A stretch of 64,000 nucleotides of DNA from the NCBI GenBank assembly GCA_022641835.1, contig CP048717.1, positions 62,001 through 126,000 of the forward strand. The letters are read 5' to 3'. Positions 1-64,000 of this stretch are shown in pieces. This stretch comes from Petasospora fabianii. Taxonomy: Eukaryota > Ascomycota > Saccharomycetes > Phaffomycetales > Wickerhamomycetaceae. A model generated the notes under the pieces. It ran no database searches, had not been told where the DNA came from, and saw only the letters and a list, made by a program, of their open reading frames with translations. A program made the position numbers and the translations under genes. How positions within the stretch are numbered: the first letter of the stretch is position 1; each line of letters begins with the position of its first letter.

Positions 1-157
1 CGCTCGGAGTTTGTGTAGACAGCCTCTTCCATCGACTTCGCTCAGCTTCCACGGAACAGACACCGACAAAGAAAACGGAGGCATCGCAGTTTCTCCACCG
101 CCACCAACAACAACAATCACAACGACAAGCACATATATTAACGAAAGAATAGAGAAT

Positions 158-1177
158 ATGTCAGACGACTTCGACGTTCCGGAACCTTCCCTTAAGTCTA
201 TTATCACTCACGATTCTCTCAAGTGGATCTTCGTCGGTGGTAAAGGTGGTGTTGGTAAGACCACATCATCATCATCCATCTCCATCCAACTTGCCCTCAA
301 CAATCCACATAAACAGTATCTACTCATCTCTACTGATCCAGCACATAACCTTTCTGATGCCTTTGGTGAGAAGTTCAACAAAGATGCTCGTAAAGTCACA
401 GGAATGAACAATTTATCCTGTATGGAGATTGATCCATCTTCTACAATGCAAGACTTAACTGCCAATTTTGATGACACTAACCCAAATAACCCAATGGGAG
501 GTATGATGTCAGACTTATCGTCTTCTATCCCTGGTATCGATGAGGCATTGTCATTTATGGAGGTGATTAAGCACATCAAATCTCAAAGTAATGCCGAGGA
601 AGGTGCTATCACTTATGATACAATCATCTTTGATACTGCACCAACGGGTCATACCCTTAGATTCCTTCAATTACCACAGACATTCTCCAAGTTGTTGGGT
701 AAGTTTGATGAGCTCAGCTCAAGATTTGGTGGGTTAATGGGTCAATTCGCTGGTCAAGATCAAACAAATCAAATTATGAACAAGATGGCTGAATTGAAAG
801 AGTTAACGAAACTCATTAACGAACAATTTACTGATCCAGAGATTACAACATTTGTCGTTGTTTGTATTGCTGAATTCTTATCGCTTTATGAATCTGAAAG
901 ATTGATCCAGGAGTTGAACTCTTATGGTATTGACGTTAGTTCCATCATTTGCAACCAATTGCTCTTTACTCAAAAGGATGATCCATGTAACAGATGTCAA
1001 TCAAGATCTAAGATGCAAGAAAAGTATTTGGGTGAAATGGATGAATTGTATGAAGATTTCCATTTGGTTAAAGTTCCTTTGGTTAACACAGAGGTTAGAG
1101 GTTTAGAGAAACTTAAGAAGTTCTCAAAATTCTTGATTGAACCATATGTCCCAGGTACATCAGTTGATTTAGAGTAA
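158..1177 (+). CDS. GET3: Get3 ATPase, tail-anchored protein targeting
   Basis: Cytosolic ATPase that shields the C-terminal membrane anchor of tail-anchored proteins and hands them to the Get1/Get2 receptor on the ER. The 339-residue product has the deviant P-loop GKGGVGKTT at about residues 29-36, the switch region [12 protein letters not shown], the family phrase [16 protein letters not shown], and a zinc-binding CxxC pair (C277, C280) that holds the homodimer together. Length and sequence match yeast Get3 throughout. The start MSDDFD was chosen because the open frame upstream (from about position 11) has no ATG and does not resemble Get3. The gene converges on the downstream hydrolase with only 36 bp between stop codons. 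Identification is firm. Confidence 0.97.
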
Positions 1178-1213
1178 ACAGGTTTACATTCAATATAACT
1201 CTGTGTAAGTAAT

Positions 1214-2032
1214 CTAACAAACATTCTCAATAACAACATCTTTACCATCATTCTCACCGAGATCAGTTCTTAATCTTCTGTTAAACAATTCAAATAAGAA
1301 CCCAAAGCAAGCAGAAGTGATTGAACTATCATATCTTCCCTTACTTGATTCGTCTCTAACGAATGCATGTTGAGCATCGTTTAACTCCATAAATGTAAAA
1401 TTAACACCATTATCTCTTAGTGTCTTTCTAATAAGGTCTCTACCCTCTGGTGGAACATGATTATCCAAAGTACCAAAGATTAAGACAATCTCTGCATCTT
1501 TTCTCTTGAGTTCAGTGCTTTTCTGTAATGAATCATCATTCATACCTTTACCAAGAGCATGATTATGAATATCAGTTGGGAAGAAGCAAACAGATGCACT
1601 GATTCTCTTATCATAACATGCTCTAAATGCCAAATGACCACCAAGACACATACCAGTAGCACCACATTTACCAGAATAAGTCTTCAAGGTCTCCAGATAG
1701 TCAATTGCAAGTTTATTATCTTCATCATAAGATTCTAATGGTTTTTCAACTTTGTATAGATTACCCTTGTCGGTACCCTCAGCGTCATAAGCTAATGGTT
1801 CAGGACCTTCAAAGTTATGATAGATAGAAGGAGCAACAACAATGTATCCCTCAGAGGCGATCTTCTTAGCAAAACGAGCAACTGGACCAGTAACTTGATA
1901 AATCTCAGAGTAGACAATGACACCTGGGAATTTAGCTAATGGGTAGTTTGGAATCTTTGGGTGGAAAGTGTACAAACGAAGAGTTGTACCATAGGAGGTC
2001 TTAACGTCGTGATATGATTCTGTAATAAGCAT
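1214..2032 (-). CDS. dienelactone hydrolase family enzyme (YDL086W-like)
   Basis: Alpha/beta hydrolase of the carboxymethylenebutenolidase (dienelactone hydrolase) family, 272 residues, colinear from end to end with the S. cerevisiae protein YDL086W as I recall it. The expected triad is visible: nucleophile Cys129 in GMCLGGH, Asp190 in FGTLDNH and His222 in AQHAF. There is no signal peptide or membrane segment, so it is probably cytosolic. The physiological substrate of the yeast family is not established. Its 224-bp upstream region holds a TCACGTGA element at 2139-2146. It lies tail to tail with GET3. Confidence 0.9.
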   Translation of the reverse strand: MLITESYHDVKTSYGTTLRLYTFHPKIPNYPLAKFPGVIVYSEIYQVTGPVARFAKKIASEGYIVVAPSIYHNFEGPEPLAYDAEGTDKGNLYKVEKPLESYDEDNKLAIDYLETLKTYSGKCGATGMCLGGHLAFRACYDKRISASVCFFPTDIHNHALGKGMNDDSLQKSTELKRKDAEIVLIFGTLDNHVPPEGRDLIRKTLRDNGVNFTFMELNDAQHAFVRDESSKGRYDSSITSACFGFLFELFNRRLRTDLGENDGKDVVIENVC

Positions 2033-2138
2033 TCTACCAGCTGTTCTTTAGATGAGCCTAGAGAAGTATAGATGAAGTTAAGTCTTGAGAGTTTATGGGT
2101 GAGATAAAAGTATCAAAGGTAAACTTTCGCGCTTTTGG

Positions 2139-2146
2139 TCACGTGA
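2139..2146. promoter_or_regulatory. TCACGTGA, Cbf1-type E-box
   Basis: An 8-bp palindrome about 107 bp upstream of the hydrolase start. CACGTG flanked by T/A is the classic Cbf1 binding core in yeasts. Use as a promoter element is inferred from position only. Confidence 0.45.
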
Positions 2147-2183
2147 TTACCGTAATAGGAAGTCAATTGATTACATCATTTAC

Positions 2184-2226
2184 TATAGATCATTTATATA
2201 GTTATAGATCATTTATGGATCATTTA
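2184..2226. repeat. short direct repeat around ATAGATCATTTA
   Basis: The phrase TATAGATCATTTAT occurs at 2184-2197 and again at 2203-2216, and GATCATTTA follows at 2218-2226. This AT-rich micro-repeat lies between the 3' end of the Zn2Cys6 gene and the hydrolase promoter. No function is evident. Confidence 0.55.
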
Positions 2227-2256
2227 ATCACTGAATATTAAGTCTAAGATTAAAGA

Positions 2257-3990
2257 TCAAACAACTAAAAAGTCTATACCAGCAGGAAGCCATTCTTGAC
2301 CTTGTAATATCTCTTCCCATTCTTTTCCAGTAGTCCAACATTCCTGAACAATAGATCTCATAGTATCAACAGTACCCATACCAACTTGTTCAAAAAGTGT
2401 ATCCATAAACTTCTTTAGATTATTACGTTGATGAACACTCTTCGAGGCACATCCAATGGTGAAAACAGGCCATACCATCTGTGTTATCAGTGGTGATGAA
2501 CTCTCCATTGTAGAATACACTGAGATGAACTCATCAATGAAACCATTCAAGGATTGAGTATCTTCGGGTCTCACAAGTTTATAAAGATTCACAAGAACAG
2601 CAAGTGCCCAACACTGTGCACATTTAAGTCTCTTATCATACTCATATTCAAAATCATCTGACTGGAAAACAACATATTCTCTGTAATTGATCAAATCAAA
2701 TCTTATGGCATTAAACTTCTGTTCAACATTGATATCAATAACATTATAAGTCTGTTTCAAATCCCTTCTCAAATGACAGAATCTATTAATACAACGGAAT
2801 ATCTCACCGGGACATCCCATTAGTCTAGTTGTAGACTTTGGTGTATTCTTTGTACCATACCAAGTTTCATCACAATAGGGGAGTCTGCAATCTGGTGATA
2901 CCACAGCAGCAATGGTATCAAACCATGAAATGTTAGCGATAACTGTTGAACTTTCATCAATTTGATCCAAATATGATCTAAATGATGAATCCTTAACAAT
3001 AGCTGCAAATAATTCACAAAAATTGCGTACTAATGCAGATCTTCCTGACTCTAGGACACTAAAGAGGAAATGAACATGAATCAGAAGCAATATGACAAAT
3101 GAATTAGATCTTTGTTTCTCCAATGATGTCTTTTTAAGATTCTTTATAATAGTTTCAATGACCAAGGAGTCTGCATCCTCGTCACCTTTAGCCCTTAAAT
3201 AATCAATAAGATACTCCATTGTGTTATTAACATGTCTCATTCCTGTACGGAAAAACTCCTGAGCACCTCTTGTCTGATAAAGATGGATACATGATAGGGC
3301 AATGAAACAACTCTTGGCCACTTCAAAATCACAATACTTTAGTGCTAATTGAGGCCATGGTGAACTTGGATGTGCATCCAAGAGAGGTAATAGTCTCTTG
3401 AAGAAATGCTTAAGCATCATATTCTCTTCAATATCGGTCAATTGCTGTGTAGTTGGGTCTGTATTCAATTGATGTTCAGCATCTGTCTTTGGAGTAGTTG
3501 GTTGTTCAATGTTAAAATCTGAGATGAAAGATGGCATCTCAGAGTCAAATAGGAAAGATGGGAATAGATCTTGAAATATATGAAACTCTTCCATAATGTT
3601 AATCTTGGGAGCATCTTTCATCAAAGATGCTAAATGTTCATCAACAGCTGTCTTACCTTCACTTTTGGATACCTTATCAACTGTTGTCTCACTATCCTTA
3701 GAATCTGTGCTTATTACCGGTGTCATTATTTGACTATCTCTCTTTGCCAAACTCTCTTTAAGACGAGGACGACCTCTGAATCCATGTACAACTTGACCTT
3801 TAGCATTCACTTGCTCTTTACCATTGTTTCTACTATCATCAACATCAAATGACAGCTTAAGTCCATATCCTTCACATGTTCGACCACTCTTAACACAGTT
3901 ATTACACTCTGGTTTCCCCTCATCGCACTTCCGTCTCCTCTTCTTACACGTCCAACAACCAGTGCGTACACGTTTGATCTTAGAAGCCAT
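2257..3990 (-). CDS. Zn2Cys6 fungal transcription factor
   Basis: Predicted DNA-binding regulator of 577 residues. The N-terminal binuclear zinc cluster is complete: C12-x2-C15-x6-C22-x6-C29-x2-C32-x6-C39, with the basic stretch KKRRRK between the second and third cysteines. The rest is a largely helical acidic region like the fungal-specific transcription factor domain of the Uga3/Arg81/Lys14 type, but I cannot assign an orthologue. A 12-bp palindrome with a CCGCGG core lies about 105 bp upstream of the start and could be an autoregulatory site. The target pathway is unknown. Confidence 0.9.
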   Translation of the reverse strand: MASKIKRVRTGCWTCKKRRRKCDEGKPECNNCVKSGRTCEGYGLKLSFDVDDSRNNGKEQVNAKGQVVHGFRGRPRLKESLAKRDSQIMTPVISTDSKDSETTVDKVSKSEGKTAVDEHLASLMKDAPKINIMEEFHIFQDLFPSFLFDSEMPSFISDFNIEQPTTPKTDAEHQLNTDPTTQQLTDIEENMMLKHFFKRLLPLLDAHPSSPWPQLALKYCDFEVAKSCFIALSCIHLYQTRGAQEFFRTGMRHVNNTMEYLIDYLRAKGDEDADSLVIETIIKNLKKTSLEKQRSNSFVILLLIHVHFLFSVLESGRSALVRNFCELFAAIVKDSSFRSYLDQIDESSTVIANISWFDTIAAVVSPDCRLPYCDETWYGTKNTPKSTTRLMGCPGEIFRCINRFCHLRRDLKQTYNVIDINVEQKFNAIRFDLINYREYVVFQSDDFEYEYDKRLKCAQCWALAVLVNLYKLVRPEDTQSLNGFIDEFISVYSTMESSSPLITQMVWPVFTIGCASKSVHQRNNLKKFMDTLFEQVGMGTVDTMRSIVQECWTTGKEWEEILQGQEWLPAGIDFLVV

Positions 3991-4095
3991 TGGTGTCTTT
4001 AAATGTGTCCATAGTTAACATGTCCTAAGTCCTTTTGTCGAAGAGGTTTAATCATGTCTCCAACCTCATTCGTCCGCGATTAGAGATGAAGATAG

Positions 4096-4107
4096 ATCCC
4101 GCGGGAT
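4096..4107. promoter_or_regulatory. ATCCCGCGGGAT palindrome, candidate zinc-cluster site
   Basis: A perfect 12-bp palindrome with CCG and CGG triplets directly abutting, about 105 bp upstream of the Zn2Cys6 gene. Dimeric zinc-cluster proteins bind paired CGG triplets, so self-regulation or control by a related factor is plausible but inferred. Confidence 0.4.
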
Positions 4108-4127
4108 TTCATTTTCCCCGGACTTAG

Positions 4128-4188
4128 TACTATACTATATACTATATACTATATACTATATGTCTACAGACTTGTCTCTACAGACTTG
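4128..4188. repeat. ACTATAT microsatellite plus 12-bp direct repeat
   Basis: About five tandem copies of a 7-bp ACTATAT unit occupy roughly 4128-4161. They are followed by two copies of TCTACAGACTTG at 4163-4174 and 4177-4188. This is simple-sequence DNA between the 3' end of MNN2 and the promoter of the Zn2Cys6 gene. Confidence 0.7.
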
Positions 4189-4246
4189 TTGATAGTTAAA
4201 AGTGATGCTTTTATAGTTAAACTAAACTAGGTAGTTTGTAGAGATT

Positions 4247-6406
4247 CTATGATTGGTGTTCTTCTTTAACAGCTTCAACGTTGTTAACACCAACTAACTG
4301 ACCTTCAACTTCATCTTTCTCATCTTTATTCTGATCCTTGTTGTCCTCCTTTTCATCTTTATTCTCCTTCTGTTTATTCTCTTGCTCCTCCTGTTTCTTC
4401 TTCTCCTCTTCTTTCTTCTTCTCCTCTTCTTCCTTCTTCTTTCTTTCTTGAACCTGTTCTGGACTCATTCCTTCAGCAAAGGCAGCATCGATACCTTTCT
4501 CCAATTGATCACCTCTCAAGAACTCCAATTGCTCTTTGACTCTACCACACCATCTCTCTGGAGCTCTCATACCCTTAATGTTCATATCACCATGTTTACA
4601 AAGCATCCATTCCATTGTTTCCCAAATCTTAGCTTCAACATCATATCCTAATTCTTGAATCAATGCCTTAGAGTAAAGTCTGCGTCTAACACCAGCGGTA
4701 TCATGAATCATTCTAAACCCCTTTCCATCAATTTTCCATGGATATAACTTTGGTTGATTACAATGAAGGAAAAGTGTTTCACTCTTGGAATAACGATGCA
4801 TCAAATAGTTCACTTTCTCCCTATTATAAGTCCATCTCGTGTCTTTATACCTCTGAGGATCCTGACTCTGAATATAATCCAAGATTGGATCATATTGACC
4901 CATAGCACTAATATGGAACTCATAAGTATTTGTCATTTCACCATATTCACGGATATACTCTTGTACTTGATAATATGGTAATCCACACTTATGTGCAGCA
5001 GCTAAGATGGTTTCCTTATCACCTTCACCAGCTTGACCTTGAGAAAGCAAGCCATAGAAATAGTTTGGACCATAATAATTATAGTAAAGGGAAAGGAAGA
5101 TGGCTTTAGCATGAGTTTTCTTGTTAATTAAGAGTTGACCAGTCTCAGCCGATGCCTCTGGGAATGCTCCTTCAAGATCATGATAAGAAACTTTAGTTTC
5201 CCAATCTTCAGTTGTAAAATGTTCCTTTGATGGTTGATCTCTTTCATCTCCATAAGAATGACGTACTTGATTTGTCTCATTAACTGGTATACGTGCCAAT
5301 TTGTAGAAATCTGGTGAAGTGGACCGTCTCCAGAAATCTGGCCATACAACAAGACCATTTGTAGTATATGGTTCATTGATAAACAAAACATCTGGGTTTT
5401 TCAATGGGATGTTATCTGAATCAAGCATAAGAACGTGTTCAAATGATGTAAGAAGCAATGCCATGGATTTGAGTTGGTAACCTTTAAGTTTGAACTTTTT
5501 AGTGTCGATATAGTTAGACATCAGGATACATTTAGCACCAAATGCTGGGAAGACTCTGTTACATAGGTCTGCAGAGTATTCTGAATCTGTTGGGATGAAA
5601 ACTTCAACAGGTAATTTAGAACCTGTGTCTCTTAACATCTTCAGGGAGAGTAAAACAAGCCAATTGTAAGTACCACCACCTGCGTAAAGGATACCACGAC
5701 CTTTAATATCTTGTTCAATACTCTCTGGAAATCTATCTGGTATTGATTCCATAATCTTATCATGAGATTTTTGCAAATCATTGAATTCATCTTCATTCAA
5801 TTGCAAGAAACTTGATAAGTATTGCTTTGATCTCACTGGGTCAACACCGTTGTTTTCTCTTAATTTACCATCAAGCACTGGAATCTTAAGATCCCATGAT
5901 GTTTGGAATTGATTCTTCTTGTTATAATGAGCTTTATTGTTGATTGTTCTAACTGTTGGAGCTGCATCTAGTACTTTTTGTAACAGTTTCTCATTGACAA
6001 ATGTCTTGAACTCGGTATCCTTGACAAGCATCTCATCGAGCTTTTCGACATTACTGTAGTCACCATAGTCCTTATTACCATAGTATTCTTCATCGGTGTA
6101 ATCATGGATAAAGATAACGTCATCTTCTGAAGCTACTGCATCACTAATAGCTGCAGCTTGCGATTCTTTATCCGGTTTCGTCTTGACAACTTTAAGTCCA
6201 TCTGATTCGAAATATTTGTCTCCATTGTTGTTGTTGGATGATGATGATGATTTGTCACTAGTGATGTGGTTAGATACAGCCTGTGGTAAGTAGGATGATA
6301 CATTAGTGAAGAAGTGGAATAGTTGGAGTAAAGTGAGCAACATAAGTAGTGTACACAGTGTGAGTGTAGTTGACCGCATGCTGCGGAATGGTGATTGTTT
6401 CAGCAT
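4247..6406 (-). CDS. MNN2: Golgi alpha-1,2-mannosyltransferase, MNN2/MNN5 family
   Basis: Type II Golgi glycosyltransferase (GT71 family) that adds alpha-1,2-mannose branches to the outer chains of N-glycans. The 719-residue protein starts with a short cytoplasmic tail and one membrane anchor (about 12-34), then a low-complexity Ser/Asn stem, then the catalytic domain. Family landmarks are GRGILYAGGGTYNWL (about 237-250) and the metal-binding DSD at 329-331 in LMLDSDNIPLKNPD. The last 70 or so residues form an unusual Lys/Glu-rich tail reminiscent of the KKKKEEEE repeats of Mnn4. Choosing MNN2 over its paralog MNN5 is not possible from sequence alone. Confidence 0.88.
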   Translation of the reverse strand: MLKQSPFRSMRSTTLTLCTLLMLLTLLQLFHFFTNVSSYLPQAVSNHITSDKSSSSSNNNNGDKYFESDGLKVVKTKPDKESQAAAISDAVASEDDVIFIHDYTDEEYYGNKDYGDYSNVEKLDEMLVKDTEFKTFVNEKLLQKVLDAAPTVRTINNKAHYNKKNQFQTSWDLKIPVLDGKLRENNGVDPVRSKQYLSSFLQLNEDEFNDLQKSHDKIMESIPDRFPESIEQDIKGRGILYAGGGTYNWLVLLSLKMLRDTGSKLPVEVFIPTDSEYSADLCNRVFPAFGAKCILMSNYIDTKKFKLKGYQLKSMALLLTSFEHVLMLDSDNIPLKNPDVLFINEPYTTNGLVVWPDFWRRSTSPDFYKLARIPVNETNQVRHSYGDERDQPSKEHFTTEDWETKVSYHDLEGAFPEASAETGQLLINKKTHAKAIFLSLYYNYYGPNYFYGLLSQGQAGEGDKETILAAAHKCGLPYYQVQEYIREYGEMTNTYEFHISAMGQYDPILDYIQSQDPQRYKDTRWTYNREKVNYLMHRYSKSETLFLHCNQPKLYPWKIDGKGFRMIHDTAGVRRRLYSKALIQELGYDVEAKIWETMEWMLCKHGDMNIKGMRAPERWCGRVKEQLEFLRGDQLEKGIDAAFAEGMSPEQVQERKKKEEEEKKKEEEKKKQEEQENKQKENKDEKEDNKDQNKDEKDEVEGQLVGVNNVEAVKEEHQS

Positions 6407-7575
6407 GCTGTTTATATGTATATGCTTCTATTTGGTAGCAAGACAAGAACACAGTTAAAGAGAGAGGTATGTGAGTGAATGGTGGAATGGGGGTATTAAT
6501 AGTATATGTACTATGGTTGAAGTAGGCGAAGTGGGCGAAGTCAAGGGGGGGGGGGGACTAAGGAGATCTGAACAGATACAACGGATGCTTAAGCCTTGTA
6601 GGATTAATCCCTGTGACTATGATAGTAATTTAAAGGAAGGGCAACTGAGAAATTGAATGGGCAGATGGACAACGATTGGCTTATGCGCAAGGCTTTGCGG
6701 TGAGATCGGGTCGCGCAGCTCTGGACACTTTGGGGCGCAGCCGATTGTTATGGTATGCTTCTGATATATGGACCAAGTGAAGCAGATGAACAGAGATAAA
6801 AGGTTTATGAGTTGGCCTCGGTTAGTTGATGAGGTGAGATAGTGTGTGGTTGAGGAGGAAAATGAACAACAAAACTCCGGATCAATTAAATATCGTCACT
6901 ATACATATAGGCGAAATGGTCTCGACGAGCTTCGCGAGACTTTGCTTTATAAATAGCTCTTGGCGACTGTGATGTAGTGGTTTTACATAGGTTTTATCTA
7001 TATGTATATAGAGTTATAGTATCTTTGTATCTTTGTATTAACTACCTCTATATCTTTATTCTGTTTGATTCCCTTACAAAAGCAGTATATCTTTATAACT
7101 AAACTACCATCACTCCGCTTCGCTGCTTCCGTCAGACGCGTCCGGGGGAAACTGCAAGGGGCAGTGTCGAGCCACTTTATTGAGAAAAGGTTACAACATA
7201 TGATTTATGTACAATAAACACTAAAGAGTCTGATACATCACATATCAGAACTTAATCTTCACACCTTTTATCAACAGATCAACTTTTCTCGTAACTTTAG
7301 ATAGTTCAGAAACAATATACTTTGTACTCCAACAACATGCATTTTGCTTATGTAAGCCTATTATTGTTTAAAGGTTACCCGGAGAAGTGTCACATGATTG
7401 ATCACGTTATCACGTGATCACGTGATAACGGTGATAACGTTCTAGACAACCATGAGTTATGTAATGGCTTATCTACACTAGTTCTGAGCCTGACTCTATA
7501 TATCCATGGTCATTCATTTCGTATCTCATTATCATATTAGTCTCTCTTGTCAGCTTGTGGATCAAGCAGAATCCA
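6407..7575. other. gene-poor intergenic region
   Basis: 1.17 kb with no convincing coding frame. It holds an 11-G homopolymer near 6546, a stem-loop with GTCTCG/CGAGAC arms (6919-6924 and 6935-6940), a TATAAAT box near 6947, AT-rich DNA at 7000-7100, one ACGCGT site at 7136-7141 and a 26-bp palindrome at 7405-7430. No tRNA or known ncRNA signature was recognised. Confidence 0.6.
7405..7430. promoter_or_regulatory. 26-bp perfect palindrome with two overlapping E-boxes
   Basis: The core CACGTGATCACGTG carries two CACGTG boxes and is extended on both sides by CGTTAT/ATAACG, so all 26 bp are self-complementary. It resembles a doubled Cbf1/Pho4-type site. It lies 145 bp past the 3' end of the coiled-coil gene and a kilobase from the MNN2 start, so its target is unclear. 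Confidence 0.5.
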
Positions 7576-8280
7576 TCAACGCTTATCACTGGCTTTGTTA
7601 TCCATCATCTGGTTCAACCTTTCAAGAAACTCCCTTGGAATTTCATAATCAACTGCGTCAGTCCCCCTCTGGTTCTCATTGCCATTCTCATTCGCATGCA
7701 TTTCTTCCAGTTTATCAACCTCTCTGACCTTTGCCTCACTCATATTCCTATCGCCAGTCACATACCGTATGTATCTCTCTTCTTCTTCTTCTTCTTCCTC
7801 CTCCTCCTCCGGTGTACTCTCCAACTTTGAAACTAACTTATTCACACCAACATCTCTCTTGATAGTCTCAAACTGTTGTCTCAATAACATCAGCTCCTCA
7901 CTGAACCTCATATCAAGATAATGCGTCTCGAGTTGTGTCTCTTGATATGTCTTGGCAACTGCTTGTATCGCTTCAATCGCATCTAATGCCTTTTCAAGTT
8001 CTTGTTGTTTACCCCAATTCGTAGTCCCTGCTGGTCCAAGTAGTGTTCGTTTAATATTGGATCGTATCGACTCACTATTGGGCACGGGCCGAGGTGCCAG
8101 TGGAGGTCGTGTACTCGTTGATATTGTCTTCTTTCTTGTTGTATTGTTCATACCACAACTGCTGAACTCTTCAATAACGTCAATCCAAACAGACATAACT
8201 CGGAGGACAGTACGTGTTATAAGTTGCTGACGGATGATTTTGGTTGAGGTAGGGTCCATTCTGGTGACAGACACAGACAT
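7576..8280 (-). CDS. unrecognised coiled-coil protein
   Basis: A 234-residue hydrophilic protein that I do not recognise. ATG codons at 8280 (MSVSVTR) and 8259 (MDPTST) are both possible starts. The N-terminal 35 residues look helical. A basic, Pro/Ser-rich linker follows, then a long heptad-like segment (about residues 90-155) ending in an 11-Glu run, then a charged C-terminus. Size, coiled coil and acidic tract would fit a small structural subunit, for example of a kinetochore or spindle complex, but no family motif proves this. A palindromic double MBF site about 255 bp upstream suggests G1/S expression. Confidence 0.7.
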   Translation of the reverse strand: MSVSVTRMDPTSTKIIRQQLITRTVLRVMSVWIDVIEEFSSCGMNNTTRKKTISTSTRPPLAPRPVPNSESIRSNIKRTLLGPAGTTNWGKQQELEKALDAIEAIQAVAKTYQETQLETHYLDMRFSEELMLLRQQFETIKRDVGVNKLVSKLESTPEEEEEEEEEEERYIRYVTGDRNMSEAKVREVDKLEEMHANENGNENQRGTDAVDYEIPREFLERLNQMMDNKASDKR

Positions 8281-8532
8281 GTACCACAACTCAAACCCGT
8301 ATGCTTATGGGGCTCTACTGATGGCATACAGTAATTTATCGGGTTTAAAAAACAGGCAACTGGGGGCTCATATCAGAGTATGCTTAAAGCACAACTAGCA
8401 ACTCAATTTTATCAATCTAATAACTTATCTAATGAGCTCCCCTAAGTAATCACATTCCCTCAACTTCTTACTTTATCAAAGATTAATAGATTCCCAAAAC
8501 ATAACGCGCGTCACTTTTGTATCTCATGCGAC

Positions 8533-8553
8533 GCGACGCGTCAGACGCGTCGC
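8533..8553. promoter_or_regulatory. palindromic double MCB (ACGCGT) element
   Basis: Two 10-bp arms, GCGACGCGTC and its exact complement, are separated by one base. They contain ACGCGT at 8536-8541 and 8545-8550, with an additional ACGCGA just upstream. ACGCGT is the core recognised by MBF (Mbp1-Swi6) at G1/S genes. It lies about 255 bp upstream of the coiled-coil gene. Confidence 0.6.
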
Positions 8554-8825
8554 ATCACATCATCAATCAGACAACTTAGAATCAACCTCAAAACGGAACT
8601 GGAAACGCCAAATATGGCCATTGAATAACACATCTCCGCATCGCATATCAGTTGCACGTCTGGGTGTGTTCGTGCAGTGTGCATCCAAGATCTGATTGTC
8701 AGATCTGCTATCCTCTTGTCAGTCAACTGTATCCATCAGTCACACTCTTCTATAAAGGCAGTTATTCATTGAGCAGTTCTCTATACGTTAGTCATATCTT
8801 TATCATTAGCACTTCTTCCGTGTAG
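8554..8825. other. intergenic with 8-bp stem-loop
   Basis: The stretch between the MCB element and the 3' end of the LeuRS paralog holds no gene. AGATCTGA and TCAGATCT form a perfect 8-bp stem with a TTG loop at 8688-8706. TATAAA on the plus strand at 8751-8756 points toward the paralog's 3' end. Confidence 0.5.
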
Positions 8826-10472
8826 TCACATATTCTCCATCACCATACCAGGTTGTCCCGGCACAACAGCTTCAATCACTTTACCTGTAACCCTTATCTC
8901 CCTCTCTTCACCAGTTATCACATCAAGACCAACCCTTTCACCAGGCTTAAAAGCAATCACAGTCATTGTCTCAACCTTAGCAAACTGTGGAGCACGCTTT
9001 AAGTTCTGCCAGACATTCTTCACAGTTTCAATCTCATCAAAATTCAACTGTCTGTTCAACACCACCTCCTTGGGCTCTTTCTCCAATCTATGGATTAAAT
9101 GAGTGATGAATGGCATGGCTCGCTTCATATCCTCACCAATCCTCGACTTGATATAGGCGATATCACCAAGCTTATCTTCTTTGATCAGTTCACTAGTGAG
9201 CTCAACATACTGGGTTTGCCATTCAGGAAAACACTTAGCAATATAAATGGTGAGTTTAACAGGTTTCGAAATGTCAATTCCACAATCTATAGTCCCATTA
9301 GTTTCCTTCTTTGTCTTCCTTTGCTTCTTTTTCAACTTCTCACCTTCCAACTCACGAACACAGCGAAGAATATGACGGCAATAGTTTAACGAACCCAAGA
9401 TGGATTGATCAACTGGTTTCGTTGCCCTTGGGAACTTAGCATCCTGAACAGTACTATGATGGCCTAAAACCTCTCTCCAGATGAACTCACTGAAATGTGG
9501 AGTAATAGGAGCCATCAGCAGACACTGAGTCTCAATATACTTCATCACCAGTTCCTTATGCATGGGCATATCCAACGCTTCCCTGTAAAAATCTCTAGCT
9601 GATTGATAGTCAAAGAACCCAGTCTTCAACGCCGCCTTATAGTTCGTCTCTTCAAAGTTTTGATAAGTCTTTTCGATCAACTCATTCATCTCATGATCAA
9701 ACGCCACATCCAAAAATTCGAGCTCACCAGTCCTCAAGAAATCACTCTTCTCCACAACAGTCTCGGCCCACTCCTTAAGCGTATGCAATCTCAATACAGC
9801 CGAATTTGCAGTGGCTTCTTCGAAATTAGCATCAACAAGAGTATCGCCAGCATTGGCAAATGCCATACGACTAGCATCTGCACCAAATTTCTCCACAACT
9901 TCCTTTAATGTCATAAAATTGCCTGTGGATTTGGACATCTTCTTGTTGTTAAGAAGCAAATGGCCATCGACTCGAATACCTTTTGGCCAGAGTTGTGGCT
10001 GAAATATGGCAGTATGAATGTAAATGAAAAAAGTCAAATGGTTGGGGATCAAGTCTTTACCAGAAATTGACACGTCAAGGGGATAGAAATACTCAAACTC
10101 TCTTCTCAAGTGTTGTAATGCCTCTTCTGAGATTTTGGTGGTGAGTGAGGAATATGATTTACGAAGAAAGATATAATCCCATATCTCATCCGTCATCTGT
10201 TCCGGCTTGACTCCATATCGTCCCAGCTCTTTGCCATGGAAATCTGTGTGAAGCAAATGACAAACTGTATAGTACGCCTGATAGATTGTAGAGTCAGATA
10301 AGGACTCCACAAGCAAGGATTCATCCCATGGCAACTTCGTACCCAATCCATATGAACGACACACTGCCCAGTTTTTCAACCACTCCAACACACCTTCAAA
10401 TGCATTCTTGGTCTGTAGTGACATTGTTTCCATCAACTCAAGCGCCTCATGAACCATCGATCTCCATTCCGG

Positions 10473-10627
10473 CTCACCATAATCAACGTACCACTGGTCT
10501 TCAAGAGAAACAATACAAGAATCCCCTGAACGAGAGATAACAACGGACTCTGGCTCAGAGTAGACAAAGGCATCACCAGACTTGATCAAGTCAGCCTTAA
10601 CCTTTGGCTTGGCAACCTCAACCTTCT
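10473..10627 (-). repeat. second near-identical block, matching 15544-15698
   Basis: 155 bp of the paralog nearly identical to CDC60 and equal in length. It is separated from arm A by a 208-bp indel-rich island (230 bp in CDC60). Sequence divergence resumes abruptly after it. Confidence 0.85.
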
Positions 10628-10835
10628 TACACTGACATGGACATGATACTGTGCAAAGCCTCCTTGCAGGCAGCTTCCCCTTGGTAGCCAACTGGACAGA
10701 GTCCTTTGAGATTGATCTTGAGCTGCCACAAGAACTCTCGGCACATGAGTCACCGTACTTCTCGGTCTTGATGATTGAAACAAACTCATGACCTACTTCT
10801 TCAATACCACAGTGCGCTGGCTTGCGCTGAGTCCT

Positions 10836-11953
10836 GAGGTGATGTAGTCATCTGGGGAGTCTGATGGGACACAGGTGACCACACCGGTACCCTTAGTGGC
10901 GAGAACGGTCTCCATAGGAAGGACTCTAAGCTCGTCATACACGGAGAGTGGAGCCTTGATCTTGGAACCAATCAACTTCTTACCGTTGACAGTGGTGGTT
11001 GGCTTGTATGATCCACGCTGTGGGGTGATCTTCTGGTAGGACATGTTCTTGTAGGCACGCTCGGTGGTGATGTAGTACTCCTTACCGTTGTCGAAGATAC
11101 CGTAGTCAATCTTTGGGGAGACGAAACAACATGTCTGACCGTACATGGTCTCTGGTCTGAGGGTAGCAGCAACGAGGTACATTGGCTTGGACTTGTCGAG
11201 AGGCTCAGCGACAGATGGGTCGGCGAACTCGGTGATCTGGATCTTGATACCGGTGTACTCCTGTGGAGTGACACCTTCACCAGACTGTCTATCGTGGTCC
11301 ATACATGGCTGACCATCTTTCTCGGAGTAGATGGTGTATCTCTCACCGAATTTGATTCTACCAATGTCCTTAAGTCTCTGCACCTGCCATCTGACGAACT
11401 GGTCGTAAAATGGGTTCATGTCGGTGGTGATCATCGAACGACGCCAGTCGATACGGGCACCGAACTTGTTACAGTCCTTCTGACAAAGAGGTGGGAAGTA
11501 CTCGAGCCAGTAGTAAGGATCAGCGAATTTGTAGAGGTCCTCCCTCTTGATACCGAGCTGGAGCATAATCTCGAACTGGTACTTACCACGGCCCTGCTTG
11601 GCAGCGGCCTTGGTCTTCTTACCCTTGAACTTACCGTCCTGAGACTGTGGCTTGTTGGCCTCCTTTGGCTTCTCCTCCTCAGCCTCTTCCTCCTCCTCTG
11701 GAACATTGGAGTAGTCCTTACCAAACATCTCGGCCTCACGGACCAACTTGTCGGCACAGGCCTTGATTGGCATACCAGTACAGTGGAAACCCAATGGGAA
11801 AAGGGCACGCTTACCTCTCATTCTTTCGAAACCAACGGAGAACTCAACCTTGGACAAAGTGAAACAGTGACCGGCATGGAGAACACCGTTCATATATGGG
11901 TAGGCCATCGATGACATGAACTTTGGGTACTTCTCGTGGAGCTCTTCTATAGG
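10836..11953 (-). repeat. inverted repeat arm A, near-identical to 14196-15313
   Basis: 1,118 bp in the LeuRS paralog matching an equal-length block in CDC60 in opposite orientation, with only scattered substitutions and no indels seen. The arms are separated by about 2.2 kb containing CDC31. Confidence 0.9.
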
Positions 11954-12067
11954 TGTGTCATCCCCTAATTCCGATAGAGAGGGCGCATCCAGCTCAAACA
12001 CATACTCTTGGGCCCATAATTTCTGATATTTATCCTCAATGGCAATGAGAATATCACGGCGAAGTGT

Positions 12068-12205
12068 CTGAGTGTAGCTGTTAGTAACGTGTGTAGAGAG
12101 ATCATCGTGTGACTGTCAGGAGTGAACACTGAGGGCATCAAGGGGTTGGATCTAGAGGACTCAGATCTCGCCAATGTTGAGGTACGCGGAGGTGAAAAAA
12201 CTCAC
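12068..12205 (-). other. intron of LeuRS paralog
   Basis: Donor GTGAGT after codon 12, branch point TTACTAAC and acceptor CAG (138 nt). Joining gives ...GLEN|TLRRDILIAIE, which aligns with ...LENTSRRDALIEIE of CDC60, so the intron predates the duplication. Confidence 0.85.
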
Positions 12206-12241
12206 GTTCTCTAGACCAGACTTGGCTGGAGAGTCAGTCAT

Positions 12242-12792
12242 ATGGTGGAATGGTCTCTGCTGTCCTTGTGTATGGAAGCTAGCTGTGTGGTTGTAGATGG
12301 AGGAGAGTAGACGCGTTGTTTCTACGATAATAATATTGAGGTTGAGGGCACTATCTCTTGAGTGATCTCAAGCCGATCACCAGCACCTCTTAGAAGGCAT
12401 TAAGCACTCTTAAAGGAAACATGTGATAGCCTGATTGCTCTCTGGGGCAAGAGGTGAAAAGCTGCAAGACGACAACTAACCACTTCCCTCCGTTGGCTAT
12501 CCTGAGAGCTCAGCTCTTCCGATGCGGAGTCCCGAGATCCTCACGTAGACGTTCCCATCTTACTGCATTTTCATGACCCCACAACTCTGGCTTTACTACT
12601 CTTCATGAGAGAATTAACAGTAAGTTCAACGTACATAGTCATTAGTAAAAAGGAGCAACAACAAAACCAAAGAAGACGAGAGGAACGAGGGGCTCCCTCG
12701 GCGCTAGAATACAAAAAGATAACGGCAAATAAGCATCTGAAGCCAGTCCATAAAGATGATAAAGCGGTGATGGTGTGTGAGTGTATGTGTGA
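12242..12792. other. intergenic between LeuRS paralog and CDC31
   Basis: 551 bp with no supported gene. It contains an ACGCGT site at 12311-12316, 70 bp upstream of the paralog start, and an imperfect stem GTGATC/GATCAC near 12361-12379. The remainder is the 3' flank of CDC31. Confidence 0.5.
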
Positions 12793-13433
12793 TCAATTGT
12801 CCGTACAAATGGCAATGAATTCTTCCTCGTTGACTGTTCAAAAGGTAGTTAGTAAGAAGTTTAGAATAAGGTCTTTGAGGCTTGGACGATTACTTACTCT
12901 CACCATCATTATCGAGGTCAAACTCATCAATCATAGCTCTGAGTTCCTCATCTGTGAGGTTTTCTCCAAGCTCCTTGGCCACTCTCCGGAGATTTCTAAG
13001 AGAGATCTTTCCAGTGTTATCATCATCGAAGAGTCTGAATGCACGGCGGATTTCCTCTAATGGGTCTCTATTGAGCACTTTTTCGCCCACTGTTTCAACA
13101 GGTTAGTATTCATGTCTTGTCTTCAATCTCTGCGATCAAACAACATTACTTACTGACAGCGAAGAAGTCTTCGTAGTGCATCTGGTTTCTGTCATCACGA
13201 TCATATTCTCTAATGAGTTCAAGCACCTCCTGTTTCGAGTATTCAAACCCAAGGGCACGAATCGCCACTTTGAGCTCATGATAGTCCAAGTATCCGTCAT
13301 TATTCATATCAAACAAATTGAAGGCCTCGCGGATCTCTTGTTTCTGCTCTTCGAGTAGCTCCTTCTTAAGCTGTGATGGGGCACGCGTCTGCGCGGTGTT
13401 CACGTGCGCTCTGCGCGGCAATGGGAGAGACAT
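12793..13433 (-). CDS. CDC31: centrin, spindle pole body duplication
   Basis: Calcium-binding centrin needed for spindle pole body duplication and nuclear pore function. Three exons (13154-13433, 12898-13089, 12793-12833) join to a 170-residue protein with four EF-hand regions. Loop 1 begins [12 protein letters not shown] and the last is DLDNDGEINEEE. The joined ends [15 protein letters not shown] and [18 protein letters not shown] match yeast Cdc31 closely, which fixes both introns. The basic N-terminal extension is typical of centrins. An ACGCGT box at 13518-13523, 85 bp before the start, fits G1/S expression. It is divergent from CDC60. Confidence 0.95.
12834..12897 (-). other. CDC31 intron 2
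   Basis: 64 nt, donor GTAAGT, branch TTACTAAC, acceptor CAG. Its removal restores the C-terminal IAICTDN end of centrin. Confidence 0.88.
13090..13153 (-). other. CDC31 intron 1
   Basis: 64 nt, donor GTAAGT, branch ATACTAAC, acceptor CAG. Splicing joins FFAV to MGEKVL in the conserved linker between EF-hands 2 and 3. Confidence 0.88.
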
Positions 13434-13990
13434 TTTGAAAGATGAAAGTCGATATTAAGGCAAATGGGTATCGACGACAACGATTGTGTATCGATCAGAG
13501 ACGGATCAGGATGAATAACGCGTGATTGAGGGACAGTCAAATGATCGATCACAGTTAAGAGCGCGTGGAGTAGATGCGCCAACTTTTTCGTGTCAGAGCC
13601 AACTCGCGAACCTGGTAGGCGACACATCAAAGAGCACAATGCCCATCTGTCACCAAAAATGCGGCTAGATAAGGGTCTTCAAAGACCTATTAGCTGGTCT
13701 GGGGTGTGACTTGCTACTAGTTAACGTTGTATGCTGCTAATATCATCAAAAGTTACAAATATTTCACTGTAGTGAAGAAGTAGTAGAGCTATTTGAATGT
13801 TCGATGTGGCCCCTAACACATTACCCGGCACTAAAAGAACCTGAGTCGCTACTGTGAAAAAGGCGCCATCGCACACGAAAGACCGACGTTTACCATCAGA
13901 TGCCCCATATTACCGCCCCATCATTTGCTTCTTCTGTGACTTGAAAACTTGTGTTCCATACACACTCTATAGCTACTGAAAACTGCAGAA
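13434..13990. promoter_or_regulatory. CDC31/CDC60 divergent promoter
   Basis: 557 bp shared by the two divergent genes. It contains ACGCGT at 13518-13523 near CDC31 and a Gcn4-like TGAGTCG near 13843. A perfect Gcn4 core TGAGTCA lies just inside the CDC60 intron at about 14045. Use of these sites is inferred. No other gene is seen. Confidence 0.45.
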
Positions 13991-16900
13991 ATGTCTGAGG
14001 CTAAGACGATCGTCCTCGAGAATGTGAGTGGCTTTGTGATCGCATGAGTCAGCGAACAATTTACTAACATCATATCACCAGACCTCGAGAAGAGATGCCC
14101 TCATCGAGATTGAGCAGAAGTACCAGAAGATCTGGGCCGATGAGAAGGTGTTCGAGCAGAACGCCCCAACCTTAGAGGAGGAGAAGGTTGAGATCCCTAT
14201 CGAAGAGCTCCACGAGAAATACCCAAAGTTCATGTCATCGATGGCCTATCCATACATGAACGGTGTTCTCCACGCCGGTCACTGTTTCACTTTGTCCAAG
14301 GTTGAGTTCTCCGTTGGTTTCGAAAGAATGAGAGGTAAGCGTGCCCTTTTCCCATTGGGTTTCCACTGTACTGGTATGCCAATCAAGGCCTGTGCCGACA
14401 AGTTGGTCCGTGAGGCCGAGATGTTTGGTAAGGACTACTCCAATGTTCCAGAGGAGGAGGAAGAGGTTGAGGAGGAGAAGCCAAAGGAGGCTAACAAGCC
14501 ACAGTCTCAGGACGGTAAGTTCAAGGGTAAGAAGACCAAGGCCGCTGCCAAGCAGGGCCGTGGTAAGTACCAGTTCGAGATTATGCTCCAGCTCGGTATC
14601 AAGAGGGAGGACCTCTACAAATTCGCCGACCCTTACTACTGGCTCGAGTACTTCCCACCTCTTTGTCAGAAGGACTGTGACAAGTTTGGTGCCCGTATCG
14701 ACTGGCGTCGTTCGATGATCACCACCGACATGAACCCATTCTACGACCAGTTCGTCAGATGGCAGGTGCAGAGACTTAAGGACATTGGCAGAATCAAATT
14801 CGGTGAAAGATACACCATCTACTCCGAGAAAGATGGTCAGCCATGTATGGACCACGACAGACAGTCTGGTGAAGGTGTTACTCCACAGGAGTACACCGGT
14901 ATCAAGATCCAGATCACCGAGTTCGCCGACCCATCTGTCGCTGAGCCTCTTGATAAGTCCAAGCCAGTGTACCTCGTTGCTGCTACCCTCAGACCAGAGA
15001 CCATGTACGGTCAGACATGTTGTTTCGTCTCCCCAAAGATTGACTACGGTATCTTCGACAACGGTAAGGAGTACTACATCACCACCGAGCGTGCCTACAA
15101 GAACATGTCCTACCAGAAGATCACCCCACAGCGTGGATCATACAAGCCAACCACCACTGTCAACGGTAAGAAGTTGATTGGTTCCAAGATCAAGGCTCCA
15201 CTCTCCGTGTATGACGAGCTTAGAGTCCTTCCTATGGAGACCGTTCTCGCCACTAAGGGTACCGGTGTGGTAACCTGTGTGCCATCTGACTCCCCAGATG
15301 ACTACATTACCTCCAAGGATCTTCAGCACAAGCCAGAGTACTACGGTATTGAGAAGGAGTGGGTCAAGGAGTTTGTTCCAATCATCAAGACCGAGAAGTA
15401 CGGTGACTCATGTGCCGAGTTCTTGTGTAAGCAGCTCAAGATCCAGTCTCCAAAGGACTCTGTCCAGTTGGCCACTGCCAAGGAGGCTGCCTACAAGGAG
15501 GGCTTCTACAACGGTATCATGTCCATCGGCCAGTACAAGGGTGAGAAGGTTGAGGTTGCCAAGCCAAAGGTTAAGGCTGACTTGATCAAGTCTGGTGATG
15601 CCTTTGTCTACTCTGAGCCAGAGTCCGTTGTTATCTCTCGTTCAGGTGATTCTTGTATTGTTTCTCTTGAAGACCAGTGGTACGTTGACTACGGTGAGGA
15701 GGAATGGAAGTCTCAGGCTGTTGAGGCTCTGGAAAACATGAACACTTTCACCTCTGAAACCAAGAATGCCTTTGAGGGTGTCTTGGACTGGTTGAAGAAC
15801 TGGGCCGTATGTCGTACTTACGGTTTGGGTACCAAGTTGCCATGGGATGAGAAGTACCTTGTTGAGTCCCTTTCTGACTCTACCATCTACCAGGCCTACT
15901 ACACCATCTGCCACTTGTTGCACACTGACTACTATGGTAAGGAACTTGGTAAGTATGGTATCAAGCCTGAGCAGATGACTAGTGACGTCTTTGACTACAT
16001 CTTCCTGAGAAAGGATGACATCAAGACTGATATTCCAGTTGAGGCTCTTCAAGTTTTGAGAAGAGAGTTTGAGTACTTCTATCCATTGGATGTCTCTATC
16101 TCTGGTAAGGACTTGATTCCAAACCACTTGACCTTCTTCATCTACACACACACTGCTATCTTCCCAAAGAAGTTCTGGCCAGGTGGTATCCGTGTCAACG
16201 GTCACTTGCTCCTCAATAACAACAAGATGTCCAAGTCTACCGGTAACTTTATGACTTTGGAGCAGGTTGTTGAGAAGTTTGGTGCCGATGCCTCTCGTAT
16301 CGCTTTGGCTGATGCTGGTGACACCGTTGAGGACGCTAACTTTGAGGAGTCCAGTGCTAACGCTGCTATCCTGCGTTTGACCACTTTGAAGGAGTGGGCT
16401 GAGGATGCCGTCAAGAAGATTGACACCTTCAGATCTGGTGAGTACAACTTCTTCGACTCTGCCTTCGAGAACGAGTTGAACCAGTTGATCGAGGAGACTT
16501 ACACTCACTACGACCAGACCAACTACAAGGCCGCTTTGAAGACTGGTTTGTTCGACTACCAGACCGCTCGTGACTACTACCGTGAGGCTTCTACCTCTAT
16601 GCACAAGGACTTGGTCCTCCGTTACATTGAGACACAAGCTTTGTTGTTGACTCCAGTGGCTCCTCACTTTGGTGAGTACATCTGGAGAGAGGTTTTGGGT
16701 AACAAGACCACTGTCCAGGATGCCAAGTTCCCAAGAGCTTCCAAGCCAGTTGATCTCTCTATCTCTGAGTCCTTGGAGTACATCCGTTCCTTGTCTCGTT
16801 CCATTCGTGAGACTGAGGGTTCCTTGTTGAAGAAGAAGAAGGGTGGTAAGCCAGCTGACCTTGATCAGTCCAAGCCGGCCAAGTTGACCATCTTCATCTC

Positions 16901-17312
16901 TGAGTCCTTCCCAGAATGGCAGAACAACTACATCGAGTTGGTTCGCCAGTTGTTCGAGAAGCAGACTCTGGATGACAACAAGGTTATCAAGGAGGCTGTT
17001 GGTAAGGACATGAAGCGCGCTATGCCATTTATCTCTAACTTGAAGGTCCGTTTGACTAAGGAGTCACCATCCGTTGTCTTCAACAGAGAGTTGAACTTCT
17101 CCGAGGTTGATACCGTCAAGACTGCCATTGATAACATCAAGCGTGCTGCTTCTGCCATCAAGGTTGAGGAGATCCAAGTCATTGCCTTCCAGAACGGTGC
17201 CAAGGTTGGTAAGGATGTCTCCACTGGTGAGGAGGTTCCAATCACTATCACTGGTAAGATTATCGACTCTGCCGTCCCAGGTCAGCCAGGTTTGTTGATG
17301 GAGAATATCTAA
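13991..17312 (+). CDS. CDC60: cytosolic leucyl-tRNA synthetase
   Basis: Class I synthetase that charges tRNA-Leu in the cytosol. Exon 1 (13991-14023) and exon 2 (14082-17312) give 1,087 residues, close to the 1,090 of S. cerevisiae Cdc60. The signature HAGH is at 75-78 and KMSKS begins at K726. The central part carries the CP1 editing domain. An acidic/basic eukaryotic insert (EEEEEVEEEKPK, then KKTKAAAK) follows the first motif. Codon use is strongly biased toward AAG, GGT and TTG, as in highly expressed genes. The start lies before the intron; exon 2 alone would lack the conserved SRRDALIEIEQKYQ helix. It shares a near-identical inverted block with the broken paralog at 8.8-12.2 kb. Confidence 0.97.
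14024..14081 (+). other. CDC60 intron
   Basis: 58 nt, donor GTGAGT after codon 11, branch TTACTAAC at 14061-14068, acceptor CAG. It contains a TGAGTCA Gcn4 core. The position is conserved in the paralog. Confidence 0.9.
14196..15313 (+). repeat. inverted repeat arm B, near-identical to 10836-11953
   Basis: 1,118 bp inside CDC60 pairing with arm A. Equal length without indels in both copies, and shared codon choice typical of CDC60, point to CDC60 as the conversion donor. Confidence 0.9.
15544..15698 (+). repeat. partner of the block at 10473-10627
   Basis: 155 bp of CDC60 nearly identical to the paralog in inverted orientation. Outside it, toward the 3' end, the two genes differ at roughly one residue in three. 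Confidence 0.85.
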
Positions 17313-17707
17313 GCCTGCTTCTGGTGGTTTGTCCTCTTGCTGCTCGACTGACATTTTGTCCTTTTGTCTTTTTGAAAACGTTCTCCCCATGTCCTTGGTG
17401 CTATCGGTACATATGAGTTAGAGGGGTCATTGGGGATGAAAAATAATTCTGTGTATACATTTGAAACTCATCATATCTGCTTGAAAAGACTAGCTGTAGA
17501 AAACCCTCACTCATCGCGTGGAGTTCCGGGTTGGCGGGCGTGATGAGATTATTCTAAGAGTGCCCTTACCATGTGAAATAAACCTGGACATCTCGAGGTT
17601 TTTTTCCAGCGCGCGCCGACTCGACCATGAAAAATCAATGGGGAGGTTATTGATCACTTCAAAACTACAAATCGAATAGTTTAAATCACCCATAAACTCA
17701 GGTCGAA
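17313..17707. other. intergenic CDC60-MRPL40
   Basis: 395 bp with no gene. CTCATCGC at 17511-17518 is the complement of the PAC element GCGATGAG, and an AT-rich TGAAAAATC lies near 17627. Both are candidate promoter parts of MRPL40. Confidence 0.4.
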
Positions 17708-18607
17708 ATGTCATATCTCTCAAAGGCCGGATCCCGTTTCCGTCTTGATTACAAGCGTGTGCCGAAGCACCGTTTGCCATACTTCCTGAAGTTGCAGAAC
17801 GAGACACAGCCAGCGTTCATCCGTTCACAGATGGAGGTTGACCTACAACAAGATGGTAGTGTTTCAGAAGACCCAAAGAAATTGAAATACCTCGTTGGAG
17901 ACCGTGTGCTGATTGTTAAGGGACCAAAGACAGGAAACATTTGCAAAGTGAGTCGTCATGTTGAGTATGGTGGTTACATCTTGGATGAGAATGGACCATC
18001 CACCACAGTCGTCGTGCCGAAGCAATTCTGGACAGAGGGACAAAAGAGTCACGTTGTCACTTTCCCAAAGGCTGTTCCAGAGGAAAACATTAGACTCGTT
18101 GCTGAGATTGAAGATGAAAAGACACAACAAGTGAAGACTGTTGCCGTTGACAACCTTGAATTCAAGGGCGAGTACTTCGATGAGGATTACAAGAAGTTGA
18201 TGCCATACCGTTCTGTTTTCGGTGATTCCGAGCTTGTTATCCCATGGCCAAGACCAGATCCAGTGGAAGATGGTCCACTAAGTACGGAAGTTGGTACAGT
18301 ACGTGAAAGAACACACTTTGTCCAGAGTCTTTGGAAGGATGATATCCCAGCCGATGCTATGGATAGTATCAGAAACCCTCATTCCAAGTGGAGACGTGGT
18401 AAGCTTACAAAGACTGAGGTTAAGAAGCTCACTCCACCAGAGATGCCACTCACAGAGACGAAGAAGGCTTACCTGTCGGAGAGAAGCGAGAAGAAGAAGT
18501 TGCCAAAGTCAAACATGACGGAAGAGATGAAGGCCTTCTTGGGAAAGAAGATCCGCGAGCACGAGGAGTGGAAGAAGGAGGAGCTGTTGAGATTGCAGAA
18601 GCTCTGA
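17708..18607 (+). CDS. MRPL40: mitochondrial large-subunit ribosomal protein uL24m
   Basis: Component of the 54S mitochondrial ribosomal subunit, bacterial L24 family. The 299-residue product has the KOW motif YLVGDRVLIVKGPKTGNICKV, followed by the family phrases ILDENGPS, VPKQFWTEGQ, DYKKLMPYR and IPWPRPDP. These and the basic C-terminal helix match yeast Mrpl40 (297 residues). The basic N-terminus could serve as the mitochondrial targeting signal. Confidence 0.94.
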   Translation: MSYLSKAGSRFRLDYKRVPKHRLPYFLKLQNETQPAFIRSQMEVDLQQDGSVSEDPKKLKYLVGDRVLIVKGPKTGNICKVSRHVEYGGYILDENGPSTTVVVPKQFWTEGQKSHVVTFPKAVPEENIRLVAEIEDEKTQQVKTVAVDNLEFKGEYFDEDYKKLMPYRSVFGDSELVIPWPRPDPVEDGPLSTEVGTVRERTHFVQSLWKDDIPADAMDSIRNPHSKWRRGKLTKTEVKKLTPPEMPLTETKKAYLSERSEKKKLPKSNMTEEMKAFLGKKIREHEEWKKEELLRLQKL

Positions 18608-19152
18608 TTACGACGCACAAGATACAGATAAGCGAAGGGAAGGAATGCATGTACCCTTCGATCATGTACATACTACATCCATTGGACGACGATTACACGA
18701 GCCAAAACGACTGGTGATTTGTAGACTTACTAAAACTCAAACTCTTGAAACCTAAAATATTCCGTAGCTTCCAAACCAAAGCAGCACCATCTAAAAGAGG
18801 AAGCACAACACGAGAAGCATCGTTACGTAAGTTGTAGGGCTTGGATTACAGTAAGTTCGCGAAAATTCCCTAAGTTGTCAACATCACCAGTTTGGTAACG
18901 AGCCCGATGGCCTAAACATTACTGGACATTCTCCTTTTACCGCCCTATCCATCCCACTTGCTTCTACCTTTGATTCACTTTCTCTTGTCTCTTAAATAGC
19001 TCACTCATCCAAACACTGCTTTTGCTCAGCGCTGCTCCCGCCCCCAGTGCCGTCACCGCCGCCTTCACAGTCACTACTCTCCCAGACAGCGCCTAGATCA
19101 TCGCCATCACAACCACAGTCACACCCCGCCACAGCATAGTCCAGCATTTACA
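18608..19152. other. promoter region of the KIN4-like gene
   Basis: 545 bp without a supported gene. The last 200 bp are C/T-rich with long pyrimidine runs, as in many yeast leaders. No clear TATA box was recognised. Confidence 0.45.
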
Positions 19153-21318
19153 ATGTCTACACGAGCATCGCATAACGAGAAGGCCCGCATAGCCGAGTCC
19201 TACAATCAGCTCTATTCGCAGTTCTGCTCCGACGAAGTTAGCGAGGTTGGCAACTACGCCATCCAGCGGCTGATTGGCGAAGGTGCCTTCGGCAAGGTCT
19301 ATCTCGCGGTACACAAGCTCACACATACCAAGGTAGTACTCAAGACTGGTGCTAAGTCAGACCCTAACCTTGTTCGAGAAGTCTTTTATCATCGCCAGTT
19401 CAAGCACCCGCACATCACTAGGCTCTTCGAGGTCATTGTGGCTCCAGAGCGGATATGGCTCGTGCTCGAGTGGTGTCCCGGTAGAGAACTCTACGACTAT
19501 GTTGTCCGTTCAGGACGCATCTCTGTCGACGAATGTGCTCGTTTGTTCTCCCAGATTACTAGTGCTGTCCATTACGCCCACTCACTCAATTGCATCCACA
19601 GAGACTTGAAACTCGAGAACATCTTACTTGATAAGCGCAGAAATGCCAAACTCAGTGACTTTGGATTCACCCGTGAGTGTGACCAGAGAACACTACTCGA
19701 GACAGTCTGTGGTACAACCGTTTACATGGCGCCGGAACTTCTCAAAAAGGAAAAATATGATGGTTTCAAGATTGACACTTGGTCCCTCGGCGTTATACTC
19801 TACACAATGGTGTACGGCCAGATGCCGTTTGATGAAGAAGACGAAGCGAGAACGCAGATCAAAATCATCGAGGAAGAACCAATCTACAATGAAGGTATTC
19901 CTGTCGAGGCAATTGTATTGATGAAGAAATTATTGAACAAGGACCCACAACAAAGACCCACCACCGCTGAAATCCTCATGGATCCGTTCCTCGACGTGTA
20001 CGGTCCGCACTTGTTAGAACAGTCTAGTTCTCTTGTGAAAAGCATGCTATCCCAGAAGTATTTCTACACCAAGACCGAAAGAAATTTGTTGAAGAAGCTC
20101 AAGTCTTTGGGATTTGATACCCACAGTCTCCAGAAGAGCGTCATTGACTATAAATGTGACTCTCTTTCTGGTCTATGGGAGCTCTTGTTGGAGAAAGAGA
20201 AGAAAAAAGAGGCTAAGAAGTACAAGACTCGGTCTCGTTCTGTTCTTAGAATCACAGAGTCTACGTCAAGAAGAGTATCACAATTTATGGACCCAATATC
20301 TACTCCACAACTGTCGAGAGTTGTATCTCGTCTGTCAACAGCATCGAATCAACCACGCCAGTCAACCCCGACATTCAATAACTATGACATACATTCAGTG
20401 GACAATCAAGAATCACTGTCATCGCCGGAGAAGAAGAAGAAGAGCAATTTCATCCAAAAGTTTACCAAGTTCTGGAAGATCAACAAGAAAGAGGAGCTCC
20501 TAAATTCAGAGATGGTCTCTCCTTTGGGAAGTCGAAGAGCAACCAGTTTCAACAGCCAAGATCTGCCATCCACAACTAACCACACTATGACCCACTCACA
20601 AAGTCAAGGTGCGCTCAACCCATCATCAAACGGGGCTTCCAATACTAAGAAGAGTATAGAAACTGATCACCCTGAAGCTGAGCCAGAACCCATCACACCA
20701 GCAAACAAATTAACGATTCATGAACCAAGATCACCAACCTCCCGCTCTGCCAAAGGTACTATCCGCCGCTCATCACGTCCGAGACCAGTCTCCATGGTCT
20801 CTCAACATTCTCTAGCATCTCAATTTACCACGATGTCTGATGTCTCTCTAGCATCGGAACACACGTCCATGAGTGGGGAACAACGTGGTGATCAACGTCC
20901 ACAGTTTCTTCGCAAACTCAGTTCTGAAGCTTCTGTAAGAACTGCCCGTCGTTCACTTTCACTTATCTCTAGTAACTCCTCGGCATCTGATCGCTCCTCG
21001 AGAAAGGGCTCGCTTTATGACACATCCACATCCTCGTCCTACAGAGTACATCAATTATCACTTAGAGGAAGACGTCAGGACTCTGTATTCCCAAAGACAT
21101 TACAGAGAAGACACAAGAGTCCACTTGGTGGTATCCCGCCACGTTCTTCCCGTTTTAAGAAAAACAAACCGTTAGTGATCCAGGAACAGAACGAAGAGAG
21201 TGATGAAGTTGAGGATTTGGAGACTGATATTGAGAATTTGGGTCTTGCTGAAAGCACGAGAAAGAGTTCAGACTTTGAAGATATGGATGATGAGAGTGAG
21301 AGAGGGAGAAAAATGTAA
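19153..21318 (+). CDS. KIN4: Ser/Thr kinase of the KIN4/FRK1 type
   Basis: Protein kinase related to yeast Kin4 (spindle position checkpoint) and its paralog Frk1; 721 residues. The N-terminal kinase domain (about 35-290) is complete: glycine loop GEGAFG at 42-47, ATP lysine K64, HRD at 149-151, DFG at 169-171, and activation segment VCGTTVYMAPE. Phrases such as REVFYHRQF, YAHSLNCIHRDLKLENILLD and FGFTREC are typical of this subfamily. The long C-terminal half is Ser-rich and basic, likely regulatory. Whether it corresponds to KIN4 or FRK1 cannot be decided; many yeasts have a single ancestor. Confidence 0.88.
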   Translation: MSTRASHNEKARIAESYNQLYSQFCSDEVSEVGNYAIQRLIGEGAFGKVYLAVHKLTHTKVVLKTGAKSDPNLVREVFYHRQFKHPHITRLFEVIVAPERIWLVLEWCPGRELYDYVVRSGRISVDECARLFSQITSAVHYAHSLNCIHRDLKLENILLDKRRNAKLSDFGFTRECDQRTLLETVCGTTVYMAPELLKKEKYDGFKIDTWSLGVILYTMVYGQMPFDEEDEARTQIKIIEEEPIYNEGIPVEAIVLMKKLLNKDPQQRPTTAEILMDPFLDVYGPHLLEQSSSLVKSMLSQKYFYTKTERNLLKKLKSLGFDTHSLQKSVIDYKCDSLSGLWELLLEKEKKKEAKKYKTRSRSVLRITESTSRRVSQFMDPISTPQLSRVVSRLSTASNQPRQSTPTFNNYDIHSVDNQESLSSPEKKKKSNFIQKFTKFWKINKKEELLNSEMVSPLGSRRATSFNSQDLPSTTNHTMTHSQSQGALNPSSNGASNTKKSIETDHPEAEPEPITPANKLTIHEPRSPTSRSAKGTIRRSSRPRPVSMVSQHSLASQFTTMSDVSLASEHTSMSGEQRGDQRPQFLRKLSSEASVRTARRSLSLISSNSSASDRSSRKGSLYDTSTSSSYRVHQLSLRGRRQDSVFPKTLQRRHKSPLGGIPPRSSRFKKNKPLVIQEQNEESDEVEDLETDIENLGLAESTRKSSDFEDMDDESERGRKM

Positions 21319-21683
21319 TGCGGTATTGTACTGACCGAGCGATAGGTTTCATACCCAGTACGACGACCTTTAACGACATGTACTACTTTCTGTTTTTTTT
21401 TGGTTTACTACTACAACACTTTATGACAACTAATGCTCTGTTACAACATAACTTTGTTTGTATAAAATCTATAAGACCATCAAAAGTGCTATTAAAAATA
21501 CACCGTACATCCCCTTGTAGAATACCATGTGCGCCCAATGTGGCAATGATAAGTCATGTGTAAAAATATTAGAAAGTGAGTGTCAGACGGTGATCAGTGA
21601 AGGGGGAAAAACCAAGAAAAGAAAATGCCGAAAGTATATGTGTGTGTGTTTCTGTGTGTTGTGGTATATAGGATATCAACAAT
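21319..21683. other. convergent intergenic, no gene
   Basis: 365 bp between two convergent genes. It contains a T run near 21392 and a GT-rich simple sequence around 21640-21665. Nothing else was seen. Confidence 0.5.
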
Positions 21684-23768
21684 TTAAACCTTCTCCTCAA
21701 GGCTAGAACCGGAAACGACCTCTTTCTCCGACTTCTCCTGAGCAGCCTGATTCTTCATCATGGCAGCGTAACCGAACTGGGACTTCATTCTGAGCTTTGG
21801 ACCCCACTTCTCAAAGATCCATGGGACAGGCATCAAACCAACAGCAATGAAGGCAAACAAGGAGGAAGCCCAGTCAATTCCGAGACGGTCATACATTTGC
21901 ACGGTGAACAATGGGAAGACGGAGGCAAGAATGTATCTGAGCAAGTTGTTAGCGGCAAGAGCAGAAGCGAGGGAAAGAGCTGGGTAAGACATGGTGAAGT
22001 AAATCATTGTGCAGAAGAAGATCATAATCAAACCAAATCCGAATGGGACACCAGCAATGACTGGACAAATCCAGTGAACGGATTCTTTAGATGACCAACC
22101 AAGCCAGAACAATGAAGGTGGCAAGGCAATGGCACCAACCTTGGCAAGGAAAAGACGAGACTCTGGTTTATCAAGCTTCAAGTTACCTTGTTCGTCACGA
22201 GCACCACGGGTACCATCTGGGTTCTTCTTAAACCAAACAAAACGGTCAAAGTACACATAGAAGGCGGTACCGATGATGAAACCAATCATGATACCGATAA
22301 AAGTGAGACCAGAGATACCAAGTTCCATCTTGTAGACACCTCTGAAGATGATTGGGTAAGCCTCGAAGAAACCAAAGAGAACGGCAAAGACGAAAGCGAT
22401 GTAGATGGAGAACACCATAACGATTGGCTCAACGAAAAGCATCTTGATTGGAGTCATCAAAGTAACAGTAAAGACAACCTTGAGGAAGTCACCGAGAGAT
22501 CCAGACTTGGCAAGTTTGATGCCTCTCTTCTTAGCTCTGGCTCTCAAGATAGCTGGTTTGTAAGTCTCTGGAGTCAACAAGACTGGAACCAAGATGACAC
22601 CAGCAACCATGAGGTTAACCCACATGGTCCACTTCCAACCTTTATTCTCAGCAACGAAACCACCAATAACAGGACCAAGTGTTGGACCCAAGAATGGAGC
22701 CAAACAGAAACCAGCCATGGCGAGACCCATCATTTCAAATTCCCAAATATCGGAGATGGTACCACCAGCGACTGCCATAGCTGGGGATGCAAAGAAACCA
22801 GCAAAGAAACGAAGGACGAGAATGTCTCTAATCTTGGAACTGAGACCAACACCCATTGTGAAAAGCATGCAAATTGGTAAAGAAGTGATGTAAACGAGTC
22901 TTCTACCAAACAACTCGGAAATTGGAGCAGCAACGGCTGGACCAAAAGCCAAACCAAGCAAGTAGAAAGTTAAACCAGAGATGGCAAGTTCTTGAGAAAC
23001 GCCCATCTCAATGACAATGTCAGGAACACCACAAACGTAAAGGGAAGAACCAAATGTGACAACGAGACAGATACAAGCTGTAACCATTGTAGCGGACCAA
23101 CGTTTCCAATTTGGCCAGTTTTTAGGGTTACCCTTATCTGTTGGAGAATCCCAATCAAGAGTACTTGGGTTAACACCTTCGGTACTCTCACCATCTTGGT
23201 CATTCTCTGGAACGGTTTGACCCCTATGAGAGTGAAGAGACTTACGAGAAATTGTTCTCTGTAGAGCCAATGGGTAGTCCTCAGCCTGCTTAGTTGGGTC
23301 TTCAGAAGTAACGTCTTCACCATAAACATCTTGGAAAGAAGTTCTTGATCTAGCGTGTGAGAGTGTACGTGTTATCTGGATTGGCTCACCTGGTGCAACG
23401 TCATCATCTGTTTCAGCTGGAGTGGTTTCTGGGCGGTAATCTTCAACCTGAGCGGCATCAATCTCTGGCTCAGGGGTTTTCTGGTTAGAGCCCAATGTAG
23501 TGTCAGCGTCTCTCTTCAATGTCTCAACGGACTCGTTGTCACTGGTAGTACGACCAGTACCGGTGGCACCAGTGGCAGCGGTAACAGCGTTACCGCTGTC
23601 ATCTTCACCTTCATCGTCGGTAGGCACCTGAGAGTAAGCGCTTTCATAGTCTGTTGTGGATGTGCGGTCCAACGAAGTGGATGAGGGCAACGAACCCAAC
23701 TGTGTTTCAGCTTGTGTCTGTGCCCTAAGGGCCTCTTCTTCGGCCTTAGATGCTCCAAAGACGCCCAT
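21684..23768 (-). CDS. MFS transporter, DHA1 (TPO1/FLR1-like) family
   Basis: Proton-coupled multidrug or polyamine transporter of the plasma membrane, 694 residues. After a roughly 190-residue acidic, Ser/Thr-rich cytosolic N-terminus come the family phrase NPKNWPNWKRW and twelve predicted membrane segments. DHA1 motifs include PISELFGRR between segments 2 and 3, RFFAGFFASP and GPTLGPVIGGF. The start MGVFGASK was chosen because the frame above it has no further ATG. Drug/polyamine substrate cannot be predicted. The region upstream has five [AG]CCGAG motifs (23901-24323) that might bind a zinc-cluster regulator. Confidence 0.88.
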   Translation of the reverse strand: MGVFGASKAEEEALRAQTQAETQLGSLPSSTSLDRTSTTDYESAYSQVPTDDEGEDDSGNAVTAATGATGTGRTTSDNESVETLKRDADTTLGSNQKTPEPEIDAAQVEDYRPETTPAETDDDVAPGEPIQITRTLSHARSRTSFQDVYGEDVTSEDPTKQAEDYPLALQRTISRKSLHSHRGQTVPENDQDGESTEGVNPSTLDWDSPTDKGNPKNWPNWKRWSATMVTACICLVVTFGSSLYVCGVPDIVIEMGVSQELAISGLTFYLLGLAFGPAVAAPISELFGRRLVYITSLPICMLFTMGVGLSSKIRDILVLRFFAGFFASPAMAVAGGTISDIWEFEMMGLAMAGFCLAPFLGPTLGPVIGGFVAENKGWKWTMWVNLMVAGVILVPVLLTPETYKPAILRARAKKRGIKLAKSGSLGDFLKVVFTVTLMTPIKMLFVEPIVMVFSIYIAFVFAVLFGFFEAYPIIFRGVYKMELGISGLTFIGIMIGFIIGTAFYVYFDRFVWFKKNPDGTRGARDEQGNLKLDKPESRLFLAKVGAIALPPSLFWLGWSSKESVHWICPVIAGVPFGFGLIMIFFCTMIYFTMSYPALSLASALAANNLLRYILASVFPLFTVQMYDRLGIDWASSLFAFIAVGLMPVPWIFEKWGPKLRMKSQFGYAAMMKNQAAQEKSEKEVVSGSSLEEKV

Positions 23769-25347
23769 TGTAATGAATTGAGATGTCAAGTGGCGGTTAA
23801 ACAAATCAAAACAACAACTGTGTCACTAGAAGAAACAAGATTGGGCGGCAGATGTTTTGCTTTAAAAACAACATGTACAGCCCTGAACAATTCAAGTTAA
23901 GCCGAGGTTCTTGTAACATCTGATCTGCATGGTGTTTACGTAATCAAAATAAAAATCTTAATGCCGACAAAAAAATTTCTTTTTTTTTTTTTTTGGTTTT
24001 TGTTTTGCTTCGCTCGTAACTTTTTTTTGCGTATTCGCGGCCTTCTTTTTTTTCAGTTAGGATCTTCAGGGTAGAGACAGTACACAGTACACACAGTACA
24101 CTGTGTATTATATGTGTATTATGTAAATTATGTAAATTTTGTGTATGTGTGTATGAGATTATTGGAAGATTGGATGTGTCTCTATTCGGATATCGGTTCG
24201 GTGATCTCGGCTAAGTTTGGATTACAAAAGCATCTAGCAAAAAGCCTCATCGGCGCCTCCTGTTTGGAATTCTGAGTGCTTATGACCGAGTATCGCCGAG
24301 CGCATCTTTTCTTTTATGCCGAGGAACAAATATATACACAACTTGGCATCACTATGTAGAACTATATAACCTTTAGTGTTTGTGTTTTTTATTTGCTATC
24401 TGCCCCTGATGTCGTCATATCTCAGGATTTCTAGACTTGTTTAACTATAGTTTCATGCACAATGATCCTCATTTGAAATGAAAAATTGGACTCTTCCAGT
24501 CTTAGAGGGCTCCTCAATGTGTCCCCCACAGCGATTGCTTATGCGTAGATCTGTCGCTTATCCGCCACCAGAAACTGTTTGTCTTACTGAGAGCAATACA
24601 TAGATAACTGGGGTAATCAATTGTTCTTAGGAGAGGTCTCTATTCACTACTCCACAAGCCACTTCTCTCCACTTCTCTCCACTCCACTTTTGTCTAGTCA
24701 TCTCATATCACACACTCTTTTCCCCTCGCTTCCTACTCTCCACACGGCGGACACCGTGAACTTGCTTGCACTACTTTGCTCGGTTAAATGCCTCGTACCT
24801 TAGTCCAACAAGACTAACTCAACCGAATCGGGCCCTTACCATTTGTAATTCTCCATTAGCAAGAGCAAACAATCAGAGTTAGCATTATTATTAAACAGGG
24901 CACCCTTCATTAAGGTTACTCTCTTCCACTAAAGCTACATTTGAGCGGCTGATGCTACTTACTCGGTACCGATTGGACCGATTAAGGCAAAACTTATTTA
25001 GATTATCAAGAATCAAGTGTTACCCGAATCAGCGTCGCGTAATAGAAAAAGGTCATCAAGGGTCATCTTAATCTTTATATACAGTAGGACACACAAAAAA
25101 AAGTGTGAGAGGTTCACCCTCATCTACAATGTAATTTCGAAATGATATGCAGATATGCAATTATAAACTAATAAACAAGATCATTAAAGTAAGTTGGTGA
25201 TTCCCAATCATGTATAAGAACACACAATTCAATGTGTGTGATCAACAACATCATTACATCAGTCACCTTCAATCATAAAACATCAAGACATTTAACTGTC
25301 TTTCTCCCTTTCTTTCATCACATCCTTAAGAGTAACAATAAAATGAA
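23769..25347. other. 1.58-kb gene-free region
   Basis: No supported coding frame. It holds a 15-T tract (23980-23994), five [AG]CCGAG motifs on either strand (23901, 24206, 24285, 24295, 24318), AT-rich GT/TA repeats around 24100-24150, C/T-rich direct repeats (CACTTCTCTC twice near 24660-24680), and an AT-rich stretch before URA7. A noncoding RNA or replication origin could be hidden here, but none is recognisable by eye. Confidence 0.5.
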
Positions 25348-27191
25348 TTAGAAGTCACCACCCTTCTGTGGAGCAATTTCACCACTCAAAACTTGGTCCA
25401 AGACACCAGAAGCAGCGGCAACAAGACCCAAGAATGGCTTAGATGGATCCAAAACCTTAGACATATACTCTGGGTGGTACTGAGTACCGACAAAGTATGG
25501 ATGACCTTCAAGTTCAAACATCTCCATTCTTTCACCAGTGTCATCCTTACCGACAAACTTCAAACCCTTGGACTCAATAGAGGAAATCATCTTTGGGTTG
25601 ATCTCATATCTATGACGATGTCTCTCAAGGACTTCTTCACCACCACCGTACAATCTTCTCAAAATGGAATCCTCAACTTGGAAAACAGATGCACGAAGAC
25701 CCAATCTCATAGTACCACCAAGCTTCTCCTTGTCAATCTCTGGCATGTAAACAACAGTTGCCTCATCCTCAGTCAACTCTGGAACAAACTCAGTAGAGTT
25801 GGAGTTAGAAATACCAACAACATTTCTAACAAACTCAATGGAGGCAACCTGGAAACCGAGACAAACACCCAAGTATGGAATGTTGTTCTCTCTAGCCCAT
25901 TTAGCGGCAGACATCATACCTTCAGTACCACGAGATCCAAATCCACCTGGAACAAAGATACCATCAGCGTTGCACATGTTGTGCCAAGCCTTGTGAAACT
26001 TCATCTTGTCAGATTCCTGAGATTCTGGCTCCAAATCAGAAGCTTCAACCCAGATAATCTCAAGACGACGACGAACTCTCATAGCAGAGTGCTCAAGAGC
26101 CTTGATACAAGAGATGTAAGAATCTTGCAAGTGGGTGTACTTACCAACAAGAGCAATCTTAACAGTCTCAAAAGATCTGTCATAGGAAGTGGTCAATGCC
26201 TTCCATCTAGAAAGCAAATCAGCACCAGCAGCCTTAGACTCAGAAGTGATCTTAATGTCATCAAGTCTTAGTCTCTCAGTCAAGTACTTCAACAACTTCT
26301 GTTCAACGAGAAGCAATGGGACGTGATAAGTGGAGTTCAAATCATGGACAGCAATGACCTGGTTTGGACCAACGTGACAGAACATAGAGATCTTGTCAAT
26401 GGTTGGTTTCTCCAACTTATCAGAACAACGACAGGCAATGATGTCTGGAGTCAATCCCAAGGATCTCAAATCCTTAATGGCAGCCTGTGTTGGCTTGGTC
26501 TTCTGTTCACCATGGATGACTGGAACCAAAGAAACGTGAGTCAAGGCAAAGTTCTCATGACCAACTCTGAACTGGAATTGTCTAAGAGCCTCAACGAATG
26601 GGGCAGATTCAATATCACCAACGGTACCACCAAGCTCGATGATACAGACATCTGGTTCAATACCAGATTCATCAACTGGGATCTTAGCAACTCTCTCAAT
26701 CCAGTCCTGAATGGCGTTAGTGACGTGTGGGACAACCTGAACGGTCTTACCCAAGTAATCACCTTTTCTTTCTCTCTCAATAACATGAGAGTAAATCTTA
26801 CCAGTGGTGATGTTATGGTCTTTAGTCAAAGTAACGTTGAGATAACGCTCATAGTTACCCAAATCCAAATCGGATTCACCACCATCGTTAAGAACAAACA
26901 CTTCACCATGCTCAAGTGGAGACATGGTACCAGCATCAATGTTCATGTATGGGTCAATCTTGATAGAGGTGACTCTAAGACCAAGGGTCTTCAACAAGAG
27001 ACCAGTGGAAGAGGCAATCACACCCTTACCGATACCGGAGATGACACCTATATCGTCCTGTTAGTAATCTGTATGATCAACAGAGCCCACCCGATGAGGC
27101 CACCCCAAGGTAAACAGCGTCATGACAGGACCCTAACGCGTAAACGTTAAACAAAGATATACATACCACCAGAGACGACAACGTACTTCAT
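25348..27191 (-). CDS. URA7: CTP synthase
   Basis: Makes CTP from UTP, ATP and glutamine, the last step of pyrimidine nucleotide synthesis. Exon 1 (27167-27191, MKYVVVSGG) and exon 2 (25348-27047) join to 574 residues, near the 579 of Ura7. The N-terminal synthetase domain has [13 protein letters not shown] and [17 protein letters not shown]. The C-terminal class I glutamine amidotransferase has its nucleophile Cys in YLGVCLGFQ and the His-Glu pair in TQYHPEYMS. Without the 25-bp first exon the nucleotide-binding loop would be missing. It diverges from SPT14. Confidence 0.96.
27048..27166 (-). other. URA7 intron
   Basis: 119 nt, donor GTATGT, branch ATTACTAAC, acceptor TAG. It splits codon 9 within the conserved [11 protein letters not shown] loop and contains an ACGCGT at 27136-27141. 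Confidence 0.9.
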
Positions 27192-27366
27192 TTCGGGAAA
27201 AGAATGCGGAAACAAGGAGACAGGAGAAAGCAGTGGCCACCAGCGGTTGATTCACAGAACGTATGGGTCCCTTGTGAGTGACAAACGCAACGGGGGGTCT
27301 TTTCAAAAACTGTGCTGGGTGGTGGCACATCGCAGAGTTTCTAAAATTTTTTTTTGATGTGACAAA

Positions 27367-27455
27367 ACGCGTGATTATGTAAGAAACGCGATTTCGCTTA
27401 TGTAACCGACGCGTTACCCGGAGGAGACACGCGCGCGCGAGGGCGGAGGACGCGT
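27367..27455. promoter_or_regulatory. cluster of MCB elements, URA7/SPT14 promoter
   Basis: Three ACGCGT hexamers (27367-27372, 27409-27414, 27450-27455), one ACGCGA (27386-27391) and a CGCGCGCG run lie in the 366 bp between the two divergent starts. They fit MBF-driven G1/S transcription. Which gene responds is unknown. Confidence 0.55.
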
Positions 27456-27557
27456 TGTTGCCCCGAGACCAAAAGAGCTTTAAGTTAGTGAAGTCAAAGA
27501 GATTGACATCTTGGGTCTGTTCTAAGAAGAGATCTATGGAGAGATTGTGCTGGCAAG

Positions 27558-28995
27558 ATGGGGTATAACATAGCGTGAGTATCGTATTGGTGTGTTTCGG
27601 TGGAATATTTTCAACTAACATTAGCACAGAATGGTTTGCGACTTCTTCTATCCGCAGCCCGGGGGAGTTGAGTTCCACACGTATCACTTAGCACAGAAGC
27701 TAATCCTCCGTGGTCATAACGTCATCATCATTACTCATAGTTATAGAAACAGACGTGGTGTAAGGTACCTCACCAACGGTCTAAAGGTATACTATATCCC
27801 CTTCTTTGCCTTCTACAGAAACACCACTTTCCCAACGGTCTTCTCGGCCTTCCCCGTGCTACGAAACATCCTGATCCGTGAAAACATTGAGATCATTCAC
27901 GGACATGCATCTATGAGTTCCCTTGCCAATGAGGCAATCATCCATGGGAAGATCATGGGCCTCAAGACCGTCCTCACAGAGCATTCGCTATTCGGCTTCG
28001 GCGACGTGGGCTCCATTTGGGGTAATAAGACCCTCAAATTCACCCTTAATTTCCTAGATCGCTCCATTTGTGTCTCTAATACCTGCAAGGAGAACGTTGT
28101 TCTACGAGGCAGATGTGATCCGCTCACTGTCAGTGTCATACCAAACGCTGTCATTTCGGAGGACTTCCTCCCAAAGGACGCAACACCTAATCTCGTCTCT
28201 CATCTCGTCACAACAAATAGAGATCCATCCCGAATCACTATTGTGGTTATATCCCGTCTCTTTAGAAACAAAGGTGCTGACCTCCTAAGTGCCATGATTC
28301 CACGAGTTTGTGCTGCAGACCCAAAAGTTGACTTCCTCGTGGCTGGTGATGGCCCAAAATTCATCGACATTCAACAGTGTATTGAGACTCATCGTTTGCA
28401 AGACCGCGTTGAACTAATAGGTGGTGTCAAACACGAGCGTGTCAGGGAGGTGATGGTTCAAGGTGACATCTATCTTCAACCATCTTTGACCGAGGCTTTT
28501 GGTACAGTACTTGTTGAGGCCGCTAGTTGTGGTCTTCTCGTTATCACCACTCGTGTTGGTGGAATCCCTGAAGTGCTTCCACCCGACATGACGATCTTTG
28601 CATCTCCATCAGTTGACTCACTCGTTGAATCCACACTACGAGCTATTAAGGTCATTGCAGAAGGTCGTGTTGATACATCGAGTTTCCATGATCAAGTTAA
28701 GGCCATGTACTCATGGGAAGACGTTGCCATCCGCACGGAGGCTGTCTATGATTCCATTTCCCCCGATGATTGGTTCACTAAGCTGGAAATGGTCAAAAAG
28801 CTCAACTCATACGGACCATGGTCTGGTAAACTCTTTGTCCTGTGTTACCTTGTCGATCTTTTCTTATACGCAATATTGGAGTGGTTTTATCCAAGAAGTG
28901 AGATTGATATGGCAGTCAAATGGCCAAAGAAGAACCCTCTACAAATTGTGTATGATGATGAAGCTAAAGAACAGAAGGAAACTTCCTTCAAATAA
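27558..28995 (+). CDS. SPT14: GPI-GlcNAc transferase catalytic subunit (PIG-A)
   Basis: Catalytic subunit (Gpi3) that transfers GlcNAc from UDP-GlcNAc to phosphatidylinositol on the cytosolic face of the ER, the first step of GPI-anchor synthesis. Exon 1 (27558-27574, MGYNIA) and exon 2 (27630-28995) give 460 residues. The GT-B/GT4 fold shows [14 protein letters not shown] near the N-terminus, the EX7E-type motif [10 protein letters not shown], and GGIPEVLP. A hydrophobic anchor [21 protein letters not shown] is followed by the conserved PKWPKK-like end. All match yeast Spt14/Gpi3. It ends 43 bp from the convergent FAD oxidoreductase. Confidence 0.96.
27575..27629 (+). other. SPT14 intron
   Basis: 55 nt, donor GTGAGT, branch AACTAAC, acceptor CAG. 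Joining GC|A restores Ala6 in [14 protein letters not shown]. Confidence 0.88.
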
Positions 28996-29038
28996 TGACA
29001 ATTCTAATGAATAGTAATGATCTGCATGCAATTCAAGA

Positions 29039-30454
29039 TTAATTTTGCATCTTGTTAACATAACCCATGAATTCTTCGTAATACTGGTTCCCACCCTCCA
29101 TTCTCTCCTTGGTGACTTTGAATATCTTTGGACAAGTGTTTTTGATTTCATATGAATTCTTCTCTTCCAACAAAGATCCGACAAGAGTCTCAGCAGAGAA
29201 TAGAATCCGAGGCATACCATGACCATGGAAACCAGCACAAATGTATGCATTCTTCTTACCAATACAATCAAGCTCACCAACATAAGGCAAATAATCATTT
29301 GTGTACCCAAGGATACCACTCCAAGAGTGAGACAATTTGGTTGGTGTATTCTTCCAGGTGGTGAAGAAGCGACCCATAAAGTCCTTGTTGAAGACTTCAT
29401 ACATACGCTCTTTGATGGTACTATCGTCAACACAATCATAATGACCATCAATTGCTGCTTCACCTTTCTTTTCCAAGTCAACCATCAAATAGTCGTGTCC
29501 CCCAACAACTATAGATCCATCAGCTCTGTTGATAAGATAGTTACCGTCTCTGTATGATGACAAAAAGCCGTAAGTGTAGGTCAAATGTGGGATCTCGTCC
29601 TCTTCAGTTGGGACAATTCTGCAAGCAACCTTCTTCTGTGGGATAATTACCTCCGAGAACTCCTCTAAAAGAGACTTGGTGTAGGCATTAGTTGCAAAGA
29701 CAACCTTCTTGCAAACAGTTTTACCACGATCAGCTGTCTTGACAACCCACTTTCCGTCATCTCTTTGAGTAACGTTGGTAACCAATGTGTTAGCATGAAG
29801 CTGTAACCCCTTATTTACGCAGATCTTGAGAAGTCCAACAACGAACTTCCATGGCCAGCATGATGCAGCAGTGTATGTGAAGGCAATCTCGGTGGATTCA
29901 ACTTTTGAAATTATCTTGGCTTCCTTGCCATAGTGGATTTGTAAGTCATTTTTTACAATCTCGTCAACGTATGGACTCTTCATGAACAAGTCGTAGCTTC
30001 TCAGATCACCAAGCAGACGAGGGTCATCAGGATGCTCATATACATCACAAGATCTTGTGAGGAAGAAGTCGCAATCGATGTTGTTTTCCTGTGTGAGCTT
30101 CTTTATTGCATGAACATGCTGCCACTCAGTGTTTGCTATCTCAGCAGCAGCTTGTTCACCATATTTCTTCGTGTGTTCCTCGAAAGAACGATGCATTAGT
30201 GGCTTAACATGACCACCATTGCGGCCCGTTGCACCTGAGCAGATGTCTCTAGCCTCATAGATTGCAACCTTGGCAGACGGATCAGCTTTGAGCATGTAAT
30301 GAGCAATTGCTGCACCAGTATATCCAGAACCAATGATCACAGTGTCAATTTCCTCTGGGATGTCCTTGGAAGACCTAAACCTTGAGAAGTCGGTCTTCTC
30401 AGAGAGCCAAAACGAGGTCGTCGAGTATGGCACGGGGAAGTAGTTTGATGACAT
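29039..30454 (-). CDS. FAD-dependent oxidoreductase, DAO family
   Basis: Flavoprotein amine/amino-acid oxidase-type enzyme of 471 residues. The Rossmann FAD motif IIGSGYTGAAIAHYML is near residue 40, followed by the ribose-binding acidic residue in YEARDICSGATGRNGGH. The C-terminal part has SHSWSGILGYTNDYLPYVGEL and CAGFHGHGMP. The leading PYSTTSFWLSE segment is common to fungal DAO proteins of unknown substrate and to bacterial PuuB/OrdL relatives. The start MSSNYF was chosen as the first ATG. A GATAAG at 30558-30563, 104 bp upstream, and the nearby urea transporter hint at a role in nitrogen use. The substrate is unknown. Confidence 0.85.
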   Translation of the reverse strand: MSSNYFPVPYSTTSFWLSEKTDFSRFRSSKDIPEEIDTVIIGSGYTGAAIAHYMLKADPSAKVAIYEARDICSGATGRNGGHVKPLMHRSFEEHTKKYGEQAAAEIANTEWQHVHAIKKLTQENNIDCDFFLTRSCDVYEHPDDPRLLGDLRSYDLFMKSPYVDEIVKNDLQIHYGKEAKIISKVESTEIAFTYTAASCWPWKFVVGLLKICVNKGLQLHANTLVTNVTQRDDGKWVVKTADRGKTVCKKVVFATNAYTKSLLEEFSEVIIPQKKVACRIVPTEEDEIPHLTYTYGFLSSYRDGNYLINRADGSIVVGGHDYLMVDLEKKGEAAIDGHYDCVDDSTIKERMYEVFNKDFMGRFFTTWKNTPTKLSHSWSGILGYTNDYLPYVGELDCIGKKNAYICAGFHGHGMPRILFSAETLVGSLLEEKNSYEIKNTCPKIFKVTKERMEGGNQYYEEFMGYVNKMQN

Positions 30455-31334
30455 GGAACGACAGACTTTCAAGTGGCCAACATAATTGATCCAAAAGGGT
30501 GTACTCTATGGTCTTCCGAACTGGGTATGTAAGTTGATTTATAGATCATCGCTAAAAGATAAGGCCATCTGCACTCGCAGATCTATCCATATTCGGTAAC
30601 GGGGCCGAAGAACGATAGTGCGAAGCTGGGGAAGACGACAGGTAGAGTAATGAGGAGCGACATGGCATTCAACTACCAAAGAGTCATCTAACCTCTCAAT
30701 TACAGGAGCAAGTTAGTTCAGGGATCAGTACTAACAGTTTAAGCACATTAATGTGATCATTCTATTCATGTATGAGGTCGTGTACCTTTGATCTTACTTA
30801 GCGGCGGACCGCGCCGATATTAACATTGGGACTTAATTAGCACATAACTCTTTCTGCAATTAGGATAGAAATAATCTAACTGCAATCTTGAAGCACCTGA
30901 TAATAAATTCAGCAAGATTTTTCGTTAAAACGTAAACAGAAAGAAGGAATTTACTTTTTGCTATTTAGATATAGGGATCTTAATATAAAAAAATATGGAT
31001 GATATTACACTTCCGGGACTTCATTCAGAAATAGATTATTTATCTTAATACTTGCAGAGAATTCAACACTTCCTCTAGATTACCAAATAGATTGCCATCC
31101 AAAATCTAGCTTATGAATACTCTTGGAGCTTAATCTTACCAGTCAGATATTTGTTTGACTCACTTTAAAGCTATTATATGAGTCGGTGATGTGCGGGTGT
31201 TAAGGTATGGTAATGTCCGGGTGTTATTGCAATCGCCCGTTCAATTGTGCATTACTCTCGCAAGACTAGCCATCTATAATCCCTACTGGTAGCTTAAGTA
31301 AACTATTGATATTGAATTATTAGCCTTAATAAAC
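30455..31334. other. 880-bp intergenic with GATAAG and Rap1-like sites
   Basis: No gene seen. It contains GATAAG at 30558-30563, a CGG/CCG-rich element CGGCGGACCGCGCCG at 30802-30816, an AT-rich middle (30880-31080), and two tandem Rap1-like elements at 31188-31226. It serves as upstream region of the FAD oxidoreductase and 3' flank of DUR3. Confidence 0.55.
31188..31226 (-). promoter_or_regulatory. tandem Rap1-like sites
   Basis: Read on the minus strand, ACACCCGCACATC (within 31188-31202) fits all 13 positions of the yeast Rap1 consensus ACACCCRYACAYM. A second copy ACACCCGGACATT (within 31211-31226) fits 11. They share the direct repeat ATGTSCGGGTGTTA spaced about 24 bp apart. Function is inferred. 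Confidence 0.45.
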
Positions 31335-33329
31335 TCAAGCTTCTGTAACTTTGGTTTCCTGGCCTTCAACTTGGACCATCTCTGCTTCATCCGAAGAAGA
31401 ATTCACCTCACCTGAATTCACAGAAGAAGATGGCTTACCAGCCTTTATAGCCCTGAAGAGATCCATCAAGTCATGTCTACCTTGATAGAGCGGGAAGATG
31501 ATGATATAAGCACCAGCGATGAAGAGACAAATCATCATAATTATAACCCATTGTGTGAAGTACTTCTTGGAGAAGGTGTAGTCAGTACCGTAGAAACACA
31601 GAGGAACAATCAAGTAGCCACCACCCATGAGGATGATGTTGAGAGTAATGGCAATCTTGGATGCTTTCTTCAGAGTAGCCTGCTCCTCTTCAGAGACAAC
31701 CATTGCCTTGATCTCATCGTCATCGGCATCGTCACCAGCCTTGAAGGAGGTCTGTAAGGTGGTGAAGTCAAAATCTCCCTCTGGGTTTGGCTTAATGTAG
31801 GTGAGTAATGGGATAAGCAAGAGGGATGAACCAAGTGAAACAAAGTTACCGATGATTGATGGCTCCGAGGTCATCAATGTGGCCTTATCAACAGCGCCGT
31901 GGTAAGCCTGGGCAGAGCCGATCCAGCATGCAATACCGATGAGAGTTGAGGCAGGTGGACCATAGGTACAAGCGAAACTGGAGGTCTTTTTCCAGTAAAG
32001 ACTGTATGTGAGGACAGAGACGGCTGGAACTAGAATAATACCGTAGAAGCCAATGAGCCATCCGACAGAGACACCGACATAGTTGAAAATGATGGAGACA
32101 CAGGCAACAACTAAACTAAAACCCATCGTGGACAAGTGGGAGAATCTAACAAGCTGGGATCCGGTAGCAGCAGGGTTGATGTAACCTCTGTATACATCAA
32201 ATGTAGCTACAGAGGAGAAAGCGATAAGCTCAGCTGACATGGCAGATGTGACACTCATGAACAAAGTCAGGACAGCAGCAGCGGCACCACTCTTACCAAG
32301 AATAGCACCATATGCATAGATGACTGGAAGACCGGCACTAGCTTCGGAAGATGAGAGCTCATTTGGATATGTCTGGAAACCAGGGTAGATCAACATGGCT
32401 CTAGCTGCAAGACCACCAGCGGTACCAAGGGCCCATGGGATTGTTAGCCAACAAAGACCACCAATGATGTAGCCACTAAGGACACCAGATGGGGAAGCAG
32501 CAATGGCCTTCTGACCATAAGAGGGGTCACCAAAGACAGAACCAAAGCCACCAACGCACACCGACCAAGTTGTCATGAACATCTCTGGGTTTCTGAAGCT
32601 CAGATAGTTTGAACCACTAGTTGATGGGAATTTTTCTTGGACTTCTTGAAGCATGTCCCACATCTTTCCTGGAGATCCGATGATATCAGAGGTGCAAAAG
32701 ACCTTGAAACAGAGGATCAAAACCACAATGTAAATGATCACTGTGTGAATCCAGTCAGAGATGAATGTTGCTTTCAACCCACCGGTGGCAGTGTAGATAC
32801 AAACACCAAGAGGCAACAAAAAGTTGGCAGCGATGATGTTAATTCCAGTAGAGGCATTGAAACCCTGTGAAGCACCAAGCAGAAGACAAGAGGCAACCAT
32901 AGTATTGGTAGCTGTAATGTAGAACATGTAAACCCAATGTGTTGGCTTATCATATCTAGCTTTGATGATCTCAGCGATGGTATGACAAGCAGGAGCAATT
33001 CTCTTGATCTCAATGGCAAGGAGGGCAAAGGCAAAGATCTGTGTTGTACCAGAGACACCATATAGATATCCTCCAGAGATACCATATGTGTAACCCCATA
33101 GACCAGATGTGAGGAGAGAAGCTGGCCAGATCCATGAACTGACAACGGCAGAACTGATCAAACCACTGTTGACGGATCTAGCAGCGGTGGTGAATCTTTC
33201 GGAATTCTGCATCTGGTTCATGTATTTGGCAAGTGTATAGGTGATAGCCACCATTATCAGGGCGAATGCGGAACCTAGGCCCACGATGTAGCCGTATCCG
33301 ATACCTTGTGACAGTATGTAGTCTCCCAT
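31335..33329 (-). CDS. DUR3: urea/polyamine active transporter
   Basis: Sodium:solute symporter (SSS) family protein that takes up urea, and polyamines in yeast, at the plasma membrane. It has 664 residues, about 15 predicted membrane segments, and a hydrophilic, Ser/Glu-rich C-terminus. Recognisable Dur3 phrases are GIGYGYIVGLGSAFALIM near the start, SSWIWPASLLTSGLWGY, and FGDPSYGQKAIAASP. No Dur1,2 urea amidolyase gene is present in the window. Two CTTATCAGT (GATAAG) elements upstream fit nitrogen catabolite repression. Confidence 0.95.
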   Translation of the reverse strand: MGDYILSQGIGYGYIVGLGSAFALIMVAITYTLAKYMNQMQNSERFTTAARSVNSGLISSAVVSSWIWPASLLTSGLWGYTYGISGGYLYGVSGTTQIFAFALLAIEIKRIAPACHTIAEIIKARYDKPTHWVYMFYITATNTMVASCLLLGASQGFNASTGINIIAANFLLPLGVCIYTATGGLKATFISDWIHTVIIYIVVLILCFKVFCTSDIIGSPGKMWDMLQEVQEKFPSTSGSNYLSFRNPEMFMTTWSVCVGGFGSVFGDPSYGQKAIAASPSGVLSGYIIGGLCWLTIPWALGTAGGLAARAMLIYPGFQTYPNELSSSEASAGLPVIYAYGAILGKSGAAAAVLTLFMSVTSAMSAELIAFSSVATFDVYRGYINPAATGSQLVRFSHLSTMGFSLVVACVSIIFNYVGVSVGWLIGFYGIILVPAVSVLTYSLYWKKTSSFACTYGPPASTLIGIACWIGSAQAYHGAVDKATLMTSEPSIIGNFVSLGSSLLLIPLLTYIKPNPEGDFDFTTLQTSFKAGDDADDDEIKAMVVSEEEQATLKKASKIAITLNIILMGGGYLIVPLCFYGTDYTFSKKYFTQWVIIMMICLFIAGAYIIIFPLYQGRHDLMDLFRAIKAGKPSSSVNSGEVNSSSDEAEMVQVEGQETKVTEA

Positions 33330-33895
33330 TGTGTCCTCTATCTGATAATGGCCCAGGAAAGGGTATGCAAGTTGTATGGGACATGAGAGCGGGAGTTACT
33401 TCTTTTAAAAGGTCGGATGCAGTCCTTTTACACCGGAAATCAAAAGATCCGCTGATCATGGCTTATCAGTAGATGTAAGATGTATTATACCATTGCTGAG
33501 GCCTCAAAAGAGAGCACTTGGATGGCGCTTACCGGATTAGGCAATTTGCTGCTACATGATTAAAGCGTCATCATGCGATCTACAGCTCCGACTCTTCACC
33601 ATGGGATGATTTGAGTTGAAGCCTGGATCAATTCTTGTCAATCGTCGACAGTTGAGACCTATCTCGTTACTAATTAGTTACTAATTATATTCCCTCTGCT
33701 CCAACTCTTATCAGTTTCGTTGTTGTAGAGGCGCTATTAAACGGGGAACCAGTACCGAATTTGTGACTCTTGCAACCATCAGACCAGATAATATACTTAT
33801 ATTACAGATCTAGTGAAGCCATGTGATACTCGTTTCATATTATACAGAGAGAAGTAGAAATTACTGTAACACCTTCCAGACACTATCATCTTATC
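33330..33895. promoter_or_regulatory. DUR3/septin divergent promoter with GATAAG sites
   Basis: 566 bp. CTTATCAGT occurs at 33462-33470 and again at 33707-33715, the complement of a GATAAG core for GATA factors such as Gln3/Gat1. A GATAA lies 15 bp before the DUR3 start. The 9-bp sequence match between the two sites is notable. No additional gene is seen. Confidence 0.5.
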
Positions 33896-35383
33896 ATGTC
33901 TTCTGTGGAGACAGCACAACTGGTGAAAGAGGCCCATGAGAGGCTTAGGCACTTTGATAAAATCAAAAAGCATCGGTTGGAGAACACTGGAGTATACCAA
34001 TTGTCCACAGAACAGTATGCTTACAATGTTGGTATTGATTCTCTCCCTCAACAAGTGGAGGATTTGAAGGCCAAAAGAGGAGCCGTATTCAACCTCTTAC
34101 TTGTTGGTCAGTCTGGAGTTGGGAAAACCACCTTCATTAACACCTTGTTTGGTACCGAGGTTATGCCAAACGTTTGGAGTGAGATTGAAACCAGAAAGCC
34201 ACATACAAAGTTTGAGAAGGGTACCGGAATCAGTAAAGAGAGGCTCGCATTGATTGAGGACAATTTCAACTTGGAACTCACGATAGTTGACACGCCAGGA
34301 TTTGGCGACTTTATCGACAATGAATTCGCCTATCTTCCAATCACTGACTATATAGATGAGCAATTGAGACTCTACATGTTTACGGAGGAGCAGCCAGATA
34401 GATCTAAGTTGGTCGATAACAGAGTTCACTGCTGTCTTTTCTTCATTAACACCTCTTCTCGTGGTGTTTCTCCAGTTGAGATCGAGGCTATGAAACACAT
34501 TTCTACTCGTGTAAACTTGATTCCGGTGATTCCTAAGGCTGATACGTTGACAAAAACGGAGATGTATGAGATTAAGGAGTTGGTTAGAAAGATCATCTTT
34601 GTCCATGGCATCAAAATATGTGAGTTTATAGAAGATGAAGATGTGAAGCAGGCAATTAACAAACAGATTCCATTCTCTATAATTGGTTCGGAGTCCTTTG
34701 TTGTCCCAGAAGGTTCCACAGAAGCTGTTCGAGGTCGCAAATACAGATGGGGTACAGCAGAGGTGATGAATCCCGAGCATTGTGATTTCATCAAGTTAAG
34801 AGACGTCTTAATGGCAAATAACATGGTGGACTTAATCACAACAACGGAGTCTTATTACGAGACTTGTCGTTCCAAGTTGGTGAAGACTAGACTTATCTCA
34901 TCAGAGAAATTGATTCAGGGCTACATTGATGGTCTTGTCAAAGCTCCTACAGGTTTCGAAGAGTGCTTCGAGCTGTTGAAGGAGAAATCATTAAACTTCA
35001 CTGACGTTGAAAGAATTGATTCAGATGACGCAGCCAAGCTTCTCTCCATCTTTGCCAAGGAGGCTGTCGATGACATGGTAGTTCAATGGAGTCCAAGGTA
35101 CATACTGAAACAGATCAGTAACAAGAAGAAGTACTCTGAAATGATTAGTTATGAGGAGACAAAGTTCAAGAATTGGAAGAGAAAGTTGTTTGAGAAGCAA
35201 GCTCACCTCAATCAGGATATTGAAGGTCTTCATAAACAGATCAAGTCATTGCAAAAGGAGATTGAGGAGTTGGAACAGCCACACCAGTCTGAAACAATTA
35301 GAAGTTCACCACCAGAGTACAAGTCTGAGCCTAGTACAGCTGAAGGGGTAATGCCATCTTTGATAGATGCAAAGTCTGCCTGA
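33896..35383 (+). CDS. divergent septin GTPase
   Basis: Filament-forming septin of 495 residues. The GTPase domain has P-loop GQSGVGKT at 71-78, switch II DTPGFGD at 132-138, and PKAD (residues 213-216) in place of the usual AKAD, with the septin-unique element GRKYRWG and a following predicted helix. The C-terminus (about 425-475) is coiled coil, as in filament-forming subunits. An N-terminal extension of about 60 residues precedes the P-loop. It is clearly diverged from the core mitotic septins, so a sporulation-type (Spr3/Spr28) or lineage-specific role is possible. I cannot assign the subgroup. Confidence 0.88.
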   Translation: MSSVETAQLVKEAHERLRHFDKIKKHRLENTGVYQLSTEQYAYNVGIDSLPQQVEDLKAKRGAVFNLLLVGQSGVGKTTFINTLFGTEVMPNVWSEIETRKPHTKFEKGTGISKERLALIEDNFNLELTIVDTPGFGDFIDNEFAYLPITDYIDEQLRLYMFTEEQPDRSKLVDNRVHCCLFFINTSSRGVSPVEIEAMKHISTRVNLIPVIPKADTLTKTEMYEIKELVRKIIFVHGIKICEFIEDEDVKQAINKQIPFSIIGSESFVVPEGSTEAVRGRKYRWGTAEVMNPEHCDFIKLRDVLMANNMVDLITTTESYYETCRSKLVKTRLISSEKLIQGYIDGLVKAPTGFEECFELLKEKSLNFTDVERIDSDDAAKLLSIFAKEAVDDMVVQWSPRYILKQISNKKKYSEMISYEETKFKNWKRKLFEKQAHLNQDIEGLHKQIKSLQKEIEELEQPHQSETIRSSPPEYKSEPSTAEGVMPSLIDAKSA

Positions 35384-36419
35384 GATAAGGTTGGACTATT
35401 TTTAGATGAGTGAATGGATAATTATTGGTGGCTGACTGTAGATTTATCTATATAAGATGTCCTCTAGGGCATCTGAACCACTTGAAGACATACATCTAGA
35501 TAGAAGGAGATGATCATCTAAGCCATCATCTGTCATTCTGTTACGGGCAAATGTGTTGCCCTAACCTTCGCGATAACTTGGACATAAGTTTGGCTAAAGT
35601 TGGTAAAGTGTTTAAAAAAGGTTGAAAAATTTTTCTTACTTCTGTTGTTTCCTTCACTCTTTTGAAAAGATTATGATTGATTGGCACAGGAGAGGCATTC
35701 ACTGGAGGCTGTTGAAGGACTGACCCTTACCAGATGGTTTGGAAGCTCCTTTCACAGGCGTCTGGTTTGATCATTATCTTTTCTATGATGTTGACGACTT
35801 GGAGGGGACAAAGACTTCTACATGATGATTTCATTTCTTATAAGTATGTTTTTTCTGGCATCTCTAATGTTAGGGCCTTGTTTCAGTACCGGGCTCGATG
35901 AGTACAACCATTGACTATATATCTGATACGAAGTTTTTTGTTCTCCCCCTTGTTGCTTGCAGCATGAAATATATTGATCAGTGTACTGGAGGCTGCCTCT
36001 ACGTATTGATTATATAAATGTGAATAAATCAATTTCAAGAAGGAAGAAACTTTTTTAATGTAGCGAGAGATAGAGTCTGGCTTGCTTTTGGAGGATAAAT
36101 AGTTGCGAGACACAAGACCCAATGACGACCAAGGCATGAAGGCGATTGTGAGAGGATCGATATAGATCACGTCTCATTCCAGCAGGACGTTGCCAAGTTC
36201 TCACATCTGAGATAGATATTCATGTATGTTGACATTGATGAGCCCATTTTTTTCCTTGATGAATCAAGGTCTTGGTGGTCCTGTAGAGTCAAACGATACA
36301 TGGACGATCCAATGGACATGGGACACCCTTTTGCAGATGACTTTCAGATTAAGCTTCTGGATAGATTGCAAGTATAGATGGATGAATAGAAGTGCAGCGA
36401 GTACGAGCACTCAATCAAT
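35384..36419. other. 1.04-kb intergenic with stem-loops
   Basis: Convergent septin-NMD4 region with no supported gene. An AGATGTCCT/AGGGCATCT stem (35455-35474) and a perfect 12-bp palindrome AGATGATCATCT (35509-35520) lie within 140 bp of the septin stop. No tRNA or known snoRNA was recognised. Confidence 0.5.
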
Positions 36420-37298
36420 TCATGGGACCCATAAATCACCTTTACCTCTTGGAGCATACTCCATGGTGTCGAAACTTTCCAATTTGACCTCTTGTGGGAC
36501 ATGATTAACAGGTTTGGCTGATAATCCTATACCTGGCTGAGAGGACTTTTTGTTCTTTTTACTTCTTCTGCTCTTCTTTCCAGCTTCGTTTATACTGATT
36601 TTACCGAAATCAGTAGTGATGGTCTCAGCGGAGCTTGTGCCATGGGCATGGAACAAGATAGCATCGGCTTCAGACACGTTGATGCAGGGGATTCTAAAAC
36701 TCTCACACCAGATACGAGTAGTTTGGTCTTCAGTGACAAAGATCCAGTTCTGAGGGTCGAGATGGACTTTCTTAATGAGAGGTCTGAGCAAGAAACGGTA
36801 TCTGGCTGGTAGCTGTGCTCTTTCATCAGAGCCATCATCACCAGTGGGTAAGGTGTCAGAATGGGACTCAGCAAGCTTAAAGGCTTCAGTCTCAGACATT
36901 GTCACTGGGACCATGGTAGATTGTGGATTGGAACCACGCTTGGATTTTGGGAACTCGTGAATACGTGGAGCACGAACTTTGTAGCGCATGCAATCCTTCC
37001 ACTTTGGACCGGCCTCGTCGGGGGTCTCGATGAGCATTTTACAAGAGCTCTTGTTTCGATTATCACGGGTGACGACTTTCTCAATAAGACGAATGCTTTC
37101 ACGGGCGTTGGAAGCAGCAATGCTTAGACCTTTCTTTTGGTAATCCAGCTCGTGGATGGTGTAGCTCGGGATCCACAGCACCAAGTTGGTGTCGCTGTTC
37201 TCCGTCTCGAGCCACTTTCGTATGTTACCGAGGCCCTTCGAGAGCGCAGAAACGTCCAGTACGAAGTAGGCGGTGGAGCCCGTATCGCTATGGGGCAT
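36420..37298 (-). CDS. NMD4: Nmd4-like PIN-domain protein, NMD factor
   Basis: Partner of the Upf1 helicase in nonsense-mediated decay. The 292-residue product opens with the PIN-fold start YFVLDVSALSKGLGNIRKWL, close to yeast Nmd4 FIIDASAFEKGLGNIKRW. It continues with IPSYTIHELDY and ends in the shared tail YAPRGKGDLWVP (yeast YASRGTGELWSP). It is longer than Nmd4 (218) because of a mid-domain insert (about 100-165) and a basic Lys/Ser stretch near 245-260. Whether it keeps nuclease acidic residues is doubtful; Nmd4 is regarded as inactive. Confidence 0.88.
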   Translation of the reverse strand: MPHSDTGSTAYFVLDVSALSKGLGNIRKWLETENSDTNLVLWIPSYTIHELDYQKKGLSIAASNARESIRLIEKVVTRDNRNKSSCKMLIETPDEAGPKWKDCMRYKVRAPRIHEFPKSKRGSNPQSTMVPVTMSETEAFKLAESHSDTLPTGDDGSDERAQLPARYRFLLRPLIKKVHLDPQNWIFVTEDQTTRIWCESFRIPCINVSEADAILFHAHGTSSAETITTDFGKISINEAGKKSRRSKKNKKSSQPGIGLSAKPVNHVPQEVKLESFDTMEYAPRGKGDLWVP

Positions 37299-37691
37299 AT
37301 CGTGCTGAGTTGGTGCAGTGTGTAGCCGTTATAGAGCTGTTTGGTGGGGGAGATGAGGTGTTGTATAGTCTTGGGTGCCTTTTCGAGTGGGGCCGTGAAC
37401 TTTGATCTCGCGACCCTTTGGATGTTTTAGTTGAGGGCATTTGCAAAGGACAGGATTTAGGCAAAAGGGTGAGTTATATGGGGATTTATAGATAGTAATT
37501 TGGGTTCAATTGTTGCAAAAGGTTGGAAATGATCACCTATTGCTTTTAAAGTGTCCTTTTGTTGGTATCTGGAGGTGTAGCGTTGCCTACTGATGTGCCT
37601 ATAGACGGGGGAAGGTATGAGTGAGTGCGCGAGGCATTATGTCATGCAATTAGTTAACCATTGAATCTGTTCTATGTACAAATGCGATCTT
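37299..37691. other. intergenic NMD4-MTF1, no gene
   Basis: 393 bp upstream of NMD4 and downstream of MTF1. Nothing beyond AT/GT-rich spacer was recognised. Confidence 0.5.
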
Positions 37692-38702
37692 TTAAAGATC
37701 AATGGTTGATTCCCACAGATCGTCTGGTTTGAAAGCCCAGAGATCAAACACGCGGGTAATATGAACAAAGTCATCAGCGACAAGGTCCTTGACTCTCTTC
37801 TTCATCAATTCACGAGGAAGCTTATCGTCGAAATATTCACCAGCACCAGCACCGAGATTACGTACACTTTCATCAACTGTTTTTGTTCTCAAAATCATTA
37901 GGTTTTTGGTGACAAAGTCCCAAGAGTAGACATCCTCAATGCTGTGGTCTTTCGGATTGATCTCTAACAGTGACATTGGAGAACCACTAAAGTCATCAGC
38001 ATCAATAACGAGCGTCTTACCCTCACGTAAAGTTGTCTTGTCAAAGGCATCCTTGGCAAGTTTTGGAGTGTCCGTAGTGGCCAACAGACGGGTATCAGAA
38101 AATGTTTCACGCACTAAAGAACACTTGTGTCTTGCAGCGGCACCAGCACCAGCTAGAACTTTGATTGCCGAGGCTTCTGGGACCCATAATAGCATTCTAA
38201 CGTTTCCAAACCTTTGGATCCAATTTTGATTACCCATACAGGCCAGCCATTGCATCAACAGTCCCTCTTCATGAATGTATCCCGTCATCAAGAGCTTTGA
38301 ATGAATATGATCTCGTGTCTCTTTCCCCGGTTGTAAGATACCGGTCTTAGGGTCCGTAAGTTCGAGGTATGTGCTCCAGTTGAATGGATTCAATTTGAGA
38401 TGTTCCATCGTGTGCGAGCTAGTGCTATCTGATGATGAGAGTGATGTGATGTGGTCATCTATGTGTTTGCTGAAGGCGAGTCGAGGCTCGAGTAGAAGAT
38501 GTTGATTCGGTCGAAGTGCGTTATGAAGGGCACATGACATCAACATGTTTCCAGAGTACACGTCCAATATGCTAAGATCCTTCCCATTGTAATTGTAATT
38601 CAGACTGTCGGCGATCTTGGTAGCAATCTTTGGGTTTGTGAGGAAGGATGTGTTCAGGTACTTCCTGATCTGGGGGATCGGGGGCAGAGGAACACGAACC
38701 AT
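37692..38702 (-). CDS. MTF1: mitochondrial transcription factor B (Mtf1)
   Basis: Specificity factor that lets mitochondrial RNA polymerase Rpo41 open promoters; it is derived from rRNA adenine dimethyltransferases. The start MVRVPLPPIPQIRKYL was preferred because it aligns with the yeast start MSVPIPGIKDISK; an open frame continues 51 codons upstream. The 336 residues carry LSILDVYSGN (remnant SAM-binding loop), NPFNWSTYLEL, and the very characteristic LLMQWLACMGNQNWIQRFGNVRMLLWVPEAS. The C-terminal tail lies in the hydrophilic region that contacts the promoter in yeast. Confidence 0.93.
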   Translation of the reverse strand: MVRVPLPPIPQIRKYLNTSFLTNPKIATKIADSLNYNYNGKDLSILDVYSGNMLMSCALHNALRPNQHLLLEPRLAFSKHIDDHITSLSSSDSTSSHTMEHLKLNPFNWSTYLELTDPKTGILQPGKETRDHIHSKLLMTGYIHEEGLLMQWLACMGNQNWIQRFGNVRMLLWVPEASAIKVLAGAGAAARHKCSLVRETFSDTRLLATTDTPKLAKDAFDKTTLREGKTLVIDADDFSGSPMSLLEINPKDHSIEDVYSWDFVTKNLMILRTKTVDESVRNLGAGAGEYFDDKLPRELMKKRVKDLVADDFVHITRVFDLWAFKPDDLWESTIDL

Positions 38703-39012
38703 ATGTAGCTGTGCGCAGATGGAGGGTTTGAGGTGATTGGAGAAGGTGAGTGGGGAGACCACGGGAAACAAAAATGTGTGTAAGAGAAGTAAAGGTCTCC
38801 AAAATGAGGGCTTTAGGTAGTGAGCTGAGTACACCGTTGTGTCACATAGTTCCACATCCCATCTCTCTTCGAATTTTTTTTTTTTTTTTTTTTAATGGCT
38901 CAGTCTCGCGAACTCGATTGATCTCTTTGTAGCTTCACTTCATGCTATTTAACTACAACAAACGAGGGTCAACCGTCAAATATATCGGTGCTCAGAAGCC
39001 CAAATAGACACA
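38703..39012. promoter_or_regulatory. MTF1/TAF7 divergent promoter with 20-bp poly(dT)
   Basis: 310 bp between divergent genes. A run of 20 T at 38874-38893 is likely a nucleosome-depleting poly(dA:dT) tract. No TATA box stands out. Confidence 0.55.
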
Positions 39013-40557
39013 ATGGTTAAGATCAAACTTAAGAATCCGGCTATCAAGGACGACCCGGATAAGCCGAAGGAGACCACGACAAAACTCAAGGTTAAACTTC
39101 CCGTCTCCAAACCAAAGGCCTCTCCACCGGTACCGACTGTGTCCTCGACGAGTAAGACACATGGCTTAAAACTCAAGCTTGGATCCAAGGCCAAGGCCAA
39201 ATCAAGCTCACGGTCTGCACCACATGTACCGCGTATCCGTGTGAAGCCGACGCGTATCCCCGGTGAGGGATACGATTCAGAAGACTCTGAGATTGAAGAC
39301 GATCCTCTCGTGGAGGAGGCTATTGTATTACGAATGCTTCCAGATGCTGAGCTCGACTATGTACGTCATTGTGTTGAGAGTGGTGACATGAGTGGTATTA
39401 ATATAAAGTGGAAGGATAGACGTCGTTGTTGGATCTATGTGAACAATACCACATATGTGGGGAAACTCATGAGACTCCCTAACATCATTGAGGCACAAAA
39501 GACTGTGGATAAGAAAAACATCTTCAAGATGATGGATATCAGTGAGATTCTCGTTGTGTTGAAACGTGTCCAACATGAGTCTGAGATTGATGATGTGCCC
39601 GCTGATGATGAAGAATACCACAGTGGTCTCACGGCGCCAATGAAGAACATTACAAAATCGCAGTATCGTCGAAAGTTAACCAAGGATAGGATTGAGGCCA
39701 TTGAAGCCCGTGTTGATGAACTTTTCCGAATGGATGAAGAAGCAATGCAAACCACTTTTGAGTTGATTGATCCGGATTCAGTGGCAAACGTTGAAGAGAC
39801 TGCACGCCAGTCATCTGAAACTCATCACGCTATCCCATCAAGAGTCATTGATGAAGAAGAGTCTGCAAAGAATGCCCTTCAACAGTCGAAGGAGAAGGAA
39901 CAACAGGCCATTACAGAGGAAGTTCAACAGGAGGAGGAAGAGATTGCGGATGGTATCGACGATTTGGAGCTTGAATTGGAGCAGGCCCTTGAAGGTGGTG
40001 ATTTGGAGGGTCTTGAAGACGATGAGGAAGAGGATGACGATGACGACGATGACGATGATGACGATGATAGCGACAACGAAGGTGGTGTTCATCGTAAAGT
40101 TGAAGTTGATGAGGACCAACAACATCTTGCCTTACTCAGAGATGAGATTAGCGAGCTTGAGGCTACAATTAAGAGCAATCAGAGTAAGTTGGAAAAGACA
40201 AGTAATGCGCTCATGCGTGGCAGAATGGTCAATAGTATTACCAAATTGGAGCAAGAGCTCGAGAATAAGAAGAGACAGCTCCGTGTGGACGAGGAGAAGA
40301 CTACGAATAAAAGTCAAGAAACGGATCAGACACAACAGAATCGTGCTAATTCTGCCTCAAACACTTCTACGATGGGACAGGATATGGACGATGATGATGA
40401 CGATGAAGAAGACGTTGAGATGGAGGATGATGATGACGACGAGGGCGCAGGTGGTGACGGTGATGGTGATGGTGATGCTCCAATGGCTTCTATGGGTTCA
40501 GGTGAAGGTGACTTACTTGACATGGATGATGATGACCTTGAGGAGTTGTTCGGGTGA
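39013..40557 (+). CDS. TAF7: TFIID subunit Taf7
   Basis: RNA polymerase II general factor subunit, 514 residues. The TAFII55 N-terminal domain spans about 85-190: EEAIVLRMLP, INIKWKDRRRCWIYVNNTTYVGKLMRLPNIIEAQKTVDKKNIFKMMDISEILVV in shortened view. It is preceded by a basic Lys/Pro-rich leader and followed by a long acidic C-terminus with Asp/Glu runs (around 340-352 and 465-490) and a coiled coil. The acidic runs are GAT/GAC repeats at the DNA level. It diverges from MTF1. Confidence 0.95.
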   Translation: MVKIKLKNPAIKDDPDKPKETTTKLKVKLPVSKPKASPPVPTVSSTSKTHGLKLKLGSKAKAKSSSRSAPHVPRIRVKPTRIPGEGYDSEDSEIEDDPLVEEAIVLRMLPDAELDYVRHCVESGDMSGINIKWKDRRRCWIYVNNTTYVGKLMRLPNIIEAQKTVDKKNIFKMMDISEILVVLKRVQHESEIDDVPADDEEYHSGLTAPMKNITKSQYRRKLTKDRIEAIEARVDELFRMDEEAMQTTFELIDPDSVANVEETARQSSETHHAIPSRVIDEEESAKNALQQSKEKEQQAITEEVQQEEEEIADGIDDLELELEQALEGGDLEGLEDDEEEDDDDDDDDDDDDSDNEGGVHRKVEVDEDQQHLALLRDEISELEATIKSNQSKLEKTSNALMRGRMVNSITKLEQELENKKRQLRVDEEKTTNKSQETDQTQQNRANSASNTSTMGQDMDDDDDDEEDVEMEDDDDDEGAGGDGDGDGDAPMASMGSGEGDLLDMDDDDLEELFG

Positions 40558-40694
40558 GATGATGATGATTGACGGTAATCGCGCTGACGCTGTGTTAGTT
40601 AGAAAATGCAAGGGGGAAGATCACACAATGTTACCACAACACATAATCTCGTAGCATCCAACGTGAGAGCAGCAACGATAATAAAGATACAAAG

Positions 40695-41162
40695 ATGTCA
40701 TTGAATTGGGTTACGAGACAGGACAATAGAGATCAACCATTTGTGCCGCTTCCAGGTGAGGTTATCCAGCACGCACAGCCTGAAGAAGTTGTGGTGAGGC
40801 TTACGCCCCTCAATCAACCTGGGGCAGAGACGATCGCCATCCAGGGTAAGATTTACCTCACGTCACATCGGGTAGTGGTGCTTTCTAATAAGACTAAAGT
40901 CCACGAGGCTGATAACTTTTCATTACTTTACAGGGACGTGTTTTCGCATAAACTGGACATTCCGTGGTTCGGAAGCAACAAGTATGTGATGTTGTTCCGC
41001 ATCTCTAACCAGAACGGTGGCCTCAACTACCTCTACCAATGGGAGGCTCGGGTGGTGTTCAACCAGGGAGGTGCCATGACATACGCAGAAAGATTTGCCC
41101 AACTCAAGACAAGGTTTGACAACAACCAGGAGGATGAGTTACCCGCGTATAGCGAACAGTGA
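40695..41162 (+). CDS. WBP2-like GRAM-domain protein
   Basis: A 155-residue protein made almost entirely of a GRAM/PH-like domain (about 15-140), with ETIAIQGKIYLTSHRVVVLSN and KLDIPWFGSNKYVMLFR typical of the WBP2 (WW-domain-binding protein 2) family. The C-terminal LPAYSEQ is a PY-like end that could bind a WW-domain ubiquitin ligase such as Rsp5. The cellular role in yeasts is poorly known. Confidence 0.87.
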   Translation: MSLNWVTRQDNRDQPFVPLPGEVIQHAQPEEVVVRLTPLNQPGAETIAIQGKIYLTSHRVVVLSNKTKVHEADNFSLLYRDVFSHKLDIPWFGSNKYVMLFRISNQNGGLNYLYQWEARVVFNQGGAMTYAERFAQLKTRFDNNQEDELPAYSEQ

Positions 41163-41628
41163 TAGGACCCACCCTAGAGAAGGTTTTGTTTGTCTCAGTA
41201 CAGTCCCCTATCGGCCAATGCGGTTGCGGGCGAATTGCGCAAGATGAATGGTGCGCACGGCTCTGCCAGGATATGCGTACCTTGGCAGGAAATAATGCAC
41301 AAGGGGAATCAGGTATAGGTACTGTGAGTTGTAGAGTACACCCACATCCTGACGTAGTGGAGGCTTTTGGTGTGTGTGTTGTTGTGTTTGGGAGCATCCT
41401 CCAGGAGGGCCAGGGCCAGTCCCCTTATAATCCCATACGCGGAAATTAGATAGTATTGCCCTTTTAGGAAGTTGAGGCTCAAGCGCGCGCTCTCGCACCG
41501 TAACAAGCTGAAAGCCCGGTGGTGGGGGGTGGGCCCTTTTCCGCGGCGAGAATTATGAAGGGCCAACTCTCCAGGCAAGTGCTCCACAGCTTACAGGACA
41601 GCCTCGGCAGGTACGCAAGCGCACAGCC
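41163..41628. other. GC-rich intergenic, SNF2 promoter
   Basis: 466 bp without a credible gene; short open frames here are on both strands and show no coding character. It contains a CGCGCGC run near 41484 and a G-rich run near 41522. Confidence 0.5.
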
Positions 41629-42211
41629 ATGGAGTTCAACAGGGCGGTCCCCAAGGAGGAGGTCCAGAAGCTCTACTACGTGAGTATACTATACCTATAT
41701 ACACTGGCATACCGCGCTGTTCACACATACACCACTACCGCCCACTTCAAAACAACACCGCCGCCCGTGCCGCCACTAGCAAACAAAACATATCATCACG
41801 ACGCGTTGTTTACGCGGAGCATCTGCTCCACCATTGTTGGTAAATACAGCCGCCCACAAGGGAACTTCATCTGATCAGGGTCATTGTTCTTTCAGAATGC
41901 ACATCCTGGACCGGTACACTTTCACACACCACATACTATACGCTCCCCACACGCACTATTCACATACTATAACACTACCACCCCCCGCTGCCTGCACACC
42001 GACTCACTATTATCAATCGGGCTCACTAAAGCCGGTGTCTCAGTGCCATTAACAGCACTCAATTGCAATATACTAACATCAACTACAGCGCTGGCAGGCA
42101 CTAAAAGCCCAGTACGGTGAGAACGCTGGCCAGAATGCAGAGTTTGTTCAGCTCTCTAAAGTCTTGAAGCACATCTCCAAACAACAGGAGATGGCTAGAC
42201 AACAACAAGAA

Positions 42212-42243
<32 letters not shown>

Positions 42244-45200
42244 TCCTCAGCCACAGCAACATCAGCAGAACCGCATGGGCAACCCTAACGGTTCTCCAAT
42301 GGTGCAACAACAGTTGCCACTTCATCAACAAATTCAAAATCAACAACAACAGGCTCAACAACGCCAGTCACAAGGCATCAATGGCAATGGGTTTGGCCAA
42401 GGGATGGGATCACCTGTTCCACAATCATCATCCATGACCCCACAACAGCCACACATGCCCACTCCTTCAATGGGACAGCAACAGATTCCTGGCCAACAAC
42501 GCGGTCAGATCAATTCTGGTCTGTTTGCTCCATATCAATCTATTCTGTTAAAGGCCCAGATTGCTGCATTCAAATGCCTGGTTAAGAACATGCCAATCCC
42601 ACCAGAAGTCAACAACATATTGATGACATCGGTCAAGAATAACGCCAATGCCAATTTAGGTAATGTTACTGGCCCATCGGGCACGACAGTGACACACCCA
42701 CCTAATACTGGCCTTCCAAATGCCACACCAAGGTCAATATCAGCATCTCAGACACCACTTCAAGTGCCAGGGCAACAAATTCCTGCTTCTGTCCCACAGT
42801 CCATGAATGCCAATACACCACAACTCAATCCACACATGTCTCCACAGGCATCTGTCATTCAATCCACATCTAATGCTGCATCTCCAATTGTGAACCAGTC
42901 TACTCATGGCTCACAACATCAAACACCCGTCATCCCTGGCAAGGCTACTTCGGCCACACCCACATCACAGCAACTGCCACCGGCTAAGCCAGGCCCAAAT
43001 GCTGAAGTTGACAAGCCGGTACCGATTGAGAAATTTAAGGAGTTGCATCCAGATATCACAACTATCGTGCCAATCAATGACCCAAAGCTCCAAGTTGAGA
43101 GTTACACCATGCCTAAGCAGCAATCAGGTGTACCATACGAAATCTTGAGTCATCCAAAATCAAGAGTTATCGTACCAGGTGTCTTCCCACCGGGCCTAGA
43201 TCTTCCACGTGCTGCTGATCTTCGAGAAGCTACGATACAATTGGAGATCGATGCTACGCTTGAAGAGTTTAGTTTCAAGCTGCAAGGTATTGAAGATCCA
43301 GAAAACAAGGACCTTGATGACTTGATTGATTATTACGCTCTGAAGTTACTCCCACTACAGAAGGCCATGAGGGGTCACGTTGCTAGTTTCAACTACTTTA
43401 AAAACTCGCTTTTGACCAACACTCATCCAAACTTCCTGGCTAAGATACGTAAGATTAACCTCATGGATGCGTCAACGACAACTCATCTTCACACTCAACA
43501 ACTGAACATGAAGCAGAAGATTGAGCACAAGAAGAAATTTGACCAAATTGAGAAGCTCACTGCCGACTCCGGCTCCATTATTAAGAAGAGAACAGCGAAA
43601 AAGGAACTCGTTGTCAAGTTTGGAAGATCGATATCGTCTGCTCACGTCAATATTGAGAAGGAGGAGCAGAAGAGAATCGAGAGAAATGCCAAGCAGCGTT
43701 TGCAGGCTTTGAAGGCTAACGATGAAGAGGCTTATATCAAGTTGTTAGATCAGACAAAGGATACCAGAATTACTCATTTGTTGAAGCAAACCAACACTTT
43801 CTTGGACTCTTTGGCACAGGCCGTTAAGGAACAGCAGAAGGAAACACACGAGGCTGCCAAGGCTGTTGGAAGAGAGGTCAATGATGAGTTTGAGAACATC
43901 GAAGAGGGTGAAAACATTGATTATTACTCTGTCGCCCATAGAATCAAGGAGGAGGTCAAGGTTCAGCCAAGTATTCTCGTTGGTGGTGAGTTGAAGGAGT
44001 ATCAGATGAAGGGTCTCCAATGGATGGTTTCCCTTTTCAATAACCATTTGAATGGTATCTTGGCCGATGAGATGGGTTTGGGTAAGACTATTCAAAGTAT
44101 CTCCTTGATCACCTATCTTGTTGAGGTGAAGAAAGTCCCAGGTCCATTCCTTGTCATTGTTCCATTGTCCACTTTGACCAATTGGAACTTGGAGTTTGAA
44201 AAATGGGCTCCGTCTGTGAAGAAGATCACTTACAAGGGTAACCCAAATGCTAGAAAGACGATGCAGCACGATATCAGAACGGGCAACTTCCAGGTGTTGT
44301 TGACCACATTCGAGTATATCATCAAGGATCGTCCACTCTTGTCCAAGATCAGTTGGGCTCACATGATCATCGATGAAGGTCACAGAATGAAGAACAGTAA
44401 CTCCAAGTTGTCATCTACATTGACTCAGTTCTATCATACTGATTATCGTTTGATTTTGACTGGTACTCCACTTCAGAACAACTTGCCGGAACTTTGGGCA
44501 TTATTGAACTTTGTTCTTCCTAAGATCTTCAACTCTGTCAAGTCCTTTGATGAATGGTTCAACACACCATTTGCCAACACTGGTGGCCAGGATAAGATTG
44601 AGCTCTCTGAAGAAGAGACACTTTTGGTCATTAGAAGATTGCACAAGGTTTTGAGACCATTCTTGTTGCGTCGTTTGAAGAAGGATGTCGAGAAGGACTT
44701 GCCAGACAAAGTCGAGAAGGTTATCAAGTGTAAGATGAGTTCCTTGCAGAGATCTCTTTACCAGCAAATGTTGAAGTGCCATCAGATCTTTACTTGTGAT
44801 GAGTCTGGTGAGAACTTTGTTCCAGTGAAGGGTCTTAACAACCCAGTCATGCAGTTGAGAAAGATCTGTAACCATCCATTCGTCTTTGAAGACATTGAAG
44901 ACCTCATCAACCCATCTCATGAGACTAACAACAACATTTGGAGAGTTGCAGGTAAGTTTGAATTGTTACAAAGAGTGTTGCCAAAGTTCAAGGCGACTGG
45001 TCATAGAGTTTTGATCTTCTTCCAGATGACACAGATCATGGATATCATGGAGGACTTTTTGAGATTGAACGACTTGAAGTACCTGAGACTTGATGGTTCT
45101 ACAAAGCCGGATGACCGTACCGATTTGTTGAAGCTGTTCAATGCTCCAGATTCTGAGTACTTTGCCTTCTTGTTGTCCACAAGAGCTGGTGGTTTGGGTT

Positions 45201-46537
45201 TGAACTTGCAGACTGCTGATACAGTTATCATCTTTGATACGGATTGGAATCCTCACCAGGATTTGCAAGCGCAGGACAGAGCTCACAGAATTGGACAGAA
45301 GAATGAGGTGCGTATCTTGAGATTGATTACTGAGGATTCTGTGGAAGAGGTTATTTTGGAACGTGCTCATCAGAAATTGGATATTGATGGCAAGGTCATT
45401 CAGGCTGGTAAGTTTGACAATAAGTCTACTGCTGAAGAGCAAGAGGCGCTCTTGAGAGCTTTGTTGGAGGCTGAGGAGAATAAGAAGGCTGATGACAACG
45501 AGGATTTGGACGATGACGAGTTGAATGAAATTCTTTCCAGAAACGATGATGAGCTGGCCTTATTCAAGAAGATGGACGAGGAGAACAAGAACAAGAATCT
45601 CCAGGGACGCTTGATCACACTTGGTGAGCTTCCTAAGACCTTCTCCAAGGACCCACTTGACTACATTGCTGCACAGGATGTTCACGTTGAGCTTGGTCGT
45701 GGAGCCAGAGAACGTAAGCAGATGTACTACGAGGACAACATCTCTGAAGAGCAGTGGCTAAGAGAGATTGACGCCGAAGAGTCTGACGATGGAGACGCTG
45801 AAGATGCACCAAAGAGAAAGAAGAAAAAGAGATCTAGAGCCAAGAAGCAGAGCCTTGATCAGGATGAAGATGATGACGATGAGGATCAAGATGGCTTTGT
45901 TGGTAAGAAGAGAAGAAGTGCACCTCCTGCTGCTGATAACGAGTTTGATTCAGGTGCCTCAACTCCGGCTGCTACTCCTCCAGTTGGTGGTCCACGTGGT
46001 CGTGGTAAGAAGGCTCCAGCTCGTGGTAAGAAGAGTACTCCAGCTAGTCGTGCACAGACACCAGCCAACCGTCTCCCAAGAGGTGAGTCCTTGACTCGCG
46101 ATCAGCGTGAGACGTTAAATCTTCAATGTGAAAACATTTGTGAGGATTTGATTGATTATATTAATGAGGATGGTCGTCGCTTGAGTGACATTTTCATGGT
46201 GAAGCCAGCTAAGAGACTATACCCTGACTACTATGTGTTGATCAAGTACCCAATTGCGTTTGACATGATCAAAAAGAGGATTCATTCCAAGATTTACCAA
46301 AGTCTTCGTGAGTTCATTGAAGATATCCATTTGATGTTTGCCAATGCCAGAATCTACAACGAGGAGGGATCAATGGTGTATAACGATGCCAATGAGTTGG
46401 AGAAATTGGCTTTAGAGAAATACTTAGAGCTTACCGAAGAGACAAGTGTGGACTTTACGGAGTTTGATGAGGAGCACTTGGCCAAAGTTCAACCAAAGAA
46501 CAACGTTGCCGATGGAGCCGGGGTTGGAGTGTTGTGA
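41629..46537 (+). CDS. SNF2: SWI/SNF chromatin-remodelling ATPase
   Basis: Catalytic subunit of SWI/SNF. Exon 1 (41629-41679, MEFNRAVPKEEVQKLYY) and exon 2 (42089-46537) give 1,499 residues. The joined phrase VQKLYY|RWQALKAQYG matches the yeast Snf2 N-terminus. Then come a Gln-rich stretch (about 45-75), a QLQ-like segment near 155-190, an HSA region (about 470-560), the helicase core (Walker A EMGLGKT near 680, DEGH near 778, STRAGGLGLNLQTAD), a SnAC region with GRGARERK and EEQWLRE, AT-hook-like RGRGKK, and a bromodomain (about 1361-1464). SnAC features and the Q-rich N-terminus favour SNF2 over STH1. Confidence 0.95.
41680..42088 (+). other. SNF2 intron
   Basis: 409 nt, the longest in the window; donor GTGAGT, branch ATACTAAC at 42070-42077, acceptor CAG. 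It follows codon 17 in phase 0. No snoRNA boxes were recognised inside. Confidence 0.88.
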
Positions 46538-46905
46538 ATTTTAATGACGAGATATAGAAGAGAGATGTATTTGAGTGGTTTGTTAATTGTATGAACTTGT
46601 ACTATATAAGAGCACGTTGTAGTGTGTCACATGTCAAGCTCGGTGGAATGGGCCACATGGTATCCCTCGTATAAACACTGTGTGAAGCACATGCTCAAAA
46701 ACGGACAAAGGACCGAATCACATGCGAACGAAATTCGCATTCGCACGTGATCATGTTATGGTTCGGGCAGCAGTCGTACAGATTTTTTCAACAGTCGTGT
46801 CTTCCTTCATAAGGGAAAAAAATTCCCACAAGATCCGCACTTTGTTTGAGCTTCCCCCTTTTTTAGACTCTCTGTTCAAACACCAGCCCACTTCAATCAC
46901 CTAAT
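46538..46905. promoter_or_regulatory. SAM synthetase promoter with Cbf1-type site
   Basis: 368 bp. CACGTGA at 46744-46750 is the core bound by Cbf1/Met4 at sulfur-amino-acid genes, and TCACATG variants lie at about 46627 and 46716. A pyrimidine-rich leader precedes the start codon. Methionine control is an inference. Confidence 0.5.
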
Positions 46906-48063
46906 ATGTCTGCTGCTTCCGAGACGTTCCTTTTCACCTCCGAGTCTGTCGGTGAAGGTCACCCAGATAAGATCTGTGACCAGGTTTCCGATGCCATCCT
47001 CGACGCTTGTTTGGCTGTTGACCCTCTTTCCAAGGTTGCCTGTGAGACTGCTTCTAAGACTGGTATGATTATGGTTTTCGGTGAGATCACCACCAAGGCC
47101 CAGCTCGACTACCAGAAGATTATCAGAGACACCATTAAGCACATTGGTTACGATGACTCTGCTAAGGGTTTCGACTACAAGACCTGTAACGTTCTTGTTG
47201 CCATTGAGCAGCAGTCTCCAGATATTGCCCAGGGTTTGCACTACGAGAAGGCTCTTGAGGACCTCGGTGCCGGTGACCAGGGTATCATGTTTGGTTATGC
47301 TACCGATGAGACTGATGAGAAGTTGCCATTGACTATCTTGTTGGCCCACAAGCTTAACGCTGCCCTTGCCGATGCTAGAAGATCTGGTGCTCTTCCATGG
47401 TTGAGACCAGACACCAAGACTCAGGTCACTGTTGAGTACAAGAACGACAACGGTGCCGTTATCCCATTGAGAGTTGACACCATTGTTATCTCTACTCAGC
47501 ACGCTGAGGAGATCTCCACTGAGGACCTCAGATCTGAGATTATTCAGCACATTGTTAAGAAGGTTATTCCATCTAACTTGCTCGATGATAAGACCGTTTA
47601 CCACATCCAGCCATCTGGTAGATTCGTCATTGGTGGTCCACAGGGTGATGCCGGTTTGACTGGTAGAAAGATCATTGTTGACACTTATGGTGGTTGGGGT
47701 GCTCACGGTGGTGGTGCCTTCTCCGGTAAGGATTTCTCCAAGGTTGACAGATCTGCTGCTTACGCTGCTAGATGGATTGCCAAGTCCTTGGTTCACGCTA
47801 AGCTTGCTAGAAGAGCTTTGGTTCAGTTGTCTTATGCCATTGGTGTTGCTGAGCCATTGTCTATCTTTGTTGAGACTTATGGTACTTCTAAGTACTCTTC
47901 TGATGAGCTTGTTGCCATCATTAGAAAGAACTTTGACCTCAGACCAGGTGTTGTTGTCAAGGAGTTGGACTTGGCTAGACCAATCTACTTCAAGACTGCC
48001 TCTTACGGTCACTTCACTGACCAGTCTAACCCATGGGAGCAGCCAAAGCCATTGAAGTTCTAA
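46906..48063 (+). CDS. SAM2: S-adenosylmethionine synthetase
   Basis: Makes S-adenosylmethionine from methionine and ATP in the cytosol. The 385 residues contain [20 protein letters not shown] at the N-terminus, [16 protein letters not shown], and the P-loop-like [22 protein letters not shown], all signatures of the MAT family. Codon use is extremely biased (AAG, GGT, TTG), as expected for an abundant enzyme. Only one copy is in the window, so SAM1 versus SAM2 naming is arbitrary. Confidence 0.96.
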
Positions 48064-48877
48064 GTTGATCTGGGACAATCATTGAAAACTCCCTCCCTTT
48101 TTAACCACTCTCTCACGCCCTCTTAAAAAACTAATAATGATGCTTATGACCGTGCCAACGCTCAACTCGTTGGTGCACCACAACAAGAATTTACGATTCT
48201 TTCCCCCCCTTCAGATTCTTTGATCCCCACAAAATCACACAGACATACTCTTTTATTTTTGTTACCTTTTGCTCTACGACTTCTTTGCAACTCATGTCAT
48301 TTTAATCGGTTATGATCAGCCCAGTCTGCTATATAGAGTCACCTCATGTCCCTCAACAGGCATATCATAGATGGTCATTGTCTAAAACTTTTGTTGTAGT
48401 TTCATCAAGTAGTTACTAAATCGAATAGGGTATCAGCTACAAACAGCTAGGCTAGAAGCTTCTAAAAGATCTACTAAAAGTATTAGGTATAGGTCATTTG
48501 ACTATGATGCGCGCTGGTTTCCCGATCAGGGCAGGAGGGGAAGAGGATAAGCGAGACACACATAGGGAAAATGGCGTTCCCTCGTGGGCCAATGATAATG
48601 CACTATTAACATAGCTTAGTGTTTGCCGAGATCGCTCTAGATCATCTCGGTCCAAGGTCATCATAAAGATCTGTTTTTGCGAGTTTCGGTATGAGTTCGG
48701 GGAGCAGGAAGTGGTCCTCGGGCACTTTGTGGGGTGGTGTGGGGTTTATGTGAACACTGACTGGTGTGGGCACTGGGTTTGGGATATAAGTATAAAAAGG
48801 GCAGGGTTTTCAGGGGGAAAGACATGTTGTGTAGATTAGATGGAAATGTGTATAGATAGAGACTCAGACCTATTATA
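48064..48877. promoter_or_regulatory. intergenic and CIT3 promoter
   Basis: 814 bp with no gene. CCGAGAT (48626-48632) and ATCTCGG (48644-48650) form an inverted repeat with 11-bp spacing. TATAAAAAG at 48791 is about 85 bp upstream of the CIT3 start. The CCGAGA motif recurs before PDH1. Confidence 0.5.
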
Positions 48878-50302
48878 ATGCTTGGACCACACGTGAGACG
48901 TATCACAACACGTTCATCTCTTCGCCGTTTCTCCACGGCACAACCAGACATCAAGACCACGCTCAAGAGCGTGATTCCACGTCGCGTGGAACTATATCAG
49001 GATGTCAAGAAGAATCTGTCATCTAAGAAGATTGGTGATGTGACGGTGGGAGGTACCATTGGTGGAATGCGTGGTTATTCTGCTCTCTTGTGGGAAGCAT
49101 CAAGTGTTGATGCCGAGAAAGGTGTCACTTTCCATGGCCACACCATTGAGGAATGCCAGGGGTTCTTGCCCAAGCAGCACGATGAGGTGAATGATTCAAA
49201 GTCAGAATTCCTTCCAGAGTCGATGTTTTGGTTCCTTCTTACCGGCGAGAAACCATCTCAGGAGCAGATTGATACATTTAGTTCAGATCTCGTTGCTAAC
49301 TCTGAGCTTCCAGACTACTTGATCAAGTTATTAGACTCGCTTCCTAGTAGGACAATGCATCCAATGACACAGTTGTCAATTGCCATCTCGGCTCTTAATC
49401 ATGACTCTGTGTTTGCCAGTGCGTACTCAAAGGGTATTCCAAAGACGGAATATTGGGAGTATGTGCTTGAGGACTCACTCAACCTCATTGCAAAGCTGCC
49501 AACTATAATTGGACGTATCTATGCCAACACGTATCACAATGGTGAGCAGCTTGGACAGATTGATTTCAGCAAGGATTGGAGTTACAACATGGCTCAACAG
49601 ATGGGATTCACCAGTGATTCGAAGAATGTCAATGGTCTCTCTGGAGAACAGAGTAAGGATTTCGTTAACTTGGTGAGACTCTACTGTGCTCTCCATGGTG
49701 ATCATGAAGGTGGAAATGTTAGTGCTCACTCTACACATCTTGTTGGTTCCGCTCTCAGTGACCCATTCCTCAGTTATAGTGCCGGTGTTCAGGGTCTTGC
49801 AGGTCCGTTGCATGGATTAGCTGCACAAGAAGTTGTTAGATTCATTTTGGAGATGAAGAGTGGCATTGGTGGGGACATTGGTAACAAGGAGAAGATTGAG
49901 AAGCATCTGTGGAGTTTGCTCAATTCGAAGAGAGTCGTCCCTGGGTACGGTCATGGTGTCTTGAGAAAGCCTGATCCAAGATTTAAAGCAATGATTGATT
50001 TCGGACTCAAGAGACCTGAGGAGTTTGATAATGATGACAACTTCCAATTGGTTAAAAACTTGAGCCACATCGCACCAGGTGTGTTGACTGAGCACGGTAA
50101 GACCAAGAACCCATTCCCGAACGTTGACTCGTCAAGTGGAGTTTTGTTCTTGCACTATGGACTTAAGGAGCTTTTGTTCATCACTGTGATTTTTGGTGGG
50201 TCAAGATCATTGGGCCCATTAGCCCAGCTCGTGTGGGACCGTATCTATGGTCTTCCTATTGAGCGTCCAAAGAGTGTCACCTTGGAGATGTTGAAGCGTT
50301 GA
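48878..50302 (+). CDS. CIT3: mitochondrial 2-methylcitrate synthase
   Basis: Citrate synthase family enzyme of 474 residues. The basic, Ser/Arg-rich N-terminus (MLGPHVRRITTRSSLRRFST) is a mitochondrial presequence. Catalytic positions are present: His in GDHEGGNVSAHSTHLV, His in GPLHGLA, and Asp in PNVDSSSGVLF. Sequence alone does not separate citrate from 2-methylcitrate synthase. The adjacent same-strand PDH1 (PrpD), an arrangement also found for CIT3-PDH1 in S. cerevisiae, makes 2-methylcitrate synthase from propionyl-CoA and oxaloacetate the best call. Confidence 0.88.
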   Translation: MLGPHVRRITTRSSLRRFSTAQPDIKTTLKSVIPRRVELYQDVKKNLSSKKIGDVTVGGTIGGMRGYSALLWEASSVDAEKGVTFHGHTIEECQGFLPKQHDEVNDSKSEFLPESMFWFLLTGEKPSQEQIDTFSSDLVANSELPDYLIKLLDSLPSRTMHPMTQLSIAISALNHDSVFASAYSKGIPKTEYWEYVLEDSLNLIAKLPTIIGRIYANTYHNGEQLGQIDFSKDWSYNMAQQMGFTSDSKNVNGLSGEQSKDFVNLVRLYCALHGDHEGGNVSAHSTHLVGSALSDPFLSYSAGVQGLAGPLHGLAAQEVVRFILEMKSGIGGDIGNKEKIEKHLWSLLNSKRVVPGYGHGVLRKPDPRFKAMIDFGLKRPEEFDNDDNFQLVKNLSHIAPGVLTEHGKTKNPFPNVDSSSGVLFLHYGLKELLFITVIFGGSRSLGPLAQLVWDRIYGLPIERPKSVTLEMLKR

Positions 50303-50882
50303 AGGTATACTCTACTCTTTATATTTATACTATTTATCTATATTCGAATCAATATTTATGATCCCAGCTATCAACCGTATTCATATGATTTACGATATTC
50401 AATATATAGATATATAACACATATATATATATGATATATAACACATATATATATATGATATATAATACATATATATGATATATATAGAGATCCACAATAT
50501 ATAACATATGATACCCAACATATGACACTTCCAGGGCCCAACTGAATAAAATAATGGCCGAATGGATTCTTATGCAGATCAAAGGCCGCCCGTTTCCGGC
50601 GCCGTCTCGGATGCCTCCCCGCATTTCACAATTCTCCCCCACACGAAGACCGTGGCCCCTTAATCAACCGAACAACTGCGCTTAATACTAAAAGAAGTGT
50701 CTGTGCGTGCACTGGTCAGTCCGGTCTCGGGAAAGCCTGTGTGTGATCTCTTGTCTGGGTCTTTTGTGTATCTGTGCCCTATATAAGTTGCTTTCCCCAC
50801 TAAATGTTCACCAGCACTGACCACTAGACTACTTGTGCACAGAGATAATTCTTCAATCTCCACCACTCACCACTCTCCACCG
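50303..50882. promoter_or_regulatory. PDH1 promoter
   Basis: 580 bp between CIT3 and PDH1. It holds an AT tandem repeat (50409-50476), then CCGTCTCGG at 50602-50610 and CCGGTCTCGG at 50721-50730, then TATATAAG at 50780-50787 about 100 bp before the start. The paired CCG/CGG triplets could bind a zinc-cluster propionate regulator. Confidence 0.5.
50409..50476. repeat. 24-bp AT-rich tandem repeat
   Basis: Two exact 24-bp units (50409-50432, 50433-50456), each starting GATATATAACAC, and a third, shortened 20-bp copy (50457-50476). The units are almost pure TA. Confidence 0.75.
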
Positions 50883-52376
50883 ATGTTCAAGAGGCAACTC
50901 TCCACCACTGCACGCAGAATGTCCGCCATCGTTACTGAAAACACCCGTCCTGAGGCGGACAAGGTGCTTCAGGACATTGCATCCTATGTTCATGGATACA
51001 ACATCGACTCTACACTCGCCTACGACACGGCTCGTCTCTGCTTCCTCGATACTCTTGGTTGTGGTCTCGCTGCCCTCAAGTACGATCAGCCAAAGCGTCT
51101 CATCGGACCTATCGTACCAGGTACAGTAGTTCCAAATGGTACAAAAGTGATTGGAACCTCTCACCAACTCGATCCAGTCAGGGGAGCATGGTCCATCGGT
51201 ACAATCATTAGATGGCTCGATTACAATGACTGCTGGCTCGCTGCTGAGTGGGGGCACCCATCAGACAACTTGGGTGGTATCCTCGCCGTTGCTGATTACT
51301 TGACTAGATCTGCAAAGAATGGTGGTGAGGGCAAAGTGTTCACCGTTAAAGATGTTCTCGAAGGTATGATTAAGGCACACGAGATTCAAGGCTGTCTCGC
51401 TCTCGAGAACTCGTTCAACAAGGTTGGATTGGATCATGTGCTTCTTGTCAAGGTTGCAACCACCGCTGTTGTGTCTAAGATGCTTGGTCTCTCCGAGGAA
51501 CAAACCATTGATGCACTCTCGCAGGCTTTTGTTGATGGTCAGTCCCTCAGAACTTACAGACACGCTCCAAACACAATGTCCAGAAAATCATGGGCCGCTG
51601 GTGATGCCGTCTCACGTGCTGTCAATTTGGCCTACCATGTTAAGAATGGTGAATCTGGTATGCCATCAGTGCTTACTGCTAAGACTTGGGGTTTCTATGA
51701 TGTCTTGTTCAAAGGTAACCAATTTGAGTTCCAAAGACCATACGGATCGTATGTCATGGAGAACGTGTTGTTTAAGATCTCATTCCCTGCAGAGTTCCAC
51801 GCTCAAACTGCCGTCGAAGCTGCATTGACTTCTTACAAGAAACTTGAATCCCTTGGTAAGTCATACAAGGATATCAAATCCGTCAGAATCAGAACACAAG
51901 AGGCTGCATTGAGAATCATTGACAAGAAGGGACCATTGTACAATTATGCCGACAGAGATCACTGTATTCAATACATGGTTGCTATCCCATTGATCCATGG
52001 CCGCTTGACTGCAGATGACTACAGTGACTCCATTGCTTCAAACCCAGACATTGATGCCCTTAGAGACAAGATGTACTGCGTCGAGGACAAACAATTCACC
52101 ATTGATTACCATGCTCCAGATAAGAGATACATTGGTAATGCTCTTCAGATTGAGTTGAACGATGGAACTGTCCTCGATGAAGTTGTCGTTGAGGTCCCAA
52201 TCGGTCACAGAAAGAGAAGAGAGGAGGGTAAACCTGTCCTCTTGGCAAAGTTCGAAAGACATGTTGCAGAGCACTTCTCAGATAAGGCTAAGGTTGATGC
52301 TATTTTGAAGGCTTCCTACTCTGACAAGTTGGACGAGACCGACATTGACGAATACGTTGACTTGTACGTTGAGTAA
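50883..52376 (+). CDS. PDH1: 2-methylcitrate dehydratase (PrpD family)
   Basis: Mitochondrial enzyme that dehydrates 2-methylcitrate to 2-methyl-cis-aconitate in propionate catabolism. The start MFKRQLSTTARRMS was chosen as an ATG with a typical presequence; 497 residues, near the 516 of yeast Pdh1. MmgE/PrpD family phrases are LCFLDTLGCGLAAL, WLDYNDCWLAAEWGHPSDNLG, and FNKVGLDHVLLVKVA, with the C-terminal half including FPAEFHAQTAVEA. It follows CIT3 on the same strand. Confidence 0.95.
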   Translation: MFKRQLSTTARRMSAIVTENTRPEADKVLQDIASYVHGYNIDSTLAYDTARLCFLDTLGCGLAALKYDQPKRLIGPIVPGTVVPNGTKVIGTSHQLDPVRGAWSIGTIIRWLDYNDCWLAAEWGHPSDNLGGILAVADYLTRSAKNGGEGKVFTVKDVLEGMIKAHEIQGCLALENSFNKVGLDHVLLVKVATTAVVSKMLGLSEEQTIDALSQAFVDGQSLRTYRHAPNTMSRKSWAAGDAVSRAVNLAYHVKNGESGMPSVLTAKTWGFYDVLFKGNQFEFQRPYGSYVMENVLFKISFPAEFHAQTAVEAALTSYKKLESLGKSYKDIKSVRIRTQEAALRIIDKKGPLYNYADRDHCIQYMVAIPLIHGRLTADDYSDSIASNPDIDALRDKMYCVEDKQFTIDYHAPDKRYIGNALQIELNDGTVLDEVVVEVPIGHRKRREEGKPVLLAKFERHVAEHFSDKAKVDAILKASYSDKLDETDIDEYVDLYVE

Positions 52377-52668
52377 ATGTAACCAGTATCTATATACCAC
52401 CTTTTATCTATCAGCTCACAGCATACACTTTACAATAACTCGTAGTCTTGTCTTAAAAAAACTGATCGAATAGTGACAAAAGAGATCTCTCATACAATCG
52501 ATCTACGTGGCCCCCCATTACCCGGCTGTCGCGCGCCCTGGTCGCGCCGCCGCCGCCTCTCACGTTTAATCACAGTGGCGAATCCTAAGAACAACCTCTA
52601 CTTTGGAATGGTTTTATACCACAATTGGCCAGACAGTTTTTTGGACTCGATATAAACATAGTACTGTC

Positions 52669-53955
52669 ATGTCCACACTTGAGGAACTTGCTAACACACA
52701 GCCGGAGGAGGATGAGCTCGATGAGGAAATCCTCAACCTCCCAACAGAGGACATCAATAGCAGAACAAGACTCCTCGAGAATGACATTAAGGTGATGAAG
52801 TCCGAGATGCAAAGACTCGGTCACGATAAACAAGTGATGCTTGAAAAAGTGAAAGACAACACAGAGAAGATTGAGAACAACAAGCAATTGCCATATCTCG
52901 TTGGAAACATTGTTGAACTGCTCGATGTGGAGGCGGAGGAAGAGGCTAAGAGTCAAGGTGCAAATGTCGATCTTGATGCCACTAGAGCTGGTAAATCAGC
53001 CGTGGTGAAGACATCAACGAGACAGACCGTTTTCCTACCGATGGTGGGCCTCGTTGATGCTGAGACACTTAAACCAAATGATCTTGTTGGTGTCAACAAG
53101 GATTCATATCTCGTGTTGGATACCTTGCCATCAGAGTACGATTCAAGAGTTAAGACCATGGAAGTTGATGAAAAACCACAGGAAACGTATTCCGATATTG
53201 GTGGTCTCGATAAGCAAATTGAAGAGCTTGTGGAGGCTATTGTGCTCCCAATGAAACAAGCTGAAAAGTTCAAAAAACTCGGAATCAAAGCACCAAAAGG
53301 TGCCCTCATGTATGGTCCTCCAGGTACCGGTAAGACGTTATTGGCTCGTGCATGTGCTGCTCAATCTGAAGCTACTTTTTTGAAATTGGCCGCTCCACAA
53401 TTGGTACAAATGTTCATTGGTGACGGTGCCAAGTTGATCCGTGATGCATTTGCTCTGGCTAAGGAGAAGGCACCAACCATCATCTTCATTGATGAATTGG
53501 ATGCTATTGGTACAAAGAGATTCGATTCGGAAAAGTCTGGTGATAGAGAAGTGCAGAGAACAATGTTGGAATTGCTTAACCAATTGGATGGATTCGGATC
53601 TGATGATCGTGTCAAGGTTCTTGCCGCTACAAACAGAGTTGACGTTCTTGACCCAGCTTTGCTCAGATCAGGTAGATTGGATAGAAAGATTGAGTTCCCA
53701 TTGCCTTCAGAAGAGGCCAGAGCATCAATCTTGCAGATCCACTCGAGAAAGATGACAGTGGATGGATCCATCAACTGGCAGGAATTGGCCAGATCCACAG
53801 ATGAGTTTAACGGTGCTCAATTGAAGGCTGTTGTGGTGGAAGCTGGTATGATTGCCCTCAGAAACGGTCAGTCGAGTGTTAAACATGAAGATTTCATTGA
53901 GGCTATCAGTGAGGTTCAGGCTAGAAAGACAAAGTCTGTTTCATTCTACGCTTGA
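52669..53955 (+). CDS. RPT5: 26S proteasome regulatory ATPase Rpt5
   Basis: One of six AAA ATPases of the proteasome base ring that unfold substrates. The 428 residues start [11 protein letters not shown], chosen by alignment to yeast MATLEELDAQT; the frame 22 codons upstream is not conserved. An N-terminal coiled coil (about 30-75) and OB fold are followed by the AAA module: Walker A GPPGTGKT near 215, Walker B IIFIDELD near 272, and the second region of homology [14 protein letters not shown]. The C-terminal FYA fits the HbYX motif that docks into the 20S pocket. Confidence 0.97.
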
Positions 53956-54038
53956 TGTGTTTTTGGAACTGAAACTACTGTGTACAGTAAGCAATGATAT
54001 CATGGGTCGCATTATGATTAAAATAGGAAAGAGAAAAG

Positions 54039-55655
54039 TCAACCGTAGTAGTAGATTGCACCATCAACACCAGTTAATGCCACTTTACTAACCTCCTTGG
54101 TATTCCAACACACCTGTGTGATGGCATGCGTATCAACCTTGAGCTTTGTAACAACCTTGCAAGTCTTCCAATCCCAAAAGATTGCATTTCCAGCTGAATC
54201 ACCACTTACCAAGATCTTACCATCTGGAGAGAAATCAATCCCAATTCCGAAACCAGCACAGTTGTGACCTTCAAACAACTTCTTCTTGTTGGTCTTATAA
54301 CGACCAGAGGCACCAAAAACCATCACGGTGTTATCCATCGATTGTGCGGCAAAGTACTTACCCGACGGATGCACTCGTGTCACAGGCATCGAATGAAGCG
54401 TTGGATCAGAAATGAGCTTGACTGGAATGTTGACTTGGAGATCCCAGACACGGGCAGTCTTGTCCTCCGATGTGGAGACAAATCTCTTGGTTTCACCGTC
54501 ATCGAGGAACGTGATACTGTTGATGGAACCCAAATGATGATCATACGTTTGAATTATTTCCTTCTTCGAGATACTGTAATGTAAGATCTTGTGATTCATG
54601 AGTCCAACGATGAATTCGTCATCATTGAATACATTGAACTTGATAACGTTCGGTACAGATGTGAGCTTGAAACGAGCAAGACACTCGCCTGTCTCAGTGT
54701 TCCAGAGCTTCACTGTTTTATCATAACTGGCACTCAGGAACTGTTTTCCGTCACTGTTGAATGAGATGTCTCGTACCGGTTTGGTATGACCGTAAAATGC
54801 ACGGAGAAGTTCTCTCTTGTGATACACTCCCCAAAGGTAAATTTTGGAGTCATTTCCACAAGAGAGTAGCAGGTGGTTGGTCTTTGGAATGAATGTAATC
54901 TTGGTCGTACCATGTGCATGTCCCTTCCACTTGTGAAGTTGCTTCTTTGGAACAAAGCACTCCTCAGGACCACTGTCACTGTTGAGATTGATACCAACAT
55001 CATTTGGTGGATGCATGTACGTACGTCCTTGGTAATCGCGTTCTTGTGATCCCAGAAACTCTGTGGTTTCATTCTCCTCTTCATATTCATCTTCAGAGTC
55101 ACTATCATTGTCGGAAGAGGTAAGGTTCTTCTTCTCCTCTTGATCCTGTTCACTCTCTTGTTCTTCATGTTGCTCTTCATCATCGTCCTCATCTTCGCTC
55201 GATGACTTGTACTTTGCCCAGGGGCCGGCATACGCATCATCGCCATTACCACCCACCTTACCCTTATTCACTCTTCTTTTCTTAATCCGCTTCGAGTCCT
55301 TCTTTGTAGACCTAAGCTCTGTGATGTCTCTCTTTTGGTGGCGATGGGCTGCAGTCAAGTCACCCACTATGGAGCCATCACCATGGATTCCCTGTGCGTA
55401 TCCCATCTGTTCGAACGTTCTTCGCTGTGTCTCAAACGTGTGTTCATCCACGGTCTCCTTAATAGCAAATCCAGCGTTTCCAGCAGTGATCACCGACGTG
55501 TTTTCGGTCGTTTGTTGTGGTTGTTGATGAAGTGTAAGTGACACATCGGCTGTGACTTCGGGTGCTGCGACGACTCGGGTTCGCTTCAAAGCCTGTGGCG
55601 ACAGCTGAGGGGAATCCTCATCTTCAGAAGAGGAATAGCCAGACACGAGAGCCAT
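54039..55655 (-). CDS. PRP17: splicing factor Prp17/Cdc40
   Basis: Second-step splicing factor, 538 residues. The N-terminal half is acidic and charged, with GPWAKYK near 140 and FLGSQERDYQGRTYMHPP, then the PKKQLHKWKGHAHGTTKITFIPKTNHLLLS segment that starts a seven-bladed WD40 propeller (about 235-538). Repeats such as SASYDKTVKLWN and SEDKTARVWD are visible. It converges on RPT5 and diverges from BCP1. Confidence 0.95.
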   Translation of the reverse strand: MALVSGYSSSEDEDSPQLSPQALKRTRVVAAPEVTADVSLTLHQQPQQTTENTSVITAGNAGFAIKETVDEHTFETQRRTFEQMGYAQGIHGDGSIVGDLTAAHRHQKRDITELRSTKKDSKRIKKRRVNKGKVGGNGDDAYAGPWAKYKSSSEDEDDDEEQHEEQESEQDQEEKKNLTSSDNDSDSEDEYEEENETTEFLGSQERDYQGRTYMHPPNDVGINLNSDSGPEECFVPKKQLHKWKGHAHGTTKITFIPKTNHLLLSCGNDSKIYLWGVYHKRELLRAFYGHTKPVRDISFNSDGKQFLSASYDKTVKLWNTETGECLARFKLTSVPNVIKFNVFNDDEFIVGLMNHKILHYSISKKEIIQTYDHHLGSINSITFLDDGETKRFVSTSEDKTARVWDLQVNIPVKLISDPTLHSMPVTRVHPSGKYFAAQSMDNTVMVFGASGRYKTNKKKLFEGHNCAGFGIGIDFSPDGKILVSGDSAGNAIFWDWKTCKVVTKLKVDTHAITQVCWNTKEVSKVALTGVDGAIYYYG

Positions 55656-55825
55656 TTTGAGATGGTAATTGCTACGAGATTAGACAAGATTCGGGGTTGA
55701 CATAGTTTCTTGTTTCTTGTTTCTACGCCATCGCGCACACATACTCAAAAAAATTTCCCTGGCAAACATGGAGAAGAGAACTCTCGACCTTATCTTCTTT
55801 GGAGTAGCAATAAACAAACTTTACA

Positions 55826-56631
55826 ATGTCCAAGAGAAGAATTGAAGACGAGGAGTCTGACATCGACATCAGCAGCACTGACTCTGTGAGTTTTTCCATT
55901 CCGTTGAAATCTATTCCAGTACATTCGAAGCTAACCACCATCACCAGGAGAACGAACAGGAAGAGGAAGAAGAAATTGTCAACATTGACTTTGACTTCTT
56001 CGATGTTGACAAAGACGTTGATTTCCATGCAGTGAAGAACCTCATGCGCCAGCTTATTGGTGAGGAGTCCAAGAAGCTCAACCTCTCGGCTCTCGCTGAC
56101 CTCGTTTTGGGCGCCCCAACCACCACTATTAAGACAGATGGCAAGGAGTCTGACCCATATGCGTTCCTCGCTCCAATCAACATGAAGGAGGCCAAGTCCT
56201 CGGACTACATCAAGTTCATCCATAAGTCTGACTCAGAGCTCTCGAACACACTCAACAGAATCTCCAATAAGCGCGTGGCTTTGCTCCTTTCCGAGCGTCT
56301 CATCAACATGCCAATCCAGATTGTGCCCGCAATGTACAAGATTGTGCTCGAGGAGACTGAAAAATCCGAAGGTGAGCACTACGACTACTATGTGATTCCA
56401 TCTAGAAAGTACGAAGTTAACGACGAGGCCGAGGATAACTCCAACAAGCGTGTCAAGACCGTCGAGGTTGATTACTATCATCACGAGGACAAGTTCTTGG
56501 AGGAGAACGCTACGCATTACACCCAGCTTGAGCCAAAGAATGGTTTGATTCAGACTTTCATTGTGATTGGTCATGACGAGTTGAACAAGGCTATCGGTGA
56601 GCTCGAGGATGCCATTGCTGCTGCCTTCTGA
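55826..56631 (+). CDS. BCP1: Bcp1 (BCCIP family), nuclear Rpl23 chaperone
   Basis: Nuclear protein that chaperones ribosomal protein Rpl23 and aids nuclear export in yeast. Exon 1 (55826-55885, 20 codons) and exon 2 (55948-56631) join to 247 residues. Family phrases are NIDFDFFDVDKDVDFHAVKNLMRQL, GAPTTTIKTDGKESDPYAFL and LLLSERLINMPIQIVPAMYK, each shared with yeast Bcp1. A leading acidic stretch is split by the intron. The promoter shared with PRP17 contains AAAAAAATTTC, similar to the ribosome-biogenesis RRPE element. Confidence 0.94.
55886..55947 (+). other. BCP1 intron
   Basis: 62 nt, donor GTGAGT, weak branch GCTAACC at about 55930, acceptor CAG. Splicing keeps the acidic frame DSTDS|ENEQEEEEE-like; exon 2 alone has no upstream ATG before the conserved core. 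Confidence 0.82.
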
Positions 56632-56714
56632 GGTTGTCATTGATGCAATGTACCATAGAGAAACGCTTTTGATGATCACTACACTTGTTTTCATTGTAGA
56701 TTTTTATTTTTCTG

Positions 56715-58385
56715 TCACGTAGACCATGGATCAATGGCAATGATTGAGCCATATTGTCCATCGCCACAGCTGTGTATCTGCCATCTGTAACCCTCGTGGT
56801 CCAACCATAATGAGATTGGCTTCGTAGTCTTTTTATATTGTGCATGATCCCAACTGATTGATGGAACTACAAGATACACTATCTTGGTCTGCTTCTTACT
56901 CTTCTCCTTAACCTCTTTGATAGAGCTTTGCAATTGCTCCACGGCCTCATTAAACTCCAGTCCATGGAATTCGAACCAAACTTCATCATTGACAACTTCA
57001 GAGTAGTTGTACAATTCATCATCTGCCAATTTGAGGGCATCGAAGCATTTCTGTTCAAACTTATTAGCCTTTTCACTCATCTGTTTCGAACGGGCACCAT
57101 CATTGGACTTCCATGCCTCAGTGGAGATCTGGGCAAACTTTTTACGTTGGTTCTCGAACTTGATGGCATTGGTACGATGTGTGAGATAGTTCTTTAAATG
57201 CTCATTAGGATCATCAGTCTCCCATGGTACTTGTTTTGGTTTGCGTAGAGGTCTCACAATTGGAATTGCTCTTGATACAGGTTTGACAGGCTCGAAGTAG
57301 GTAGTTGGAGTTGTAATGGTTGGTGATGGGACGAATGACGAGGCTGATGCTGCAGAGGATGGGATAAATGCTGATGAAGAACCCGGGTTGAACTTCTTTG
57401 TAGATGATTTGGGTGTCTGCGTTGAAGTAGTGGTTGACCCCAATGCTGGGAACATATCTTCTGTTGGAATCGACTTGGGTTGTTCTGTTATAGATGCTGA
57501 GTTTTGTTCCGGGTTACCAGAAAGATCATCGAGACTGTGCTTAAACTGACAATGCTCACCAGCAATACAGCGTCCATTGAGCCAGAAGGAACACACACGT
57601 TGCTCGATGTCATGACTGAACTGACAGTCTGACCGGAGACATTTTCCGGTTTTCAGAAGGAATGAGCAAATGGCTTTATTCTCCTTACCGGGGACAAAGA
57701 ATGGCTGTTGGCTTTGTGATGAAGGTGGGGGTGGGGTAAAGCTGTTCAATTGGGCAGCCTGAGTGGTAGGCGTGGTCGCTGTGCTATCCTGCCCTTGTTT
57801 TAATTGACTGATGATGAGTTGGACAGCATCAAGAACATTATATCCTGATGACTTAAGGGCCTGGTTGATTCTTGTGCGAGGGATGGTTCCATCGAAGAAC
57901 GAGCTGATGTGATCAATGGGCGAGACATTAACATTTTTTGATGCCAATGGTCTGTCATTGTCTCCGTAAAGTTTATTCTTTAGTTCAGTGGTGCTTTGTA
58001 AGAGTTCATCGTACTCGTTATTTGTTTCTTGTCTTTGTTGAGCAGAATTATGCGAGTTATTGGTGGACTTGTGATGGGAAGCTTGGTTCATTGCATCAAG
58101 CTCCAAGAACTGTCTCTCGAGCTGGAGACGGCGCTCGAGGTCCGGGATATCGACTTTAGCTTCGATTTCTGACACTTTAACGATTCGAGGGTTCGACTTT
58201 TTCGCTCTGCTTGGATCCTGGTGCTTCCACATGATATCAAGGGCGATCTTTTGACGTTTGTTAAAGGGAACATCTGGATAATGCTCACTTACGAGCTCCT
58301 CCACACGATCAATACGGAGCTCCTCATACATCGATGTATCATCGAGTGCAGCGAAGCACTTCGCCTCCAGCTCCGAAAGCCCCAT
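56715..58385 (-). CDS. CCCH zinc-finger and SMR-domain protein
   Basis: A 556-residue putative RNA-binding protein. Two CCCH fingers lie at mid-protein: C-x8-C-x4-C-x3-H (CSFLLKTGKCLRSDCQFSH) and C-x7-C-x5-C-x3-H. The C-terminus has a DUF1771-like helix (RTNAIKFENQRKKFAQISTEAWKS in part) followed by an SMR domain that begins WFEFHGLEFNEAVEQL and ends HSCGDGQYGSIIAID. The SMR domain deviates from the usual HGxG...LRP, so nuclease activity is uncertain. A CUE/UBA-like helical segment precedes the fingers. The architecture is known in filamentous fungi; a link to ribosome rescue, as for yeast Cue2, is only a guess. The start MGLSELEAK is the first ATG. Confidence 0.85.
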   Translation of the reverse strand: MGLSELEAKCFAALDDTSMYEELRIDRVEELVSEHYPDVPFNKRQKIALDIMWKHQDPSRAKKSNPRIVKVSEIEAKVDIPDLERRLQLERQFLELDAMNQASHHKSTNNSHNSAQQRQETNNEYDELLQSTTELKNKLYGDNDRPLASKNVNVSPIDHISSFFDGTIPRTRINQALKSSGYNVLDAVQLIISQLKQGQDSTATTPTTQAAQLNSFTPPPPSSQSQQPFFVPGKENKAICSFLLKTGKCLRSDCQFSHDIEQRVCSFWLNGRCIAGEHCQFKHSLDDLSGNPEQNSASITEQPKSIPTEDMFPALGSTTTSTQTPKSSTKKFNPGSSSAFIPSSAASASSFVPSPTITTPTTYFEPVKPVSRAIPIVRPLRKPKQVPWETDDPNEHLKNYLTHRTNAIKFENQRKKFAQISTEAWKSNDGARSKQMSEKANKFEQKCFDALKLADDELYNYSEVVNDEVWFEFHGLEFNEAVEQLQSSIKEVKEKSKKQTKIVYLVVPSISWDHAQYKKTTKPISLWLDHEGYRWQIHSCGDGQYGSIIAIDPWST

Positions 58386-58887
58386 AATTGGCCAGTGCTG
58401 TTTTAGATACTGCAACCAACCACGGATCTCACTCCGAGAATACTTTTTCCTTCATCCCATCCAAATATTAATGTTTACACTTGTGTGGCCCTTACCACCC
58501 GCGAAAACCCTTCGTCCACCGTTGAAAAAAAAAAACCAGAGCCAGCGCGTCGAAGCGAGAAGGAGATGATTTTTGTCCAGCTCTACTGCACCACTTGGAC
58601 GTTTTTGGAACTTGGTTCTGATCTCTTTTGAAAGGTCTGCTCCGTCTTACGAGAAAGCGCCCGACTCTTGCGAAACCGCCGTTGCGTCACGTCCACTAGA
58701 CGCTGTTTACTGTTTGTTTTGCCGCCTTCTCGTCACCGTCCTACCGCAGCGTGCGCTTAACCACATCACCACAACAAACAGCTTAGCTCAATAACAAGGG
58801 CACCGCTCTACCGCACGCGCGTTATCAGGTCTAATCTCTGGACAAGAGTAAAGTTCAAATACCTTACGATTACAGAAACGGTCCGCA
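58386..58887. other. divergent promoter, CCCH/SMR and EAF1
   Basis: 502 bp with no gene; contains a 10-A run near 58525 and GC-rich, CGCG-containing sequence up to the EAF1 start. No specific site is assigned. Confidence 0.45.
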
Positions 58888-61800
58888 ATGGCGGCCAACA
58901 TTGACCGAATCCGTCTCGAGGCCATCGAGAAGCGCCGTGGAGAAGCTGAAGAGCTCGTCAAGAGCCGCAAGCGCAAGCTGGCGGAACTCTACACCGTCAC
59001 TACGCTTTCGCTGATACGCACAACGACCTCTGAGACCTCTCTTAAGGAGCTCAATGACTCACGGCTGTCCTTCCTTGAGAAGAACGACGTCCATCGTGAT
59101 CAGGCGTTCGACCCAGCGACGCTCCCCACACTCCAGTTCGACGTGGTGGAGGAAACACCCGCTGCGCAAACACATCAGCCTACGCTACCACAACAAGTCA
59201 ATGCCAAGACTACGAGCTCTCCCTCACCGTCAGTGCCTCTAATATCAGGCAATGGCAAGTCACAACAGCCCACCGATGCGCCAACGCGGCCACAGACAGC
59301 ATCCGACACACAAGCACCCGCTACCTCATCGCAGCCTCAAATTTCCCCATCACCATCATCATCTACACAACAATCACAGCCACAAGTCAAAATCATTCCG
59401 TCATCAGACCATGCGTCAAATTCCACGCCTGATGCTTCATCGGCGGGTGATCCTAACACGAAAACCACATCAAGCAACAGGAGCCAAGTGCCCACTTCAA
59501 CCACATCAACGGACGTTTCAGTATCATCATCACAACAACCACAACAACCACAACAACCACAACAACAACAACTAATACCCGCCGTAGAAACAATTGTTGA
59601 TGATAGCCATGAAGTGAAGAAGAGAAGATTGGAAGACCGCATTGACCTGTTCAATCCAGAGAACCCAGATGCCATTGAGACACTCGTTCTCATTTTAAAG
59701 AGTCAGCTTCCGGCTAAGGTTGCAGAGGTCACCCCGTTGACAGAGCTGTACTATCTAGCACAAACGCTACCACTCGCCAAGCTCATGCCCACGACACACA
59801 AAATTATCACTTCGAAGATGTACGAGACAGTGTTAACTGAAGGTAAAGTGAACGTTGTCTACAACAGAATTGAGGAACTCAAGAGATACGGTAAATGGAG
59901 TTTGATTCAACCAACGAGATACGTCGATCCTTATAGAGTGAATCATAAGGGTCATTGGGATAATTTATTGTCCGAGATGAATTGGATGGCTACTGACTTT
60001 AAGGAGGAGAGAAAGTTGAAAATTGCAACTTGTGCCATGATTGCCAGTTGTATTGAAGACTACTGGAAATATGGTAAGGTTTGCTGTGTCAAGCGAAAGC
60101 CTATCAAACTACTGGAGGCGCCTGTTGAAGAAACAGAGACATTGGATACTACTGCTGAGGCTACACCGGTTGTGGATGAGGATGTTGTTATGAAGTCTTC
60201 CGAACCACAGGCAATTGATGTCTCTTTGTTGTTGAAGAGAGTTGATGCCTCTGCTGAAATCAATCCACCTTTGCTACCGGAGACAACGCAGGAGGAATAC
60301 GCTAGGGCCAAGGAAGAAGAGGGCTACACTCCATTCAAGTTGTTCCTTGATACCAACGACATCCGCCCACAGGACAAGACCCTCTTGGAGGCTGTTCCAA
60401 CTTTCAGCAGTTTCCAATCATACGACACCAGCATCGAGACTCCATTGGTTCCAATCTCCAAGTCGTTGGTTAACAGTAACGATGAGACGTGGTACAATCT
60501 CTATTTGAAGCAAACAGAGGATTCTTCAAATATCGTCCCAGCACAGCAAAGGGGCCTGTTCGGCGTTTCTTCTTCTAGACGTCCGACTTCATCCATCAAG
60601 CCACCACCTCCACCAAACTTGAAGTACTTGGATTTGAGAACACCAACTATTTGGCTTCCAGAAGATGACCGTGCATTGATCGATTACGTCAACATGTTCT
60701 CGTTTAACTGGGGCGTTGTCTCTGCACATTTATCCAAGCGTCCAACCAGAAGTTATCAGTCCAATATTGAAAGAAGAACCCCATGGCAATGCTTTGAGAG
60801 ATATATTCAACTCAATGACACCTTCCAAATTCAGGACATGAGGGGCCAGAACAGCCTGACTTCCAGTAAGTGGTTAGAGCATGCCCATCACATTCAGGCT
60901 ACGACTAAGAGACGTATCTCTCCACTTGGTGTTGGTCCGGAGTCCATTCAGCGTGGTCACAAGCGTCTTCGTTGGGCTTCCATGTTTGAGGCTATAAGAA
61001 AATGCATGAGAAAGAGAGAAGCTATCACAAGACCAAATCCAAACCAGACGAGAAAGAACTTGGAGGAGAAGAAGCTGGATACACCAACACCAGCACAGCT
61101 TTCTCAACTGAAGTATAACAGAGACAAGTCCAACCAGGAGGCCTATCTGCAAAACACTGCTAACCAACAGAGAGCCCGAAATGCCAATGCAGGTAATGCC
61201 ACGGCTAATGCTACAGCTGCAGCCCGTGCTGCTTCCGGTAACGGTACAAATGGTCAACAACGTCCAGGTGGCACGCCAACTCCACAGGTTGCTCAACAAG
61301 TTGCTCAAGGCCAGGCTATCAAACGTCCAAATTCTGTTCCTGCACAGGGAATTCCAAAGGGCGTCGGTGCTGCTACTGCCGCATCCATAGCGCAGGCAAA
61401 GCCTTCTGTAGGTGTCAACGGTACTCCATACACACCAGAGCAACTGCAACAGCTAATGCAGCTTAAGCAGAGAAAGCTTGCCCAGCAAGCCGCGGTTGCT
61501 AATGCTGGTGGTAACGGGTTGAATGCTCCATTGGCAGCACAGATGAGATCGAACAGCAATCCAGTACAAGGGACACAGGGCGCAGGTAGTCCTGTACCAC
61601 TGTCACAAGGTGTTGGCAACGGTGGTATGAAGCCACTGTCTACCGGTAATTCTGCTCAGCCTTCTAAGAATGTCAATGGTATCACTCAGTTCTCCAGTGC
61701 TCAAGTTGCTGCTATGATTCAACACATTCAAGCCAAGAACCCAAATATTTCTAAGGATGAGGTGACTAAGATTGCTACTCAGTACCTTGCAAATTTGCAA

Positions 61801-62214
61801 CAGAAGGCTGCTCAGAATGCGTCGGCTAACGCTGCTGCTGCCGCTTCTAGCAACAACAATGGTGGTGCTGTGAATGATAGCAACATTCAACCACGTTCTG
61901 GTGCTAATACTCCAAGGGCTTCTCAGTCCCCAGTGGTACAAGCCAAGCCAATTGCAAGCGGTGTTCCAACTCCAGGTCAGATCCTTCAGCAGCAAAGTTC
62001 CATGACCCCACCGATGGCTTCTCCACCAAACAGGGTTTTGAGTGCAGGCCCCCAGCCACAACAGGGTGCTGGTTCTCCGATCCAAGGTCTTCCACAGGTT
62101 CAACAATTGACTCCACAGCAACAAAAGGCTCAGATTGAGATGATGAAGGCATTACAGACGGATCAACAACAGGGTATGAGAAGAGGTAATGGTAACGAGT
62201 CGGCTTCCCAGTGA
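58888..62214 (+). CDS. EAF1: NuA4 scaffold subunit Eaf1/Vid21
   Basis: Platform subunit of the NuA4 histone acetyltransferase, 1,108 residues. An N-terminal helix (IDRIRLEAIEKRRGEAEELV) is followed by a Pro/Gln/Ser-rich linker with a PQQ repeat (about 213-228). The HSA domain, which recruits actin and Arp4, spans about 335-405 (HWDNLLSEMNWMATDFKEER). The SANT domain spans about 585-650 (LPEDDRALIDYVNMFSFNWGVVSAHLSKRP in part). The C-terminal 400 residues are Gln/Asn/Ala-rich and low in complexity. Order and phrases match yeast Eaf1. Confidence 0.93.
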   Translation: MAANIDRIRLEAIEKRRGEAEELVKSRKRKLAELYTVTTLSLIRTTTSETSLKELNDSRLSFLEKNDVHRDQAFDPATLPTLQFDVVEETPAAQTHQPTLPQQVNAKTTSSPSPSVPLISGNGKSQQPTDAPTRPQTASDTQAPATSSQPQISPSPSSSTQQSQPQVKIIPSSDHASNSTPDASSAGDPNTKTTSSNRSQVPTSTTSTDVSVSSSQQPQQPQQPQQQQLIPAVETIVDDSHEVKKRRLEDRIDLFNPENPDAIETLVLILKSQLPAKVAEVTPLTELYYLAQTLPLAKLMPTTHKIITSKMYETVLTEGKVNVVYNRIEELKRYGKWSLIQPTRYVDPYRVNHKGHWDNLLSEMNWMATDFKEERKLKIATCAMIASCIEDYWKYGKVCCVKRKPIKLLEAPVEETETLDTTAEATPVVDEDVVMKSSEPQAIDVSLLLKRVDASAEINPPLLPETTQEEYARAKEEEGYTPFKLFLDTNDIRPQDKTLLEAVPTFSSFQSYDTSIETPLVPISKSLVNSNDETWYNLYLKQTEDSSNIVPAQQRGLFGVSSSRRPTSSIKPPPPPNLKYLDLRTPTIWLPEDDRALIDYVNMFSFNWGVVSAHLSKRPTRSYQSNIERRTPWQCFERYIQLNDTFQIQDMRGQNSLTSSKWLEHAHHIQATTKRRISPLGVGPESIQRGHKRLRWASMFEAIRKCMRKREAITRPNPNQTRKNLEEKKLDTPTPAQLSQLKYNRDKSNQEAYLQNTANQQRARNANAGNATANATAAARAASGNGTNGQQRPGGTPTPQVAQQVAQGQAIKRPNSVPAQGIPKGVGAATAASIAQAKPSVGVNGTPYTPEQLQQLMQLKQRKLAQQAAVANAGGNGLNAPLAAQMRSNSNPVQGTQGAGSPVPLSQGVGNGGMKPLSTGNSAQPSKNVNGITQFSSAQVAAMIQHIQAKNPNISKDEVTKIATQYLANLQQKAAQNASANAAAAASSNNNGGAVNDSNIQPRSGANTPRASQSPVVQAKPIASGVPTPGQILQQQSSMTPPMASPPNRVLSAGPQPQQGAGSPIQGLPQVQQLTPQQQKAQIEMMKALQTDQQQGMRRGNGNESASQ

Positions 62215-62402
62215 TCATGAAATGATTTCTTTGATGACTTTGATGATGAGGATGGAAGCGCTATTTTATGTAATGATGTCAAGAACACTAATTTTACGAT
62301 TCATTAGTGTACCTAGTAATAGTAGAAGAACAAGAGAGTGATCAGATGGGCGTTGTTTGTTGTTCATTGTTATTATACAAGGGTGGATAAAAACGGTCAC
62401 CA

Positions 62403-64000
62403 TTAGATGGTTGGGAAGACATAAGTGGCAGTCTCTTCAACTGGAGAACCATTAACATTGTAGTTAATTTTCCACTTAATCTTGAGAGGAACACCAGTAG
62501 TGGCGCCATCGAGTCTAAACACCTGAGTCACTGCGTCATTACCGAAAGCTGGGATAAATGAACCAGACTGGGCCTCTAGTCTGAGCTGAAGAGATTTTGG
62601 AACGGCAACAAGGAAGGCAAGACCGGTGATGGATGATGCAGTACGGTTAGAGAAGAAAGCCTGAGCACGCACTGTGTTTGGAGATTCACGGACGAGGGCA
62701 ACTTCGAACTTGAGGTTGTTGGATTCGTTAACGAGGGCACGAGTTGTATTGGTCTGTGGGGTAGATGGGGCTGGTGAGCCAAAGTCACCTAAGAGGTCCA
62801 TGGTTGTAGATGTAGTGGTTGTGGATGGAGCAGGGGTAGATTTAGATGAGGATGGGTTCATCAAGGAGCTGAAAACATCATAGTTTGGGCCAGTAGACGC
62901 TGGTGGCTGCTGTGGAGCTGGGGAACCACCGAGAGAACCACCAAGGGCAATATCACCACCGGCACCATAGTTAGCACCAGAGTTGTTGAAAGAAAGTGAG
63001 CCGAGATCACCTAGCAGGTCATCAACGTTGTTCGAAGAAGAACCAGCTGCTTGAGTAGTTGGAGATGCCGGCGTGTCGTCACCAAAGTCGATGAGGGAGA
63101 GAGACTCTAGGGCTCCAGAGCCAGTAGAAGCAACCTGAACATTTGAAGCGCCAGCGATGTCACCACCTTTGAGCAAGTTGTACTTTTGTATGAGACCATT
63201 AAGGGTATCATTGAGTTTAAGCAAATCCTGAACGGCCTCTTCATCATCAGATTCTTCACTAATGATCTTTTGAATCTTTGGCTGTGACACTTTAACGGCA
63301 CTGTAGAGTTCAACGATGGTTTCATCGGTGGTATCGATTGATCCCTGTCTCTCAGCGGCGGAAAGCATCTCAGCAAAGATATCAGCCTTACGTTTGAGTC
63401 TGTCAAGATCTTCGGCGACCTTAGCCTTGGATTCAACAAGCGTATCGTCTTTGAAACCAGCCATAATCTTCATGAGCTTGTTAGCTTCTTTAAGGTCAGA
63501 TGGACGACCACGACGGACGAGTTCCTGGAGTTTAGCAGCATGAGCAATTTGTTCCTCCTTTTGGATCTCCTCAATGGACTTGAGGTTATCAGATGGGTTC
63601 AGCACAGATGCATCTTCTGGCTTGACCTCTGGGAACGAGTAACCTTTATAGGAGAGGAGACGATGCATATCTCTGATAAAGCCGAGATCGTCTTTATGAC
63701 GAGAGGTCTTACAAATGGTTTGATTCCATTCTTCAATGGCACCGAGAATGAGTCTCTGGACACGAGAATAGCGCATTGGTGGACGCTCTGGGAAACGCTT
63801 GACGAGCTCATTAAGGAATTCCTTACGAGAGATCTGGAGATGGAAGGGGTAACCACAATTCTTGACGAGAACATCTAAGAGAGCAATTGCAAACACGGCA
63901 GTGTGGGAATCCTTAGAGTTGATAAGGGAAACGATGGTGACGGCAGCCTCACGAGGGGTTGATCCTTGTTTGGCATTGACGTAGTCGGCAACGGCGAGAT
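62403..64000 (-). CDS. GGA2: GGA clathrin adaptor, N-terminus beyond window
   Basis: Arf-dependent adaptor for trans-Golgi to endosome traffic. The frame stays open to the window edge, so the N-terminus is missing. Visible are most of the VHS domain (ADYVNAKQGSTPREAAVTI through EEWNQTI), a GAT domain (about DLKEANKLMKIMAGF onward to KYNLLKGGD), a Pro/Ser/Thr hinge with DLLGDLGSLSF and DLLGDFGS clathrin-box-like motifs, and the C-terminal GAE ear ending TYVFPTI. GGA1 versus GGA2 cannot be told apart. It converges on EAF1 (188 bp between stops). Confidence 0.92.
   Translation of the reverse strand, partial: LAVADYVNAKQGSTPREAAVTIVSLINSKDSHTAVFAIALLDVLVKNCGYPFHLQISRKEFLNELVKRFPERPPMRYSRVQRLILGAIEEWNQTICKTSRHKDDLGFIRDMHRLLSYKGYSFPEVKPEDASVLNPSDNLKSIEEIQKEEQIAHAAKLQELVRRGRPSDLKEANKLMKIMAGFKDDTLVESKAKVAEDLDRLKRKADIFAEMLSAAERQGSIDTTDETIVELYSAVKVSQPKIQKIISEESDDEEAVQDLLKLNDTLNGLIQKYNLLKGGDIAGASNVQVASTGSGALESLSLIDFGDDTPASPTTQAAGSSSNNVDDLLGDLGSLSFNNSGANYGAGGDIALGGSLGGSPAPQQPPASTGPNYDVFSSLMNPSSSKSTPAPSTTTTSTTMDLLGDFGSPAPSTPQTNTTRALVNESNNLKFEVALVRESPNTVRAQAFFSNRTASSITGLAFLVAVPKSLQLRLEAQSGSFIPAFGNDAVTQVFRLDGATTGVPLKIKWKINYNVNGSPVEETATYVFPTI

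Follow-up and report, generated by a model that had tools for sequence, protein, structure and literature searches.

Probable recent gene conversion from CDC60 into an inverted leucyl-tRNA synthetase paralog in Petasospora fabianii

Introduction

Could a block of near-identity shared by two old and otherwise divergent genes be the mark of a recent gene conversion and, if so, which copy was the donor, and what became of the recipient? This question is raised by two cytosolic leucyl-tRNA synthetase (LeuRS) genes of Petasospora fabianii that lie head to head within the window (the whole stretch of DNA analyzed here, 64,000 nucleotides). The G+C content of the window is 44.5%, in line with the value of about 44.4% published for Cyberlindnera fabianii (PMC4125763, PMC5383881, PMC12194250, PMC6777644) and close also to the 44.6% of C. 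jadinii. Candida auris was rejected as the source, since the DHFR of this genome scored about 141 bits with the C. auris entries 8crh and 7zzx but 173 bits with 1ai9 of C. albicans. An initial annotation of the locus proposed a recent conversion from the codon-biased CDC60 into an older duplicate, and further suggested that the inverted arms could form a cruciform or flip the CDC31 segment between them. Ectopic gene conversion between paralogs is a known general process in yeasts. We found no description of this LeuRS pair in the open-licence literature that was searched.

Results

Copy B (13991–17312, plus strand) is CDC60, an intact cytosolic LeuRS gene of 1088 codons including the stop. It consists of exon 1 (13991–14023), an intron (14024–14081) with TACTAAC at 14062, and exon 2 (14082–17312), and its Class I synthetase core, editing, anticodon-binding and LARS1 C-terminal domains are all in one frame. 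Copy A (8826–12241, minus strand) is a paralogous LeuRS gene with an exon 1 (12241–12206) and an intron (12205–12068) whose position matches that of the copy B intron. Its first frame closes at 10793, and from 10847 a second frame stays open as far as a stop whose last base is 8826; as assembled, the LeuRS domains of A are not in one frame and the pieces match separately. The right half of A matched cytoplasmic LeuRS (9w01/6kid) with 408 bits, compared with 451 bits for copy B. Between the two genes lies a three-exon centrin gene (12793–13433, minus strand; introns 13153–13090 and 12897–12834), which we take to be CDC31. Its frame is open throughout, and Pfam recognized EF hands in its product (exon 1 scanned). 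TACTAAC was found exactly in four of the four introns identified in A, B and CDC31. A CTG-Ser code (table 12) was also considered and rejected: of 10 aligned sites with CTG in one copy, 9 have Leu in the other, and the code is therefore standard, with CTG read as Leu.

When the two loci were aligned base by base, the divergence was not uniform, and near-identity was confined to one tract. As the initial annotation had it, segments 10836–11953 (minus) and 14196–15313 (plus) are inverted and equal in length at 1,118 bp each, and they align without gaps. The three differences that it reported are residue differences in the protein (V/A, D/N and V/M); at the DNA level, 23 of the 1,118 bases differ, 20 of them synonymously. 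Its distance of about 2.2 kb also agrees with the spacer between the inner ends of the arms (11954–14195; 2,242 bp), which holds the 5' ends of both genes in addition to CDC31, and its flanks of about one-third difference are matched by 33.1% of bases differing over 1,614 aligned bp on the right (amino acid identity, 65%) and 40.4% over 114 aligned bp on the left. The lowest mismatch count per 1,000 aligned columns was 15, compared with a minimum of 158 in 2,000 permutations, which excludes chance. Furthermore, the tract extends beyond the end given previously: high identity resumes at 10476–10627 of A (minus strand; B 15544–15695), where 3 of 152 bases differ, all synonymously, so that the tract runs to about 10476. 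Among the best candidates scored in the 12,335,623-bp genome, a DNA search with the block found these two places only, and a protein search with copy B found the two LeuRS genes and three weak matches of 20–23 bits.

The proposed conversion was supported by the drop in synonymous difference and by the B-type codons in the A tract. Recounted with the standard code, which gave values nearly equal to the table 12 counts, the synonymous difference (pS) was 0.086 within the tract, 0.782 to its right and 0.814 to its left; that is, synonymous identity is high within sharp borders and old or saturated outside them. With EF1alpha as the reference for codon preference, 312 of 355 codons (88%) in the A tract were preferred, compared with 274/521 (53%) in the right flank of A (P = 9e-30) and 23/48 (48%) in its left flank. 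Copy B was uniform at 85–88% (40/47 left, 311/356 tract, 457/522 right), a usage that suggests high expression of this copy. The A tract thus has the codon preference of B, unlike that of A's own flanks. From these patterns, ectopic conversion from the codon-optimized CDC60 into an old, less optimized paralog is most likely the cause of the near-identity.

The same codon usage bears on the orientation of the CDC31 spacer. A crossover between the arms would exchange the two 5' ends, and yet each 5' end keeps the usage of its own 3' half (48% and 53% preferred codons in A; 85% and 88% in B). By this measure there is therefore no net inversion in this genome, and the suggested flipping of the CDC31 segment found no support.

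Did copy A remain functional after the conversion? Only 3 of the 23 differences in the 1,118-bp block are nonsynonymous, for which the binomial P is between 3e-7 and 4e-5 if A had been neutral since the conversion. Beyond the tract, 549 residues of the right half of A align in frame with no stop; depending on the age and bias assumed, P for this lies between 0.0006 and 0.18, which makes it a moderate argument. Relaxed constraint along the gene, as expected of a long-standing pseudogene, was not found. Since protein-level selection would thus have persisted after the conversion, A was probably a working second LeuRS.

Within the tract, a scrambled patch of 206 bp (10630–10835 of A, minus strand; B 15314–15541) had been missed by the initial annotation. 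Because it carries frame-breaking indels, which fall within the editing domain, the assembled A has no coding frame for an uninterrupted LeuRS. The patch edges can be placed to within a few bases, and there is an extra mismatch at 10628. Depending on the alignment, its content is 18 substitutions and 16 indels or 40 mismatches and 8 indels; most indels in A are deletions, 14 of 16 under each of four alignment settings and 19 of 21 under a fifth. By codon position, the differences are distributed 12/14/14 in the patch and 2/1/20 in the tract, and transitions make up 16/18, 14/18 or 28/40 of the patch substitutions, by alignment, and 19/23 of those in the tract. As for a templated origin, 1 of 180 A-specific 12-mers was found elsewhere in the window, where about 1.4 were expected. 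A spliceosomal intron over the patch found no support: the branch point TACTAAC with at most one mismatch is absent from 10590–10880, the best match having two. Four weak donor-like GTs are present. A programmed −1 frameshift likewise found no support, as no −1 slippery heptamer occurs in 10880–10790, the span within which the two frames of A overlap.

A second frame break linked to a repeat was found elsewhere in the assembly. The EF1alpha copy C6 is open for 257 codons compared with 465 in copy C3, from which it differs over 1,186 columns by one substitution and three one-base deletions, all of these in G runs; the two copies sit on different contigs. This was the sole other broken near-identical pair that we met, and its error is milder than the patch. 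Long open frames without an internal stop were seen in all ADH-family (27/27), HSP70 (9/9) and GAPDH (2/2) matches and in the 9 of 9 sugar transporters scored (of 100 candidates). Of 13 histone-fold matches, 12 are free of internal stops, and the other, which is weak, contains a TAA. The coding pairs of histones H3 and H4 align without a gap.

Discussion

On balance, we consider it probable that CDC60 recently converted A, that A went on working, that the patch is a base-calling or assembly error, and that the CDC31 spacer underwent no lasting inversion. The two LeuRS paralogs would be old, and a recent ectopic tract of about 1.48 kb (A 11953–10476) would have been laid down with CDC60 as the donor and the less codon-optimized A as the recipient. 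The donor DNA would have overwritten most of the catalytic N-terminal half of A and its editing domain; upstream of the gene, in exon 1, the intron and the opening part of exon 2, and in the C-terminal half, A would have kept its original sequence. As the adjoining tract is constrained, as the patch differences fall evenly on the three codon positions and its indels are mostly deletions, and as an EF1alpha copy is also broken in an assembly in which matches from five further gene families are nearly all stop-free, the patch is most likely an assembly error, which may have remained in the near-identical inverted repeat because short reads of A would map better to B. In keeping with such a cause, one published report describes missed and wrong nanopore base calls at inverted duplicates (PMC7229812).

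Several features of the patch count against an artifact. It holds at least 34 events in 206 bp, far worse than the three clean deletions of EF1alpha; its substitutions are transition-rich, like natural ones; a base by which A and B can be told apart lies 6 bp from its start, where polishing should have been feasible; and the adjoining 1,118 bp are free of any indel. Also against it, EF1alpha was the one other broken near-identical pair met, the H3 and H4 coding pairs are gap-free, and a weak histone-fold match has an internal TAA.

Could the patch then be real? Copy A may have worked after the conversion and then suffered a recent local burst of mutation, for example by error-prone repair in the inverted repeat, which would make it a very young pseudogene. 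The transition-rich substitutions are as expected of natural mutation, the assembled sequence itself has a broken frame, and an overall look at the window's list of long open frames shows no other obviously split gene. We nevertheless regard such a burst as unlikely, since it needs at least five homologous-frame changes and 18–40 substitutions in 206 bp beside 1,118 bp without an indel; the window gave no sign of another segment that served as a template, and a repeat-linked frame break occurs elsewhere in the assembly. It is harder to credit that the patch is real and untranslated, A being used through an intron, frameshifting or two separate half proteins divided within the editing domain, so that only the patch evolves freely. 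Both flanking parts of the tract are indeed constrained and the patch is not, its substitution load is roughly what would be expected of neutral DNA since the conversion (as estimated from pS), and the second frame stays open from 10847 down to 8826; however, the near-exact TACTAAC and the −1 slippery heptamer are lacking from the spans searched, and the second half has no in-frame ATG until beyond the tract. Slightly less probable again is the specific form in which LeuRS A became split or newly intron-interrupted in its editing domain after the conversion, with both halves under selection; if true, A would give the cytosol a second LeuRS whose proofreading is altered.

The remaining alternatives concern the tract itself. 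That A was dead at or before the conversion and has drifted since, the tract differences being old polymorphism of the donor allele, is compatible with the broken frame and the mainly synonymous differences. This history is very improbable, because neutral drift predicts 25–38 nonsynonymous changes in A where a total of three was seen, while the donor-allele version requires about 2% allele divergence; the stop-free 549 codons of the right half (P 0.0006 to 0.18) add a moderate argument. We give the least credence to a mis-assembly of the converted tract, with B reads placed at locus A. Although the A locus is part of a repeat, and errors occur in another repeat of this assembly, 20 of 23 differences that are synonymous and at third positions speak of evolution rather than sequencing error, and B reads could hardly join flanks of A that are one-third different.

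Read as a partial conversion with A working afterward, the locus would be a clear case in which the paralog of an essential enzyme was homogenized over much of its catalytic and editing half while the other half diverges. Apparent frame breaks in near-identical repeats of this assembly, where one of two EF1alpha genes is also broken, should not be taken as biology without reads.

The LeuRS pair resembles ectopic conversion in yeasts in its sharp block of synonymous identity within old duplicates and in the donor codons of the recipient. Unlike the general case, the two genes here are inverted with about 2.2 kb between them, and the conversion is partial and in the 5' half of the recipient, as compared in one genome. 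Among eukaryotic cytosolic LeuRSs (LARS1/CDC60; chains 6kid and 9w01 and editing domain 2wfe, presumably the human and Candida albicans structures), copy B is a full member and the right half of A a clear one, whereas A as assembled is frame-broken in the editing domain. The patch is like the repeat-linked errors of long-read assemblies and the nanopore errors at inverted duplicates (PMC7229812) in that it lies in near-identical duplicated DNA; it differs in being short and dense rather than arm-wide, and nanopore may not be the read type of this assembly. The closest parallel in the same genome is the EF1alpha pair C3/C6, again near-identical coding copies of which one is frame-broken as assembled, although C6, unlike copy A, carries three one-base deletions only and lies on a separate contig from its partner.

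Two Leucyl-tRNA Synthetase Genes Joined by a Near-Identical Block

The genome (12,335,623 bp in 16 contigs, with the window on contig 3) carries two cytosolic leucyl-tRNA synthetase (LeuRS) genes, copies A and B, in a head-to-head arrangement. Copy B, CDC60, is an intact plus-strand gene that starts with an ATG at 13991 and closes with a stop ending at 17312. It has a 58-bp intron at 14024–14081 and matches the solved cytoplasmic LeuRS structures 6kid and 9w01 across almost its full length, as well as the editing-domain structure 2wfe. Copy A starts at 12241 (ATG), runs along the minus strand to 8826 and has a 138-bp intron at the corresponding position. Between them, also on the minus strand, lies a three-exon centrin gene (13433–12793), which we take to be CDC31. 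Among the best candidates, which alone were scored, a genome search with protein B gave both LeuRS genes and three weak hits of 20–23 bits, which we infer to be other class I synthetases. The CDC60 intron contains TGAGTCA at 14045, the sole TGASTCA in 12001–14300 and the motif of a Gcn4 site. Elsewhere in the window, a near-perfect palindrome with CACGTG cores occupies 7401–7435, where a genome DNA search with 7201–7640 found no match beyond its own place, and a self-complementary AT-rich run of near-tandem ATATAT units occupies 50395–50483. Where CTG codons occur in the alignment of the two genes (8826–17312), the other copy has Leu in 9 of 10 cases; the code is therefore standard, and a CTG-Ser yeast is excluded.

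Aligned base by base, the main tract of A (10836–11953, minus) and its counterpart in B (14196–15313, plus) give a gap-free 1,118-bp alignment that contains 23 base and 3 amino-acid differences; the inverted blocks of the initial annotation thus stand, the three differences that it reported being the amino-acid count. To the left of the tract, 40% of the aligned bases differ (114 bp), and to the right 33% (1,614 bp), with an amino-acid identity of 65%. The synonymous difference (pS, standard code; table 12 counts were alike) is 0.086 in the tract against 0.814 and 0.782 outside it, and therefore protein conservation, however strong, is ruled out as the cause of the block. Furthermore, the best 1,000 columns hold 15 mismatches, compared with at least 158 in 2,000 permutations of the columns. 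Identity returns at A 10476–10627, where 3 of 152 bases differ, all synonymously, so that the converted span reaches ~1.48 kb; this second part, and the scrambled 206-bp patch that precedes it in A, had been missed. The ends of the main tract carry 5 synonymous differences in 78 bp (11876–11953) and 4 in 42 bp (10836–10877), and the 998-bp core is sparser, with 14 differences of all kinds; a younger conversion may have partly renewed an older, longer one.

Direction and Orientation

Gene conversion between A and B is almost certain, but which copy was the donor? We defined preferred codons from an intact EF1alpha gene, a reference independent of the pair. They make up 85%, 87% and 88% of the left part, tract and right part of B, compared with 48%, 88% and 53% in A, and the picture was unchanged when B's right part served as the reference. 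The tract of A thus appears to stem from B rather than from A itself; its B-like preference, unlike that of A's flanks, indicates CDC60 as the donor of the conversion and the paralog as its recipient, as initially proposed.

The 5′ ends of both genes lie inside the 2,242-bp spacer separating the inverted arms, and a crossover between the arms would therefore link the 5′ end of A with the 3′ half of B. Codon usage differs between the two 5′ ends (P = 0.0002), whereas comparing each with its own right part gave P = 0.55 and 0.65. Codon usage thus pairs the 5′ ends with their own 3′ halves, which fits conversion without lasting inversion; the suggested flip of the CDC31 segment has left no net inversion in this one genome.

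Evidence for Selection on Copy A, and the Scrambled Patch

In the main tract, 20 of the 23 differences are synonymous. Neutral drift of A since the conversion predicts 25–38 nonsynonymous changes in A, compared with 3 seen in both lineages together (binomial P, 3e-7 to 4e-5). The right half of A aligns in frame with B over 549 residues with no stop (P = 0.0006 to 0.18, depending on the assumed age and mutation bias; moderate evidence of selection when taken alone) and scores 408 bits against solved LeuRS, compared with 451 for the right half of B. These results suggest that selection acted on A through most of the period that followed the conversion. The patch would then have arisen very recently, or else is absent from the real genome.

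The patch (A 10630–10835; B 15314–15541) lies inside the stretch matching the editing-domain structure and differs from B by 18 substitutions and 16 indels, or by 40 mismatches and 8 indels, depending on the alignment. Three translated frames reveal five changes of the homologous frame, the first frame ending at 10793, and hence A as assembled encodes no continuous LeuRS. We kept the frame break uncorrected and searched the pieces of A separately.

Could the patch be an artefact, added to the conversion by the assembly? We lean towards this reading because the differences ignore codon position (12/14/14) and because an EF1alpha copy shows a similar fault. In the other compared parts, third positions lead (23 of 46, 20 of 23, 3 of 3 and 304 of 535 differences). 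The genome has a near-identical pair of EF1alpha genes, one with an open frame of 465 codons and the other, on contig 6, with one of only 257. Across 1,186 aligned columns, the contig 6 copy departs from the intact one by a single substitution and by three deletions, each of one base in a run of G (at about 1936–2121 of the extracted locus); these frame breaks are probably assembly errors. In nanopore sequencing, inverted duplicates are reported to leave bases uncalled or miscalled (PMC7229812), which would bear on this assembly if it was built from such reads. Among other gene families, matches were free of stops for the ADH family (27/27), HSP70 (9/9), GAPDH (2/2), sugar transporters (9/9 scored, of 100 candidates) and the histone fold (12/13); the internal TAA of the remaining, weak histone-fold match (contig 2, 447324–447479) could be an intron, chance or a further fault. 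No gap occurs in the coding sequences of the histone H3 and H4 pairs, which are short and ~95% alike.

On the other hand, the patch is far denser in faults than the EF1alpha copy and starts 6 bp from a base distinguishing A and B, and the assembly showed only this one other broken repeat. These points against error keep our preference for an artefact modest. Recent, real inactivation of A is a weaker contender, to which the transition-rich substitutions, resembling natural mutation, lend some weight; nanopore errors favour transitions as well. That the patch is real and left untranslated, through an intron, a bypass or a split protein, seems improbable, as we found no branch point TACTAAC with at most one mismatch in 10590–10880 and no −1 slippery site in 10880–10790. 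Biological interpretation of the frame-broken A would be premature ahead of a check of the reads. As a process, gene conversion is already known between inverted paralogs that lie close together, and the A/B pair is a clean new example of it.
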